Positions 1 to 64,000 of a stretch of DNA of 64,000 bases are shown piece after piece. Origin of the DNA: Verrucomicrobiota bacterium (GTDB taxonomy: Bacteria; Verrucomicrobiota; Verrucomicrobiia; Opitutales; UBA953); assembly GCA_016871415.1 (NCBI GenBank), contig VHDL01000006.1, positions 62,001 to 126,000 of the forward strand, in the 5' to 3' direction. The first letter of the stretch is position 1, and every line of letters begins with the position of its first letter. The notes below the pieces were generated by a model that was not told the DNA's origin, made no database searches, and worked only from the letters and a program-made list of their open reading frames with translations. A program made the position numbers and the translations under genes.

Positions 1-485
1 ACGGCTACGCGGGCCAGGCCGAAATCCAGATGCGCCGCAAAAAGTACAAGGAGGCGCTCGCGCTCTGCGACGAGGCCATCGAGGCCCGCGCGCTCATGTC
101 CAAGGAGCTCAACGTGATGTTCATCCGCGCCCAGTGCCTAGCCGAGACCCAGAAGTACGACGAGGCGAAGAAGGGCTTCGAGGAGATCGCCAAGACCAAG
201 GAATGGCGGGGCGACAAGACCGCGGGCTCCCTCTTCTGGCTGGGCATGATCGAGGAACGTCAGGGACGGCTCCCCGAGGCCCTCGCGTTCTACCGTCGCT
301 GCTACCAGGGCTGGAAACGTTACGAGAGCTGGTCCGCTAAGGGCTACCTCGGGGCGGCCAGAATGCTCGTGAAGCTCAACCAGCGCCCCGACGCCAAGGT
401 CCTGCTCACCGAGATGCTGTCCAAGGACCGCATCAAGGAAACGCCCGAGGCCGACGAGGCCAAGAAGCTCTCCCTCACCCTCTGA
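1..485 (+). CDS. TPR protein, C-terminal part (5' end outside window)
   Basis: The reading frame is open from the first bases of the window, so the start lies upstream; the first Met visible (position 30) is internal. The visible 160 or so residues are alpha-helical with TPR-like spacing (…YDEAKKGFEEIA…, …LPEALAFYRRCYQGW…). TPRs are protein-protein interaction scaffolds. The stop is 6 bases before the next TPR gene, and both precede exbB-exbD-exbD on the same strand. A TPR partner of an ExbB/ExbD motor is a plausible role by context only. No catalytic motif is visible. Confidence 0.7.
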   Translation, partial: GYAGQAEIQMRRKKYKEALALCDEAIEARALMSKELNVMFIRAQCLAETQKYDEAKKGFEEIAKTKEWRGDKTAGSLFWLGMIEERQGRLPEALAFYRRCYQGWKRYESWSAKGYLGAARMLVKLNQRPDAKVLLTEMLSKDRIKETPEADEAKKLSLTL

Positions 486-491
486 AACGCC

Positions 492-1508
492 ATGCGCACC
501 CTCCGTACCCTCCTACCCGCCGCGCTCCTCGCCGTCTCGGCCTCGGCCCAGACCTTCGTCATCCGCAATGAGCGGTGGGAGGTCAACGACCCCTTCAAGA
601 TGGACACCGCGTCCATGCCTCCGAAGCCGCTCGTCGACCCGAAGAAGGCCATCATCAACCAGGTCACCGGCTCTGTCCAGCGCACGGTCCTCCAGAGCGG
701 GATTGAAGTGACCAACACGCGCAAGCTCTCGGAGGTGACCCAGGTCATCTGGCCAGAGATGCCCCGGCTTACCGAGGCCCGCGCATTCGTCAACCGCGGC
801 GATCCCGCCAAGGCCCTCGACAACGTGGAGGCCGTGATTAAGCTATTCGAACCGCTGAAGAAGGTGCCAGGCAGCCTGTGGCTCGACGCAACGGTCATCA
901 AGCTCGACGCCCTCGACCGCCTCAACAACGACGCCGCCCTGGGAGGCTTCCTCGACACCCTCGAGAAGGATGAGGCCGCCTCACTGCCCGAGCTGGCCAC
1001 TAAGATCCAGCTCTCGCGCCTGCTCCAGCGCTCCCGCCGCGGGGACCACGAGTCGGTCATCCGCGAGACCGACGAACTGATCGGCAAGATGGACGACGCC
1101 GGGGTGCTCGCCCGCCTGCACATCGTCAAAGGCTCCTCCCTGCTCGCCACGCGCAAATACGAGGCGGCCATGAACGCCTACCTTCGCGTGCCGGTCTTCT
1201 ACGGCACGGAACAGGACCAAGTACCCAAGGCCCTGCTCGGGGCCGCCCAGGCCTTCCGCGGCATGGACGGACCCGCCGTCCGCGAGCAGAAGCTCGAAGA
1301 GACCTCCTTCCGCTACCTCCGCGACATCCTGGTCACCTACCCGGTCTCGAAGGAGGCCGAAGAAGCCCGCAAAATCCTGCCCAAGGAGGAGATTGCCAAG
1401 GCCGAGGCCGAGCAGAAGAAGCTCGCCACCGCCGGCCTGCTCCCCGACGGCGCAGCCATCAAGAAGGCCGCGGTGCGCCCCGAGGACGACCAGTCCGCGA
1501 ACCGCTAA
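492..1508 (+). CDS. Exported helical repeat (TPR-like) protein
   Basis: 338 residues. The N-terminus is a Sec signal peptide (MRTLRTLLPAALLAVSASAQ, cleavage likely after AQ), so the product is periplasmic. The mature part is helical and charged, with TPR-like segments such as …SVIRETDELIGKMDDAGVLARL… and …RKYEAAMNAYLRVPVFYG…, then a Lys/Glu-rich C-terminus. No enzyme motif is visible. It lies 6 bases after the upstream TPR gene and 59 bases before exbB, so it probably belongs with the ExbB-ExbD module as a periplasmic scaffold. The function is inferred from context. Confidence 0.7.
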   Translation: MRTLRTLLPAALLAVSASAQTFVIRNERWEVNDPFKMDTASMPPKPLVDPKKAIINQVTGSVQRTVLQSGIEVTNTRKLSEVTQVIWPEMPRLTEARAFVNRGDPAKALDNVEAVIKLFEPLKKVPGSLWLDATVIKLDALDRLNNDAALGGFLDTLEKDEAASLPELATKIQLSRLLQRSRRGDHESVIRETDELIGKMDDAGVLARLHIVKGSSLLATRKYEAAMNAYLRVPVFYGTEQDQVPKALLGAAQAFRGMDGPAVREQKLEETSFRYLRDILVTYPVSKEAEEARKILPKEEIAKAEAEQKKLATAGLLPDGAAIKKAAVRPEDDQSANR

Positions 1509-1514
1509 CAGTCC

Positions 1515-1543
1515 TTGCCCACCTCCCGAACCCCTCCTATACA
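1515..1543 (+). promoter_or_regulatory. Probable sigma-70 promoter of the exbB operon
   Basis: TTGCCC (1515-1520), a 17-base spacer and TATACA (1538-1543) lie in the 59-base gap before exbB. Each box matches four of six consensus bases. Predicted initiation near 1550 leaves a leader of about 18 bases without a purine-rich Shine-Dalgarno site. Confidence 0.45.
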
Positions 1544-1567
1544 AACCCGACATCCCACGTCCTAATC

Positions 1568-2377
1568 ATGAAGACGAACCTTCGCCCCCTCCTCTCCCCC
1601 GTGCTGGCGCTCGCGCTCCTGACCGCCTTCGCCGGCGCCCAGGAAGCCGCGCCGGCCGCAGCAGCCGCCGCGGTGCAAAAGAAGACCCTCATGGACCTGT
1701 TCCATGAAGGCGGTTGGGTCATGTACCCCATCGCCCTCGCCTCGGTCTTCATGATCTGGCTCATCGTGCAGGGCTTCATCAGCACCAGCCGCAAGCGCCT
1801 GCTGCCCGCCGACCACGTCACGCAGCTGCGCGAGCTCTTCAAGGCCGGCAACTACGTTGGCGCCTACGCCTTCGCCAAGTCCAACGCCTCTCCGATCTGC
1901 GACGTCGTGCGCGCCGGCGTGGCCCTCACCCCGGACGGAAAAACAATGACCGAGGAGTCCATCATCTCCGAAGTCACCCGCGTCCAGGGCGACCTGATGG
2001 GCAGCGCCTCCTACCTCTCCGTGATCGGGGTCTGCACCCCCATGATCGGCCTCACGGGCACGGTGACGGGCATGATGACCGCCTTCGAGACGCTCAGCTC
2101 CTCCGGCGTGGGCGACCCCTCGAAGCTCTCGGGCGCGATCGGCGAAGTGCTCGTGGCCACCGCCTCCGGCCTCTTTATCGCCATCCCGGCGTTCATCGCC
2201 TACTACCTGCTGCGTAACCGCATCACCATCGGCATCCACGACGTCCAGGAAGTGGTCGCCGGCCTGTTCCGCGCCTTCCCTTACAACGAGGTGGCCGGAC
2301 ACAAGATTGGTGACGAGGAGATCTACGCCGGTAAGCCCGACTGGAACTCGGCTTCAATCACCCAGCCCCAGGGCTGA
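1568..2377 (+). CDS. exbB: MotA/TolQ/ExbB proton channel family protein
   Basis: 269 residues. This is the proton-channel subunit of an ExbB-ExbD type inner-membrane motor. The first 25 residues look like a signal peptide (…LALALLTAFAGAQ), followed by an Ala-rich linker. A transmembrane helix follows at about 50-72 (VMYPIALASVFMIWLIVQGF). The family's paired helices lie at about 145-168 (…GLTGTVTGMMTAF) and 195-216 (…ATASGLFIAIPAFIAYYLL). The GLTGTVTGM and A-ATA-GLFIAIPA segments are hallmarks of the family. A cleavable-looking N-terminus is an addition relative to the E. coli protein. It is followed by two exbD genes. It could serve TonB-type transport, Tol-type envelope work or another transducer protein. 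Confidence 0.92.
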   Translation: MKTNLRPLLSPVLALALLTAFAGAQEAAPAAAAAAVQKKTLMDLFHEGGWVMYPIALASVFMIWLIVQGFISTSRKRLLPADHVTQLRELFKAGNYVGAYAFAKSNASPICDVVRAGVALTPDGKTMTEESIISEVTRVQGDLMGSASYLSVIGVCTPMIGLTGTVTGMMTAFETLSSSGVGDPSKLSGAIGEVLVATASGLFIAIPAFIAYYLLRNRITIGIHDVQEVVAGLFRAFPYNEVAGHKIGDEEIYAGKPDWNSASITQPQG

Positions 2378-2412
2378 TTGTCCACCCCTGAACCCCCGGG
2401 ACACCCAGCACC

Positions 2413-2853
2413 ATGGCAGGCGGAGGCGGAGGCGGAGACGGAGAGCCGGAATTCCAGGTCGCGCCGATGATCGACGTGCTCCTGGTACTCCTCATCTTCT
2501 TCATGTCGATCACGTCCTCGCAGGTGCTTAAGGTCGACAAGAACATCTCGCTCCCCGTGGCCAGCCACGGCGTAAAGCGTGACGACAAGGCGGCGGCTGG
2601 ACTGATCAACATCTCCTGGGACGCAACCACGGGACAGGCGAAGTACAAGCTGGACGACCGGGAGCTCGACCCGAACGACAAGGACGGTATCTCTAAGGAG
2701 CTGGAGCGCCGCAAGGGCGGCAACGAGAAGTTCCGCCTGCTCATCCGCGCCGACCGCAACTGCCACGCCAAGTACATCTCGAAGGCCCTCGAATGGGGAG
2801 CCGAGGCCGGCGTCGACAACATCGCCTTCTCCGGGCTAAACCGCGAGGAATGA
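2413..2853 (+). CDS. exbD: ExbD/TolR biopolymer transport protein (first copy)
   Basis: 146 residues, single-pass type. A Gly-rich cytoplasmic N-terminus ([10 protein letters not shown]) leads into the ExbD transmembrane helix (FQVAPMIDVLLVLLIFFMS). Asp21 in that helix is the conserved proton-relay aspartate of the family. The periplasmic part (about 45-146) includes …FRLLIRADRNCHAKYISKALEWG…, matching the ExbD/TolR periplasmic fold. It is 35 bases after exbB and 4 bases before the second exbD. Two different ExbD subunits in one operon suggest a hetero-oligomeric motor. Confidence 0.9.
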   Translation: MAGGGGGGDGEPEFQVAPMIDVLLVLLIFFMSITSSQVLKVDKNISLPVASHGVKRDDKAAAGLINISWDATTGQAKYKLDDRELDPNDKDGISKELERRKGGNEKFRLLIRADRNCHAKYISKALEWGAEAGVDNIAFSGLNREE

Positions 2854-2857
2854 GACC

Positions 2858-3301
2858 ATGAGACAGGCTAAGCAGGACGTCACGTCCGACGCAGGATTCC
2901 AGATCGCCCCGATGATCGACGTGGTCTTCGTGATTATGCTCTTCTTCATGGTCATGGCTGGAGCGGTCAAGGTGGAGCATGAGCTCAAGACGACGCTCCC
3001 CGGCAACGCCGAGACGGCCCAAGAGACGGAGCTGCCCGACGAGGTCACAATCGGCATCTCGGAAACAGGCGAGGTCACGCTCAACGAGGACCCGCTGGGC
3101 GCCCCCCTAGACCGGGCGCTCGAAGGTCTCTACTCCCAGATGGTCCAGATGCGCAAGGCGGCCGAACAGGCCAAGACGAAGATGCTCATCACGGTGCAGG
3201 CCGAGGAGGCCGCCCGCTACGAGCGCGTGATGAACGTGCTCGACGTGCTGGCCCGGGCGGAGATCACGAACGTCACGTTTGCGGTCTCCGAGACGGAGTG
3301 A
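2858..3301 (+). CDS. exbD: ExbD/TolR biopolymer transport protein (second copy)
   Basis: 147 residues. Like its neighbour it has the N-terminal FQIAPMIDVVFVIMLFFMVM helix with the conserved Asp21. Its periplasmic domain (about 45-147) differs clearly: it has a charged insert near …YSQMVQMRKAAEQAKTKMLITVQAEEAARYERVMNVLDVLARAEITNVTFAV. It is the last gene of the operon, 4 bases after the first exbD, and is followed by a strong terminator. The divergence of the two copies argues for subunit specialisation rather than recent duplication. Confidence 0.9.
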   Translation: MRQAKQDVTSDAGFQIAPMIDVVFVIMLFFMVMAGAVKVEHELKTTLPGNAETAQETELPDEVTIGISETGEVTLNEDPLGAPLDRALEGLYSQMVQMRKAAEQAKTKMLITVQAEEAARYERVMNVLDVLARAEITNVTFAVSETE

Positions 3302-3325
3302 GAATCCTGACGGTCGTCCCCGACC

Positions 3326-3354
3326 AGGCCGGCTGAAGCCGGCCTTCTTCTTTT
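3326..3354 (+). terminator. Rho-independent terminator after exbD
   Basis: An 8-bp perfect stem AGGCCGGC/GCCGGCCT with a TGAA loop is followed by TCTTCTTTT, 25 bases after the exbD stop. The minus-strand thrC stop codon overlaps its distal end, so it also separates the two convergent transcripts, though the minus-strand side lacks a T tract. Confidence 0.8.
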
Positions 3355-4682
3355 CAGGCGCGGCCGGCTCCGGAGAGCAGCACGTCGCGCAGCGCTTCGA
3401 AGTCGTTGCCGACCTTCAGCGGCGCCGGGGGCGGAAGCTCGCCTGGGAAGCGAGAGACGGCGGCGTCGCCGAAGGCCTCCCGCAGGACGTCGGGGAACTT
3501 GGCCGGATGCGCGGTGCCGAAGACGACGGCCTCGTCCGGAGCGCCGGGCACGGCCAGCATATCCTCCGCGGCCTTCCAGCCGACAGCGGTGTGCGGACAC
3601 ATGACGTAGCCGCCGGCCGCTCGGACGCGGCGCATGGCGTCCAGGGTCTGCGCGTCGTCCACGGTGACGGAGGCGACCGCGGGGCCTCCTTCCCGCCACG
3701 CCAGCAGGCGGTCAAGGTTGTTGGGCGACCCGATGTCCATGGCGTTGGAGAGGGTCGGTGCGGAACGGCGCGGGCGATAGACGCCGGTACGGAAGAGCTC
3801 GGGCAGCGGGGAGTTGACGTTGGTCGCGGCCACGAGCGCCCTTAGGTCGAGGCCCATGCGTCGCGCGAGCTGGACGGCGCCGACGTTCCCGAGGTTGCCC
3901 GAAGGCACTACGACCGCCATGGAGCGGCCGGCCGGCAACAGACGGCGCGCATGGAAGGCGAAGGGCACCTGCGCGATGAGTCGCACGGGGTTGATTGAGT
4001 TGGCGGTCAGCAGCGGCTCACCGCGGCGGAGCGACGCGTCGGCCAGCGCCCGCTTCACCAGGGCCTGGCAGTCGTCAAAGGTGCCGTCGACAGAGAGCGC
4101 GACGACGTTGGGCCGTCGGCGAGCGATCTGCGACTCCTGCACGGGGCTCACCCCGACGCGGGGGTAGAGTACGACGGCACGGACGCCGGGGACTCCGTCG
4201 CAGGCCTCGGTGACCGCCCCGCCGGTGTCGCCGGACGTGGCCGCCAGGATGGTGAGCCGGGGATGCTCGGCGGACAGCACCCGGGCCGTGACGCGGACGA
4301 GGAGCCTGACCGCGAAATCCTTGAAGGCGGCGGAAGGTCCGTGGAAAAGCTCCAGCACCGAAGCGCGTCCCCCGACGGAAGGGGGCAGTCCTTCGGGTCG
4401 CACGAGAGGCACGGGGAAATTGAAGGACTCCTGGCAGAGGTCGCCGAGGACTTCGGGCCCCAGGTCGCGCGCGAGGTAAGGCGCGATCACCGCCTCGGCC
4501 AGCACGGCGTAGCCGGACCTTGCATGGCAGTCGAGAAAGCCGGCGGGGAGACTCGGGATGCGGACCGGCACCCAGAGTCCGCCACCCTCCGGCACGGAGG
4601 AAAGGAGGGCGTCGCGCAGGCCGGCGCGGAGGGAAGGATTCGCAGTGGAGACGAACTCCAGCTCAGGACTCGGAGACGACAT
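3354..4682 (-). CDS. thrC: Threonine synthase
   Basis: 442 residues. It converts O-phosphohomoserine to threonine with PLP. The PLP lysine is in the motif FHGPSAAFKDFA (Lys121), and the phosphate-binding TSGDTGGA follows. The N-terminal pattern (…STANPSLRAGLRDALLSSVPEGGGLWVP…) is that of the fold-type II ThrC family. It overlaps the end of the upstream homoserine kinase gene by 20 bases, so the two make a thrB-thrC operon catalysing the last two steps of threonine synthesis. Confidence 0.95.
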   Translation of the reverse strand: MSSPSPELEFVSTANPSLRAGLRDALLSSVPEGGGLWVPVRIPSLPAGFLDCHARSGYAVLAEAVIAPYLARDLGPEVLGDLCQESFNFPVPLVRPEGLPPSVGGRASVLELFHGPSAAFKDFAVRLLVRVTARVLSAEHPRLTILAATSGDTGGAVTEACDGVPGVRAVVLYPRVGVSPVQESQIARRRPNVVALSVDGTFDDCQALVKRALADASLRRGEPLLTANSINPVRLIAQVPFAFHARRLLPAGRSMAVVVPSGNLGNVGAVQLARRMGLDLRALVAATNVNSPLPELFRTGVYRPRRSAPTLSNAMDIGSPNNLDRLLAWREGGPAVASVTVDDAQTLDAMRRVRAAGGYVMCPHTAVGWKAAEDMLAVPGAPDEAVVFGTAHPAKFPDVLREAFGDAAVSRFPGELPPPAPLKVGNDFEALRDVLLSGAGRA

Positions 4683-5616
4683 GGACGCCCTGGGGATTGA
4701 TGCGGGAGACGTACGGGGTCGCCTTCAGCTGGGCCGCGGTGAAGACGGCGGCCACCGCCTCGGCGGCGCGGCGGGCCGTCTCCTCGCCCTCGCAGAGCGC
4801 GAAGACGCTGGGCCCGGCGCCGGAGATGGAGAAGCCGAGCGCGCCGGCCTCCATGGCGGCCCGCTTGGCGCGGTAGAACTCAGGAATCAGGCGCTGACGG
4901 TGCGGCTCCGCGATGAAGTCACGCAGGGAACGGCCGATCAGGCCGTAGTCCGACTTGAAAAATCCGCAAAGCAGGCCGCCGAGGTTGCCGCTCTGCTGGG
5001 TCGACGTCTCGAGCTGCACCTGACGGGGCATGATCTCGCGCGCCACCTTGGTCAAAACGACGATGTCCGGATGGACGACGGCGGCCCAGAGGCGGTCGGG
5101 GATGGGCACGTCCATCACGTCGAGCTCGGCGTTGGAACGGATCAGGGTGATGCCGCCCAGCAGGCAGGGAGCGACGTTGTCGGCGTGCCAGGCGCCGTCC
5201 GCGGCGGCCTCGCCTGCGACAACGAAGGGAAGGAGCTGCCGACGGCTCAATGGCGAACCGAGCAGGTGGTTGATCACGAAAGCCCCGCCCACCGCGCTCG
5301 CTGCGCTGGAGCCCAGTCCGCTGCCGAAAGGCATCTTCTTGTGGATTTCAAGTTCGACGCCGAGCTCGGGACGGGCGAGGTGGCGCAGGAGGCCCTGGGC
5401 CGCCACGCCGGCGGTGTTCTTGGCCGGATCGAGGGGCAGCCGGCCATCGTCTCCGGTGATGCAGGTGATCCGCAGGCCGGGCTTCGAGGAGAGGTAGGCG
5501 ACAATCTCATCCCCCGGTCGCTCGATTGCGAAACCGAGCACGTCGAAGCCGCAGGCGACATTCGCCACGGTGGCAGGTGAGAACACCCGGACTTCTTTCA
5601 ACGCAGTTTTGGCCAT
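4663..5616 (-). CDS. thrB: Homoserine kinase
   Basis: 317 residues from the ATG at 5614-5616; upstream codons in frame give no family-like sequence, so the later start (MAKTALKEVRVFSPATVANV) is preferred. It is a GHMP kinase: the ATP-binding loop is PFGSGLGSSAAS (about 96-107) and the C-terminal GHMP motif is …ALGFSISGAGPSVFALCE…. It phosphorylates homoserine for the adjacent ThrC. It is transcribed divergently from nadE. Confidence 0.95.
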   Translation of the reverse strand: MAKTALKEVRVFSPATVANVACGFDVLGFAIERPGDEIVAYLSSKPGLRITCITGDDGRLPLDPAKNTAGVAAQGLLRHLARPELGVELEIHKKMPFGSGLGSSAASAVGGAFVINHLLGSPLSRRQLLPFVVAGEAAADGAWHADNVAPCLLGGITLIRSNAELDVMDVPIPDRLWAAVVHPDIVVLTKVAREIMPRQVQLETSTQQSGNLGGLLCGFFKSDYGLIGRSLRDFIAEPHRQRLIPEFYRAKRAAMEAGALGFSISGAGPSVFALCEGEETARRAAEAVAAVFTAAQLKATPYVSRINPQGVHVVSES

Positions 5617-5681
5617 GTTTCCCCGTCTTGGAGCGAGACGGCTGACCTTTCGGATTGCTCCGCCAAGGGTCAACGGTGAAC

Positions 5682-7646
<1,965 letters not shown>

Positions 7647-7664
7647 CCCTGCATTGGTGGAGGC

Positions 7665-9128
<1,464 letters not shown>

Positions 9129-9129
9129 G

Positions 9130-9816
9130 ATGGGCCGCGCCGTCGCCGTCTTCGACTGGGACGGGGTCGTCATCGATTCCGCCCGCGCCCATGAGCTCTC
9201 CTGGAAGGAACTGGCCGCGCAGGAACGACTGCCCCTCCCGCCCGACCACTTCGTGCGCGGCTTCGGCAAGCGCAACGATTTCATCATCACGGAGATCCTC
9301 GGCTGGTCGCGCGACCCCGCGGAAGTCCGAAGGCTGGCCGACCGCAAGGAAGCGCTCTACCGCGAGCACGCGAGACGCGGCCATGCCGCCGGCACCGGCG
9401 AAATCCGGCTGCTGCCCGGGGTCATGGAACTCACCGCCGGACTCCGGCGACTGGGCGTGCCCTGCGTCATCGGGACCTCGACGCCCCGGGCCAACCTCCT
9501 GCTTTCCTTCGAGCTCTTCCCCGGCCTCGGCGACGGATTCGCGGGCGCGGTCGCCTGCCAGGACGTGACGAAGGGCAAGCCAGACCCGGAGGTGTTCCTC
9601 AAGGCCTGCGCGCTCGCGGGCGGCGACCCCGCCTCGTCCTTCGTCTTTGAGGACTCCTTATCCGGACTGCAGGCCGGATTGTCCGGCGGCTTCGTCACGG
9701 TGGCCCTCGCCACCACCAACAGGCCCGAGGCCCTCGCCGCACAGAAGCCCCACCGCATCGTAAAGGACCTTTCGGAGGTCGATCCCGCCTGGCTCGTCCG
9801 GGGACTGCCCTGCTGA
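9130..9816 (+). CDS. HAD-superfamily phosphatase (beta-phosphoglucomutase-like)
   Basis: 228 residues. HAD motif I is FDWDGVVIDS (nucleophile and acid/base Asp near residues 9 and 11), motif II is VIGTSTPRANL, and motifs III-IV are KGKPDPEVFLKA and FVFEDSLSGLQAG. The helical cap after motif I is the C1 type of the phosphoglycolate phosphatase/beta-phosphoglucomutase group. It starts 1 base after the FAD oxidase. If that oxidase acts on glycolate, a phosphoglycolate phosphatase role would fit, but this is inference. Confidence 0.85.
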   Translation: MGRAVAVFDWDGVVIDSARAHELSWKELAAQERLPLPPDHFVRGFGKRNDFIITEILGWSRDPAEVRRLADRKEALYREHARRGHAAGTGEIRLLPGVMELTAGLRRLGVPCVIGTSTPRANLLLSFELFPGLGDGFAGAVACQDVTKGKPDPEVFLKACALAGGDPASSFVFEDSLSGLQAGLSGGFVTVALATTNRPEALAAQKPHRIVKDLSEVDPAWLVRGLPC

Positions 9817-9818
9817 GC

Positions 9819-11804
<1,986 letters not shown>

Positions 11805-13550
11805 TCAGCCGAACCGTCGGCCGAGATCGGCGTCGGTCCACTCGATGAACGTCCGGCGACCGCGGGGACAGGAACCCGGCTGCGAGGTCCGAAAGAGTGC
11901 CTCGGCCAGGGTCAGGACCTCCGCGTCGGACATGGCGTCGCTACGTCGTCGGGCGCCGCGCACGGCGACCTTGGCCAGCGCTTCGTAGGCGAGCTCGGAC
12001 CGGCCGAAATCACCTTCACGTCGGGCCATCTCAGCGAGAAGATCGCGGATGAAGGACTCCGCGGCGGCGGGCTCCAGCCAGGAAGGCAGCGCGGCGACAC
12101 GCCAGAAGTTACGCCCGTATTCCTCGAAGACGAAGCCGGCCGCGGAGAGGAGGCCGGCCCTCTCCTTCAGGACCGCGGCGGGCAGCGGTTCGAGTTCAAG
12201 GGCCATCGGCACCAGCAAGGGCTGGCTGACGGCGCCTCCGGTCGTGAAACGGGCCAGGATGTCCTCGTAAAGAATCCGCTGATGGGCGGCCCCGAGGTCC
12301 AGGAGCACGAGTCCCGTAGGTGTCTCAAAGATGACCCGGTCCTCACGGACACGGCCGACCGGCCTCCATCCGAGGCGCAAAGGGGCGGCACGGAGAGAAT
12401 CCGCCCGAAGAACTTGCGCGTCGGGAGCTGAGGGACCGGGAGCGATGGCCCCCGCGCCACCGGCCGCCGAGACCATGGCGGACGCCGGAGGGCCCGGAGG
12501 GGTCGACGCAACGGAGGCGACGGAGGGCGGCAGGGTCTCGACGGGCAGTCCATCGCCTCCCCGCGCACGCAAGGCGGCGAGCACGGAGCCGATGATGAAG
12601 CCCCTGACCTTGGCCTCATCGCGGAAACGCACCTCACGCTTGGCGGGATGCACGTTCACGTCGACCCAGGCCGGATCGATCTCCAGGAAGACGAATGCAA
12701 GCGGATACCTGCCCTTGGGAATGAGCGTGTGGTAGCTCTCGGTGAGGGCGAAGGCCATCGTGCGGCTATCGACCGGCCGGCCGTTGACCACCGTGATGAG
12801 GTCCTGGCGCGTGCCACGGCTCACGCCGGGCTTGCCGAGTAATCCGGTCAGACGCATGCCCTCGCGCTGGAAAGGGGGCATGACCGTCACTTCTTCCGCG
12901 ACCTGCCTTCCCCAGATCTCCCGCACGCGGTCGAGCAGCGGCGCGTCCCCGGGAGAACGGAAAATCTCGCGCCCGTCCTCACGCAGGAGGAAGCCGACAG
13001 CGGGATGCGCCACGGCGTAGAGCCTCACGAGCCGGACGATGTGCGCGGACTCGGTCTCATCGGTCTTGAGGAACTTGAGCCGCGCGGGCACCGGGTTGAA
13101 GAGGTTGGCGACCTCGATGCGCGTGCCCACGGCCATGCCGTGGTCGCGGACATGGACCGTGCGTCCGCCCAGGACGAGGACCTCGGTGCCTGAAGGCTCC
13201 CCGGTGGACCGGGTCTGGAGGGTGAAACGGGAGACGCTGGCGATGGAGGGAATCGCCTCGCCGCGGAAGCCGAAGGTGGCCACGCGGTCGAGGTCGGCCA
13301 CGACGCGGATCTTGCTGGTGGCGTGACGCAGGAGGCAGAGGGAGGCCTCCTCGGCCGTCATGCCGCGTCCGTCATCCTCGATGACGATTTGCGCCTTGCC
13401 GCCCCGGGAGAAGTCGATGACCACCCGGGTCGCGCCGGCGTCGAGCGAGTTTTCCAGGAGCTCCTTGACCACGGCCGCGGGACGCTCGACCACCTCGCCG
13501 GCGGCGATCTGGTTGGCCACCCTGTCTGCAAGCACCCGGATCGAACTCAT
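11805..13550 (-). CDS. mutL: DNA mismatch repair protein MutL with degenerate endonuclease site
   Basis: 581 residues. The start is the ATG at 13548-13550 ([20 protein letters not shown]), the invariant MutL N-terminus. GHKL ATPase motifs are intact: ENSLDAG, EDDGRGM and [17 protein letters not shown] Pro/Ala-rich linker (about 345-395) joins the C-terminal dimerisation domain. The usual metal-binding motif DQHAxxExxxxE reads D418[11 protein letters not shown]429, and the usual CPHGRP reads C561-P-R-G-R-R. The endonuclease site therefore looks degenerate. No mutS or mutH is nearby. Confidence 0.95.
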
Positions 13551-13709
13551 GACCGGATTGAGACGACCGCCCTCCGGGGCCCGGCGGGGGCTCGTGCGAG
13601 TGAGGGGCGCGACGGCATCGGGACACCTTGGAGCCGCCCCGGGGACGCCGCAAGCCCACGGACCTGCGGTCTTTGTTGCACCCGACGGCAGGTCCGCAAG
13701 GGTGCTCCC

Positions 13710-15674
<1,965 letters not shown>

Positions 15675-15721
15675 ACCAATCGGCTCTTGCCCGTCCGCGG
15701 GGGAAGGGGAAAATCACCAGG

Positions 15722-17467
15722 ATGCCCGAAGAGCCCCACTTCGTCTACGGCCAGCGGGCGGAAGACCGATCCCGAGGCAGGCTCTTCTTCGGCCTGATCA
15801 TCGTCGAGATAGAAGGTTACCGCCAGAAACGCTACCGACCCGACTGGCGGCGTCTGGCGGTGGCGCTTCCGCTCATGCTCCTGGCGCTCTGGGCGCTCTC
15901 CTCCGAGGCCTACCTCTTCAAGGAGAAGTACATCAACGGCGTGGCGACCACGCGACGGTCGGACATGTACCTCTACCTGCCTGACAGCGTGGGCGACTGG
16001 GTGACCAGCAAGTTCATCTCAGCCGAGGAGGCTAGAGTGCGCGCACGGACACGCCTGCTCACCCCGCCCTCCCGTCCCGGCCGGGACGCCCACCTGCGGC
16101 GCAAGGGCGATTATTACGTCGAAATCGCCAAAGCAGCGCTGGCCCGCCAGGACTACGCTGAGTTCGCCAAGTTCATCGGGACCGGCGCCCAGATGTCCCC
16201 CGCCAATCTGGAGGCCCAGCGCCTCTGCGCCGACCTATTCTTAGCGTTCGGTCGGCCGCTCGACTCCTACCAGCTGCTGGAGGAGTCGCTCGAGTTCGCC
16301 AAGCGGGACCTTGAGCACGTGCGTTACTTCGTCCAGCGATGCCAGATGATGGACCAGGACGCCCGCGTGATGGCTGCCGCCGACCGGCTGCTCCCCGACG
16401 CGGGACTCTCCACCGAGGTGCGCGCCGAACTCGAGCTGGCCAAGGCGCAGGCCCTCTTCATCCGCGGCGACTACCCGGCCGCGCTCGACTTCATACGGGA
16501 ACGCGGCCTCACCGCCACGGCCGAGGGCTACCTGCTGCGCTGCCAGACGCTCTGGGAGTCAGGCGACCGTCCGGAAGCATGGAAGTGGCTGGAGGAGGCC
16601 CTGAGCCTGCATCCCTCGGCCGCGCCCCTGCTCGAGATGAAGGCGCGCTGGCACAAGGAGGCGGGAAATCTGGCCGCCGCGCGCGACTGCCTCGAGCTGC
16701 TCGCCATCAGCGCCCCGACGCGCTCCGCGCCCGTCGTGCAGTCGCTCTACCTGCTGCCCGGCGAAGCCAACCGCGCCCGACGCGAACAGGTGGTCGAGCG
16801 CTGCCTGCGAGAATTCGGCGGACAGGAGCAGGCGATGCTCGACCTGGCACGGTTCGGCAACGACACCGCCGACACGGCCCTGACGGCCCGCATGATGCGC
16901 CATGCGGAGACCCGACGCTTTCCGAACCGTGAACGCTTCGTGCTCGTGCACGTTGAATGCATGATTAACGCGGGACGGGTGAGGGAGACGATCCTCACCC
17001 TCGATGAGCTGCACCGCCGTTCGGAACGTGAGCAGTGGCTGCCAGAGACGCGGACGGCCTTCGAAGCCCTCCGGGCGGTGGCCTACTTCGCGGACGGGCA
17101 GCCCGAGGTCGGTATGATCAACCTGAGGCGCACGCTGGAGAACCCCAAGGCTCCGCCCCATCTCCTGCTTTCCGCCGCCCGCAAGCTCATCGCGGCCCGG
17201 CGCACGACCGAGGCCGACGAGGTGCTGGTGCGGGCCCACCTGATGAACGAGTCCAATCAGGCGCTGCTAATGCAGATCGTCAGGCTGAAGCTGGAGACGC
17301 CCGCCCTGGCGGGCGACCTGGAGACCTACCTCCGGAGGCTGATGGCCACGCGTCGGCCGCCCAAGGACGTGCTGTCCGAGGCACAGAGGAAACTCTGGTC
17401 CGACGCCTATCTGTTCTCCGACGGCCGCGAAAAGCTGCTCGACGACATCGCCAAGCTGCTCGATTAG
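15722..17467 (+). CDS. TPR protein with one membrane helix
   Basis: 581 residues from the ATG at 15722 (MPEEPHFVYGQRAEDR…), preceded by a purine-rich stretch. A charged N-terminal segment of about 45 residues is followed by one membrane helix (LAVALPLMLLALWALSS). The remaining ~500 residues are helical TPR-like repeats (…ALARQDYAEFAKFIGTGAQ…, …IRGDYPAALDFIRERG…). The topology suggests a membrane-anchored repeat domain outside the cytoplasm. The stop overlaps the convergent ApbE-like gene by 4 bases. No specific function is recognisable. Confidence 0.75.
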   Translation: MPEEPHFVYGQRAEDRSRGRLFFGLIIVEIEGYRQKRYRPDWRRLAVALPLMLLALWALSSEAYLFKEKYINGVATTRRSDMYLYLPDSVGDWVTSKFISAEEARVRARTRLLTPPSRPGRDAHLRRKGDYYVEIAKAALARQDYAEFAKFIGTGAQMSPANLEAQRLCADLFLAFGRPLDSYQLLEESLEFAKRDLEHVRYFVQRCQMMDQDARVMAAADRLLPDAGLSTEVRAELELAKAQALFIRGDYPAALDFIRERGLTATAEGYLLRCQTLWESGDRPEAWKWLEEALSLHPSAAPLLEMKARWHKEAGNLAAARDCLELLAISAPTRSAPVVQSLYLLPGEANRARREQVVERCLREFGGQEQAMLDLARFGNDTADTALTARMMRHAETRRFPNRERFVLVHVECMINAGRVRETILTLDELHRRSEREQWLPETRTAFEALRAVAYFADGQPEVGMINLRRTLENPKAPPHLLLSAARKLIAARRTTEADEVLVRAHLMNESNQALLMQIVRLKLETPALAGDLETYLRRLMATRRPPKDVLSEAQRKLWSDAYLFSDGREKLLDDIAKLLD

Positions 17468-18339
17468 GCGCGGTCGGTGATCTCGTAGTAGCCGAGGGAA
17501 CCGGTCTTGGTACCGTCCGAAAGCCAGGCTCCGCGGCTGCAACCGCGATTCACGAGGTCCTCGACCTCGGAAGCGCTCAGCAGCGCCGCGGCGGCGGCGA
17601 TGCTCTCGGCCTCGAGTGCCGAGGTCGCCAGCGCCCGCACGGGGCCCTCCGGAACGGCCCGCGTGCCCGACCGGGCGTCGACCAGTGGCCGGGCGCGGCT
17701 GGCCAGGGCGTAGCGGCAGAGCCGCATCTCCTTGTCCGGACCGACGCCGATGCGCCATCCGTTGGAATCGCCGGGAGGATCCAGGGTAAGGGTCACCGAG
17801 CCGGACGCCATGATGAGGGCCCTGTGCACGCCCCAGGTGTTCTCCAGCTGGTCGGCCATGCGGTCCAAGGCGAAGCCCCGGATGACGGCGCTGAAGTCCA
17901 GCCGTCGTCCCGCTCGCACGCAAGTGACGACATCGCCCTCGGCGGTGAGCAGGCCTTCACGGTTCGCCTTCATGGCGTCCGCCCAGGCGACGTCATCGGA
18001 ATCGAAAGGCCCGTCGCCCCGCGCTTTCCAATACTGGAAGAGCGGGCCGGCGGCGCAGTCGAAGGCTCCGCCGGTATCCTCGCGGAACGAGGAGGAGAAA
18101 TCCCAGAGGGAACGGAAGTCCTCCGAGACCTGGCAGGTCGCTCCGGGGCCGAGGGCGTTGACGGCGGCGACCGGACCCCCTTCCGCGTCGGGCGCCAGCC
18201 GGGTAATCTCGTCAAGGCGCTGGAACATAGCCTCGGCGGCGTTGCGCGCGTAGACGGCATCCTCGTCGGCGATGCGGACCCAGAACTTAGATCCCAAGGC
18301 GTCATGGGAGAAGCTGTGGATGCTGGGGGTGGATTCCAT
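17464..18339 (-). CDS. ApbE-like FAD:protein FMN transferase, divergent active site
   Basis: 291 residues from the ATG at 18337-18339. ApbE-family features are …DFSSSFREDTGGAFDCAAGPLFQYW… (about 95-120), …DFSAVIRGFALDRMADQL… (usual form LGGIAKGYAVD) and LVDARSGT (usual form IDPRTG). Several residues usual in active enzymes differ: the His before IDPRTG is Pro, Lys of AKGYA is Arg, and the Mg-binding Asp and Thr of the C-terminal helix read Glu and Ala (EAESIAAA). It may be a weak or altered flavin transferase. No signal peptide is evident with this start. Confidence 0.7.
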   Translation of the reverse strand: MESTPSIHSFSHDALGSKFWVRIADEDAVYARNAAEAMFQRLDEITRLAPDAEGGPVAAVNALGPGATCQVSEDFRSLWDFSSSFREDTGGAFDCAAGPLFQYWKARGDGPFDSDDVAWADAMKANREGLLTAEGDVVTCVRAGRRLDFSAVIRGFALDRMADQLENTWGVHRALIMASGSVTLTLDPPGDSNGWRIGVGPDKEMRLCRYALASRARPLVDARSGTRAVPEGPVRALATSALEAESIAAAAALLSASEVEDLVNRGCSRGAWLSDGTKTGSLGYYEITDRA

Positions 18340-18386
18340 GACTGTTCGGGAAGAAAACGTTTCGGACGCCTTTGGCAACCAGCGGC

Positions 18387-19829
18387 CTATCGCAGACCGG
18401 TCACCTCGAGCTCCGCCCCGACGCCCCCGACGTCCTGCAAAAGCAGCCAGAACCGCTCCCCCTCACGGATGCTCAAGGAATAGGTGCGGCGGCCTGGCGC
18501 GGCCGGGCGGCTGTCGTCCTGCGCCTGCAGGAACCTGACGGGAGCCCTCTCCGCGCCCTCGAAGTCGCCGTAACCCACCTGGAAGGCCCGCAGGTAATAG
18601 GGCAGCGGCCAGTAATGCCCGCCGTCGACCGCCACGTAGAAAGGCTTTCCGGGATTCGCCCGCTGCCACGAGCGGCGGTATTCCGCGATCCCGCGTGCAA
18701 GTCCGTTCCCATGGAAGCAGGTATCCGTGTGACGCTCCAGCACGAGCGCGGACGCGCACACGAAGGCCGTCGCTAGGAACGCCGAGAAGGTCCGACTCAG
18801 GACCGACTCTTCGGCCAGCCTGGGCCAGACGACGGCGAGACTGAGGCAGACGGGCAGGAAAAGCAGCCACGGGGTCTTGTAGGGCAGGGCGAGATGGAAC
18901 AGGAAGCAGCCGACGGCCAGGGCCAAGGGAACGTCCCTGACCGAGCGCGCCCCGGCGCGCAGAAGTCGCATCACGGCCAGAGCCGTCAACCATAGTCCGA
19001 CGGTCCACCAGTAGCCGGGATTGGTCAGAGCAAGCGTGTCCTCATTACCGGAGGCCACGGCGAAGGAGCGCCAGAACTGACGACCCCAGGCCGCGACGCC
19101 GTCCATGTCGGTGAACAGCCAGGTCTGCAGGCTCAGCCAGATCAGGGACGCTCCAGCGACCGCCCAGGCGGTCCGACGCCAAGTCAGGGTCTCACGGGCG
19201 AGGAAGAGCAGGGCCAGCAGGAGGATGACTAGGTAGGCGGCGGCGGTCACCTTACAGGCCAGAGCCAGTCCGAAACCGGCGCCGGCGGGCGCGAGCTTCC
19301 ACCCTGGTCGCGGATCATCGGCGGACTCCGTCCACAGTAGCGTCCCCCAGACAAAGCCCGCCACGAGCAAGGACTCCTGGATGTAATACTGGCCGAAATA
19401 ACATCCGGCCGAACTCAGGAACAGGATGACGGCGGCCGACGCCTTCAACGGCCAGGAGACGCCGCGCAAAGCGAGAGGGGCGGCGCAGACGAGGAGATGG
19501 AACAGGAACGGGACGAAACGCAGGTCCGATTCGGTGGCGTCATCGAATTTCAATCCGCGCAGGGCGAAGACGCCCCTGGCCGCCAGGGCGAGCGCCGGCC
19601 CGTGGAACTTGTCCTGATTGTCGCTGTATGCGGCGCCCTCGGCGGCGGCCTTGGCGAGGGACCACTGCACGGCCTCGTCGGCGTGCAACGACGGCGGGGC
19701 CATCATGAGCCCTGAGAAAAGCGTGGTCTCCGAGTGCGTCGCCGCGCCGACCATGTCCAGCACGAGGACCCAGGCGATGACGCCGGCCGCCGCCACGACC
19801 TTCAGGAATGTCCGGAAGATCGGTGACAT
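18387..19829 (-). CDS. Polytopic membrane protein, glycosyltransferase 39 / Agl23-like
   Basis: 480 residues with about nine or ten hydrophobic helices and a soluble C-terminal domain (about 375-480). Near the N-terminus, LHADEAVQW and DKFHGPALA match the DEA…FHGP pattern of the GT39-like family named TIGR03663/Agl23. Such proteins use polyprenyl-linked sugars to modify lipids or proteins. The substrate is unknown. It follows the thioesterase gene on the same strand by 3 bases, and the ApbE-like gene lies downstream, so the three may be co-transcribed. Confidence 0.7.
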   Translation of the reverse strand: MSPIFRTFLKVVAAAGVIAWVLVLDMVGAATHSETTLFSGLMMAPPSLHADEAVQWSLAKAAAEGAAYSDNQDKFHGPALALAARGVFALRGLKFDDATESDLRFVPFLFHLLVCAAPLALRGVSWPLKASAAVILFLSSAGCYFGQYYIQESLLVAGFVWGTLLWTESADDPRPGWKLAPAGAGFGLALACKVTAAAYLVILLLALLFLARETLTWRRTAWAVAGASLIWLSLQTWLFTDMDGVAAWGRQFWRSFAVASGNEDTLALTNPGYWWTVGLWLTALAVMRLLRAGARSVRDVPLALAVGCFLFHLALPYKTPWLLFLPVCLSLAVVWPRLAEESVLSRTFSAFLATAFVCASALVLERHTDTCFHGNGLARGIAEYRRSWQRANPGKPFYVAVDGGHYWPLPYYLRAFQVGYGDFEGAERAPVRFLQAQDDSRPAAPGRRTYSLSIREGERFWLLLQDVGGVGAELEVTGLR

Positions 19830-19832
19830 CGA

Positions 19833-20264
19833 TCAGACGCCGAATCGCTTCTGCAGCGCCTTCTTGATCTCAAGCGGGACGAGCGCGGCCGCCATGACGC
19901 CCTGCCCTTCCCGCCAGGCGTAGACGGTGATCAGGGATCCCTTGGCGACGGGTCGCCCTTCCACCGTGGCTTCGAACGACCAGGCGAGCCGCTTGTCGCC
20001 GATCTCGGCGGGGGCCAGCGAGACGGCAACGAGATCGCCCCGGTGGACGGGAGCGAGATAGTCGCACTCGACCCTCACCCGGGGGAAGCCTGACGTGCGC
20101 GCACCCTCCTGCCTGAGAAAGGGTATGCCTAGCTCACGGAAGAGGGCCTCCTCCGTGGCCTCGACCCAGAGGAACATCGTCGAAAAATGGACGATGCCTG
20201 CGGCATCCGTATCGGCGAACTGGGCGCGATGCTCGGCGAAGAACGGGGACATGCCCCCATCCAA
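19833..20264 (-). CDS. Acyl-CoA thioesterase, YbgC/4HBT family
   Basis: 143 residues, a single hotdog domain. The family signature FADTDAAGIVHFSTMFLWVEATEEAL (about 16-41) has the catalytic Asp and the following His of YbgC/FadM-like thioesterases. The domain continues through RVRVECDYLAPVHRGDLVAV to the end. Members hydrolyse acyl-CoA; YbgC in E. coli is associated with the Tol-Pal locus. Here the neighbour is a membrane glycosyltransferase-like gene. A start at 20252 (MSPFFAEHR…) is equally possible. Confidence 0.88.
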   Translation of the reverse strand: MDGGMSPFFAEHRAQFADTDAAGIVHFSTMFLWVEATEEALFRELGIPFLRQEGARTSGFPRVRVECDYLAPVHRGDLVAVSLAPAEIGDKRLAWSFEATVEGRPVAKGSLITVYAWREGQGVMAAALVPLEIKKALQKRFGV

Positions 20265-20297
20265 TCGCCGCCGGCGCCCGGCGCAACCGCCAAGCCT

Positions 20298-21362
20298 TCA
20301 GCGGGCCTTGCGCCGCAGCCAGCCGACCGCGACCGAGCCCCCGCCCGAGGCCTCCACGCAGCGCCGCAAAAGGTCCTGGGGCTCCCGTTGAAGGCTGAAG
20401 AGGTAGAGTCGGGGGCCTCGGCCGCGAGAGGCCCTCCCGAAGGCCTCCAGCCACGCCGACTGCCAGCGGTAGGAGGCGCGCACCTCGCCCTTCATGGGTG
20501 CATAGACGCTGTCGGAGTAGACCTGCCGCGGCCCCTTGGGCGTGCGATGATAGATGCGGACGCCGTCCTGGAAGTCGGAGAACACCACCAGGGCGTCATA
20601 GGGCTCGTGCAGCATGCGGTCGATCCAGGCGCCGAGGGAGCCCTTCTCGCAGGCGGGCCTCAGGGACAGGAATGCGGAGCGTCCGGCGGTGGTCAGCGTG
20701 GCGGGGTCGGTCATCGTCGGCTCCTCACGCAGCCGGGGCGGATCGCCGGTGAATCCGCGTCCGTGCACGATTCGGTCGTCGAGCCCGACGATGCGGGCGC
20801 CGTCGAACCGGAACACGTCGGCGTCGGGATACTGGGAACGGATCTCGGCCTCCACCCTCGGGAGATAGGGCCGCATCGAGCCGGAGCAGTCGAGGTAGAC
20901 CGCGACCTTGGTGGCCCGCATGCGCAGCCCCATCACCGACCTATACGCGCGCGCCGCCCCGACGCCCAACCCTGCGCCCACGCCGGCAGACGAGCCCGAT
21001 CCGAAGCCCTTGCCTCCCATCCGGCTTGAAAGCGGCGACCCCAAGGCGGACCCTTGCGCCGACGCCATGGGCGCGGGCGGAGGCAGCCTAACCCCGGCGG
21101 GTCTGCCCACGGCCGCGATGCGCTTGGGCAGCTTCTTCATCGGAAGCTTCTTCATCCTCTCGACCCGATGGAGGACGGCGGGCGCGACGCCTCCCCCGGG
21201 ACCGACGTAGGCGCTTGGCACGGGACGTCCTTGCTTGGCGGGTTCACGCACCACGATCCAGCAGGCGGCCAGGACGAGCAGCGCATGCAAGGACAGTGAG
21301 ACCAGCGCGCCGCGCCAGTCGCGTTCACGTCTTGCCCGCCGGAAGAGAAGGTCCGTCACCAT
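20298..21362 (-). CDS. VWA-domain protein with TonB/TolA-like membrane anchor (first paralogue)
   Basis: 354 residues from the ATG at 21360-21362. A basic N-terminus leads into one membrane helix, GALVSLSLHALLVLAACWIV. It contains Ser22-x3-His26, the motif of the TonB/TolA transmembrane segment. A periplasmic linker rich in Pro, Gly, Ser and Lys (about 40-145, with the repeat MKKLPMKKLPKR) follows. The VWA domain (about 150-345) has the DxSxS metal-site motif in VYLDCSGSM and a downstream VVFSDFQDG. The same architecture recurs in the protein at 22336-23619. No cognate TonB C-terminal domain is present. The function is unknown. Confidence 0.75.
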   Translation of the reverse strand: MVTDLLFRRARRERDWRGALVSLSLHALLVLAACWIVVREPAKQGRPVPSAYVGPGGGVAPAVLHRVERMKKLPMKKLPKRIAAVGRPAGVRLPPPAPMASAQGSALGSPLSSRMGGKGFGSGSSAGVGAGLGVGAARAYRSVMGLRMRATKVAVYLDCSGSMRPYLPRVEAEIRSQYPDADVFRFDGARIVGLDDRIVHGRGFTGDPPRLREEPTMTDPATLTTAGRSAFLSLRPACEKGSLGAWIDRMLHEPYDALVVFSDFQDGVRIYHRTPKGPRQVYSDSVYAPMKGEVRASYRWQSAWLEAFGRASRGRGPRLYLFSLQREPQDLLRRCVEASGGGSVAVGWLRRKAR

Positions 21363-21498
21363 CCGAAAAGCATCCCCACGGGGACGCCCGTCCCTCAACC
21401 GCAGTACCCTGGGTCGGACAGCTCCCGCCCGGATGAGGACTCCCCCTTGGCGGGACCTTTCAGATTGTGAACGCCTTCTCGGGCGACAGCCTGCCGTC

Positions 21499-22329
21499 AT
21501 GCGCCCCGCCCTGCTGCTCGCCGCCGTGCTGATGACGTCGCCCCTGCAGGCCGCGCCGTTCGAGGTCGAAGCCCGGACGAGGTCCAAGGATCTGAAGGAG
21601 GCGCCGTCGCTGCGCCGCGAGCCCATCGAGCCCGCCCGCACCGCCGCCATCGTCTGCGACATGTGGGACACGCACACCTGTCCTGCGGCCGCGGCGCGGG
21701 TGGCCGAGATGGCGCCACGCATGGAGGCCCTCCTCAGCGAACTCAGGAAACGCGGCGCGCTCATCATCCACTGTCCGAGCGACACCATGAAGTTCTACGA
21801 GGGCGCCCCAGGGCGGAAAATGGCCCAGGCGGCGCCTCAGGCTCCCACGAAGACGCCTTTGCAGCGATGGGTGCGACTGATGCCTGAGCGCGAGGGCGCG
21901 CTCCCCATCGACGACTCGGACGGAGGCTGCGACGGCCCGCAGACGTGGAAGCCCGGCGACCCCTATCCGTGGACGCGCCAGATTGCCACCCTGTCCATCC
22001 TACCTGGTGACGCCGTCACCGACAGCCGCGAAGCCTATGACCTGATGGTCGCGCAAGGAAGGGACACCGCCGTCATCATGGGCGTGCACCTGAACATGTG
22101 CGTGCTGGGACGGCCCTTCGGCATCCGTCAGCTCGTCTCCCAGGGCTTGCGCACCCTGCTCGTCCGGGACCTCACCGACACCATGTACAATCCCGAGCGC
22201 GCCCCCAAGGTGAGCCACTTCGAGGGCACGCGCCTCATGGTCGAGCACATCGAGCGCCACTGGTGCCCGACGATGACGAGCGCCGACGTCCTGGGCGGAA
22301 CGCCCTTCCGCTTCAGCGGAGACCGCTGA
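21499..22329 (+). CDS. Exported isochorismatase-like cysteine hydrolase
   Basis: 276 residues from the ATG at 21499, with a signal peptide (MRPALLLAAVLMTSPLQAAP). The isochorismatase fold shows the nucleophile-supporting Asp in AAIVCDMWDTHTC and the catalytic Cys201 in GVHLNMCVLGRPFGIRQL. The family includes nicotinamidases, ureidoacrylate hydrolases and other amidases; most are cytoplasmic, so export is unusual. It sits between two VWA genes on the opposite strand and ends 6 bases before the second one's stop. The substrate cannot be told. Confidence 0.82.
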   Translation: MRPALLLAAVLMTSPLQAAPFEVEARTRSKDLKEAPSLRREPIEPARTAAIVCDMWDTHTCPAAAARVAEMAPRMEALLSELRKRGALIIHCPSDTMKFYEGAPGRKMAQAAPQAPTKTPLQRWVRLMPEREGALPIDDSDGGCDGPQTWKPGDPYPWTRQIATLSILPGDAVTDSREAYDLMVAQGRDTAVIMGVHLNMCVLGRPFGIRQLVSQGLRTLLVRDLTDTMYNPERAPKVSHFEGTRLMVEHIERHWCPTMTSADVLGGTPFRFSGDR

Positions 22330-22335
22330 TGGCCG

Positions 22336-23619
22336 TCAGCGGACCGGCTTGACCGCACCTGCGCCCTGCGTGACGCCGGGCGCCTTGGAGTCACCCTTGC
22401 CGAGATTGGCGGGGTTGATCTTCGTGACCGCGCCGCCGGAGGCCGTGGCGAGGGAGGTCATGAACGCGCCGGGATTGTTGCGGGTCGTGAAGATGTAGAG
22501 CTTGGGCCCGTTGGCCTGGGGTGAGAACGACTTGATCCAATCCTGCTCCCATTCCTTCTCCTGCGGCTTACGATTGTCCACACCACGGCCGACCCCGTAG
22601 TTGTTGTCGTCGGAGAAAAGCACGAGGGGCGTGGCGGCGAAACCCTTCTCAGCCTTGACGCCCTTGACGCGGATCTGCGTCAGACCGTAGTCGGCGAAGT
22701 CGGTGAACACCACCAGCGCGTCGTAGGTCTTCTCCTCGCGCATGATGTCGAGCCAGGCGCCGAGACGGCCGGTCTTGAAGTGCTGGTCGTAGCGGGTGAG
22801 CAACGTGCGGCCCTTGCCGGAGAGCGACTTGGGCTCCGTGACCGGCTTGAGCGTCTTGCCGTCGGGCCGCTTGGTGTTGGTGTTCACGCCGCGGGCGACG
22901 CGGACCTTGCCCTTCATGAAGTCCTTGCCGCCCACGACGTCGCCGTCCTGGATCGTGATGGCCGGCTGCTCGTAGACGAATACGTCCGCGTCTTGGAAGG
23001 CGTTCTTGATCTCGGACTGCACCGCGTCGAGGTAGTCGATGAGCGAGTCGGACGAGTCGAAGTAGACCGCGATGCTCTGGGCGAAGACCTGCGCGCCCAT
23101 CATCGGCTTGGCCACGAAGTTCTTGCCGCCGCCGACGCCCATGCCGCGTCCAGCGCCGATGCCGCCGCCGGATCCGCCGCCGAAACCCTTGGAGGAACCG
23201 CCGCCCATCATGCCCGAGATCATCGAGGACATGGAGGCCGCCGGAGGAAGGTCGGGAAGGGCGATGGAGGACGTGGAGCTCTTGGACGTGATGCGGGCTG
23301 TGGTCTTGGCCATGTTCTTCACGTTCTTGGGCTGCACCTTGCGCGGCTGGTTGTTGACCCGCTCACCCCCGCTGCCGCCGCCGGCTCCGGTGGCGAACGT
23401 GTTGGGGTCCTTCTTGGCCTGCGTGGTGATTTCCGAGACCACCCAGGCGGCGGCGAGAAGGACGAGCAGGGCGTGAATCGCCAGGGAGACCGTCAGACCT
23501 TCGCCGCCGAGACGGCGCCAGAAGGAGCCGCGCGGACGCACCATGACGACGGACTGATTCTTGGCGGAGGGCGCCTCAGGGGCGTCGCCGGAAGGGGGCG
23601 GGGGCGGGGTCTCGCTCAT
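22336..23619 (-). CDS. VWA-domain protein with TonB/TolA-like membrane anchor (second paralogue)
   Basis: 427 residues. A Pro-rich cytoplasmic N-terminus (about 1-40) precedes the membrane helix GLTVSLAIHALLVLLAAAWVV, with Ser45-x3-His49 as in TonB/TolA. The periplasmic linker (about 65-180) is rich in Gly, Ser and Lys, with several GGGSGGG-like tracts. The VWA domain (about 185-400) has the DxSxS metal-site motif in VYFDSSDSL and a downstream VVFTDFADYG. Shared blocks with the first paralogue (DADVFV/DADVFR, LGAWLD/LGAWID, YDALVVF, GPKLYIF/GPRLYLF) show common descent. No function is established. Confidence 0.78.
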   Translation of the reverse strand: MSETPPPPPSGDAPEAPSAKNQSVVMVRPRGSFWRRLGGEGLTVSLAIHALLVLLAAAWVVSEITTQAKKDPNTFATGAGGGSGGERVNNQPRKVQPKNVKNMAKTTARITSKSSTSSIALPDLPPAASMSSMISGMMGGGSSKGFGGGSGGGIGAGRGMGVGGGKNFVAKPMMGAQVFAQSIAVYFDSSDSLIDYLDAVQSEIKNAFQDADVFVYEQPAITIQDGDVVGGKDFMKGKVRVARGVNTNTKRPDGKTLKPVTEPKSLSGKGRTLLTRYDQHFKTGRLGAWLDIMREEKTYDALVVFTDFADYGLTQIRVKGVKAEKGFAATPLVLFSDDNNYGVGRGVDNRKPQEKEWEQDWIKSFSPQANGPKLYIFTTRNNPGAFMTSLATASGGAVTKINPANLGKGDSKAPGVTQGAGAVKPVR

Positions 23620-23746
23620 CGCTGAAAGGGGGATACCATCATTGAGCGCCGCCGAAGTGCATCAACCCATTTCCTTTCCCAACGCGCCTTGAGAAATGAC
23701 TTGCGGGAGGCTGGCAGAAGCCCCTTTGTAAGCCTCTCCCACTGAT

Positions 23747-23824
23747 TGCAGGGTGGAGCAGCCCGGTTAGCTCGTCAGGCTCATAACCTGAAGGTCGTAG
23801 GTTCAAATCCTACCCCTGCACCCA
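23747..23824 (+). tRNA. tRNA-Met (CAT), probably initiator
   Basis: A complete cloverleaf with encoded CCA. The acceptor stem is TGCAGGG/CCCTGCA, the D arm GAGC…GCTC, the anticodon arm TCAGG-CTCATAA-CCTGA, and the T arm GTAGG-TTCAAAT-CCTAC. The D arm and the GGTGGAGCAG…AGCTCGTC context resemble bacterial initiator tRNAs rather than elongator Met or Ile2. The anticodon stem has A-G-G/C-C-T rather than the three consecutive G-C pairs usual in initiators, and position 1-72 is a U-A pair. Confidence 0.9.
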
Positions 23825-23961
23825 ATTTAAAGCCATAGAAAACAAGCGGTTACGGAAATAGTTCGATACGGCTTGCCTTGGGCTCTAATAATAGCACGAT
23901 TGCGACAGTTAAATTTGCCCTACGGGGCAATGGGGTAAGTAAGATAAAGCAGTAAAAAAAC
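23825..23961. other. AT-rich non-coding block, possible small RNA
   Basis: This stretch is clearly lower in G+C than the flanking genes and holds no convincing reading frame. It contains a possible promoter on the plus strand (TTCGAT at 23862-23867, 18 bases, TAATAA at 23886-23891). A hairpin TTGCCC-TACG-GGGCAA at 23915-23930 has a stable UNCG-type tetraloop. A strong terminator follows. It could be a small RNA of about 100 bases, the trailer of the tRNA transcript, or a remnant of an element once integrated at the tRNA. Confidence 0.3.
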
Positions 23962-24000
23962 AGGCGGCTTGCATAGGGGTATGCAAGCCGCCTCCTTTTT
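23962..24000. terminator. Strong bidirectional terminator
   Basis: A perfect 13-bp stem AGGCGGCTTGCAT/ATGCAAGCCGCCT with a six-base loop (AGGGGT). CCTTTTT follows on the plus strand. On the minus strand the stem is followed by GTTTTTTT, from the A tract at 23954-23960. It ends the pil-type operon from the right and anything transcribed from the tRNA side. Confidence 0.92.
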
Positions 24001-24030
24001 GGGGTCTCGTCGGACCCGTGTAGTCGGACC

Positions 24031-25278
24031 TCAGCCTCCGCCGGTCATCTTGGTGATGAGCGCGATGAGCGGCAGAAACATGGCGAGCACAATCGTGCCG
24101 ACCACGACGGCCAGGAAGACGATGAGGACCGGTTCGATGATCGAGGTGAGCGCGCTGACCGCGTTGTCCACTTCCTCGTCATAGATGTCCGCGACGCGGT
24201 TGAGCATCTCGGGTAGCTGGCCAGTCTCCTCGCCCACCTGGATCATGGAGGTGACCATCTGGGGGAAGACGCCCGTCTGCTCGAGGGGGACGGAGAGCGG
24301 TTCGCCGTCGCGGACGCGGTCATGCACACGCTCGAGCGACTTCGCGATCACGACGTTGTCCAGCGTATCACGGGTGATGGAGATGGACTGCAGGATCGGG
24401 ACGCCGGAGGCCATCAGGGTGCCAAAGGTGCGGGCGAAGCGCGACACCGAGACAATCTGCACGAACGTGCCGACTTTAGGCAGACGGAAGATCATGCGGT
24501 CGAACAGCGCCTTGCCCTTGGGCGTGGCCAGCCAGTACTTGAGGCCGAACCAGAGGCCGGCCACCACCACCGGTGTCACGAACCAGAACTCTGTGAGCGC
24601 CTTGGAGATGCCCACGACGAGCTCGGTGAGGGGCGGCATCTGGGTCTTCTGGCCGTCGAGCAACTTCTGGAAGGAAGGCACGACCTTCACCATCAGGACG
24701 TAAACGATGATGATGGCCACGGAGAGGACGACACCCGGGTAGACCATGGCGGACTTGACCTTCTTCTGGATGCGGGAGGCCTTCTCACGGAACCTCGCCA
24801 GACGGTCGAGGACCTTGTCCAGCACGCCGCCGGCCTCGCCCGCTCGGATCATGTTGACGAAGAGCTTGTCGAAGACTTTGGGGTGCGACTGGAGCGCATC
24901 GGACAGGTTGTTGCCCTGGGCCACGCTTTCAGCTACATTCGTGAGGATGTCCTTGAAGGCGAGGTTGCGCTCCTGCTTGACGATGAGCTCGAGCGCCCGG
25001 AGCAGCGGCAGTCCCGCGGTGATCAGGGTCGCCAGCTGGCGGGTCATCACGGTGACGTCATCCTGGGTGACCTTGGCCCGTAAGCCGAAGGCGCCCTTCT
25101 TAGCACGGGGCGCCGGTGCGGCGGCGGGCGACTTGGAACCCGCCCCGGCCGCGAAACCTGTGACCATCAGGCCCCGGGCCATGAGATTCTTGCGGGCCTG
25201 CGCCTCGTCGGCGGCGGCGATGGAACCGGAGGTCTGGGCGCCGGTCTTGTCGATGGCGGTGTACTTGTAGTCGGGCAT
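24031..25278 (-). CDS. Type II secretion / type IV pilus inner-membrane platform protein (GspF/PilC family)
   Basis: 415 residues. Two repeated GspF domains (about 75-200 and 280-405) each carry the family pattern: …VTVMTRQLATLITAGLPLLRALELI… and …RFARTFGTLMASGVPILQSISIT…. Three membrane helices include VYPGVVLSVAIIIVYVLMVKVV and a C-terminal IEPVLIVFLAVVVGTIVLAM. It is the last gene of the ATPase cluster, 19 bases after the second pilB-type gene, and is followed by a strong terminator. It links the cytoplasmic ATPases to the pilus or pseudopilus. Confidence 0.93.
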   Translation of the reverse strand: MPDYKYTAIDKTGAQTSGSIAAADEAQARKNLMARGLMVTGFAAGAGSKSPAAAPAPRAKKGAFGLRAKVTQDDVTVMTRQLATLITAGLPLLRALELIVKQERNLAFKDILTNVAESVAQGNNLSDALQSHPKVFDKLFVNMIRAGEAGGVLDKVLDRLARFREKASRIQKKVKSAMVYPGVVLSVAIIIVYVLMVKVVPSFQKLLDGQKTQMPPLTELVVGISKALTEFWFVTPVVVAGLWFGLKYWLATPKGKALFDRMIFRLPKVGTFVQIVSVSRFARTFGTLMASGVPILQSISITRDTLDNVVIAKSLERVHDRVRDGEPLSVPLEQTGVFPQMVTSMIQVGEETGQLPEMLNRVADIYDEEVDNAVSALTSIIEPVLIVFLAVVVGTIVLAMFLPLIALITKMTGGG

Positions 25279-25297
25279 GGTGTTTCGGTGAAGGGGT

Positions 25298-26977
25298 TCA
25301 GGTGTACTTGAGGACTTCCTCGATCGTGGTCAGGCCGTCGAAGATGCATCGCAGGCCGTCCTCCCGGAGCGGGCGCATGCCGGACTCGATCGACTTCTGC
25401 TTGAGCACTAGAGTCGGGGCCTTCTGGGTGATGAGGGTGCGGATGCCGTCGTTAATGGGCATCAGTTCGAAGAGGCCTTGGCGGCCCTTGTAGCCGGAGC
25501 GGTTGCACTCGGGGCAGCCCTTGCCGAAGAAGAACTGCTTGCTCGCGATCTCCAGCGCGTCGACCTCGAGCATGGAGACCACGTCCTTATCGGGCTCGTA
25601 TGCGGTCTTGCAGGAGCGGCAGACGCGGCGCAGGAGGCGCTGGGCGAGGACGCCTTCCAAGGAGGCGGAGATGAGGAACGGCTCCAGCCCCATGTCGATG
25701 AGTCGGGTGACGGCGCCGGGGGCGTCGTTGGTGTGGAGCGTGGAGAGCACCACGTGGCCGGTGAGGGAGGCCTGGACGGAGATCTGCGCGGTCTCCAAGT
25801 CGCGGATCTCCCCGACCATGATCGTGTCCGGATCCTGTCGGAGGAAGGCGCGGAGGGCGGCCGCGAAGGTCAGGCCCACCTGATGGTTGATCGGCACCTG
25901 CATGATGCCCTCGACCTCGTACTCGACCGGGTCCTCGGCGGTGAGGATCTTGATGTCCTCAGTGTTCACCTCCCGAAGGGCGGAGTACAGCGTGGTGGTC
26001 TTGCCGGATCCGGTCGGGCCGGTCACGATAAAGATCCCGTTGGGCCGGTTCACCATGGTGCGGATGCCTTCCTTGATATCATCCTGCATCGAGAGTGCGT
26101 CTAGGCTCAGGTTGACGACCGACTTGTCGAGGATTCGGAGCACGACGGACTCGCCGAACTGGGTCGGCAGGGTCGAGACGCGGAGGTCGATAGCCCGGCC
26201 TCCGATTGTGGTCTTGATGCGGCCGTCCTGAGGCACGCGGCGCTCGGCGATGTTGAGGGCGGAGAGCACCTTGACGCGGGCGATGACGGCCGGGGCGAGA
26301 TTCTTCGGCGGAGGCGCCATCTCGTAGAGCGAACCGTCGATGCGGTAGCGGATGCGGAACTGGTCCTCGAAGGGCTCGAAGTGGATGTCGGAGGCCTTGG
26401 CCTTGACGGCCTCCTGCAGGACGAGGTCGACGAAGCGGATGATCGGCGCCTGGCTGGCGGCGGCGGCGACGTCCTCGTCGGTCTTGACGGCCTCGGCCTG
26501 GTCGAACTCGCCGAGGAGGTCCTCCATCGAGGAGGCCGAGGGTTCGCCGTAGGCACGGATGACGGCGGAGTCGACCTGGTCGGGGTCGGCCACGGCGAAC
26601 TCGACGTCACGCTGCAGGATGAACGTCAGTTCGCCAACCGCGGCGGAATTGAAGGGGTCCTTGGCGACCATGATGACCTTGCCGGCCTCGTCCGACACGG
26701 GCACGACGAGGTACTTGTGGGCCTGAGCGGGCTTGAGGAGCCGCAGGATCTCCGAGCCGGCGTCGACAGGGACGGCCGAATAGAACTGGACCTGAAGATG
26801 GTCGGCCACGGCCTGGAGCAGGGCCGGCCGGTCGACGAGGCCCGCGTCCAGGAGGGCGGCGGTGAAGGACTTGCCGGTGGCGGAATGGGACTCCCAGAGC
26901 TCGTCGGCCTGAGGGGCGTCGACGAGGCCGGCCTGAAGGGCGATTTCGCGGATGGTGTCGCTGTGGTCGTCGAACAT
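25298..26977 (-). CDS. GspE/PilB-type assembly ATPase (second in operon)
   Basis: 559 residues. An N-terminal MshEN-like domain (about 1-150) is followed by the secretion ATPase core. Walker A is [16 protein letters not shown], the Asp box is [10 protein letters not shown], Walker B is [13 protein letters not shown], and the His box is [15 protein letters not shown] tetracysteine zinc motif (CRSC…CPEC) identifies the assembly (PilB/GspE) rather than the retraction class. It is separated from pilT by 5 bases. A second PilB-type ATPase is encoded upstream in the same operon. Confidence 0.93.
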
Positions 26978-26982
26978 GGATG

Positions 26983-28053
26983 TCAGGAAGCGGTGGACGA
27001 TCGCAGGCGGGCCCTCACGGCCTCGGAATCCTGGCAGTAATTCAAGACTTCGGCCTCGGGGATGACGCCCTGCGCGTGCAGCGCGAGGAGGTCGGCGTCG
27101 AGCGAACGCATGCCGCGCACGGCGCCGGTCTCGATGTCGGAGGCGATCTGGAAGGTCTTCTTGTCACGTATCTTGGCGGCGACGCCCAAGGTGTTGACGA
27201 GGATCTCGAAGGCGGCGATTCGCGAGTCATCCTTGGTGTGCAGGAGGCTCTGGGAGATGACCATGCAGAGCGATGAGGCGAGCTGCACCTGCACCTGGTC
27301 GCGGCTGCCCGTGGGGAAGGCATCGACGATGCGTTCGATGGTGCGGGCGGCGCCAGACGTGTGCAGGGTGCCGAGGACGAGGTGTCCGGTCTCGGCCGCG
27401 GTGAGCGCCGCCTCGATGGTCTCCAGGTCCCGCAACTCCCCGATGAGGATGACGTCGGGATCCTGACGGAGGGCGGCGCGCACGCCCTCGGCAAACGAGA
27501 GCACGTCGGTACCGACCTCGCGCTGGGTGACGGTGCACTTCTTGTGCGGGTGGACGTACTCGATGGGATCCTCGAGGGTGATGATGTGCCCTTCCTCGTT
27601 CTGGTTGATCCAATCAATCATCGACGCAAGGGTCGTCGTCTTGCCGGAGCCTGTCGGGCCGGTCACGAGCACGAGGCCGCGCGCACGACGGAGCTGGTCC
27701 TTGATCACGCCGGGCAGCCGCAGCTGCTCTAGGGTGAACATGCTCGTGGGGAGCAGGCGCAGGACCAGCCCGGTCTCGCCGCCAGCGCGGAAGACGTTGC
27801 AGCGCAGGCGGCCCTTCTTCTTGAAAGCGAAGGCGAAGTCGCAGCCGCCCTCCTTGGCCAGCCGATCGCGCAGGTGCCGGGGGACGATTTTCACCGCCAG
27901 CGCCTCGGTGTGCGCCGCGGACAACGGAGGACCGTCGAGCGACACGATGGAGCCGTTGATGCGGAGGGAGGGAGGACGGCCGACGTGCAGGTGGAGGTCG
28001 GACGCCCCGTTCTCGATCATTGCTTCCAGCAGCTGGTCCAAATCGTAGCCCAT
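26983..28053 (-). CDS. pilT: PilT-type retraction ATPase
   Basis: 356 residues from the ATG at 28051-28053 ([22 protein letters not shown]), 4 bases after the upstream ATPase gene. Walker A is [15 protein letters not shown], the Asp box is [12 protein letters not shown], Walker B is [13 protein letters not shown], and the His box is [14 protein letters not shown]. There is no zinc motif, as expected for PilT/PilU. The C-terminal AIRNLIRE motif, needed for retraction in PilT, is poorly conserved and reads [11 protein letters not shown], so it may be PilU-like or a specialised paralogue. Confidence 0.88.
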
Positions 28054-28057
28054 GGGC

Positions 28058-29773
28058 TCAGAGGACGTCGTCCGCGACGGTGGCGCCCACAATCTCCTCG
28101 ACGGTGGTCATGCCGGAGAGGATCTTGCGGAGGCCGTCCTCACGCATGGTGCGCATGCCGGCCTCGCGCGCCTTGCGGCGCAGTTCGACGAGGGTGGAGC
28201 CGGCGTAGATCATCTCCTGGACCTCCGCGGTGACGACGAAGAGCTCGAAGACGCCGCGGCGGCCCTTGTACCCGCGGTCGCCGCACTTGGCGCAGCCGGC
28301 GCCCTTCATGGGCGTCGCCGCGGCGAGGTCCTTCTCACTCAGGCCCACGGACATGAGCTCCTTGGAGGTCGGGGCGTAGGGCTGGGCGCAGGCCTGGCAG
28401 ACGCGGCGCACGAGCCGCTGCGCGAGGGCTCCGCGAAGCGCGGCCGAGACGAGGAAGGGCTTCACGCCGATGTCCACGAGACGGGTGACCGAGGAGACGG
28501 AGTCGTTGGTGTGAAGGGTCGAGAACACCATGTGGCCGGTGAGGGCGGCGTTGATAGCAATCTCGGCGGTCTCAAGGTCGCGGATTTCCCCGATCATCAC
28601 GACGTTGGGCGCCTGACGCAGCATGGCGCGCAGGGCCGCGGCGAAGGTCATGCCGACGTCGCGCTTCACCTGCACCTGGTTGATGCCGACCATCTGGTAC
28701 TCGACGGGATCCTCGACGGTGATAATCTTACGGTCCGGCTTGTTGATGTAGTTGAGGGCGGAGTAGAGGGTGGTCGACTTGCCAGAGCCGGTCGGGCCGG
28801 TCACCAGAAAGACGCCGTCCGAGCCGCCGATGAGGGACTGGAACTTGGCCTGGTCGTCCGCGAAGAAGCCGAGCTCGGGCAGGCCGAGCTTGAGGCCCTC
28901 CTTGTCGAGGATTCGCATGACGATGGACTCGCCGTAGACAGTGGGGAGGACGGAGACGCGGAGGTCGATGTCGCGCCCGCCGGTGCGGGCCTGGATGCGT
29001 CCGTCCTGCGGGATGCGCTTCTCCGCGAGCGAGACGTCCGCCATGAGCTTGAGCCGGGAGATGACGGAGGGCTGCAGGCGCTTGGGCGGGCCCTTCATCT
29101 CCTGGAGCACGCCGTCTATGCGGAAGCGCACGCGGAAGCGCTTCTCGAGCGGCTCGAGGTGGATGTCCGAGGCCTTGCGGCGGATAGCGTCGACGATGAG
29201 GGAGTTGACGTAACGGATGATTGGCGCATCGTCCTCCTTGACCTCGCCGCCCTGCGGCAGCTCGACAGAGACGCCGTCCTCGGACTTGCCGAAGACCTGA
29301 TCATAGGCGACGTTGACCTGGCCGCCGCCGTAGCAGCGGTCGATTGCGGAACGGAGCTCATCCGGCGGCGCGAGCTTGGGGTGCAGGGGCACCTTGAGGA
29401 TGCGGGACAGGGAGTCGAGGGTCTCGGTGTCGAGCGGATCCGCGATGGCCACGAGCAGCTCGACTCCGTCCATCTGGAGAGGGAGGATGCAGTGGCGCTC
29501 GGCCTGCTCGCGACCGACGAGCTTGAGGAGCTCATCGGTGGGAGCGACCTGGGAGACGTCCACGACCTCCATGTCGAACTCAGCGCCGAGGGCCGAGGTG
29601 ACGGCCTGCCAGGTGAGCTTCTTCTCGGCCACGAGATGCTCCAGGGCGGCGGTGTCCGGATTCTGACCCTCCTTGAGGTCGCCCAATGCGGCACGGGTGG
29701 CGGCGACGTCATCAGGAGAGACGAGCGCCTTGTCCTGGATGAATTGGATGACAAAATCGTCGGCGGACGTCAC
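28058..29773 (-). CDS. GspE/PilB-type assembly ATPase (first in operon)
   Basis: 571 residues from a GTG start. MshEN domain at about 1-150, then Walker [17 protein letters not shown], Asp box IITVEDPVEYQ, Walker [14 protein letters not shown], His box GHMVFSTLHTND and a CxxC…CxxC zinc motif (CQAC…CAKC). It is clearly different from the second copy, so this is not a recent duplication. The 114-base leader region upstream (29774-29887) is AT-richer than its surroundings and must hold the operon promoter; TTGCCG with AACTTA 17 bases on (minus strand) is a weak candidate. Confidence 0.92.
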   Translation of the reverse strand: MTSADDFVIQFIQDKALVSPDDVAATRAALGDLKEGQNPDTAALEHLVAEKKLTWQAVTSALGAEFDMEVVDVSQVAPTDELLKLVGREQAERHCILPLQMDGVELLVAIADPLDTETLDSLSRILKVPLHPKLAPPDELRSAIDRCYGGGQVNVAYDQVFGKSEDGVSVELPQGGEVKEDDAPIIRYVNSLIVDAIRRKASDIHLEPLEKRFRVRFRIDGVLQEMKGPPKRLQPSVISRLKLMADVSLAEKRIPQDGRIQARTGGRDIDLRVSVLPTVYGESIVMRILDKEGLKLGLPELGFFADDQAKFQSLIGGSDGVFLVTGPTGSGKSTTLYSALNYINKPDRKIITVEDPVEYQMVGINQVQVKRDVGMTFAAALRAMLRQAPNVVMIGEIRDLETAEIAINAALTGHMVFSTLHTNDSVSSVTRLVDIGVKPFLVSAALRGALAQRLVRRVCQACAQPYAPTSKELMSVGLSEKDLAAATPMKGAGCAKCGDRGYKGRRGVFELFVVTAEVQEMIYAGSTLVELRRKAREAGMRTMREDGLRKILSGMTTVEEIVGATVADDVL

Positions 29774-29887
29774 AGGCGTATGTTCCCAGGGTGGAAAAAG
29801 GGGCTTTGATGAACGTCCCCTTGGGGGGAGACGGCTGTAAAAAATTAAGTTAAAACGCCCCTATCCAGCGGCAATCGCAAAGTATCC

Positions 29888-30478
29888 TCAGGAAGGCATA
29901 CCTCGGCCGGCGCAAAGCTCTCCGACCAGCCTCTCAACCTGGCCGCGCAGGAACGTCCGGTCGCAATCGTTCCAAATCACGTAATCTGAAAGCTTAACTT
30001 TCTGCCCGACAGGCATTTGCGACTTTATACGTCGTTCAGATTCTGCCGCCGACAGCCCCCGGTCCTGCAATCTGCGCATGCGCACCGAGTCGGAACAGGC
30101 GACACAGACGATGCAGTCAAACCCGGCCGCGAGTCCCTTCTCGAACAACAGCGGAATCTCCACGATGTACGACTTCGATTCATCGGACATGGCGGCGCCG
30201 CGGAGTTCGGCCACAATCGGGTGGACCAATGATTCGAGGAACTCCAGCTCCGCCCTGTCCCCGAATGCTTTTTCAGCGACCCATGACCGCAGAGGGGTCC
30301 CATCCGGCGCCAGACAGGCCTCCCCCCACCTAGCCTTCAGGGCCTCGACCACCTCCGGACGACGCAAGGCCTGATGAGCCAGGGCGTCGGCATCGACATG
30401 CACGTAGCCCAGCTCGACGAAGCACGCGGCGGCGGCGCTCTTGCCGCAGCCAATGCCTCCCGTGAGTCCGATTACCAT
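29888..30478 (-). CDS. coaE: Dephospho-CoA kinase
   Basis: 196 residues from the ATG at 30476-30478 (MVIGLTGGIGCGKSAAA). The P-loop GGIGCGKS is followed by …LGYVHVDADALAHQAL…, and the lid/CoA-binding region reads SYIVEIPLLFEKGL. The C-terminal …DRGLSAAESERRIKSQM… is the CoaE arginine segment. It phosphorylates dephospho-CoA in the last step of CoA synthesis. It lies 38 bases after ftsH on the minus strand and is the last gene of the serS-tilS-ftsH-coaE run. Confidence 0.95.
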   Translation of the reverse strand: MVIGLTGGIGCGKSAAAACFVELGYVHVDADALAHQALRRPEVVEALKARWGEACLAPDGTPLRSWVAEKAFGDRAELEFLESLVHPIVAELRGAAMSDESKSYIVEIPLLFEKGLAAGFDCIVCVACSDSVRMRRLQDRGLSAAESERRIKSQMPVGQKVKLSDYVIWNDCDRTFLRGQVERLVGELCAGRGMPS

Positions 30479-30516
30479 GCCTCCGAGGCTGGAGACGAAG
30501 CCGGGAGGCGCAAACC

Positions 30517-32478
30517 TCAAGCGGGGCTGGGGGCAGATTCGGCGCCGGGTGCCCTTCCGGTGGAGGGCTCGCGGGGGACGGGAGCGACCGGCGCGCCGAC
30601 CACGGGGGTCTGGATGGCGCCGGTGCGGAGGATCTCGGCGACATGAACGCCATCGAGGGTCTCATGCTCGAGCAGGGCCTCGGCCACCTTCCGGTGCGCC
30701 TCCCCGTGTTCGGCGAGGATGGCCTCGGCGCGGGCATACTGTTCCTTGATGATGGCGGCCACGGCCTCGTCGATCCGGCTTGAGGTCTCGTCGCTGTGCG
30801 ACTGGGTGCGCGCGATTTCGCGCCCGAGGAAGATGGTGTCGGAGTTCTCGCCCAGCGCGACGGGTCCGAGGTCGCTCATGCCCCACTCGCAGACCATCTG
30901 CCGGGCCATGCGGGTAGCCTGCTTGATGTCCGAGGAGGCCCCGTTGGAAATGTCTCCCGTCACGACCTTCTCGCCGATGCGGCCCGCCATCGCCATGCAG
31001 ACGTAGTTGAGCAGGCGGGTCTTCGAATAGCCAAGGATCTCCTTCTTAGGCATGAGCATCGCCATGCCCAGGGCCCGCCCACGCGGGATGATGGTCACCT
31101 TGTGCAGGGGCATGTGCCCGTCGTCGACGACGCTCTGCACCACGGCATGGCCGGCCTCGTGGTAGGCAGTGGCGCGGCGGTCCTCCTCGTCCATGACCTT
31201 CTTGCGCTCGCGGCCGAAGGCGATTTTGTCACGCGCCTCCTCGACGTCGGACATCTCGACCCTGTCGCGGTTGCGACGTCCGGCGTGCAAGGCCGACTCG
31301 TTGAGAAGATTGGCCAGGTCGGCGCCGGACATGCCGGTGGTCATGCGCGCGACGCGCGCGAGGTCCACCGACGGGGCGAGCTGGAAGCGCTTGGCGTGCA
31401 CGGCCAGCACGGCCTCACGGCCCTTGAGGTCGGGCAGGTCGACGAAGACTTGGCGATCGAAACGGCCTGGACGCAGCAGGGCTTGGTCGAGCACGTCGGC
31501 GCGGTTGGTTGCGGCAATCACGATTACGCCGGCCTGACCGTCGAAGCCGTCCATCTCGACAAGGAGCGAGTTGAGGGTCTGCTCACGCTCGTCGTTGCCG
31601 CCGCCGAGTCCAGCGCCGCGCTGGCGGCCGACCGCATCGATTTCATCGATGAAGATGATGCAGGGCGCAATCTTGCGCGCCTGCTCGAAGGTGTCGCGCA
31701 CGCGGGCTGCGCCCACGCCGACGAACATCTCGACGAAGTCTGAACCGCTGATACTGAGGAAGGGCACGCCGGCCTCGCCGGCCACGGCCCGGGCGAGCAG
31801 GGTCTTGCCGGTGCCGGGAGGACCGACCATGAGGATGCCCTTGGGGATCGAGGCTCCGATGCGGGTGAAACGCTTAGGATCCTTGAGGAAGTCGACGACC
31901 TCCTTGACCTCCTCCTTGGCCTCGTCGCAACCCGCGACGTCCTTGAAGGTGGTGGTCTCCTTCTCGGTCGCGTTGAGACGCGCCCGGCTCTTGGCGAACT
32001 GCATGGCGCCGCGGTTCGCGCTCTTGAGGAACCGGTACATCATGAACAGCACGACGCCGGAAACCAGGAGGGTGGGCAGGACGTTCCACAGGAACATGGT
32101 CCAGCCGGTCTGGGCGGGGACGTCCTTGAACGCCTCGACGGGCACGGAGGAACGCAGGGCCTCGAACTCCTTGTCGGTGAGGCGGCCCGCGGCCGAGAAA
32201 CGCGACTTCTCGCCATCGGCGGCCCCCTTGACCATCAGCTCACCGGTGATCTGGTACCACCCCTTGCCGCCGGAGGGATCCTCGCGCACGGACATGGTGC
32301 GGATCTTCTTCTCCTGGGCCATGGTGAGGACCTGGGAGACGTTGAAAGGCTGCACGGACGCAGGCTCGGGTCCCGCGAACTGGAGGAGGGCGAAGACGGC
32401 CAGCAAGAGGAGCAGCCAGACGAGGACTGGCTTGCCGCTCAATTTCTGCCCGCCCTTGTCATCGTCATTCTGGCTCAT
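30517..32478 (-). CDS. ftsH: ATP-dependent zinc metalloprotease FtsH
   Basis: 653 residues from the ATG at 32476-32478 ([11 protein letters not shown]…). Two membrane helices (about 17-33 and 125-145) flank a periplasmic domain. The AAA module has Walker [14 protein letters not shown], Walker [16 protein letters not shown] and the second region of homology …[15 protein letters not shown]. The protease has the zinc motif HEAGH (in [12 protein letters not shown]). It degrades unassembled membrane and regulatory proteins. Its start overlaps the tilS stop by 4 bases. Confidence 0.97.
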
Positions 32479-33881
32479 CGGACCAACCAGACTAACCGGC
32501 CGGGAGGCCAAGTCAAACGGAGAGCCCCCCCGCAGGGGCCGTCCAGCCGATGGGCGTCGGAGGGCGGGATTCCGGGCACCCACAGGATTTCATCACCGGC
32601 CAGCACCACGGGCAGGGAGTCGCGACTCTCCTCGGGCAGCTTGCGGTTGATCAGGAGATCGGAGAGCTTGGCCCCGCCGGGCGCCCCCAGCGGACGGCAA
32701 CGGTCGCCCTCCGCGCGGCCCCGCCAGACCAATCCCGTCGCCGGCGACCGGAGATACACTTCCTCCGTATTGGAAATCACCCCGCCGGACAGGGCCCTCC
32801 AAAGCGCTTCGTCCACGTCCACGGTCTCGGCCAGAAGTCCGCATTCGGGGTCGGGCACGCCGAGCCGCAGAGGTCTGGGCGTCACGCCCCATGCGGCTGG
32901 CTCGGCGCTCAGGGAGAGCCGGCCCGCCCGCAGGCGGTGCACGCGGCCGCAGAGCGAAAACCGCCCTTCTCCGCCCTCCAGCGCCGCGGCCACGACGGGC
33001 GCGAGGGACTGCGGCGAAGCGTCGGTCCCGGAGAGGAGCCGGAGATGCTCCGCCAGGACGGCGTAAGCGAGCGCGGCGGGACGCGCGCGCAGTCCGGCGA
33101 GGTCCAGGGAATCCGAACCGGGAACGCAACCGAGCTCCCGCGCCCACGCGAGGAGGGCGTCATGCGATTCCGCGAGGATCCGTGCGGAAAGCGCGAAGCC
33201 CGCGGCGTGGCCCTCGCCGAGCGCCGCGTCCGCTCCGCCCCCGACCCAGGACCGGACGCGGTTGCGTGCGGTCACAGGCAGGGCGTTGGTGGCGTCCTCA
33301 CGCCATGTCACGCGCGCCGCAATGAGGGCTTGCGCAAGGTCGCGCTTGCGCAACCCGGCGGCCACCAGCGGACGCCACCTCACATGCCCGTCGCGGAAGC
33401 GCCGTCGGACGCGTGGGGAGCCGAGTCCTCCCGGGCCCGCGCCCCGGGCCAGCCGGAGCAGCACGGTCTCGACCACGTCGTCGACGTGATGCGCGGTCAC
33501 CAGCACGGCCGACCCCGCGTCGGCGCGGACACTCGCGAAGAAGGCCTCGCGGGCGTCACGCAACGCGCCCTCGGAGGCGGGGCCTTCGGAGGCGCGGGAG
33601 CCGAGCCGGCAGGGCACGCCGAGCGAGGCGCAGAGGGCCGCGACGAATTCCGCGTCAGCCGCGGACGCTCGGCCGCGCACCCGGTGGTCGAAATGCGCGA
33701 CGACGAGCCGACCGGCGAAGGCCTCATCCGCGCTCAGGGCCAGGAGCAGGTAGACCGAATCCGCGCCGCCCGAGACGCCCACCAGCAGCGGACCGCCGGG
33801 ATCGTCCGCAAGCCGGGGCAGCCGGGGCAGCGAAGCGGCCGCGGCGCGGAGGACCTCGGTACTGGGCGGGCCTGCGTTCAC
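32475..33881 (-). CDS. tilS: tRNA(Ile)-lysidine synthase
   Basis: 468 residues. The N-type ATP pyrophosphatase loop is [13 protein letters not shown], with AHFDHRVRG and …[20 protein letters not shown]… following, as in TilS. The C-terminal domain (about 390-460) includes [20 protein letters not shown], the TilS C-terminal signature. It makes lysidine at the wobble base of tRNA-Ile(CAU), switching it from Met to Ile. It shares 4 bases with ftsH, an arrangement common in bacteria, and lies 44 bases after serS. Confidence 0.95.
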
Positions 33882-33925
33882 GGACGCACCCTAGGCCGCC
33901 GGGGGCGGCTGACAAACCCAACCGC

Positions 33926-35194
33926 TCAGAGCGCGATCGTGTCCTTGCCGTACCAGCGGCGCAGGGCCTCGGGCACGCGCACCACGCCGTCCGGACCGAC
34001 GTTGTTCTCCAGGATGGCGGCGAGCACGCGGGGCAGGCCGAGGCCGGATCCGTTGAGCGTGTGCACGTGCTCGGGCTTGCCGTCCTTGGGCCGGAAACGG
34101 ATGCCGGCGCGACGCGCCTGGAAGTCGGTGAAGTTGGAGCAGCTGGAGACCTCGAGCCAGCGCTTCTGCCCGCCGGCCCACACCTCGAGGTCGTACTGCT
34201 TGCTGTGCGCGAAACCTATGTCCCCGGCGCAGATGAGCAACACCCGGTAGGGCAGGCCGAGCTTCTGGAGGAGACGCTCGGCGTCTCCGCGCAGCGACTC
34301 CAGCTCGTCGAAGGACTTCGACGGATGCACCCACTTGACCAGCTCGACCTTGTCGAACTGATGCAGGCGGTTGAGCCCGCGCACGTGCGCGCCCCAGCTG
34401 CCGGCCTCACGGCGGAAGCAGGGCGTGTAGCCGCAGCGCTTCACCGGCAGCGCGGACTCCTCAAGGATCTCGTCGCGGAAGAAATTGGTGACGGGCACCT
34501 CGGCGGTGGGGATGAGGTAGAAGTCGTCGGTCTGCGCGTGGTACATCTGCCCCTCCTTGTCCGGCAGCTGTCCGGTGGCGGTGGCGCTGGCGGCGTTGAC
34601 GAGCAGCGGGGCGTGCACCTCCTGGTAGCCGGCGGCGCCGGCCTCCTCGAGGAAGAACTGGACCAGCGCCCGGACGAGCCTCGCCATGTCGCCCACGTAG
34701 AACGGGAAGCCCGCGCCGGTCACCTTGACCCCGCGCTCGAAGTCCACCGCCCTGGCGAACCAGGGGATGTCCCAGTGCGGCCGGGCGGAGGCCGAAACGA
34801 GGGCGGAGACGTCGCCCCACTCGGAGACGACGCGGTTGTCGGCCTCGGTCCGGCCGGGCGGCACGGATTCGTGGGGGACGTTCGGCACGGCGAGGGCGGC
34901 GGCGTGCCAGGCGGACTCCGCGTCCTGCACGCGCTTCTCCAGCTCCTTCACGCGGGCGGAGGCGGACTTCATCTCGGCGACCTTGGCGACGAACTCGGGC
35001 GACCCCTTGGGCAGCGCGGCCATCTCCTTGTTGGCGGCGTTCTGGGCGGAACGCGCGGCCTCGAACTCGGCCAGGGCGGTGCGGCGCGCGTCATCGGCGG
35101 CGAGCACCGCGTCGAGGTCGACCTGGAACTTCTTGCGGGCCACGCCCTGACGGACGAGGTCGACGTTCTCACGGAGCAGCTTCGGGTCCAGCAT
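33926..35194 (-). CDS. serS: Seryl-tRNA synthetase
   Basis: 422 residues from the ATG at 35192-35194 (MLDPKLLRENVDLVRQG), the usual SerS start. The N-terminal antiparallel coiled coil (about 28-100) grips the tRNA-Ser long arm. Class II motifs are visible: motif 2 …YTPCFRREAGSWGAHVRGLNRLHQFDKVEL… (written in parts) and motif 3 GSGLGLPRVLAAILEN. It charges tRNA-Ser and is the first gene of the serS-tilS-ftsH-coaE group. Confidence 0.96.
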   Translation of the reverse strand: MLDPKLLRENVDLVRQGVARKKFQVDLDAVLAADDARRTALAEFEAARSAQNAANKEMAALPKGSPEFVAKVAEMKSASARVKELEKRVQDAESAWHAAALAVPNVPHESVPPGRTEADNRVVSEWGDVSALVSASARPHWDIPWFARAVDFERGVKVTGAGFPFYVGDMARLVRALVQFFLEEAGAAGYQEVHAPLLVNAASATATGQLPDKEGQMYHAQTDDFYLIPTAEVPVTNFFRDEILEESALPVKRCGYTPCFRREAGSWGAHVRGLNRLHQFDKVELVKWVHPSKSFDELESLRGDAERLLQKLGLPYRVLLICAGDIGFAHSKQYDLEVWAGGQKRWLEVSSCSNFTDFQARRAGIRFRPKDGKPEHVHTLNGSGLGLPRVLAAILENNVGPDGVVRVPEALRRWYGKDTIAL

Positions 35195-35200
35195 GGACGC

Positions 35201-35230
35201 AGATTGCCCAAGACCACGGCCCGAGGGCAA
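35201..35230 (-). promoter_or_regulatory. Possible promoter immediately upstream of serS
   Basis: On the minus strand, TTGCCC (35225-35230), 18 bases and CAATCT (35201-35206). The -10-like box ends only 6 bases before the serS ATG, so if it is used the mRNA would be leaderless. Box matches are modest. Confidence 0.25.
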
Positions 35231-35238
35231 CGGGGAAT

Positions 35239-35908
35239 TCAGCGCCCGAGCCGGATGCGGGCGGCCAGAAACCGGGTCGTCCAGCGCAGGCGCTCGGCAT
35301 CGATTCCGGAACCGAGCGAGAGAGGCTTGTCACCGCGCACCGAGACCTCGTGCACGGATCCGTATCGGCGCCGACCCCGCGCGGGCCTCTCATGGAGGCG
35401 CGCCGACTCGACGTCACGCCAGTCGACCGAGCGGCCCCAACGCAGACCGAAGGCGCCGACATGGACGTGCAGACGTCCGCCCTTGAGCTCGATGACCTGA
35501 CGCCCGGCGACGGTCATGGCCGTGAAGCCGATGAGGAAGACGGAGCCGATGAGGAACGGGATGCCGAAGAGCGACATCATGAGGTTGAACTTCCCCCTTG
35601 GCTTTCTGCGTGCCGTAGATGCCGCCGAGCGAACCTCCGGCCCAGAACAGCGTGAAGGGGACGAGGAAGAGGGCCATGCGGCTGCGCGTCGACACGCTCA
35701 CCATGAAACCGTCCATGCCTTCGGTGACCGTCACGCCCTTGGGTGGCGCGCCGAGCGGAAGGTCGGCGCGCTCCTCGATCGGAAGCGCCTCCTGGCATGC
35801 CGCGAGCGGGTAAGTGCGGTCGCACAGCCGGCAGACGGCGAGTCCCGCGGACGGCGCCACCTCCGCGGTCGGTATCGGCAGACCGCAGTCAGGGCAGTGC
35901 AAGGCCAT
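35239..35908 (-). pseudogene. Zinc-ribbon membrane protein, frameshifted
   Basis: The N-terminal half reads from the ATG at 35906-35908: a zinc ribbon with CPDC (Cys5, Cys8) and CRLC (Cys26, Cys29), then a membrane helix (MALFLVPFTLFWAGGSLGGI). The C-terminal half continues in another frame from about 35590: a second helix (LFGIPFLIGSVFLIGF) and a basic soluble domain ending …RIRLGR. Removing one G from the five-G run on the coding strand (CCCCC, 35593-35597) joins both halves naturally (…AKGKFNLMMSLFG…). It is either a sequencing/assembly error or a recent lesion. The function is unknown. Confidence 0.75.
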
Positions 35909-35948
35909 CGGGCGCAGGATGACGCCGGCCCGAGTCATGACAAAGCCA

Positions 35949-35978
35949 AAGGCAGTCCCGTCGCTCTCACGACGGGAC
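35949..35978 (-). terminator. Terminator-like hairpin after ndk
   Basis: A perfect 9-bp stem GTCCCGTCG/CGACGGGAC (35955-35963 and 35970-35978) with a six-base loop lies 20 bases after the ndk stop on the minus strand. The T tract that follows is interrupted (TGCCTTTGGCTTTG), so efficiency is uncertain. Confidence 0.5.
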
Positions 35979-35998
35979 CTGCTGGAGCTATGTCCGGA

Positions 35999-36433
35999 TC
36001 AGACTCGGCTCGCCTCGGGGGCGTGCACTTCGTCCGGCTGGAAAAATCTGCGGATTTCGACCTCGGCGGCCGACGGGCTGTCGGAGGCGTGGCAGACGTT
36101 GCGCATCATCTCAGTGCCGAAGTCGCCGCGGATGGTGCCCTTGGGGGCGACCTTAGAATTGGTGGGCCCGAGCAGCTCGCGGACGCGCGCGATGACGTTC
36201 TCACCGATCAGCACGGCCACGATGACGGGGCGGGAGGACATGAAGGCCTCGATGTCCGGATAGAAGGGCTTGTCCGCGACGTGGGCATAGTGCTCACGGA
36301 GCTGGGCGGAGGTCAGACGCGTCATCTTGCAAGCCTGGATATCGAACCCGGCGGCCTCAAACCGGGCGAGGACGATGCCGGCGAGACGGCGCTCCATGCA
36401 GTCGGGCTTGAGGATGATGAGGGTCTTTTCCAT
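35999..36433 (-). CDS. ndk: Nucleoside diphosphate kinase
   Basis: 144 residues, normal length. It starts MEKTLIILKPDCMERR, the typical NDK beta-strand 1. The phosphohistidine is in MRNVCHASDSPSAAEVEI, matching the family N-x-x-H-G/A-S-D-S motif. It equilibrates nucleoside di- and triphosphates. A strong Shine-Dalgarno site (GGAGG, 6-base spacing) precedes the start, unlike most genes here. The short extension EVHAPEASRV ends the protein. Confidence 0.97.
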   Translation of the reverse strand: MEKTLIILKPDCMERRLAGIVLARFEAAGFDIQACKMTRLTSAQLREHYAHVADKPFYPDIEAFMSSRPVIVAVLIGENVIARVRELLGPTNSKVAPKGTIRGDFGTEMMRNVCHASDSPSAAEVEIRRFFQPDEVHAPEASRV

Positions 36434-36462
36434 GACGGCTCCTCCAACAAGGGAGGGTCATT

Positions 36463-36492
36463 TAACATGTCCGTTTTACCCCGTTTTGACAA
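36463..36492 (-). promoter_or_regulatory. Probable ndk promoter
   Basis: On the minus strand, TTGTCA (36487-36492) is followed 18 bases on by ATGTTA (36463-36468), about 30 bases before the ndk start. The region is AT-rich compared with its surroundings. Confidence 0.4.
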
Positions 36493-36527
36493 GACCGAAT
36501 CGCCATTGGAGCCCGACCAAGGGGGCC

Positions 36528-37016
36528 TCAGGCCCTGAAAAGCAGGCAAACCGCATGGACGGAGACGGCCCTGCCCTGCCCCACCGCGTCCATCCCTTCG
36601 TTGGTAGTGGCCTTGACCCCCACCCGGGAGGGGTCGATGCCCAGGATTTCGGCCACCCGGGCGCGGATGGCGGGCACATGGGCGGACAGCTTGGGACGCT
36701 CCGCGATGACCACGACGTCGAGATTGCCGACGGACCAGCCGGCCCTGGCGGCCTCGTCCGCCGCCCGACGCAGGATTACGGCCGAATCCATGCCCTTGCA
36801 GGCCGGATCGGTATTGGGAAAAAGCGTGCCAATGTCACGCAGTCCGGCGGCTCCCAGGATCGCGTCCGCGGCCGCATGCAGGAGCACATCGGCATCCGAG
36901 TGACCGTCGGGTCCGACGTCGGAGGGGATGGTGACGCCGCCTAGCACGCAGGGCCGTCCAGGCTTGAGCGGATGGATGTCAAAGCCGGTGCCGATGCGGA
37001 AAGACGGCTGCGTCAT
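36528..37016 (-). CDS. ispF: 2-C-methyl-D-erythritol 2,4-cyclodiphosphate synthase
   Basis: 162 residues. Zinc ligands are seen in GTGFDIHPL and GPDGHSDADVLLHA, and the active-site segment …DIGTLFPNTDP… and the C-terminal …VKATTNEGMDAVGQG… (usual ATTTE.lG..G) match IspF. It forms the cyclic diphosphate in the non-mevalonate isoprenoid pathway. It lies between ndk and tRNA-Cys. No partner ispD is present in the window. Confidence 0.96.
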   Translation of the reverse strand: MTQPSFRIGTGFDIHPLKPGRPCVLGGVTIPSDVGPDGHSDADVLLHAAADAILGAAGLRDIGTLFPNTDPACKGMDSAVILRRAADEAARAGWSVGNLDVVVIAERPKLSAHVPAIRARVAEILGIDPSRVGVKATTNEGMDAVGQGRAVSVHAVCLLFRA

Positions 37017-37117
37017 GAACGGAAACTAAGCCCAGGCCGGGCGGAAGGGAAGCCCTGGCACAAAAACCCTTGAAAGAAGAAAAGGCGAAGGGCAATCTAA
37101 CGGCCTTCGATAGGAAC

Positions 37118-37192
37118 GGCGCGGTAGCCAAGTGGTAAGGCCGGGCTCTGCAAAAGCCCCATACGTCGGTTCGATTCCGACCCGCGCCTCCA
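37118..37192 (+). tRNA. tRNA-Cys (GCA)
   Basis: Cloverleaf with encoded CCA: acceptor GGCGCGG/CCGCGCC, D arm GCC…GGC, anticodon arm GGGCT-CTGCAAA-AGCCC with GCA, T arm GTCGG-TTCGATT-CCGAC, discriminator U as required for Cys. A weak promoter candidate upstream is TTGAAA (37070-37075), 17 bases, CAATCT (37093-37098). Confidence 0.95.
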
Positions 37193-37204
37193 GTCGGAAA
37201 CCAG

Positions 37205-37230
37205 CAGGGGCACCCTGAAGGACGCCCCTG
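37205..37230. terminator. Hairpin between tRNA-Cys and argG, weak terminator
   Basis: A 7-bp stem CAGGGGC/GCCCCTG with a 12-base loop lies between the tRNA-Cys 3' end and the convergent argG stop. No good T tract follows on either strand, so a Rho-dependent or processing role is as likely. Confidence 0.35.
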
Positions 37231-37250
37231 TCGGTCGGCTGCGGCAGGAC

Positions 37251-38507
<1,257 letters not shown>

Positions 38508-38525
38508 GTTGGGAGGTGGGGAAGT

Positions 38526-39467
38526 TCAGCGGGCGGACGCGAGGTGGGCGAGGACGGCCTTCTGCACGTGCAGTCGGTTCTCGGCCTGGTCGAAGACGAT
38601 GCTGCGCGGTCCCTGCAGCACCTCGGCGGTGACCTCCTCGCCGGGATGGGCGGGCAGGCAGTGCATGAACCAGGCGGAGGGCTTGGCCGCTGACATCAGC
38701 CGTGCGTTCACCTGGTAGGGCTGCATGATGCGCAGACGCTCGGCCCTCTCGGCCTCCATGCCCATGCTCACCCAGACGTCGGTGTAGACCATGTCGGCGC
38801 CCCGGACCGCCTCGGCCGGATCGGTCGAGAAGGCGAAGGTGCCGGCCAGTCCGTCCTTCTTCAGCTGGGCGCGGATCCCGGCTCCGGGCTCGTAGCCGGC
38901 CGGTCCAGCGAGCGCGACCTCGACGCCGAGGGCGGCGCCGCCGAGCACGAAGGAGTTGGCCATGTTGCAGGCGGTGTCTCCCAGGAAGGCGACCTTCCTG
39001 CCCTTGAGCGACTCGGCGTAACGGTCCGGACGGCCGGGCGAAAGGCGCTCCGCCAGCGTGAACATGTCGGTCAGGAACTGGCAGGGATGGAGAAAGTCCG
39101 AGAGCGCGTTGACCACGGGCATCGTCCCAGAGGCCGCGAACTCCTCGAGCAACGCGTGCTCGTGGCAGCGGATGACCATGCCGTGGAGGTAGCGGGACAG
39201 CACCCGTGCCGTGTCGGCCACGGTCTCTCCGCGCGAGATCTGCATGTCATCGGCATTGAGCATCACGGGCAGGCCGGCCAGCTCATGCACGCCCACTTGG
39301 AAGGAGACGCGCGTCCGGGTGCTCTTCTTGAAGAAGAGCAGGCCCCAGGACTGCCGGGCCAGCGCGGGGGACTCCGAGCCCCGGCTGGACTTCATCCGTG
39401 CGGAGCTCTCGAAGACCCGGGCGGTCTCGGCGGCGGTGAGGTCCGTCTCCTTGAGGAAATGGCGCAT
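38526..39467 (-). CDS. argF: Ornithine carbamoyltransferase
   Basis: 313 residues. The carbamoyl-phosphate loop is KKSTRTRVSF, and the signatures HPCQ (in FLHPCQFLTD) and FMHCLPAHPGEEV are present. It makes citrulline from ornithine. STRTR is the form of true ornithine transcarbamylases; acetyl- or succinyl-ornithine variants differ at this loop, and the presence of argJ nearby supplies free ornithine. It lies 68 bases after argD on the minus strand. Confidence 0.95.
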   Translation of the reverse strand: MRHFLKETDLTAAETARVFESSARMKSSRGSESPALARQSWGLLFFKKSTRTRVSFQVGVHELAGLPVMLNADDMQISRGETVADTARVLSRYLHGMVIRCHEHALLEEFAASGTMPVVNALSDFLHPCQFLTDMFTLAERLSPGRPDRYAESLKGRKVAFLGDTACNMANSFVLGGAALGVEVALAGPAGYEPGAGIRAQLKKDGLAGTFAFSTDPAEAVRGADMVYTDVWVSMGMEAERAERLRIMQPYQVNARLMSAAKPSAWFMHCLPAHPGEEVTAEVLQGPRSIVFDQAENRLHVQKAVLAHLASAR

Positions 39468-39535
39468 CTCGGGAAAGGGTCGAATCTACCGCTGCCGTCG
39501 GGTTTGGACAGAGGAAAATGCGGCCCGCCGGGGCC

Positions 39536-40756
39536 TCAGGCGGGCTTCCAGTCGCCGAGCACACGGGCCATGACCTCGACCGACTCCTCCAGCTCCTGGG
39601 CCGAGGCGGTCAGCGGCGGCAGCATACGGACGACGACGCCTCCTGCGGGCGCGGTGAGCAGACCCGCCTCACGCAGGGCGACGCAGACCGGCACGGGGTC
39701 GCACTTGAGCGCGACGCCGACCATGTAGCCCTCTCCGCGGACCTCCGCAACAAGGTCGGGTCTCAGCCGCACCAGCCCCCGGAGCCTCTCATGCCAGGGC
39801 GCGGACTGCCGCGTGACCTTGTCGAGCAGCCCCTCCTGTTCGATGACCTCGAGCACGGCCAGCGCCGCGGCGGAGGCAAGCGCGCCACCGCCGAAGGTCG
39901 TACCGTGCGAGCCAGCGGTGAAGAGATTGTCGTGAGGAGGCGCGATCCAGATGGCTCCGATGGGGAAGCCGCCGCCGAGGCCCTTGGCCATGGCGATGGC
40001 GTCCGGCCGGATGCCGGTGCGCTCGTAGGCGAAGAACCGGCCGGTGCGGCCGACCCCGCACTGGATCTCGTCGATCATGAACAGCACATTCCGCTCGCGG
40101 CAGATGCGCTCCACGCCGCGGAGGAACTCCTGCGAGGCCGGGTTCACCCCGCCCTCCCCCTGGATGGTCTCGATGAGCACGCCGGCCGTGGTGCGCGCGT
40201 CGATTACGCGATCCCAAGCCGCGAGGTCGTTGAGCGGGGCCGCGGTGAAGCCGGTCAGCAGCGGACGGAATCCCTTCTGGATCTTCTCCTGCGGCGTGGC
40301 GGACATGCCGCCGAAGGTGCGGCCGTGGAAGGCCTTCTCCGCGACGACGACGACGTGGCACGCGCCCTCCTGGCCCGACTTGCGCACGCCGTGCAGGCGG
40401 GCGAGCTTGAGAAGCGCCTCGTTGGCCTCGGCGCCGCTGTTGCAGAAGAGGGCGCGGCCCGGTCCGCAGCGGCGGGCCAGGGCCGCGGCGAGGGCGCCCT
40501 GCCCTTCGTTCCGGTAGAGGTTGCTGACGTGCGTGAGCCGAGCCGCCTGCTCCTGGACGCGGCGCACCCAGACGGGATGGGAATGGCCGAGCGCGTTGAC
40601 GGCGATGCCGGTCGCGAAGTCGAGATAGCGCCGGCCGGCCGCGTCCCAGACATGGCTGCCCTGCCCGCGCACGAGGGTGAGCGCTGGGGCGGCGTAGCTG
40701 CGGACGACGTGCCTGTCATACTGCGCCGCGGCGGAATCTGGAGTCTCTCCCGCCAT
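39536..40756 (-). CDS. argD: Acetylornithine aminotransferase
   Basis: 406 residues, class III PLP aminotransferase. Visible are CNSGAEANEALLKLAR, FHGRTFGGMSAT, the FMIDEIQCGVGRTG signature and the PLP lysine in AMAKGLGGGFPIGA (about residue 260). It converts N-acetylglutamate semialdehyde to N-acetylornithine. The start overlaps the argB stop by one base, so translation is probably coupled. Confidence 0.95.
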   Translation of the reverse strand: MAGETPDSAAAQYDRHVVRSYAAPALTLVRGQGSHVWDAAGRRYLDFATGIAVNALGHSHPVWVRRVQEQAARLTHVSNLYRNEGQGALAAALARRCGPGRALFCNSGAEANEALLKLARLHGVRKSGQEGACHVVVVAEKAFHGRTFGGMSATPQEKIQKGFRPLLTGFTAAPLNDLAAWDRVIDARTTAGVLIETIQGEGGVNPASQEFLRGVERICRERNVLFMIDEIQCGVGRTGRFFAYERTGIRPDAIAMAKGLGGGFPIGAIWIAPPHDNLFTAGSHGTTFGGGALASAAALAVLEVIEQEGLLDKVTRQSAPWHERLRGLVRLRPDLVAEVRGEGYMVGVALKCDPVPVCVALREAGLLTAPAGGVVVRMLPPLTASAQELEESVEVMARVLGDWKPA

Positions 40757-41637
40757 CAGCCGTGCACAATCTCGGTGCCAATGCCCCGGTCGGTGAACAC
40801 CTCGAGCAGGAGCGCGTGGGGCACCCGGCCGTCGATGAAGTGGACGCGGCGCACGCCCTCGCGGAGCGCCTTCACGGCGCTGTCCACCTTGGGGATCATG
40901 CCGCCGGCGATGACGCCCTTGCGCTTGAGCTCGTCGACCTCGCTCACCTTGAGGGTGGTGATGAGCGAAGCAGGTTCCTTCGGGTCGGCGAGCAGTCCGG
41001 GGACGTCGCTCATGAAGATCAGGCGACGGGCGCGGAGCGCGTCGGCCACCGCCGCGGCGGCCACGTCGGCGTTGGTGTTGTAAGGCTGGTCGGCCTCGTC
41101 GAGCGCGACGGGCGAGACCACGGGCAGGAAGCCGTCGGCGAGGGCCTTCTTGATGAGCTTGGCCTTCACGAAACGGATGTCGCCCACGTAACCGATGTCC
41201 ACGGGATTGCCCTGGTCGTCCGCGCCCATCAGGCGCTGGCAGAGGTTCACATGGTTGCCCGGCATACCGAGGGGGTTTGCGCCGCGGGCCCGCAGCGACT
41301 CGCAGATCTGTCCGTTGATCTCGCCGTTGAGGGTCTCCTCGACAATCTTGACCGTGGCCGCGTCGGTGACGCGCATGCCGCCCCGGAACTCGGACTTGAT
41401 GCCAGCCTTCTCCATCGCGCGGGTGATAGCCTTGCCGCCGCCATGGACGACGACGACCTGGATGCCCACCGCGGCCAGGAAGGCAATGTCGGTGGCCACG
41501 AGGTTGCGGCCCTCGGGATTGGGATCGTCCATGAAGCTGCCGCCGTACTTCACCACGAAGGTGGAGCCGCGGAACTTCTGGATGTAGGGAAGCGCCTCGA
41601 GGAGGACCTCGGACTTCTGCGCTGCGGGTGTGGTCAT
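40756..41637 (-). CDS. argB: Acetylglutamate kinase
   Basis: 293 residues, amino acid kinase fold. Visible are [35 protein letters not shown] and …[31 protein letters not shown]…, as in ArgB. It phosphorylates N-acetylglutamate, the second committed step. Arginine-feedback-sensitive ArgBs carry an N-terminal helix; the short extension here (about 20 residues before the fold) might play that role, but this is uncertain. Confidence 0.96.
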
Positions 41638-41692
41638 CGGACGATTGCGGAGCGTTGCGGACGCGGGACGGGGGGCAAACGGAAAAGAGGCC

Positions 41693-42919
<1,227 letters not shown>

Positions 42920-42935
42920 GGCGGAAGGATCGTCC

Positions 42936-43985
42936 TCAGCGCAGGCCCTCGGCCTCGTCCCAGCCCATGATGAGGTTGAGGCACTGCACAGCCTGGCCGC
43001 CGGCGCCCTTGAGGAGGTTGTCGAGGACGGAGGTGATCACGAGGTTGCCCGTGCGCGCGTCGGACACGGCGGAGACGGCGACGCGGTTGGTGCCCGCCAC
43101 ATGGGCGGTGTCAGGGAAGTCCCCCGAAGCCAGCAGGGTGATGAACGGCCGTCCCGCGTAGGCGCGACGCCAGACTTCCTCGACCTGGGCGGCGGTGACG
43201 CCGGGCGCCGGGACGACAACGGTGGTCGCGATGCCGCGGTGCATGGGCGCGAGATGAGGGCTAAACTGCACGACGACCGGGGCGCCCGCCGCAGCCGAGA
43301 ACTGCTCCTCGATCTCGGCGATGTGACGGTGGCCCGGGATGCCGTAGGCCTTCATCGAGCCGTCCCGCTCGGAGAAGAGGAAGGCGACGTCGGCCTTCTT
43401 GCCGGCCCCGGACACACCGCTGCTGGAATTGATGACGAGCCGGCCGGGTTCGGGCCGCAGCAGGCCCGCCCGCAGCAAGGGGATCAGCGGCACCTGCGCG
43501 CCGGTGGGATAACAGCCGGGGCACGCGATGAGCCGCGCCGACCTCCAGGAGTCATCCGTCTGCAGCTCCGGGATGACGTAGCGCGCCTGCGAGGCCAACT
43601 CGGGGGCGGGATGGTCGTGCCCGTAGTATTTCCGATAGAGGGCGAGGTCGCGCAGACGGAAGTCGGCCGAGAGGTCCAGGACCCTGCGTCCGGCGGCCAC
43701 GAGCGGCCGCGCGTATTCGGCCGCCACGCCGTGCGGCAGCGCGAGGAACCACGCCTCGACGTCGGAGGCGGCGCACTCCTCGGGCGAGGAGGCGGAGAAC
43801 CTGAGCGCGGGATCCACGACGCCGCGCAGGCGCGGCAGCTCGTCGGCGACGGCCTTGCCCGCGAGGGTGCGGGAGCACACCGCCGCGAGGCGAACGCGCG
43901 GATGGCGCGCCAATACCCGGACGAGCTCCTCGCCGGTGTAACCGGAGGCGCCGACGACGCCGACTTTGATGACGGGCTGTGACAT
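42936..43985 (-). CDS. argC: N-acetyl-gamma-glutamyl-phosphate reductase
   Basis: 349 residues. The NAD(P) loop is VGVVGASGYTGEELVRVL, the catalytic Cys is in IACPGCYPTGAQVPL (about 155), and the substrate loop is NSSSGVSGAGKKA. It reduces acetylglutamyl phosphate to the semialdehyde. It is the first gene of the cluster argC-argJ-argB-argD-argF-argG; the spacing (0-70 bases) suggests one transcript. No clear ARG box or promoter is visible in the short gap after the rpsI terminator. Confidence 0.96.
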   Translation of the reverse strand: MSQPVIKVGVVGASGYTGEELVRVLARHPRVRLAAVCSRTLAGKAVADELPRLRGVVDPALRFSASSPEECAASDVEAWFLALPHGVAAEYARPLVAAGRRVLDLSADFRLRDLALYRKYYGHDHPAPELASQARYVIPELQTDDSWRSARLIACPGCYPTGAQVPLIPLLRAGLLRPEPGRLVINSSSGVSGAGKKADVAFLFSERDGSMKAYGIPGHRHIAEIEEQFSAAAGAPVVVQFSPHLAPMHRGIATTVVVPAPGVTAAQVEEVWRRAYAGRPFITLLASGDFPDTAHVAGTNRVAVSAVSDARTGNLVITSVLDNLLKGAGGQAVQCLNLIMGWDEAEGLR

Positions 43986-44034
43986 GGCTTTGCGGATGGT
44001 GGAGGATTAAGGGAGGTGGGCCTTGGGGACACGG

Positions 44035-44065
44035 AAAAAGAAAGGCCCCGGGGAGCCGGGGCCTT
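44035..44065 (-). terminator. Terminator of the rplM-rpsI operon
   Basis: On the minus strand a perfect 10-bp stem AAGGCCCCGG/CCGGGGCCTT with a four-base loop is followed by TCTTTTTCC. It lies 21 bases after the rpsI stop and about 50 bases before the argC start. Confidence 0.88.
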
Positions 44066-44086
44066 GGTCGTTCCTGTCCGGGAAGC

Positions 44087-44485
44087 TCAGCGCTTCGAGA
44101 ACTGGAAGCGCTTGCGGGCGCCGGGGCGGCCGGGCTTCTTGCGCTCGCGCATGCGGCCGTCGCGAGTCAGGAGACCCTCCTTCTTGAGGGGGGCGCGGAG
44201 GCCGGCGTCGAGCTTCTGGATGGCGCGGGCGAGGCCATGGGAGATGGCTCCAGCCTGTCCGTTGGGACCGCCACCGATGACGTTGACGGAGACGTCGACC
44301 TGACCCTCGAGTCCGGCGGTGCGGATAGGCTGGGTGGCCGACTTGACCAGGGCCTCGGTGTAGAGGTACTCCTCGGCCGGGCGGCCGTTGATCGAAATGG
44401 AACCGGTGCCGCGGGTGAGGCGGACACGGGCCGAGGCCGTCTTGCGACGGCCGACGGCGGTGATGGCGGAGGACTTGGCGCTCAT
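44087..44485 (-). CDS. rpsI: 30S ribosomal protein S9
   Basis: 132 residues. It starts with the S9 pattern AVGRRKTASARVRLTRGTGSI and ends with the conserved basic tail …KKPGRPGARKRFQFSKR that reaches into the P site. The central GGGPNGQAGAISHGLARA is the S9 signature. It is 18 bases after rplM, the usual bacterial pair. Confidence 0.98.
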   Translation of the reverse strand: MSAKSSAITAVGRRKTASARVRLTRGTGSISINGRPAEEYLYTEALVKSATQPIRTAGLEGQVDVSVNVIGGGPNGQAGAISHGLARAIQKLDAGLRAPLKKEGLLTRDGRMRERKKPGRPGARKRFQFSKR

Positions 44486-44503
44486 TTACTTCTGGAAAGG
44501 GTC

Positions 44504-44947
44504 TCAGCCGCGGGGGGCGGACGGCAGGGGCTGGGGGTTCTTGTCGGCGTGGTCATGCTTGCCGCCGGCGAAGACGCGCAACTTGCGGAGCATGTCGTTC
44601 GCCAGGCGGTTCTTGGGCAGCATGCCCTTGACGGCGTGGGTGATGATGAACTCCGGACGACGGGCGCGCATGGCGGCGACGGTGCGGCGGTAGGAGGTGC
44701 CGACCCAGCCGGTGTAGAACATGTAGGTCTTGTCCAGTTCCTTGGAACCGGTGAGCACCACCTTGTCCGCGTTAATCACGACGACGTAGTCACCAGTGTC
44801 GACGTGGGGCGTGTAGGTGGGCTTGTGACGGCCGCGGAGGACGTTGGCGATTTTGACCGCCAGACGGCCAAGATGCTGGTCCTTAGCGTCAACGACGTAC
44901 CAGGTCTTGTCCTTGGGCTGGACGTTCTTGGCGAGCGTGGTCTTCAT
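44504..44947 (-). CDS. rplM: 50S ribosomal protein L13
   Basis: 147 residues from the ATG at 44945-44947 (MKTTLAKNVQPKDKTWYVVD). Conserved L13 blocks: DAKDQHLGRLAVKIANVLRG, NADKVVLTGSK and …HAVKGMLPKNRLANDMLRKLRVF. An early assembly protein of the large subunit. There is no Shine-Dalgarno site (the bases before ATG are TTTCTCTCTTT), and a promoter-like pair lies just upstream, so the leader is probably very short. Confidence 0.97.
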   Translation of the reverse strand: MKTTLAKNVQPKDKTWYVVDAKDQHLGRLAVKIANVLRGRHKPTYTPHVDTGDYVVVINADKVVLTGSKELDKTYMFYTGWVGTSYRRTVAAMRARRPEFIITHAVKGMLPKNRLANDMLRKLRVFAGGKHDHADKNPQPLPSAPRG

Positions 44948-44963
44948 AAAGAGAGAAAGGCGG

Positions 44964-44991
44964 AACATGGGAACGCCCCCATGCTCGTCAA
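44964..44991 (-). promoter_or_regulatory. Probable rplM promoter with palindromic spacer
   Basis: On the minus strand, TTGACG (44986-44991) is followed 16 bases on by CATGTT (44964-44969). The -10 box ends 16 bases before the rplM ATG. An inverted repeat CATGGG-N6-CCCATG (44966-44983) fills the spacer and could be an operator. Confidence 0.4.
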
Positions 44992-44999
44992 CACCCGAA

Positions 45000-45030
45000 T
45001 AAAGAGGGGGTTTGGCCCTCCAAACCCCTC
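45000..45030 (-). terminator. Terminator of the outer-membrane protein gene
   Basis: GAGGGGGTTTGG (45004-45015) pairs with CCAAACCCCTC (45020-45030) around a four-base loop, with one bulge. On the minus strand it is followed by TTTATTC. It lies 38 bases after the stop of the gene at 45069-45845. Confidence 0.75.
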
Positions 45031-45068
45031 CTGCGCACTACTCATCCCCCTCGATGGAGCGAGGCCCT

Positions 45069-45845
45069 TCAGAACTTGAACTTGGCAAAGACCCCCGTCC
45101 AGACTTGGGAATTGCGGGTGGCGGCCAGATTGTCGTTGTTCACGGCGTAATTGACCCCGACGCCGATGACGGACCCCTGCCCGACGGGCATGGACAGGTC
45201 GAGACCGGCGCCGGCGTAGGCGTAGCCGTTCTGGGCCCCTGAGCCGTCGTCGCGGGCGTCATTGGCGAAGAGATTGCCGGCGAAACCGCGGAAGGTGACG
45301 TCCAGCTTAAAGGGACCGACTCCCTTGAAGTCGTGGTAGAGCGAACCCTCGACGACGACTTGATCGAGATTGAAGCCGTAATTGACGTAGAGGGCGGGCT
45401 GCAGAAAGGACTTGGGCAGGATGACGCCGAGGTAGGCCTCGTCTTCGACTCGCAGCTGGGTGAAGCCTTGCGCGGCGTTGCTAAAGAACTTGGCGCTGGG
45501 CGAGGTCATGCGCAGGTAGCCCGCGTCGACCACGGCGCCGCCAACGGCCTTGCGCAGTCCGTAGCCGTAGGAACGCTCGATGGCGTCAGCATTATAGAAG
45601 GAGGCGTAGGTGGACAGCCCGCTGACCCCGGGGACGAAGTATTCGACGCCGACCTTGGTCTGGAAGAGCCCGTCCTCATCGGATCGCTCCTTGCCGCGGA
45701 AGACGTTCTTGCCCTGCCAGCCGACCTCGGCGCGCACGGACAGGTCCTTGGCTAACTGGGCGGAATCGAGCTGCTTGACGGACTCCTGGCCGGAGGCGCC
45801 TCCGCAGACGGCGAGGGCAAAGGCGGTGATGACGGGCTTCTTCAT
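45069..45845 (-). CDS. Outer-membrane beta-barrel protein of unknown function
   Basis: 258 residues from the ATG at 45843-45845. Signal peptide MKKPVITAFALAVCGGASGQ. The mature part has alternating beta-strand patterns (…VRAEVGWQGKNVFRGK…, …LSTYASFYNADAIERSYGYGL…) and ends in Phe (VFAKFKF), the outer-membrane sorting signal. The N-terminal GWQGKNVFRGKERSDE resembles proteins of the TorF/DUF-type 'WGxNVFRG' porin-like barrels seen in several Gram-negative groups. No substrate can be inferred. Confidence 0.75.
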   Translation of the reverse strand: MKKPVITAFALAVCGGASGQESVKQLDSAQLAKDLSVRAEVGWQGKNVFRGKERSDEDGLFQTKVGVEYFVPGVSGLSTYASFYNADAIERSYGYGLRKAVGGAVVDAGYLRMTSPSAKFFSNAAQGFTQLRVEDEAYLGVILPKSFLQPALYVNYGFNLDQVVVEGSLYHDFKGVGPFKLDVTFRGFAGNLFANDARDDGSGAQNGYAYAGAGLDLSMPVGQGSVIGVGVNYAVNNDNLAATRNSQVWTGVFAKFKF

Positions 45846-45858
45846 GGTGTACGCAGGG

Positions 45859-45886
45859 ATAATGCCCCGGGCGGGGTAGGTGGCAA
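45859..45886 (-). promoter_or_regulatory. Promoter of the outer-membrane protein gene
   Basis: On the minus strand, TTGCCA (45881-45886, five of six consensus bases), 16 bases, CATTAT (45859-45864, four of six). The -10 box ends 13 bases before the ATG, so initiation would leave a leader of about 7 bases. Confidence 0.5.
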
Positions 45887-45915
45887 GTCCCAACGGCCGG
45901 CGACGCGGCCGCCGG

Positions 45916-47169
45916 TCACATTGCGGCGATGATGGCGTCGCCGAACTCCGAACACTTGATCTCCTGCGCACCCTGCATCTGGCGGGCGAAGTCGTAGGTG
46001 ACGCGTCCGGCGCCGATGGCACCGTTAAGCCCCTTGAGGATGAGGTCGGCCGCCTCGACCCACCCCATGTAACGGAGCATCATCTCGCCCGAAAGCACGA
46101 CGGATCCCGGGTTGACCACGTCCTTGTTGGCGTACTTGGGAGCGGTGCCGTGGGTCGCCTCGAAGATCGCATGGCCGGTTAGGTAGTTGATGTTGCCGCC
46201 GGGGGCAATGCCGATGCCTCCGACCTGGGCCGCCAGGGCGTCGGAGAGGTAGTCGCCGTTCAGGTTGAGGGTAGCGATGACGTCAAAGTCGGTCGGGCGG
46301 GTCAGGATCTGCTGGAGGGTGATGTCGGCGATGGCGTCCTTGATGACGATGCCGGCGCCCGGCCCGCCCTCGGGGATCTTGCACCAGGGACCGCCGTCGA
46401 TCGGCTCGGCGCCGAACTCGCGCTGGGCCAGCTCATAGCCCCACTTCATGAAGGCGCCCTCGGTGTACTTCATGATGTTACCCTTGTGGACGAGGGTCAC
46501 GGACTTACGCCTGTTCTCGATGGCGTACTGGATGGCGGAACGGATGAGACGCTCTGAACCGGGCCGCGAGACGGGCTTGATGCCGACGCCGACCGAAGCG
46601 GGCTCCTCGCCGCCGAAACGGATCTTTTTGAACTCCTTGGGAAAGTTGGCCTTGATGAACTCCAGGGTCTTGAGCGCAATCTCGGAACCCGCCTCGAAGT
46701 CGATGCCGGCGTAGATGTCCTCGGTGTTCTCGCGGAAGATGACCATGTCGACCTTGCCCGGGTTCTTGACCGGAGAAGGGACGCCGGTGAACCACTGCAC
46801 GGGACGCAGGCAGACGTACAGGTCGAGCTGCTGGCGTAGCGCCACGTTGAGAGATCGGATGCCGCCGCCGGTCGGCGTGGTGAGCGGCCCCTTGATGCCC
46901 ACGAGGTAGTCGCGAAAGGCGGTGAGAGTCTCCTCCGGCAGCCATTTCTGAGTGCGGTTGAAGGCCTTCTCTCCGGCAAGCACCTCGAGCCACTGGATCT
47001 GGCGGCGGCCGGCGTAGGCCTTGGCGACGGCCGCGTCGAGCACGCGCACCGCGGCGCGCCAGATGTCAGGACCCGTGCCGTCACCCTCGATGAAGGGGAT
47101 GACGGGGCGGTCAGGGACGTCCAGCCTGCCTTGGGAGATGGTGATGCGTCCGGAGGAGGGGTTGCTCAT
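45916..47169 (-). CDS. icd: Isocitrate dehydrogenase (NADP+)
   Basis: 417 residues, the homodimeric E. coli type. Substrate-binding block [20 protein letters not shown] includes the Ser that is phosphorylated by AceK in E. coli. Also visible are [35 protein letters not shown] and the cofactor loop [19 protein letters not shown]. It makes 2-oxoglutarate in the TCA cycle. No aceK or glyoxylate genes are seen nearby. An 8-bp inverted repeat lies 16 bases upstream of the start. Confidence 0.97.
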
Positions 47170-47184
47170 GGCTCAGTCCCACAG

Positions 47185-47210
47185 GAAACCGCTTCAGGAC
47201 GGGCGGTTTC
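47185..47210. repeat. Inverted repeat upstream of icd
   Basis: GAAACCGC-N10-GCGGTTTC, a perfect 8-bp inverted repeat 16 bases upstream of the icd start. It overlaps a possible -35 box on the minus strand (TTGAAA, 47207-47212). It could be an operator or an mRNA leader hairpin. Confidence 0.5.
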
Positions 47211-47241
47211 AAGCCCATTCGGGCGCCCGGATTAAATGGGA

Positions 47242-47271
47242 AAAGAAAAGGACCCCCTTGCGAGGGTCCTT
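47242..47271 (-). terminator. Terminator after the RHH gene
   Basis: An 8-bp stem AAGGACCC/GGGTCCTT (47248-47255 and 47264-47271); on the minus strand it is followed by TTTCTTTTCCC. It lies 57 bases after the stop of the gene at 47328. Confidence 0.8.
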
Positions 47272-47327
47272 GTTTGACCGGCGAAGCCGGCGCCATCCGC
47301 CCCGGAGGACGGAAAGTCTAAGAAGAA

Positions 47328-47378
47328 TTACTTCTTCTTGGACTTGGTGGCCTTCTTCTTGGCTTTCTTCTTAGCCAT
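47328..47378 (-). CDS. Nested 16-residue lysine-rich reading frame
   Basis: The tail of the RHH protein can be read separately from an in-frame ATG at 47376-47378 (MAKKKAKKKATKSKKK, 9 Lys in 16). It has a good Shine-Dalgarno site (AAGGA at 47386-47390, 7-base spacing), which most genes here lack. It may be an internal start producing a free basic peptide, or the site may be chance in an A-rich linker. Coding as a separate product is unproven. Confidence 0.35.
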   Translation of the reverse strand: MAKKKAKKKATKSKKK

Positions 47379-47708
47379 AGTTTTTTCCTTATTTTGGGTC
47401 GTTGTTGGGTTAAAGGGCAGCGCCTGAAGCGCCACCCTGACGATTCGCCCCACGCTCACCCGGGCGTTGCGCGCCTGGCGGGTGATCCTACTGCGGAGCT
47501 CCGACGGTACTCGGAAAGAAACTTGGCGCGACCGGGAGGCCGCTAGGTCGGGACGGGAGTCGGTGTAGCAGTCCAGCGCATGCCGGATAGCCTGGGAGAG
47601 CGTGGCGAAGCCCGACCTCTGCTGGAAGGCGACGGTCTCGGAGTGGAGCTTCTCGGGAAGCGACACGGTGATGAGACTTTCGCTGAGGGGTTCGGTTCGG
47701 TTCGTCAC
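47328..47708 (-). CDS. Tandem ribbon-helix-helix DNA-binding protein with lysine-rich tail
   Basis: 126 residues from the GTG at 47706-47708. Two RHH-like units lie in one chain: SLITVSLPEKLHSETVAFQQ (strand and first helix at about 11-30, second helix to 46) and RQVSFRVPSELRSRITRQAR (about 61-80, to 96). A polar linker (NPTTTQNKEKT) leads to a basic tail MAKKKAKKKATKSKKK (111-126). RHH proteins normally dimerise; a tandem could act as a single-chain dimer, and the tail resembles eukaryotic H1 or chlamydial Hc tails. An upstream in-frame start at 47753 is possible. It might be a regulator or a nucleoid protein. Confidence 0.65.
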   Translation of the reverse strand: MTNRTEPLSESLITVSLPEKLHSETVAFQQRSGFATLSQAIRHALDCYTDSRPDLAASRSRQVSFRVPSELRSRITRQARNARVSVGRIVRVALQALPFNPTTTQNKEKTMAKKKAKKKATKSKKK

Positions 47709-47731
47709 GTTGCGGTAAACTCTTGTTACTT

Positions 47732-47759
47732 TTATTAGGCGATGCGCGCGCATGCGCAA
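47732..47759 (-). promoter_or_regulatory. Promoter of the RHH gene with palindromic -35 region
   Basis: On the minus strand, TTGCGC (47754-47759), 16 bases, TAATAA (47732-47737). The palindrome GCGCATGCGC (47748-47757) overlaps the -35 box and could be an autoregulatory operator, as is common for RHH proteins. Initiation would leave a leader of about 16 bases before the GTG at 47708. Confidence 0.45.
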
Positions 47760-47843
47760 GAGCAAATTTCACCCTCCCCGGCGCGACGCGTCCGAGGCGA
47801 GCGCGGCGCTCAGTGTAAACGCGATTCGGATACGCGCGCGCGG

Positions 47844-47872
47844 TTGACGGAACGTCACGCGCGCCGCATGAT
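47844..47872 (+). promoter_or_regulatory. Relict promoter of the P1B-ATPase pseudogene
   Basis: TTGACG (47844-47849), 17 bases, CATGAT (47867-47872). The start ATG at 47883 lies 10 bases after the -10 box, so the transcript would be almost leaderless. Confidence 0.35.
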
Positions 47873-47882
47873 CAGCGCCGCG

Positions 47883-48670
47883 ATGAACACTCGGGACGCG
47901 GCGCGCAGAACGACCGCGAGGTGGCGACGCGAGGCCGCCCTGGCCGTGGCGTGCGGCGCCTGCGGCGCGCTGGCTTTCGCCGCGGACGGCACGGCGGGCC
48001 GTCCGCTGGCCGTCCTCGCCTGCACGGCCGGCGGCTGGGACGCCGCGCGCGAGGCGTGGAAGTCGCTCCGCGGCGGCCGGGCCGACGTCCATCTGCTGAT
48101 GCTGCTCGCCGCGGGCGGGGGTGGGCGCTGGGCCAGCCGCTCGAGGCGACGCTGCTACTGTTCCTGTTCTCGGCGGCGGGCGCGATCGAGTGGTACGCGA
48201 TGGAGCGGTCGCGCGGCGCCGTCGAGTCGCTGCTCGACCGCTCGCCGCGGCGGGCGCGGCTAATCGGATCAGACGGGGCTGAGAGCATGGTGCCAGTCGA
48301 GTCGCTCCGACCCGGCGACCTCATGGCCGTGCTGCCGGGCGAGCTGGCGCCGGCCGACTGCCGCACCGAGGCCGGGGAGAGCGAGGCGGACGAATCGACG
48401 CTCACGGGCGAGGCGCGGCCGGTGCGCAAGGGGCCGGGAGACCCGCTGTCGGACGGCACGCTCAACGGCTGGGGGCGGCTGACGGCCAGGGTCGTACGGA
48501 CGCAGCAGGACAGCGCCGCCCTCGGCATGGCGGCCTACGTCGTGGCGGCGGGAGCGCCGCTCACGGTCGGCGTGGCCGTCCATGAGGGCAGCACCGTGCT
48601 GGTGTGCCTCAACGAACTGCGCCTGCTGGCCTTCCGGCCGGGACGCCGCTCAGCGCAGCTCCCGCCCTGA
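47883..48670 (+). pseudogene. Decayed heavy-metal P1B-type ATPase
   Basis: The first part (to about 48115) reads GGWDAAREAWKSLRGGRADVHLLMLL, typical of P1B ATPases just before the A domain. The frame then shifts within a G-rich run (48112-48125). The other frame continues with LGQPLEATLLLFLFSAAGAIEWYAM and the A domain (VESLRPGDLMAVLPGE, ESTLTGEARPVRKG). At about 48505 it jumps straight to the C-terminal helix (APLTVGVAVHEGSTVLVCLN). The phosphorylation (DKTGT) and nucleotide-binding domains are missing. Frameshift plus large internal deletion make it a true pseudogene. Its end overlaps the RNase E/G gene by 21 bases. Confidence 0.88.
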
Positions 48671-50365
48671 GGCGTCGAAGAGCCGGAAGGACTCGACGCT
48701 GTAGGTGGGGTCGGCCTTGGTGCCCAGCTTCACCTTGCACGACTTCATCAAATCGCGGAAGAAGTCGCGGTCCTCGGTGACGATGCGCTCGAGGTTGACC
48801 GGGTGGAGCAGGATGTTGATCTCCAGCTCCTTGTCGGGACCGTGCGTCTCGCGCAGGCGCCGGATGACGCTGAGCAGCTTGCGCTGCACCTCGACGGAGA
48901 CCGTGCGGGGGTTCTTGACGATGCCGCGCCCCTGGCAGTGCGGGCAGGCGGTGTACATCGAGGTGGTGTTGGACTCGGTGTGGCGCTGGCGCGTCATCTG
49001 GAGCACGCCCAGCTGGGAGATCGGCAGAATCTGGTGCTTGGCGCGGTCGTTCTCCATCGACTCACGCATCTGGTCGAAGACCTTCTTCCGGTCCTTCGGG
49101 TTCTTCATGTCGATGGTGTCGATTATGATGAGGCCGCCGAGATTGCGGAGCTGGATCTGGCGGGCGGCCTCGGTGACGGCCTCCAGGTTGGCCTGGACGA
49201 TGTAGTCCTTGCCGTCCTTGCCCGCGCCCCTGTGGGAGCCGGTGTTGACGTCAATGGCCGTAAGGGCCTCGGTCTCGTCGATGACGATCTCGCCGCCGCT
49301 GGGCAGGGGCACGCGACGCTGGAACAGCTGGTCGATCTGGCGCTCGATGTTGTAGCGCTCGAAGACGGGGATCGGATCGGAGTAGGGCTCCACCCTGCCC
49401 TTGGAACGCGGCGAAACCTCGCCGACGAGCTCCAGGACGAGGCGGAAGTCCTCCTCGTTGTCCACGAGGATGCGGTCGACCTCCTCGGTGAGGAAGTCGC
49501 GCACGGTGCGTTCGATTAGGCCGGGCTCGCTATGCAGCAGCACGGGACGGCGGTCGGGCTGGTTGATCTTCTCCACGATTCTCTGCCAGCGCAGGAGGAG
49601 CATGTGCAGGTCGCGCACGAACCAGCGCGCCTGCTTGCCCTCGCCGGCGGTGCGGATGATGACGCCCATGCCCTCGGGAATGGTCAGCGACCGAAGGATG
49701 TCCTTGAGGCGCTCGCGCTCGGAGGCGTCCTCGATCTTGCGGGAAACGCCGCAGGCGCCGCTGAAGGGCATCAGGACGACGTAACGGCCGGGCAGCGCGA
49801 TGTTGGTCGTCGAACGCGGGCCCTTGGTGCCAATCTGGTCCTTGACGACCTGGATGACGATGTCGGACCCCGCGGGGAAGAGCTGGGGGATGTCCTTGGC
49901 CTGGTAGCGGGCCTTGCGCTGCTTCTGCTCGGCGGACTCGTTATCGCGGATGAACTCGACCTGGGAGTCGTTCGCGGCCGGGAGCATGTCCCAGTAGTGA
50001 AGGAAGGCGTTCTTGGGCTGGCCGATGTCGACGAAGGCGGCCTTCAGGCCGGCCTCCAGGTTCTGGACGCGCCCCTTGAAGACGGCGCCTACCATCCGGT
50101 TCTCGCCCTTGTGCTCAATCTCGAACTTGTCGAGGACGCCGTTGGTGAGCAGGGCCACGCGCTTCTCGAGCGTCTCGCCGTTGATGACGAGCTCACGGTA
50201 ATTGGCGCGGTCCTTGGAGAAGTGCTTGACGATGCGCTGGAGCAGCGGGAGGTCCTTCCGGCGACGGGCGGCCTCCTCCGCGATTTTGCGCTGGTCGATG
50301 AGCTCTTGGCCGGACGTCGGCTCGGATTCTTCTTGGATTTCTTCGGGTTCGTTGTGTTCGGACAT
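48650..50365 (-). CDS. rng: Ribonuclease E/G family protein
   Basis: 571 residues, RNase G-like in size. A charged N-terminal extension of about 50 residues precedes the S1 domain (ENRMVGAVFKGRVQNLEAGLKAAFVDIG, read in parts). The RNase H-like/DNase I-like core has RRVPLPSGGEIVIDETEALTAIDVNTGS, with catalytic Asp residues in the IDVNTG and IIIDTIDM blocks. The zinc-link motif is CPHCQGRG. It processes rRNA and degrades mRNA from 5'-monophosphate ends. It follows rodA by 7 bases, and an RNase Y gene lies beyond rodA. Confidence 0.94.
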   Translation of the reverse strand: MSEHNEPEEIQEESEPTSGQELIDQRKIAEEAARRRKDLPLLQRIVKHFSKDRANYRELVINGETLEKRVALLTNGVLDKFEIEHKGENRMVGAVFKGRVQNLEAGLKAAFVDIGQPKNAFLHYWDMLPAANDSQVEFIRDNESAEQKQRKARYQAKDIPQLFPAGSDIVIQVVKDQIGTKGPRSTTNIALPGRYVVLMPFSGACGVSRKIEDASERERLKDILRSLTIPEGMGVIIRTAGEGKQARWFVRDLHMLLLRWQRIVEKINQPDRRPVLLHSEPGLIERTVRDFLTEEVDRILVDNEEDFRLVLELVGEVSPRSKGRVEPYSDPIPVFERYNIERQIDQLFQRRVPLPSGGEIVIDETEALTAIDVNTGSHRGAGKDGKDYIVQANLEAVTEAARQIQLRNLGGLIIIDTIDMKNPKDRKKVFDQMRESMENDRAKHQILPISQLGVLQMTRQRHTESNTTSMYTACPHCQGRGIVKNPRTVSVEVQRKLLSVIRRLRETHGPDKELEINILLHPVNLERIVTEDRDFFRDLMKSCKVKLGTKADPTYSVESFRLFDASGRELR

Positions 50366-50372
50366 CTCGGGT

Positions 50373-51716
50373 TCAGGCCGTCAGGCCTTTTGCCGGAGAA
50401 TCCCCGCGCCCGCCGCCGCCGGCCGAATGCCGGTGCACGCTCTGGACCAATCCGAGGAGCAGGAAGCAGCTGAGCACGAAAGACCCTCCGTAGCTGAGGA
50501 AAGGAAGGGGGACACCCGCGACCGGCATGAGGTCGACGTTCATCCCGACGTTGATGACGACATGGGTGGCCAGCACCGCGGCGGCGCCGGCGGCGAGCAG
50601 GGCTCCGAAGCGGTCCGCGGCACGGAGGGCCGTCCGGATCACGCGCCAGAGCAGGAGCGAGAAGGCGGCCACGACGCCGGCGGCGCCGACGAAGCCGACC
50701 TCCTCGGCAAGGACGGAGAAGAGGAAGTCGTTGTGGGCCGCGGCCTCCGGCAAGTAGCCCTGCCGGGCCTGGGTGCCGTTGCCGACGCCCTGGCCGGCGA
50801 GCCCGCCGCGGCCGACGGCGATGACGGCCTGACGCACGTTCCACGTCACGCCCAGGCCGCGGGGATCGATGACGTCGGGAGCCACGAAGGACATGATGCG
50901 CTCGCGCTGATAGTCCTTGAGTAGCACGAACCAGGCGCGCTCTTGATGCTGCCCCCGCACCTTGCGGGCGGGATCACGCTCCTCAGGATGGGCCTTGGAA
51001 AACTCCGCGACGCCCCGGGCGTATTCGGTCAGGTCCACGGCCAGCACTCCCGCCAGCATCAGGGCCGCCGCTCCCGCCGCCGCGAAGAACTTGTAGGTGA
51101 GTCCGGCGACGTGCAGCAGGGCGAATGACAGGGGCAGGTAGATGAGGGCGGAACCTAGGTCGGGCTGCACGAAAATCAAGAAAAAGGGCACCCCGGCCAC
51201 CGCGGCCGCCAAGCCGAGCGTACGCCAGCTGGCCGCGAAGGCTCCGATCGGACGGCGGGCGAGGAGGGAGGCTAGGAAAAGCAGGGTGCCGACCTTCGCG
51301 AGTTCCGAGGGCTGAAGGGAGAAGGGGCCGAAATCCATCCAGCGGCGCGCGCCGTAGACGTTGCGGATGAACGACCCAAGGTCGGCGTCCAGAAGCGCGC
51401 AGGCGGAGACGGGAACGAGCAGGCCCAGGGTGAGGAAGTAAGCGGTGCGAGCGTGCAAATGGAGGCGGCGGTAATCCAGGGAGGACACGGCCCAGTAGGC
51501 CACCCATCCGATGCCGATGAAGACGGCCTGGTTCTCGTGATGCAGGGACGCACGCGCCTCACCGGCGGAGCGGATCGCGACCCAGCCGAGGACGCTCAGG
51601 CCGGCGATGATGAGGACCTGGGTCCAGTCCGTCCTCCAGGCGAAATTGGCGAACTTGTCCCACCACTCAGAGACGGCCTCGCCCTGCTCTGCCTCGGAAA
51701 GGGACATCAAACCCAT
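50373..51716 (-). CDS. rodA: Peptidoglycan glycosyltransferase RodA (SEDS family)
   Basis: 447 residues, about ten membrane helices. SEDS signatures: GARRWMDFGPFSLQPSELAKVG, FVQPDLGSALIYLP, AVGRGGLAGQGVGNGTQARQG and the C-terminal PLPFLSYGGSFVL. The catalytic Asp region reads LPEAAAHNDFLFSVLAEE, where most RodA proteins have PEKHTDFIF; there is a two-residue insertion and HTD is HND. A charged extracytoplasmic stretch of about 50 residues (…HPEERDPARKVRGQHQERAW…) accounts for the extra length. Starts at 51716 or 51707 are both possible. It polymerises elongasome glycan. Confidence 0.93.
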   Translation of the reverse strand: MGLMSLSEAEQGEAVSEWWDKFANFAWRTDWTQVLIIAGLSVLGWVAIRSAGEARASLHHENQAVFIGIGWVAYWAVSSLDYRRLHLHARTAYFLTLGLLVPVSACALLDADLGSFIRNVYGARRWMDFGPFSLQPSELAKVGTLLFLASLLARRPIGAFAASWRTLGLAAAVAGVPFFLIFVQPDLGSALIYLPLSFALLHVAGLTYKFFAAAGAAALMLAGVLAVDLTEYARGVAEFSKAHPEERDPARKVRGQHQERAWFVLLKDYQRERIMSFVAPDVIDPRGLGVTWNVRQAVIAVGRGGLAGQGVGNGTQARQGYLPEAAAHNDFLFSVLAEEVGFVGAAGVVAAFSLLLWRVIRTALRAADRFGALLAAGAAAVLATHVVINVGMNVDLMPVAGVPLPFLSYGGSFVLSCFLLLGLVQSVHRHSAGGGGRGDSPAKGLTA

Positions 51717-51827
51717 CGAACCCGCCCGCGGCCGGGGTGGCAAGGCCAACCGTCCCAAATGGAGGCTTGCGACCGGGTCAGGGCAAGCAAGGGTAAGGGG
51801 CTCAGGACTAAGGTCCCGAGCGATACC

Positions 51828-53264
51828 ATGCCAGTGGCCGCCGACCAGAGCATCCTCGCCGCCGTGGCGTTTTCCTCGGGCGCCATCGTGGCCTACGCGG
51901 TGGCCAAATGGAGGGAAAGCACCCTGGGCGCAATGAGGGACGCCAAGTTGCGCTCGGAAGTAGAACTGGCCAGGCGTGAGGCCACGGTCGAGGCGGCGGA
52001 AATGCACGCCCGGGCCGAGGGTGAGAAACGCGAGGCCGAGGACTTGCGGCGACGGGCGGAGACCGAGAAGCGGGAGGCCGAGGAATTGGCGGAAGACCTG
52101 GCCCGTCGAAGCGACCAGCTGGGCCGGGAGCTGCTGCTCCTGGGCGGCCTCACCCCTGAGGAGGCGCGTCGCCTGACGGTGGAGAGGATGCGCGGCGAAC
52201 TCAGCGAGGAGGCCGCCCGCCTCCGGGCCGAACTGCTCGACCGCACAGAGGACGAGGTCGAGGAAGCCGCACGCAGGACTTTGCTCGCCGCCATGCAGAG
52301 GCTGACCACGCAGACGACCCAGGACGCGACCGCGGTCTCGGTGTTGTTGCCCAACGAGGAGATGAAGGGCCGCCTGATCGGCCGCGAAGGGCGCAACATC
52401 CGCGCCTTCGAGCAGGCCACGGGCGCGACGCTGCTCATCGACGAGACGCCCGGCGTCGCCCTGCTTTCCTGCTTCGATCCGGTCCGGCGCGAGACGGCTC
52501 GCATCGCCCTGGAACGCGTGGTGAAGGACGGAAGAATCACGCCCGCGCTCATCGAGGATGCGACGCGCACGTCCGAGGAGGAAGTGCTGCGTCTCGCCCG
52601 TCGGCTCGGCCGGGACGCCGTGCGCGACCTCGGACTGCCTTCGATGGACCCGCAGGTGGAGGAGCTGCTCGGGCGGCTGCACTTCCGGCTCTCCGCCAAC
52701 CAGAATACGCTCGCGCACTCGGTCGAGGTCGCCCAGCTCTGCGCGGTGCTGGCCGCCGAGGTCGGCCTGGACCCGACGCCCGCCAAGCGGGCCGGCCTGC
52801 TCCACGACATGGGCAAGGCGCTCGAGGCCGGGGCCGGCGCCAGCCATGCGCTCGCCGGAGCCTCGCTGCTCCGACGGCTGGGCGAAGACCCGCGGGTGGT
52901 GAACGCAGTGGCGGCCCATCATCGCGAAGTGCCGGCGGAGTCGCTCTACGCGCCGCTGGTGATGATCGCGGACGCGGTCTCGGGCTCTCGGCCGGGCGCA
53001 CGCGCCTCGACCTTGGAGAGCTACGCCCAGCGCATCCGTTCCCTCGAGGAGGTCGCGGCCTCCTTCGACGGGGTCCGCGAGGCCTACGCCTTCCAATCAG
53101 GACGGGAACTGCGGGTGATCGTGGAACCGGGCAAGGTCGGGGATGCGGAAGCCGCCGAACTGGGCCGGAGGATCCGCAACCGTATCGAGGAGGCGGTGGC
53201 CTACCAAGGCTCGGTGCGAATCATCATCATACGTGAACAGAGGTTCACCGAAGAGGCCCGCTGA
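51828..53264 (+). CDS. rny: Ribonuclease Y
   Basis: 478 residues from the ATG at 51828. An N-terminal membrane helix (ILAAVAFSSGAIVAYAVA) is followed by a coiled coil of about 110 residues rich in Glu, Arg and Ala. The KH domain has GRLIGREGRNIRAFEQATG, and the HD domain has HSVEVAQL…GLLHDMGKALEAG…AAHHREVP. It starts mRNA decay as a membrane-bound endonuclease. It is divergent from rodA-rng, so this locus carries both RNase Y and RNase E/G. A disordered Arg-rich protein follows. Confidence 0.95.
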   Translation: MPVAADQSILAAVAFSSGAIVAYAVAKWRESTLGAMRDAKLRSEVELARREATVEAAEMHARAEGEKREAEDLRRRAETEKREAEELAEDLARRSDQLGRELLLLGGLTPEEARRLTVERMRGELSEEAARLRAELLDRTEDEVEEAARRTLLAAMQRLTTQTTQDATAVSVLLPNEEMKGRLIGREGRNIRAFEQATGATLLIDETPGVALLSCFDPVRRETARIALERVVKDGRITPALIEDATRTSEEEVLRLARRLGRDAVRDLGLPSMDPQVEELLGRLHFRLSANQNTLAHSVEVAQLCAVLAAEVGLDPTPAKRAGLLHDMGKALEAGAGASHALAGASLLRRLGEDPRVVNAVAAHHREVPAESLYAPLVMIADAVSGSRPGARASTLESYAQRIRSLEEVAASFDGVREAYAFQSGRELRVIVEPGKVGDAEAAELGRRIRNRIEEAVAYQGSVRIIIIREQRFTEEAR

Positions 53265-53424
53265 CCGAGTTTCGGGTTGTGAACAAGACGGGGCAGGGTC
53301 ATTGAGAACCTTCCGGCCTTAAGCCGGACACCCGGCGCAGTCCATCAGGACCCCGCCAAAGCGGCACGCCCCCACGACGGGGGCCCGCAATCCCGGACGG
53401 CCCCGCCGTCCCACAACCACAACC

Positions 53425-54195
53425 ATGAGCAACGAAGAAAATACCGGGCAGAAGCATGACTCAGCCCACCACCCTGCGGCCGAACAGTCCGCCTCCCAAG
53501 AAAACCGCAACGAAGCCCCGCAAGTCCGTGAATCCAAGCTGGAATCCGAACATGCCGACCTCCCCCCGATGTCCGTGATCGGCGCCTCCGCCGAGCCGGC
53601 CGCCAAACCCGGCACCATCGCCACCCCGAAGCAGTTCGGACGCCGCGGCGCACCCCGTGGCGCCCCCGCGACACCCGGAGCCCCGGGCGTCCGCCCTTCC
53701 ATTGGAGTCGTTGAGAATCCAGCCGAGGCGCAGGAGTCCATCTCCGGCGCCCTCGCCGCCCGCCCGGCCGCCCCTCAGGGCCAGCCTCGCGAGCCGCGCG
53801 AACATCGCGAGCTGCGCGAGCACCGCGAACCCCGTGAACGGAACGAGCGCCGTGAGGAACGTCGCGAGCCGCGCCACGACGGCGAGCGCCAGGCGCGCCG
53901 CGACGACCGCCCGCGCCGCGAGGACAAGCCCAGGCTGCAGATCGAGCCCGTGGTCATCCCCGTGCAGGAACCGATCGGATTCTGGGCCTCGCTGAAGCGC
54001 AAGCTGGCGACGCTCTTCGGCATTCCCGACAAGGCCGTCTTCGTGCCCTCGGGCCGCGGACCTGAACAACGCGACGGCCGTCGCGACGACCGCGGCGGAA
54101 GACACGGCGGTCGCAGACGTGACCGCGGCCGTAGCCGGGGACGCGACGGACGCCGCGGCGACCGCGGCCACCGCGGCGGGCCCCGCGAAGGCTGA
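53425..54195 (+). CDS. Disordered arginine-rich protein with RG tail
   Basis: 256 residues. The N-terminal part (1-118) is polar and Pro/Ala-rich. A block of RE/REH repeats (about 120-170: REPREHRELREHREPRERNE) follows. Then comes the only ordered-looking segment (171-210), with an amphipathic helix GFWASLKRKLATLFG. The tail (211-256) is RG/RGG/RD-rich. RG-rich tails bind RNA and drive condensates in many systems. It lies 160 bases after rny, whose partner RNases are near. No homologue is recognised. A role in RNA decay or localisation is inference. Confidence 0.65.
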   Translation: MSNEENTGQKHDSAHHPAAEQSASQENRNEAPQVRESKLESEHADLPPMSVIGASAEPAAKPGTIATPKQFGRRGAPRGAPATPGAPGVRPSIGVVENPAEAQESISGALAARPAAPQGQPREPREHRELREHREPRERNERREERREPRHDGERQARRDDRPRREDKPRLQIEPVVIPVQEPIGFWASLKRKLATLFGIPDKAVFVPSGRGPEQRDGRRDDRGGRHGGRRRDRGRSRGRDGRRGDRGHRGGPREG

Positions 54196-54202
54196 AGACA
54201 CT

Positions 54203-54230
54203 GGGGGCGCCGAAGGCGCCCCCGCTTCTT
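54203..54230 (+). terminator. Terminator between the RG-rich gene and murA
   Basis: A perfect 9-bp stem GGGGGCGCC/GGCGCCCCC with a GAA loop, then GCTTCTT. It lies 7 bases after the RG-rich gene's stop and ends just before the murA start, so murA may rely on readthrough or its own promoter. Confidence 0.65.
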
Positions 54231-54237
54231 GGCACGC

Positions 54238-55533
54238 ATGCTCGAAGTCGCGCGCATACTCGGCGGCGTGCCGCTGAAAGGCGAGGTCCGCGCGGCGGGC
54301 GCGAAGAACGCCGCGCTGCCGCTCATGGCGGCCTCCCTGCTCTCGGCGGAGACCGTCACGCTGCGCGGCGTGCCCGACCTGAGCGATGTCCGCTTCATGG
54401 CGGAGATCCTGCGCCACCTCGGCGCGTCCGCCGAATCGCCCGAGCCCGGCGTCTGGCGCATCAGGGCGGCGCAGGTCTCCCACCGGACGCCTTATGAGCT
54501 CGTGCGCAAGATGCGCGCCTCCGTCTGCCTGCTCGGCGCGCTGGTCGGACGGCTGGGTCGCGCCGAGATGGCCGTACCCGGCGGATGCGTCATCGGCCCG
54601 CGGCCCATCGATCTCCACCTCCGCGGGCTCGAGTCGCTCGGCTGCCGGGTCACGCTCGAAGCCGGCGCGGTGTCGGTGGACGCGACGGCCGCCCGCGGCG
54701 GCGAAGTCGACATGGGCGGACCGATGGGCAGCACCGTGCTCGGCACCGCCAACCTCGTGATGGCGGCCGCCCTCACGCGCGGCTCCACCCGCGTCCTCAA
54801 CGCGGCCAGGGAGCCCGAGGTCTCCGACCTCTGCGACCTGCTGCGCAAGATGGGCGCGCGCGTCTCAGGCGACGGCACGGCGACGATCGAAGTGGAGGGC
54901 GTCCCTTCGCTCGGCGGAGCGGACCATGCGATCATCGCCGACCGCATCGAGGCGGGCACCTACCTGGCCGCCGGGGCGATTACCGGCGGCGACGTCACCG
55001 TCCGCGGCGCGGAAGCCGCCCATCTCGGCGCCTTCCTCGGCCGGCTCGAGGCCGCCGGCGTGGAAATCTTCCACGGGCCCGGCTTCGTGCGGGCCCGCGG
55101 CCTGCCCCGCCGGGGCGTGGACGTCGTGACGGAGCCGCACCCGGGATTCCCGACGGACCTGCAGGCGCAGTTCATGGCCGTGCAGCTGATGGCCCCGGGC
55201 GTCACCACCGTGACGGAGAAGGTCTACCCCCACCGATTCATGCACGTCGCCGAGCTCCAGCGCATGGGCGCCGACATCCGGCTGGACGGCGCGGTGGCCA
55301 CGGTCCACGGCGGCCGACCGCTCTCCGGGGCGCCGGTCATGGCCTCCGACCTCCGCGCCTCCGCCGCGCTCATCCTGGCCGGGCTGGCGGCGACGGGCGA
55401 GACGTGGGTGCAACGCCTCTACCATCTGGACCGCGGCTACGAGAAGTTCAAGGAACGTCTGCGCGGCCTGGGGGCCGACGTCGTGCGCCTGCCTCAGTCG
55501 GAGATGCCGTCGTCGCTGCGCGCGGAGGACTGA
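54238..55533 (+). CDS. murA: UDP-N-acetylglucosamine 1-carboxyvinyltransferase
   Basis: 431 residues from the ATG at 54238 (MLEVARILGGVPLKGEVRAAGAKNAALPL). The catalytic Cys, target of fosfomycin, is in MAVPGGCVIGPRPIDLHL. Other MurA blocks: RASVCLLGALVGR, …DRIEAGTYLAAGAITGGDV…, PHPGFPTDLQAQFMA. It catalyses the first committed step of peptidoglycan synthesis. A TTG at 54229 would overlap the preceding hairpin and is less likely. ruvB follows after 39 bases. Confidence 0.95.
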   Translation: MLEVARILGGVPLKGEVRAAGAKNAALPLMAASLLSAETVTLRGVPDLSDVRFMAEILRHLGASAESPEPGVWRIRAAQVSHRTPYELVRKMRASVCLLGALVGRLGRAEMAVPGGCVIGPRPIDLHLRGLESLGCRVTLEAGAVSVDATAARGGEVDMGGPMGSTVLGTANLVMAAALTRGSTRVLNAAREPEVSDLCDLLRKMGARVSGDGTATIEVEGVPSLGGADHAIIADRIEAGTYLAAGAITGGDVTVRGAEAAHLGAFLGRLEAAGVEIFHGPGFVRARGLPRRGVDVVTEPHPGFPTDLQAQFMAVQLMAPGVTTVTEKVYPHRFMHVAELQRMGADIRLDGAVATVHGGRPLSGAPVMASDLRASAALILAGLAATGETWVQRLYHLDRGYEKFKERLRGLGADVVRLPQSEMPSSLRAED

Positions 55534-55572
55534 GTTGCTTGCCAAGCGCCCCGCGCGAGGGCACCTTGCGCC

Positions 55573-56607
55573 ATGGCCCGCGCGCCCGAACCCTCCGACC
55601 GATCCGGCAAGCAGGGCCTCGCACGGCCCGACCGCGCCCTGGACGCCGCGCTGCGCCCGCCGCGGCTGGACGACTTCATCGGGCAGGCGCGCACGGTCGA
55701 ACGACTGCGGGTGATGGTCGGCGCGGCGCGGCGCGAGGGGCGCACCCTCGACCACGTGCTGCTGCACGGCCCGCCCGGCCTGGGCAAGACCACCTTGGCG
55801 CTGATCCTGGCCGAGGAGATGGGACGGCCCCTGCGTCAGACTTCGGGACCGGTCGTCGAGAAGGCGTCCGACCTCGCCGGCCTGCTGACCGGCCTGCAGG
55901 AAGGCGACCTGCTCTTCATCGACGAGATCCACCGCATCCCCAAGTCGGTCGAGGAGTTCCTTTACTCCGCCATGGAGGACTTCCGCATCGACATCATGAT
56001 CGACCAGGGGCCGAACGCCCGGAGCGTGCGGCTCGACCTGCCGCGCTTCACGCTCGTGGGGGCCACCACGCGCACCGGCCTGCTCACCGCCCCGCTGCGC
56101 AGCCGCTTCACGCTCCAGACGCGCCTCGACTACTACGACCGCGCCCAGCTGCTGACGATCGTGCGGCGCAACGCCGCGCTGCTCGGGCTCGACCTCGACG
56201 AAGGCGGCGCGACGGAGATCGCGCGACGCGCGCGCGGGACGCCGCGGGTGGTCAACAACCTCCTCCGCTTCACCCGGGACTTCGCGCTGGAACGCGCGGG
56301 CGGCAAGGCCGACGCCGCGGTCACGGCCGCCGCGCTCGAGCTGCTGGAGATCGACCGGGACGGACTCGATGAGATGGACCTGCGCATCCTCCGCGCCATC
56401 GCGGAGAAGCACCAGGGAGGCCCCGTCGGGCTGAACAGCGTCGCCGCGTCGGTCGGCGAGGACGCGCACACACTGGAGGAGGTCCACGAGCCGTTCCTCG
56501 TGCAGGAGGGCTACGTGCTGCGCACCCCCCAGGGCCGCGTCATCTCGGAAAAGGGCTGGCGGGCGGCCGGCGTGACGCCTCCCCCCGCCCAGGGCGGACT
56601 GCTCTGA
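55573..56607 (+). CDS. ruvB: Holliday junction helicase RuvB
   Basis: 344 residues. It has Walker A HGPPGLGKTTLAL, Walker B LLFIDEIHRIPKSVEEFLY, sensor 1 LVGATTRTGLLTAPLRSRF and sensor 2 GTPRVVNNLLRFTRDFA. The C-terminal winged helix is …EVHEPFLVQEGYVLRTPQGRVI…. It drives branch migration with RuvA. No ruvA or ruvC is in the window. It lies between murA and proB on the same strand. Confidence 0.97.
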   Translation: MARAPEPSDRSGKQGLARPDRALDAALRPPRLDDFIGQARTVERLRVMVGAARREGRTLDHVLLHGPPGLGKTTLALILAEEMGRPLRQTSGPVVEKASDLAGLLTGLQEGDLLFIDEIHRIPKSVEEFLYSAMEDFRIDIMIDQGPNARSVRLDLPRFTLVGATTRTGLLTAPLRSRFTLQTRLDYYDRAQLLTIVRRNAALLGLDLDEGGATEIARRARGTPRVVNNLLRFTRDFALERAGGKADAAVTAAALELLEIDRDGLDEMDLRILRAIAEKHQGGPVGLNSVAASVGEDAHTLEEVHEPFLVQEGYVLRTPQGRVISEKGWRAAGVTPPPAQGGLL

Positions 56608-56649
56608 CGCTGGACAAGGGCGGGAGGCGGCAGTTAGGGTCTGCCCTCC

Positions 56650-57420
56650 ATGGCGAAACGTTGGGTCATCAAGTTGGGCTCCGGCCTGCTCACCCGCAAG
56701 GACGGCAAGGTCGACCGCGCCCAGATCGGACGCATCGCCGACCAGGTCGCCGCCCTTTCCCGCAAGGGCGTCGAGGTCGTGCTGGTCTCGTCTGGCGCCG
56801 TCGCCTCAGGCATGACGGCGATGGGGCTCGAGAAGCGCCCGAAGGACGCCCGCGAGCTGCAGGCGTGCGCAACGGTGGGGCAGCCCGAGCTAATGTCGGA
56901 ATACGGGAGGCGCCTCCGCCGGCACGGCCTTCTCGCCGCCCAGATGCTGCTCACGTACTGGGACCTGGACAGCCGCGGCTGCACGCGCAACGCCCGCGCG
57001 ACGCTCGACCTGCTGCTCCGCCGCCGGCGCTTCGTGCCCATCATCAACGAGAACGACGCCATCGCCGACGAGGAGATCAAGGTCGGGGACAACGACCGTC
57101 TCTCCGCCCACGTCGCCGCGCTCGTGCAGGCCGACCTGCTCATCATCCTCTCAGGCGTGGACGGCCTGATGACGCGCTCGGACGGCACCGGCGCGCTGGT
57201 GCCCAAAGTCACGCGGCTCGACGAACGGGTGCGCGCCCTGGCGGGCGGAGCCGGGTCCGAACGCAACGTCGGCGGCATGGTGACCAAGCTGCAGGCGGCC
57301 GAGATTGCCGCCGAGGGGGGCGCCGACACGGTCATCGCCAACGGACGGTGCCCAAAGGTGCTCCTCGAACTCGCCGCCGGACGGCGAATCGGCACGCGGT
57401 TCTCCCTGCGCCGCCGATGA
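56650..57420 (+). CDS. proB: Glutamate 5-kinase (no PUA domain)
   Basis: 256 residues, only the amino acid kinase domain. Visible are IKLGSGLLTRKDGKVD, VLVSSGAVASGM, VPIINENDAIADEEIKVGDND and GGMVTKLQAAEIAAEGG. It phosphorylates glutamate, the first step of proline synthesis. The C-terminal PUA domain found in E. coli ProB is absent, as in other short ProB forms. It overlaps proA by the ATGA arrangement. Confidence 0.95.
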   Translation: MAKRWVIKLGSGLLTRKDGKVDRAQIGRIADQVAALSRKGVEVVLVSSGAVASGMTAMGLEKRPKDARELQACATVGQPELMSEYGRRLRRHGLLAAQMLLTYWDLDSRGCTRNARATLDLLLRRRRFVPIINENDAIADEEIKVGDNDRLSAHVAALVQADLLIILSGVDGLMTRSDGTGALVPKVTRLDERVRALAGGAGSERNVGGMVTKLQAAEIAAEGGADTVIANGRCPKVLLELAAGRRIGTRFSLRRR

Positions 57421-58676
57421 GCGACCTGCTCGCCAAGGTCTCCGCGCTCGCCCGGGCGGCCAAGAAGGCGGCGCGCCCGATTGCGCTCGCCCCGGCCGCC
57501 ACGCGCGACCTCGCCCTCCGCGCGGCCGCCGCGGCCCTCCGCCGCGACGAGGCTGCCGTGCTGGCGGCCAACGCCGAGGACCTCGCGGCCGCGCGCGACA
57601 AAGGACTCGCCGAAGCCATGGTCGACCGCCTGCGGCTGGACCACGGGCGGCTCGAGGCGATCGCCAAGGCCTGCGAGGAGGTCGCCGACCTGCCCGACCC
57701 TGTGGGCGAGGTCATCGAGGAATGGAGCCGGCCGAACGGCCTGCGCATCGTCAAGCGGCGCGTCCCCATCGGCCTCGTGGCCATCATCTTCGAGTCGCGT
57801 CCCAACGTGACCGTCGACGCCGCCGCGCTCTGCCTCAAGTCCGGCAACGGCTGCGTCCTGCGCGGCGGAAGCGAGGCCATCCGCACCAACCTCGCTCTGG
57901 CCTCGTCCTTCGCGACGGGTCTCCGCGCGGCGGGCCTGCCCGTTGAGGCCGTCACGCTGCTGCCCTTCACCGACCGCGAGGCGGTGCCCGCGCTCGGCTC
58001 CCTCCGCGGCGTCGTCGACGTGATCGTGCCCCGCGGAGGCCCCGGCCTGATCGAGGCAGTGAGCGCCGCCGCGCGCATGCCCGTCATCAAGCATGACGCC
58101 GGCGTCTGCCACGTTTACGTCCACGCTGCCGCCGACCTCGCCAAGGCGCTCCCCGTCATCGTCAACGCCAAGTGCCAGCGCCCGAGCGCGTGCAACGCCG
58201 CCGAGACCGTGCTCGTCGACGCCGCCGTCGCGCCGACGCTGCTCCCGACGCTCGCCCGCGAGCTGTCCGCCCGGAAGACCGAAGTCCGCGCCTGTCCGCG
58301 CGCGCGGGCCCTCATGCCGGGCGCCCGTGCCGCCACGGACGAGGACTTCCGCACCGAGCACCTCGCGCTCATCCTCAACGTCAGGGTCGTGGACGGGCTC
58401 GCCCAAGCCGTGGACCACGTCGAGTCCTTCGGCTCGCATCACTCCGACGCGATCCTGACCGAGGACGCGCAGGCAGCCCGCGCCTTCCTGGCCCAGGTGG
58501 ACAGCGCCTGCGTCTACTGGAACGCCAGCACCCGCTTCACCGACGGCGGCGAATTCGGCTTCGGCGCGGAGGTGGGCATCAGCACCGAAAGGCTGCACGC
58601 GCGGGGCCCGATGGGCATCCGGGAGCTCACCACTTGGAAGTTCGAAGTCAGAGGAGACGGGCAGGTCCGGGCCTGA
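57417..58676 (+). CDS. proA: Gamma-glutamyl phosphate reductase
   Basis: 419 residues from the ATG at 57417, which overlaps the proB stop (ATGA). ALDH-like fold: GLVAIIFESRPNVTVDAAALCLKSGN (in parts), the NADP-binding RGGSEAIRTN, and the catalytic Cys in KCQRPSACNAAETVLV. The C-terminal signature is NASTRFTDGGEFGFGAEVGIST. It reduces gamma-glutamyl phosphate to the semialdehyde. proB and proA form one translationally coupled unit, and substrate channelling between the products is typical. Confidence 0.96.
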   Translation: MSDLLAKVSALARAAKKAARPIALAPAATRDLALRAAAAALRRDEAAVLAANAEDLAAARDKGLAEAMVDRLRLDHGRLEAIAKACEEVADLPDPVGEVIEEWSRPNGLRIVKRRVPIGLVAIIFESRPNVTVDAAALCLKSGNGCVLRGGSEAIRTNLALASSFATGLRAAGLPVEAVTLLPFTDREAVPALGSLRGVVDVIVPRGGPGLIEAVSAAARMPVIKHDAGVCHVYVHAAADLAKALPVIVNAKCQRPSACNAAETVLVDAAVAPTLLPTLARELSARKTEVRACPRARALMPGARAATDEDFRTEHLALILNVRVVDGLAQAVDHVESFGSHHSDAILTEDAQAARAFLAQVDSACVYWNASTRFTDGGEFGFGAEVGISTERLHARGPMGIRELTTWKFEVRGDGQVRA

Positions 58677-58688
58677 CGGCTTTTCCGT

Positions 58689-58718
58689 TTGACACCCCTA
58701 GGCGGGAGGGCGTTTGCT
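58689..58718 (+). promoter_or_regulatory. Promoter of tRNA-Asp
   Basis: A perfect TTGACA (58689-58694), 18 bases and TTTGCT (58713-58718). Predicted initiation near 58725 coincides with the first base of the inverted repeat that flanks the tRNA. Confidence 0.55.
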
Positions 58719-58724
58719 AAACGT

Positions 58725-58824
58725 CCTTTCGGCTGTCCGGGGTGGTAGCTCAGTTGGTTAGAGCGCCTGCCTGTCACGTAGGAGGTCGCGGGTTCGAGTC
58801 CCGTCCATCCCGCCAGCCGAAAGG
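58725..58824. repeat. Inverted repeat enclosing tRNA-Asp
   Basis: CCTTTCGGCTG (58725-58735) in the leader and CAGCCGAAAGG (58814-58824) in the trailer are perfect 11-base reverse complements. In the precursor they can pair beyond the acceptor stem, with the CA of the CCA end inside the outer stem. This could guide precursor folding or processing. Confidence 0.7.
58739..58815 (+). tRNA. tRNA-Asp (GTC)
   Basis: Cloverleaf with encoded CCA: acceptor GGGGTGG/CCATCCC (one G-U pair), D arm GCTC…GAGC, anticodon arm CCTGC-CTGTCAC-GTAGG, T arm GCGGG-TTCGAGT-CCCGT, discriminator G as required for Asp. Confidence 0.96.
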
Positions 58825-58914
58825 GGCACTTCGCCCCGAAAGGCCGCTTCCGACGTCACCCCGCCGTCACGGTTCCGGACGAGGTTTTGTCTTTCCCCCG
58901 CGGAAGGCGGCGGG

Positions 58915-60126
58915 ATGATGACGCCACCCATGAGCAAGAAAGTCCTCATCATCGGCGCCGGCGGCGTCGGCAACGTGGTCGCCCACAAATGCGCAATGGC
59001 CCCCGAGTTCTTCTCCGAGGTCATGCTCGCCTCGCGCAACGAGAACAAGTGCAAGGCGGTGGCCGCCGACGTGAAGGCCGCCACCGGACGCACGATACAC
59101 ACGGCCGCCGTGGACGCCGACAACGTCAAGGCGACGGTCGCACTCATCAGGTCGTTCGGGGCGGACCTCCTCATCAACGTCGCCCTGCCCTATCAGGACC
59201 TGCCGCTCATGGACGCCTGCCTCCACGCTGGCATCAACTACGTCGATACCGCCAACTATGAGCCCCCGAACCTGGCCAAATTTGAGTACTCCTGGCAGTG
59301 GGCCTACCGCGAACGCTTCGAGAAGGCGGGCCTCATGGCGCTGCTCGGCTCGGGCTTCGACCCCGGGGTGACCAACGTCTTCTGCGCCCACGCCCAGAAG
59401 CACCTCTTCGACTCCATCGAGACGGTCGACATCATGGACGCCAACGCGGGCGACCACGGCTACCCCTTCGCCACGAACTTCAATCCGGAGATCAACATCC
59501 GGGAGATCACCCAGCGCGGCCGCTACTGGGAGCGGGGCGAATGGAAGGAGACCGATCCGCTCTCCGTGAAGTGGGTCTACGACTACCCGGTGGTCGGTCC
59601 GAAGGACAGCTACCTGCTCTACCACGAGGAACTCGAGTCGCTGGCCAAGAACATCCGCGGCCTGAAGCGCATCCGCTTCTTTATGACTTTCTCGGAACGC
59701 TACCTCACGCACCTGCGCGTGCTCGAGAACGTCGGCATGACACGCATCGACCCCATCGAGTTCCAGGGTCACAAAATCGTGCCGATCCAGTTCCTCAAGG
59801 CCCTGCTCCCCGACCCCGCCTCGCTGGGCCCGCGCACCAAGGGCAAGACCTGCATCGGCTGCGAGATCACGGGCGTGAAGGACGGGAAGCCGCGCAAGGT
59901 CTTCATCTACAACGTCTGCGACCACCAGGCCTGCTACGCGGAGGTGAAATCCCAGGCCATCAGCTACACGACGGGCGTGCCCGCCGCCATCGGGGGCGCC
60001 ATGATCGCCTCCGGCAAGTGGCTGAAGCCAGGCGTCTGGAACATGGAGGAGATGGATCCGGATCCCTTCATGGCCGAGCTCAACGTGCGCGGACTGCCGT
60101 GGCACGTGAAGGAGCTGCCGGTCTGA
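58915..60126 (+). CDS. Carboxynorspermidine/carboxyspermidine synthase (saccharopine dehydrogenase family)
   Basis: 403 residues. The NAD(P) loop VLIIGAGGVGNVVAHKCA is at the N-terminus. Family blocks include NVALPYQDLPLMDACLHAGINYVDTANYEP (in parts), LGSGFDPGVTNVFCAHA and YTTGVPAAIGGAMIASGKW. It condenses aspartate semialdehyde with a diamine to a carboxy-polyamine. The downstream decarboxylase gene confirms the pathway. Starts at 58915 (with GGAAGG upstream) or 58930 (MSKKVLIIGAGG) are possible. It is often annotated LYS1-like, but the pairing argues against lysine metabolism. Confidence 0.92.
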   Translation: MMTPPMSKKVLIIGAGGVGNVVAHKCAMAPEFFSEVMLASRNENKCKAVAADVKAATGRTIHTAAVDADNVKATVALIRSFGADLLINVALPYQDLPLMDACLHAGINYVDTANYEPPNLAKFEYSWQWAYRERFEKAGLMALLGSGFDPGVTNVFCAHAQKHLFDSIETVDIMDANAGDHGYPFATNFNPEINIREITQRGRYWERGEWKETDPLSVKWVYDYPVVGPKDSYLLYHEELESLAKNIRGLKRIRFFMTFSERYLTHLRVLENVGMTRIDPIEFQGHKIVPIQFLKALLPDPASLGPRTKGKTCIGCEITGVKDGKPRKVFIYNVCDHQACYAEVKSQAISYTTGVPAAIGGAMIASGKWLKPGVWNMEEMDPDPFMAELNVRGLPWHVKELPV

Positions 60127-60134
60127 CCGGACGG

Positions 60135-60163
60135 GAGCCCGCCTCGCGGTGGGCTTTTCATTT
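60135..60163 (+). terminator. Terminator or attenuator between the two polyamine genes
   Basis: Stem AGCCCGCC/GGTGGGCT (60136-60143 and 60148-60155, one G-U pair) with a TCGC loop, then TTTCATTT. It lies 9 bases after the synthase stop and before the decarboxylase start, so it may reduce expression of the second gene. Confidence 0.6.
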
Positions 60164-60196
60164 GCGCCCCTCCGCCGCGCGGGCAACCCTACCAGC

Positions 60197-61372
60197 GTGT
60201 CCGACGCGCTGACCGAAGCCTTCTCCCGCATCGACCTCTCGCAGGTCCCAAGCCCCTGCCACGTGCTCCATCGTGGGCTGCTGGAGGCCAACCTGCGGAC
60301 GCTGCGCTCGGTGATGGACCGCTCCGGCGCCAAGTTGCTGCTCGCCCTCAAGGGCTTCGCCCAGTTCAGCGAGGCCAAGCTGGTCGCGAAGTATCTCGCG
60401 GGCACCACCGCCAGCGGTATCCATGAGGCGCTGCTGGGCCGCGAGGAGTTCGGCGGCGAGGTGCACGCCTACTCCCCCGCCTTCAAGGACGATGAGTTTG
60501 ACCGGCTGCTGCGGGTCGCCGACCACGTGTCGTTCAACTCACCCTCGCAGTGGCGGCGCTTCCGCGAACGCGGGCTCGCCGCCCCCCGCAAGGTCTCCTT
60601 CGGGCTGCGCGTGAACCCGGAGCACGCGGAGGTGGAGGTCGAGCTCTACAATCCTTGCACGCTCGGATCGCGGCTCGGCACGCCGCGCCCGGAGATCCGC
60701 TCGGCCGACGACCTGGCCGGCCTCGAGGGCCTCCACTTCCACACGATGTGCCAGCAGGGCTCCGACGTGCTCCAGCGCACGGTGGCGGCCTTCGAGTCCC
60801 GCTTCGGCGAGTTCATCCCGAAGATGAAGTGGGTGAACTTCGGGGGCGGACATCACATCACGCAGCCGGGCTACGACCTCGACCTGCTGGTGAGGGTCAT
60901 CACGGACTTCCGGCGGAAGTGGGGCGAGCACATCCAGGTCTACCTGGAGCCGGGCGAAGCCATCGGCATCGGGACCGGCGTGCTGGTGGGCACGGTGCTC
61001 GACGTGGTCCGCAACGGCATGGAGATCGCCATCCTCGACGTCTCCGCGACCTGCCACATGCCCGACACGCTGGAGATGCCCTACCGCCCGGACATCGTGG
61101 GCGGAGGCCTTCCAGGCCGGCTCGCCCACACCTACCGGCTCGGCAGCTCGACCTGCCTGGCCGGCGACGTGATCGGCGACTACTCGTTCGCGGAACCCCT
61201 GCGGCCGGGACAGCGCCTGGTGTTCCTGGACATGTCCCATTACACATTCGTCAAGAACACCACCTTCAACGGGGTGCCCTTGCCGGCCATCGCCTCCTTC
61301 GACCCCACGGACGGCAGGATTCACGTGGTCAGGCGCTTCGGCTACGCGGACTACAAGGACCGGCTGTCCTAA
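60197..61372 (+). CDS. nspC: Carboxynorspermidine decarboxylase
   Basis: 391 residues from the GTG at 60197 (VSDALTEAFSRIDLSQVPSP). The frame also contains an earlier GTG at 60149, but that lies inside the terminator hairpin. PLP fold-type III: the PLP lysine is in LLLALKGFAQF, and the glycine-rich NFGGGHHITQPGYD and active-site …EPGEAIGIGTGVLVG… follow, with the C-terminal Cys/Asp region DVSATCHMPDTLEMPYRP. It removes CO2 from carboxynorspermidine or carboxyspermidine, making norspermidine or spermidine without S-adenosylmethionine. Confidence 0.93.
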   Translation: MSDALTEAFSRIDLSQVPSPCHVLHRGLLEANLRTLRSVMDRSGAKLLLALKGFAQFSEAKLVAKYLAGTTASGIHEALLGREEFGGEVHAYSPAFKDDEFDRLLRVADHVSFNSPSQWRRFRERGLAAPRKVSFGLRVNPEHAEVEVELYNPCTLGSRLGTPRPEIRSADDLAGLEGLHFHTMCQQGSDVLQRTVAAFESRFGEFIPKMKWVNFGGGHHITQPGYDLDLLVRVITDFRRKWGEHIQVYLEPGEAIGIGTGVLVGTVLDVVRNGMEIAILDVSATCHMPDTLEMPYRPDIVGGGLPGRLAHTYRLGSSTCLAGDVIGDYSFAEPLRPGQRLVFLDMSHYTFVKNTTFNGVPLPAIASFDPTDGRIHVVRRFGYADYKDRLS

Positions 61373-61382
61373 GGGCGGGGAC

Positions 61383-61411
61383 TTGACCCAAGGGGGCGGG
61401 CGGGCATTATT
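61383..61411 (+). promoter_or_regulatory. Promoter of the coiled-coil gene
   Basis: TTGACC (61383-61388), 17 bases, ATTATT (61406-61411); TATTCT at 61408 with a 19-base spacer is an alternative. The -10 box ends 13 bases before the ATG at 61425, implying a leader of only about 6 bases. Confidence 0.45.
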
Positions 61412-61424
61412 CTATCCACATCGC

Positions 61425-62054
61425 ATGAAGACCTCCGAAATCGTCCTCTCCCTCGTGGCCGCCACCTTCGCCGGCATCGCCGTCGTCACCTGGAACGGCG
61501 AAGCGGAGGCCGTCGAACGCGCGGACAAGGCCCAGGCCGCGCTCAACGCCGCCAATGTGCGCAATGCCCAGCTGACCAAGGCCGACGGCGAGCACCGCGC
61601 CCGCATCGCCGACCTCGAGAAATCCCTCAAGGCCGCCGAGGCCGAGGCCGCCGCCGTGAAGACGCAGCTCAGCGCCGCGGTCGAGGCCATGAAGGCCGCC
61701 AAGAAGGACCTCGAGGCCGCCCAGGCGGCCGCCAAGGACGCCAAGGACGCCCTCGCCAAGGCGGTCACGAAGGCCGCGGAGCTGGAGAAGGCGCGCGCCG
61801 ACGCCGCCGCCCAGGTGAACGCGCTCTCGACCGAACTCGCCGGACTGCGCAACGGAGCCGAGCTCCGTGACGCGATCGAACGCCGCAAGAAGGCCGAGGC
61901 CGACCTCGAGGCCGCCTCCTCGGCGCTCCGTGAGGCCAACGCCAGGGCCGCCAGAGCCGAGGCGAGGGTCAAGGAACTGGAAGAGGAGCTCGCCCGCCTC
62001 AAGGGACGCGCCCGGGGTCTGGACAACGGCTCTTCGAACTACCGCGGCATCTGA
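61425..62054 (+). CDS. Anchored or exported coiled-coil protein
   Basis: 209 residues from the ATG at 61425. One N-terminal hydrophobic segment (IVLSLVAATFAGIAVVTW) acts as an anchor or uncleaved signal. Almost all of the rest is an Ala/Lys/Glu-rich coiled coil (…KAAEAEAAAVKTQLSAAVEAMKAAKKDLEAAQ…, shown in part), ending with a short polar tail RARGLDNGSSNYRGI. Lpp- or TolA-like structural proteins have similar composition. No lipobox or peptidoglycan-binding motif is seen, so the role is unknown. Confidence 0.75.
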   Translation: MKTSEIVLSLVAATFAGIAVVTWNGEAEAVERADKAQAALNAANVRNAQLTKADGEHRARIADLEKSLKAAEAEAAAVKTQLSAAVEAMKAAKKDLEAAQAAAKDAKDALAKAVTKAAELEKARADAAAQVNALSTELAGLRNGAELRDAIERRKKAEADLEAASSALREANARAARAEARVKELEEELARLKGRARGLDNGSSNYRGI

Positions 62055-62080
62055 GCTGCCGTCGACGGCCCGTCTGAAAG

Positions 62081-62110
62081 GAGACCCGCGCAAGCGGGCC
62101 TCTTCGTTCG
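62081..62110 (+). terminator. Terminator of the coiled-coil gene
   Basis: CCCGC-GCAA-GCGGG (62085-62098), a stem with a GNRA tetraloop extended by GAG/CTC, then TCTTCGTT. It lies about 30 bases after the stop. Confidence 0.6.
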
Positions 62111-62121
62111 GCGGCGGACGC

Positions 62122-62150
62122 AAAAAGGGGCCCTCCTCCCAGAGGGCCCC
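62122..62150 (-). terminator. Terminator of the porin gene
   Basis: A perfect 9-bp stem GGGGCCCTC/GAGGGCCCC (62127-62135 and 62142-62150). On the minus strand it is followed by TTTTTG, 23 bases after the porin stop. Confidence 0.88.
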
Positions 62151-62173
62151 TGCCATGAAGACTGACCCGCGGA

Positions 62174-63487
62174 TCAGTAGTTGAACTGGAGCTGGAGCGC
62201 GAGGCGCTGCGAATCGGCGATGACCGTCGGGTTGGAGGTGCTGGTGTTCGAGCGTTCGTTGGAGATCGTGTACTGGACCTGGAGCTCGACCTCTTTGCGC
62301 CATTGCCATTCGAAACCGAAGTCGATCTCGTTCACGCACATCTTCGGGGCGTTGGTGACGAACTTGCGGGCGCCGTCGAAGTAGTTCCAGCGGACGAACG
62401 GGATGAACTCGGACTGCTCACCGTAGATGTGGCGGTAGTTCAGCATCACGTAGCCGCCCTGGAGGGACTGGGTGATGATCTGCGTACGGGCATCGTTCAT
62501 CTGCGGTCCCTGACCGGTGGTCCACTCGGCCTCGATGCCCCACGGCTGGGCATACTTGATGAACGTGACGAAGGAGCGGCGGTCCACGAAGCCATCGGCG
62601 CTATCCCGGGCGTTGGGAGTGGTGGTGTTTCCCCCAGCACCGGGTCCGTTGGCGACCTTGAAGCGACCATGGTAGGCGCCGGCGCCAAGTTCGTAGATCT
62701 GACCCGATTCGGTGACCCAAGGATAGCTGAAGCGGACGATGCCATGGGGCTCCTGGTTATTATCGGCGACATTCAGACCGGCGCCGCTGTAGCCGCCGAT
62801 GGTGAAGACGCCATAGTCGCCGGAACCCTTGAAGCCTTCCTTGACCAGGCGCTTGAGCAGCTCGCGCTTCTCCTTCGAAGCCCACATGTAGTAGAGACCC
62901 TGGTCACGTTCGCCTTCGACCGCGGAGTTCAGGGCTTCCGGACGCTCCATCGCGACTCGGTTCTGAGAGGACTGGAGGTTGACCCAGCCGTAAGGAACCT
63001 TGGAGAGACCCGCGCGGATGCGGTGCTCCTTGTCCTCGTCGAGGGCGATGTCAGCGTAAAGGTCGCGAGCCTGCAGGGCGAAGCGGGTGGCTCCGGTGCT
63101 GGCAGCGAAATCGAGCTGGGAGTAGAGGTAAAGACGGCCGAAATCACCGGCGATCTTGAAACGGCCTCGGCGGATGACGAAGTTCTCGTCGCGGCTCACG
63201 GAGCGGTCAGCCGGCAGACCACCTGTGAGGTAGGCCGCATCGTTCAGCTGCTCGGTTTGACGGAACTGGGTGTAGCCGTCGATGGAGAGCTTCTCGTACC
63301 AGGGGGTCTCCTTGGGCGAGTTGAGCTTGGCGATGGCGGCCTGCTGCAGGGCCTGCGCACGTTCCTCGGCGGTGATGATGCCCTTCTTGACGAGGAGGTC
63401 CAAGGCGGGGTTGCGCTGCTGGGCGCCGGCGGGCAGTACGGCCAGCGCGGACGCGGCGAGAAGCGTGGTCTTGAGTAGGTGGTTCAT
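62174..63487 (-). CDS. Porin of the OprO/OprP (phosphate-selective) type
   Basis: 437 residues from the ATG at 63485-63487. The signal peptide is MNHLLKTTLLAASALAVLPAGAQ. A short helical N-terminal segment (…LVKKGIITAEERAQALQQAA…) typical of this family is followed by a 16-strand-like barrel. Visible are IDGYTQFRQT, …FVIRRGRFKIAGDFGRLYLYSQLDFA… (in part) and the terminal LALQLQFNY. The RRGR motif and periplasmic lead segment are typical of OprO/P porins. Phosphate selectivity is not proven by sequence. Confidence 0.88.
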   Translation of the reverse strand: MNHLLKTTLLAASALAVLPAGAQQRNPALDLLVKKGIITAEERAQALQQAAIAKLNSPKETPWYEKLSIDGYTQFRQTEQLNDAAYLTGGLPADRSVSRDENFVIRRGRFKIAGDFGRLYLYSQLDFAASTGATRFALQARDLYADIALDEDKEHRIRAGLSKVPYGWVNLQSSQNRVAMERPEALNSAVEGERDQGLYYMWASKEKRELLKRLVKEGFKGSGDYGVFTIGGYSGAGLNVADNNQEPHGIVRFSYPWVTESGQIYELGAGAYHGRFKVANGPGAGGNTTTPNARDSADGFVDRRSFVTFIKYAQPWGIEAEWTTGQGPQMNDARTQIITQSLQGGYVMLNYRHIYGEQSEFIPFVRWNYFDGARKFVTNAPKMCVNEIDFGFEWQWRKEVELQVQYTISNERSNTSTSNPTVIADSQRLALQLQFNY

Positions 63488-63527
63488 GGATTGGTGGTGC
63501 GTTTGGGCACGGTCATCCTCTCGCGGC

Positions 63528-63569
63528 GTCATGTCAGAATGACGGCCGTGACGTGAAGAACGCGTCACG
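63528..63569. repeat. Inverted repeats upstream of the porin gene
   Basis: Two adjacent inverted repeats: GTCAT-N6-ATGAC (63528-63543) and CGTGACG-N9-CGTCACG (63547-63569). All half-sites share a GTCA/TGAC core. They lie 41-82 bases upstream of the porin start and may bind a dimeric regulator. Confidence 0.5.
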
Positions 63570-63597
63570 CCATGGAGACGGTGAGGCGTCCGTCGAG

Positions 63598-64000
63598 TTA
63601 CGGACCGGTGACGCCTCGGTCCGCGAGGCAGGCCTCGAGGCCGGCGCGGACGTCACTGAACCGCGGAGACCAGCCCAGTTCACGCAGGATCCGGGAGGAG
63701 TCGACGCGGCGGCTCGGCTGGGTCCTGCCGCCCTTGCGCATGCGGGGACCGGCCTCGGCCTCGGGCACGAACGCGGGCGGCGGCAGACCGAGCCGGGTGG
63801 CGATCCATCGGGCCAGGTCAGCCTTGGTCAGGGGCCGGCCGTCGGTCACGTTGTACGTCCGGTGGCCGTGCGGCCCGCCCTCGAGGGCCGCGATCACCGA
63901 CGAGGCCGCGTCATCGCCGTGCAGATAGTTGATGAGGTGGTCGGACCGGCCGCCGACGACAGTCTCCCCGCGCCGGAATGCGTCGAGGAGGTAATGCCTG
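63598..64000 (-). CDS. NAD-dependent epimerase/dehydratase, C-terminal part (5' end outside window)
   Basis: The frame is open to the end of the window; about 134 residues are visible. NYLHGDDAASSVIAALEGGPHGHRTYNVTDGRP (in parts) is the C-terminal half of extended SDR sugar or terpene epimerases, with HVDDxA-type and YNVxD motifs. SSRILRELGWSPRFSDVRAGLEA is the usual helix near the end. The N-terminal NAD loop and the YxxxK site lie beyond the window. The substrate is unknown. Confidence 0.85.
   Translation of the reverse strand, partial: RHYLLDAFRRGETVVGGRSDHLINYLHGDDAASSVIAALEGGPHGHRTYNVTDGRPLTKADLARWIATRLGLPPPAFVPEAEAGPRMRKGGRTQPSRRVDSSRILRELGWSPRFSDVRAGLEACLADRGVTGP

Follow-up and report, generated by a model that had tools for sequence, protein, structure and literature searches.

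The VWA genes and the motor operon

The window (the whole stretch of DNA that was analysed, 64,000 nucleotides from a Verrucomicrobiota bacterium) encodes on its minus strand two paralogous proteins that each join one N-terminal membrane helix, a Gly-rich linker and a VWA domain, an architecture that an earlier note on this DNA had proposed and that the sequences and a model of the second protein bear out. VWA-A (20298-21362, minus strand; 354 aa), delimited from the sequence and alignments, has an N-terminal helix with S22-x3-H26, a short Gly/Pro/Lys linker and the VWA domain; the codons for Ser22 to His26 (SLSLH) are read at 21285-21299 (minus strand), and the motif is kept in orthologues. 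The longest open reading frame would start VWA-A at 21788, a start that we rejected since it overlaps an opposite-strand isochorismatase gene; the ATG at 21362 was used instead. The next gene after VWA-A encodes a 4HBT thioesterase (19833-20264, minus strand) and is conserved in most relatives by neighbourhood comparison. VWA-B (22336-23619, minus strand; 427 aa), known from its sequence, alignments and an AlphaFold2 model, consists of a cytoplasmic tail, a helix with S45-x3-H49, a disordered Gly/Ser/Lys linker of ~100 residues and a VWA domain. Both Ser/His pairs lie at the residues named in the earlier note, and the DxSxS motif that it reported is present as DCSGS and DSSDS in the two proteins.

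An exbB-exbD-exbD operon had also been placed in the window. It is there, at 492-3301 with a TPR gene in front, but about 20 kb from the VWA genes rather than next to them. Its plus-strand genes encode an ExbB/TolQ-like motor subunit (1568-2377; MotA_ExbB, E = 8.6e-24), whose orthologues adjoin transducer genes in other families, and two ExbD/TolR-like subunits (2413-2853, ExbD E = 2e-15; 2858-3301, E = 1.5e-21; plus strand), both retaining the proton-site Asp, in PMIDVLL and PMIDVVF respectively. Two TPR genes precede exbB. The nearer (492-1508, plus strand) is a distant match to the Mul1B family in domain scans (21.6 bits against a cut-off of 75); the longer, CpoB/YbgF-like in relatives, begins upstream of the window (G000:C6:58949-62485, an open frame of ~1178 aa), and only its 3' end falls inside (1-485, plus strand).

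A VWA domain behind a disordered linker

The C-terminal domains of VWA-A and VWA-B matched no model in Pfam and NCBIfam scans, and PDB sequence-profile searches gave matches limited to glycine linkers and unrelated proteins. We modelled VWA-B with AlphaFold2 from 38 homologues. The model contains a single helix at residues 39-67, the predicted membrane helix (23419-23505, minus strand; core pLDDT ~88-94) that holds Ser45 and His49, a linker that is disordered (residues 74-166, mostly pLDDT <50), and a confident alpha/beta domain at about residues 170-405 (22405-23112, minus strand; mostly pLDDT >90). The closest structures to this model are mainly VWA domains (Rpn10, TFIIH p34/p44, Sec23/24, TEM8, VWF A1 and integrin beta). 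With a Foldseek E of ~1e-3 and a VIA Z of at most 7.5 these matches are modest, but they agree on the family. The model thus supports a predicted VWA fold, in which alignment, model and fold searches locate MIDAS-type residues D188, S190 and S192 and a loop with invariant D307/D310. For the published vWA transducers (PMC12204202), a beta-strand called the "motor box" is predicted after the helix. In the window family, a conserved segment of the H/RKVQPKN type aligns with LEHxV of homologues encoded in motor operons; the VWA-B model shows no strand there. No TonB_C or TolA C-terminal domain was matched at E<=1 in the window proteins, in keeping with the suggestion that VWA takes the place of the TonB C-terminal domain.

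Conservation of the Ser/His anchor helix

S45 and H49 are invariant in the 38 VWA homologues (31% mean column identity in the alignment), as are D188, S190 and S192. Orthologues lacking the Ser or the His, which the earlier note took as the mark of an ordinary membrane anchor, were looked for, and none occurs among these 38 family members. Because of this invariance, we conclude that the S-x3-H arrangement is not due to chance. The motif was found in 8 of 353 fetched proteins that have a hydrophobic N-terminal segment and had been set aside as non-family; five of the eight are truncated or missed copies of the VWA-transducer family and one is TolA/TonB-like, leaving two, which puts the background at ~0.6% after removal of family members.

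Counted from the His, constraint in 124 distinct helix segments falls on -4 (Ser in 109/124), +3 (Leu in 109/124), +7 (Ala in 105/124) and +11 (Val in 100/124), and the positions between them vary. The conserved face of the helix is therefore -4, 0, +3, +7 and +11. In E. coli TonB, the SHLS residues are S16, H20, L27 and S31. Since -4/0/+7/+11 is the SHLS spacing of TonB and TolA, the same helix face is conserved with its Leu and Ser replaced: the full SHLS motif is not conserved in the window family, which mostly has Ala for Leu at +7 and Val for Ser at +11. In a Pfam scan of the N-terminal segments (residues 1-59 or 1-82), no TonB/TolA N-terminal model was matched; such short helices seldom score. 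VWA-A and VWA-B share with TonB and TolA the N-terminal Ser-x3-His helix with its -4/0/+7/+11 face, a flexible linker, a globular domain predicted to be periplasmic and a probable ExbB-ExbD motor, and differ from them in carrying VWA instead of the TonB_C/TolA C-terminal domain, in the unconserved Leu and Ser of SHLS, and in having two heterologous ExbD genes.

Linkage between transducers and motor genes

The VWA family is present in 37 of 37 genomes of the genus, and an ExbB orthologue (E<=1e-30) in 35. In the 15 genus genomes with both genes on one contig, exbB and VWA-B lie on opposite strands with 19-21 kb between them; we set this spacing aside as linkage evidence, as it reflects synteny within a single genus. 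In 79 loci of the window's own family, we found no exbB or exbD closer than 10 kb to a VWA or PA14 transducer. Operon linkage can therefore not be claimed for the window, and the pairing with the 1568-3301 motor is made by orthology.

We searched for ExbB orthologues throughout the phylum and retrieved their neighbourhoods, choosing the downstream gene by position and hydrophobicity, not by motif. In 38 of 59 ExbB-orthologue loci, two exbD genes are followed, 0.8-1.4 kb downstream, by a gene whose product starts with a membrane helix. Among the operon-linked proteins, drawn from ~20 family-level groups with tandem second copies counted, 41 of 42 have His at the motif position (the exception has Tyr), and the residue at -4 is Ser in 33, Thr in 4 and Ala in 4. 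An alternative count of 42/42 was anchored on the His itself and partly mis-anchored (in L244 and L208); we prefer 41/42. The operon order in ~20 other families of the phylum is TPR-TPR-exbB-exbD-exbD, followed by a gene with an S/T/A-x3-H anchor that mostly encodes a VWA protein. The VWA transducers among them, encoded directly behind orthologous exbB-exbD-exbD genes, are homologous to the window family (hhalign probability 99.2, E=3e-19, covering the helix, the linker and the start of the VWA domain).

Because of this conservation and of the operon linkage in related families, there is good support for reading VWA-A and VWA-B as VWA effectors that a TonB/TolA-type Ser/His helix would couple to an ExbB-ExbD motor. 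The earlier note's view of the helix as a motor anchor accordingly stands on the invariant Ser/His and on linkage in those families; SHLS is not kept at its Leu and Ser, and in the window's own family the genes are off the operon. From these comparisons, we infer that in the window's family the transducer genes left an ancestral motor operon and multiplied.

The motor itself might be another one. The genome has four ExbB homologues besides 1568-2377 (five MotA_ExbB matches), including a TolQ-type set (G000:C1) and a TonB-linked exbB (G000:C5), the VWA genes lie outside the 1568-3301 operon, and TonB and TolA can each run on the motor of the other (PMC12204202). We consider it rather unlikely that VWA-A and VWA-B are Ser/His transducers powered by one of these other motors, as orthologues of the 1568-3301 type, the only ExbB type surveyed, are directly followed by homologous transducers.

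Relation to published vWA transducers

Williams-Jones et al. 2025 (PMC12204202) predicted vWA transducers in the PVC group, with a Ser/His helix predicted to dock on the motor and with genes arranged as TPR, tolQ, a pair of unlike tolR and then vWA, where the vWA gene is "often" found. The earlier note took a motor-driven VWA effector to be a novel way of using the Ton/Tol motor, but this had already been proposed in 2025 for a family that matches in architecture and gene order. The window proteins resemble this family (Fig. 4a,b of PMC12204202; Tichowtungia type) in their N-terminal Ser/His helix, disordered linker of ~100 residues, vWA end and occurrence in Verrucomicrobia, and their homologues share the TPR-tolQ-tolR-tolR-vWA order. 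They differ in that their genes are duplicated and ~20 kb off the motor operon, and in the Ala and Val that replace the Leu and Ser of SHLS. As SHLS is carried by "many", not all, vWA transducers (PMC12204202), the full motif is not needed for membership. Because their architecture, and their homology to transducers with the published gene order, match, we place VWA-A and VWA-B as predicted members of this kind.

A second vWA family of PMC12204202 (transpore-helix; Fig. 4c,d) also combines a membrane-tethered VWA with a TolQ-like motor. That family has a proton-site Asp in its helix and lacks both SHLS and ExbD, and the window proteins are the opposite on each point: their helix has S-x3-H without Asp, and two exbD genes belong to the homologous motor operon.

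The same anchor on other end domains

A third protein of the genome (G000:C7, L035:3792-5069) aligns with VWA-B at 57% identity across 160 residues (13-177) and shows no clear similarity to it beyond them (local scores 458 vs 34). Its end domain is PA14-like, at 17.1 bits in Pfam, under the 24-bit PA14 cut-off; most PA14-like family members also fall below this cut-off, and the genome's copy aligns with L169 and L208 over the entire end domain. Several PA14-like copies per genome occur in relatives. PA14-type transducers are also encoded within motor operons, at 34.7 bits in L169 and 24.7 bits in L208 (Pfam cut-off 24), and in L219 and L278 by resemblance to these two. L208 has VWA and PA14 transducers in tandem behind exbB; along helix and linker the two proteins are identical for 126 residues in a row (DNA identity 95%), and from there on they diverge completely. 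An alpha/alpha toroid (L209; SQHop_cyclase_C, 35.7 bits) and DUF4159 (L210 and L244) also occur as end domains of proteins encoded in these operons.

By these alignments, the anchor and linker form a mobile module that is joined also to PA14-like domains in the same genome. The text of PMC12204202 does not mention PA14. In a search of the open-access literature, no PA14 or toroid transducers were described and PMC12204202 was the sole directly relevant paper; relative to that description, the PA14-like, toroid and DUF4159 versions of the anchor are apparently new. The broader proposal, that one Verrucomicrobiota exbB-exbD-exbD motor type may power interchangeable effectors, with the Ser/His anchor swapped among VWA, PA14-like, alpha/alpha-toroid and DUF4159 domains, seems to us evenly balanced.

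These versions also bear on whether the VWA proteins could be membrane-anchored parts of the adjoining type IV pilus/type II secretion machinery, with a role like that of the VWA-bearing PilY1 and the Ser/His as a packing motif. VWA-B does lie directly after pilC, which itself follows pilB-pilT-pilB, in almost every genus-level locus that extends to these genes. We down-weighted this association because members in several other genera of the family sit in unrelated contexts without pil genes (L102-L127 among them). Moreover, PA14-type members with the same anchor are located elsewhere, homologues in other families are encoded within the exbBDD operon, and a packing motif leaves the near-invariant His across ~20 families unexplained; a pilus role is accordingly very unlikely. 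Even less credible are ordinary signal-anchored VWA proteins (BatA- or YfbK-type) with no motor coupling: VWA proteins are common in the genome and some relatives have an anchor-less secreted one adjoining these genes (L041:8253-9011), but the invariant Ser/His face, the operon linkage and the low S-x3-H background all argue against them.

Proposed mechanism and function

We consider it likely that VWA-A and VWA-B are inner-membrane force transducers of the TonB/TolA type, with the TPR-exbB-exbD-exbD set at 492-3301 as the likeliest motor, and that they act mechanically at the cell envelope through their VWA domains. The N-terminal helix would dock by its Ser/His face on the side of the ExbB pentamer, whose proton flux would be gated by the ExbD dimer, and motor cycling would pull or turn the Gly-rich linker. 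In the periplasm, the VWA domain would act through its MIDAS metal-ion face on a partner at the peptidoglycan or the outer membrane. The likeliest mode of action is that the motor moves a VWA domain whose metal site holds a partner, and the cellular role may be macromolecule uptake or envelope maintenance.

The TPR genes of the operon offer two leads on this role: the longer is CpoB/YbgF-like in relatives, and the one in front of exbB is the distant Mul1B match. All five weak Mul1B matches found outside one Akkermansia-like genus adjoin an exbB of the window type (5/5), and an Akkermansia-like genome has the order exbB-exbD-exbD-TPR-Mul1B. From its NCBIfam family name, and from a review (PMC12418764) that does not itself name Mul1, we take Mul1B (Akkermansia mucin-utilisation locus 1) to be tied to mucin use. 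On this naming, it is reasonable to hypothesise that the system takes up large glycans. The window operon is like the Akkermansia cluster in this distant match; the TPR-gene homology is weak (~20-30 bits) and no anchored VWA or PA14 transducer was seen in the Mul1 cluster.

Significance

Ton and Tol are the systems for which pulling on the outer membrane by an ExbB-type motor is established. So far, vWA transducers have been a 2025 prediction without a phenotype (PMC12204202), to which genomic data selected by position give independent support. The basic idea of motor-driven vWA transducers is thus already published, and what appears to be new is their operon-detached, multiplied and domain-swapped form. 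The tandem pair of L208 and the conserved His make the roles of the end domain and of the His clearly testable, and the Mul1B link hints at where function lies. The same anchor on different end domains suggests an interchangeable set of motor-driven tools; if this is true, the Ton/Tol motor would be a common supply of power for a number of mechanical tasks at the cell envelope, possibly including the capture and uptake of large glycans.

Genomic context of the anchored VWA genes

The gene for VWA-B, one of two paralogues in the window that join a Ser-x3-His membrane helix to a VWA domain, lies immediately downstream of a pilB-pilT-pilB-pilC cluster (24031-29773), a proximity kept across the genus, with a tRNA-Met gene (23747-23824, plus strand) between it and pilC. 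An isochorismatase-like gene (21235-22329), on the strand opposite to the VWA genes, separates VWA-B from its paralogue VWA-A. Most relatives carry the VWA-A and VWA-B genes side by side, or with nothing but a further VWA gene in between. Several relatives encode, between VWA-B and VWA-A, a secreted VWA protein that lacks the membrane anchor (L041:8253-9011 and equivalents); this protein could act as a partner of the anchored forms or compete with them.

Motor operons and anchored transducers

The TPR gene that precedes exbB in the window's motor operon (492-1508) is distantly related to the Akkermansia Mul1B family, and Mul1B itself adjoins exbB-exbD-exbD in one Akkermansia-like genome. ExbB starts with a segment that resembles a signal peptide and with an Ala-rich extension (1568-1680), both ahead of its first membrane helix; this N-terminus is reminiscent of the long ExbBs (PMC9008036).

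The VWA-B-type anchor and linker recur in a third protein of the window's genome, a paralogue on another contig (L035:3792-5069) with a PA14-like end domain instead. Operon-linked anchored proteins outside the window's bacterial family end in a squalene-cyclase-like alpha/alpha toroid (L209:5479-7314) or in DUF4159 (L210:4653-5999 and L244:2386-3957, the latter with Tyr at the position expected for the motif His). At a further locus, tandem VWA and PA14 transducers, each with a cytoplasmic SAM domain, are encoded inside a motor operon (L208:7229-10241). These two share 126 identical residues across anchor and linker, an identity that suggests gene conversion or an anchor under strong selection.
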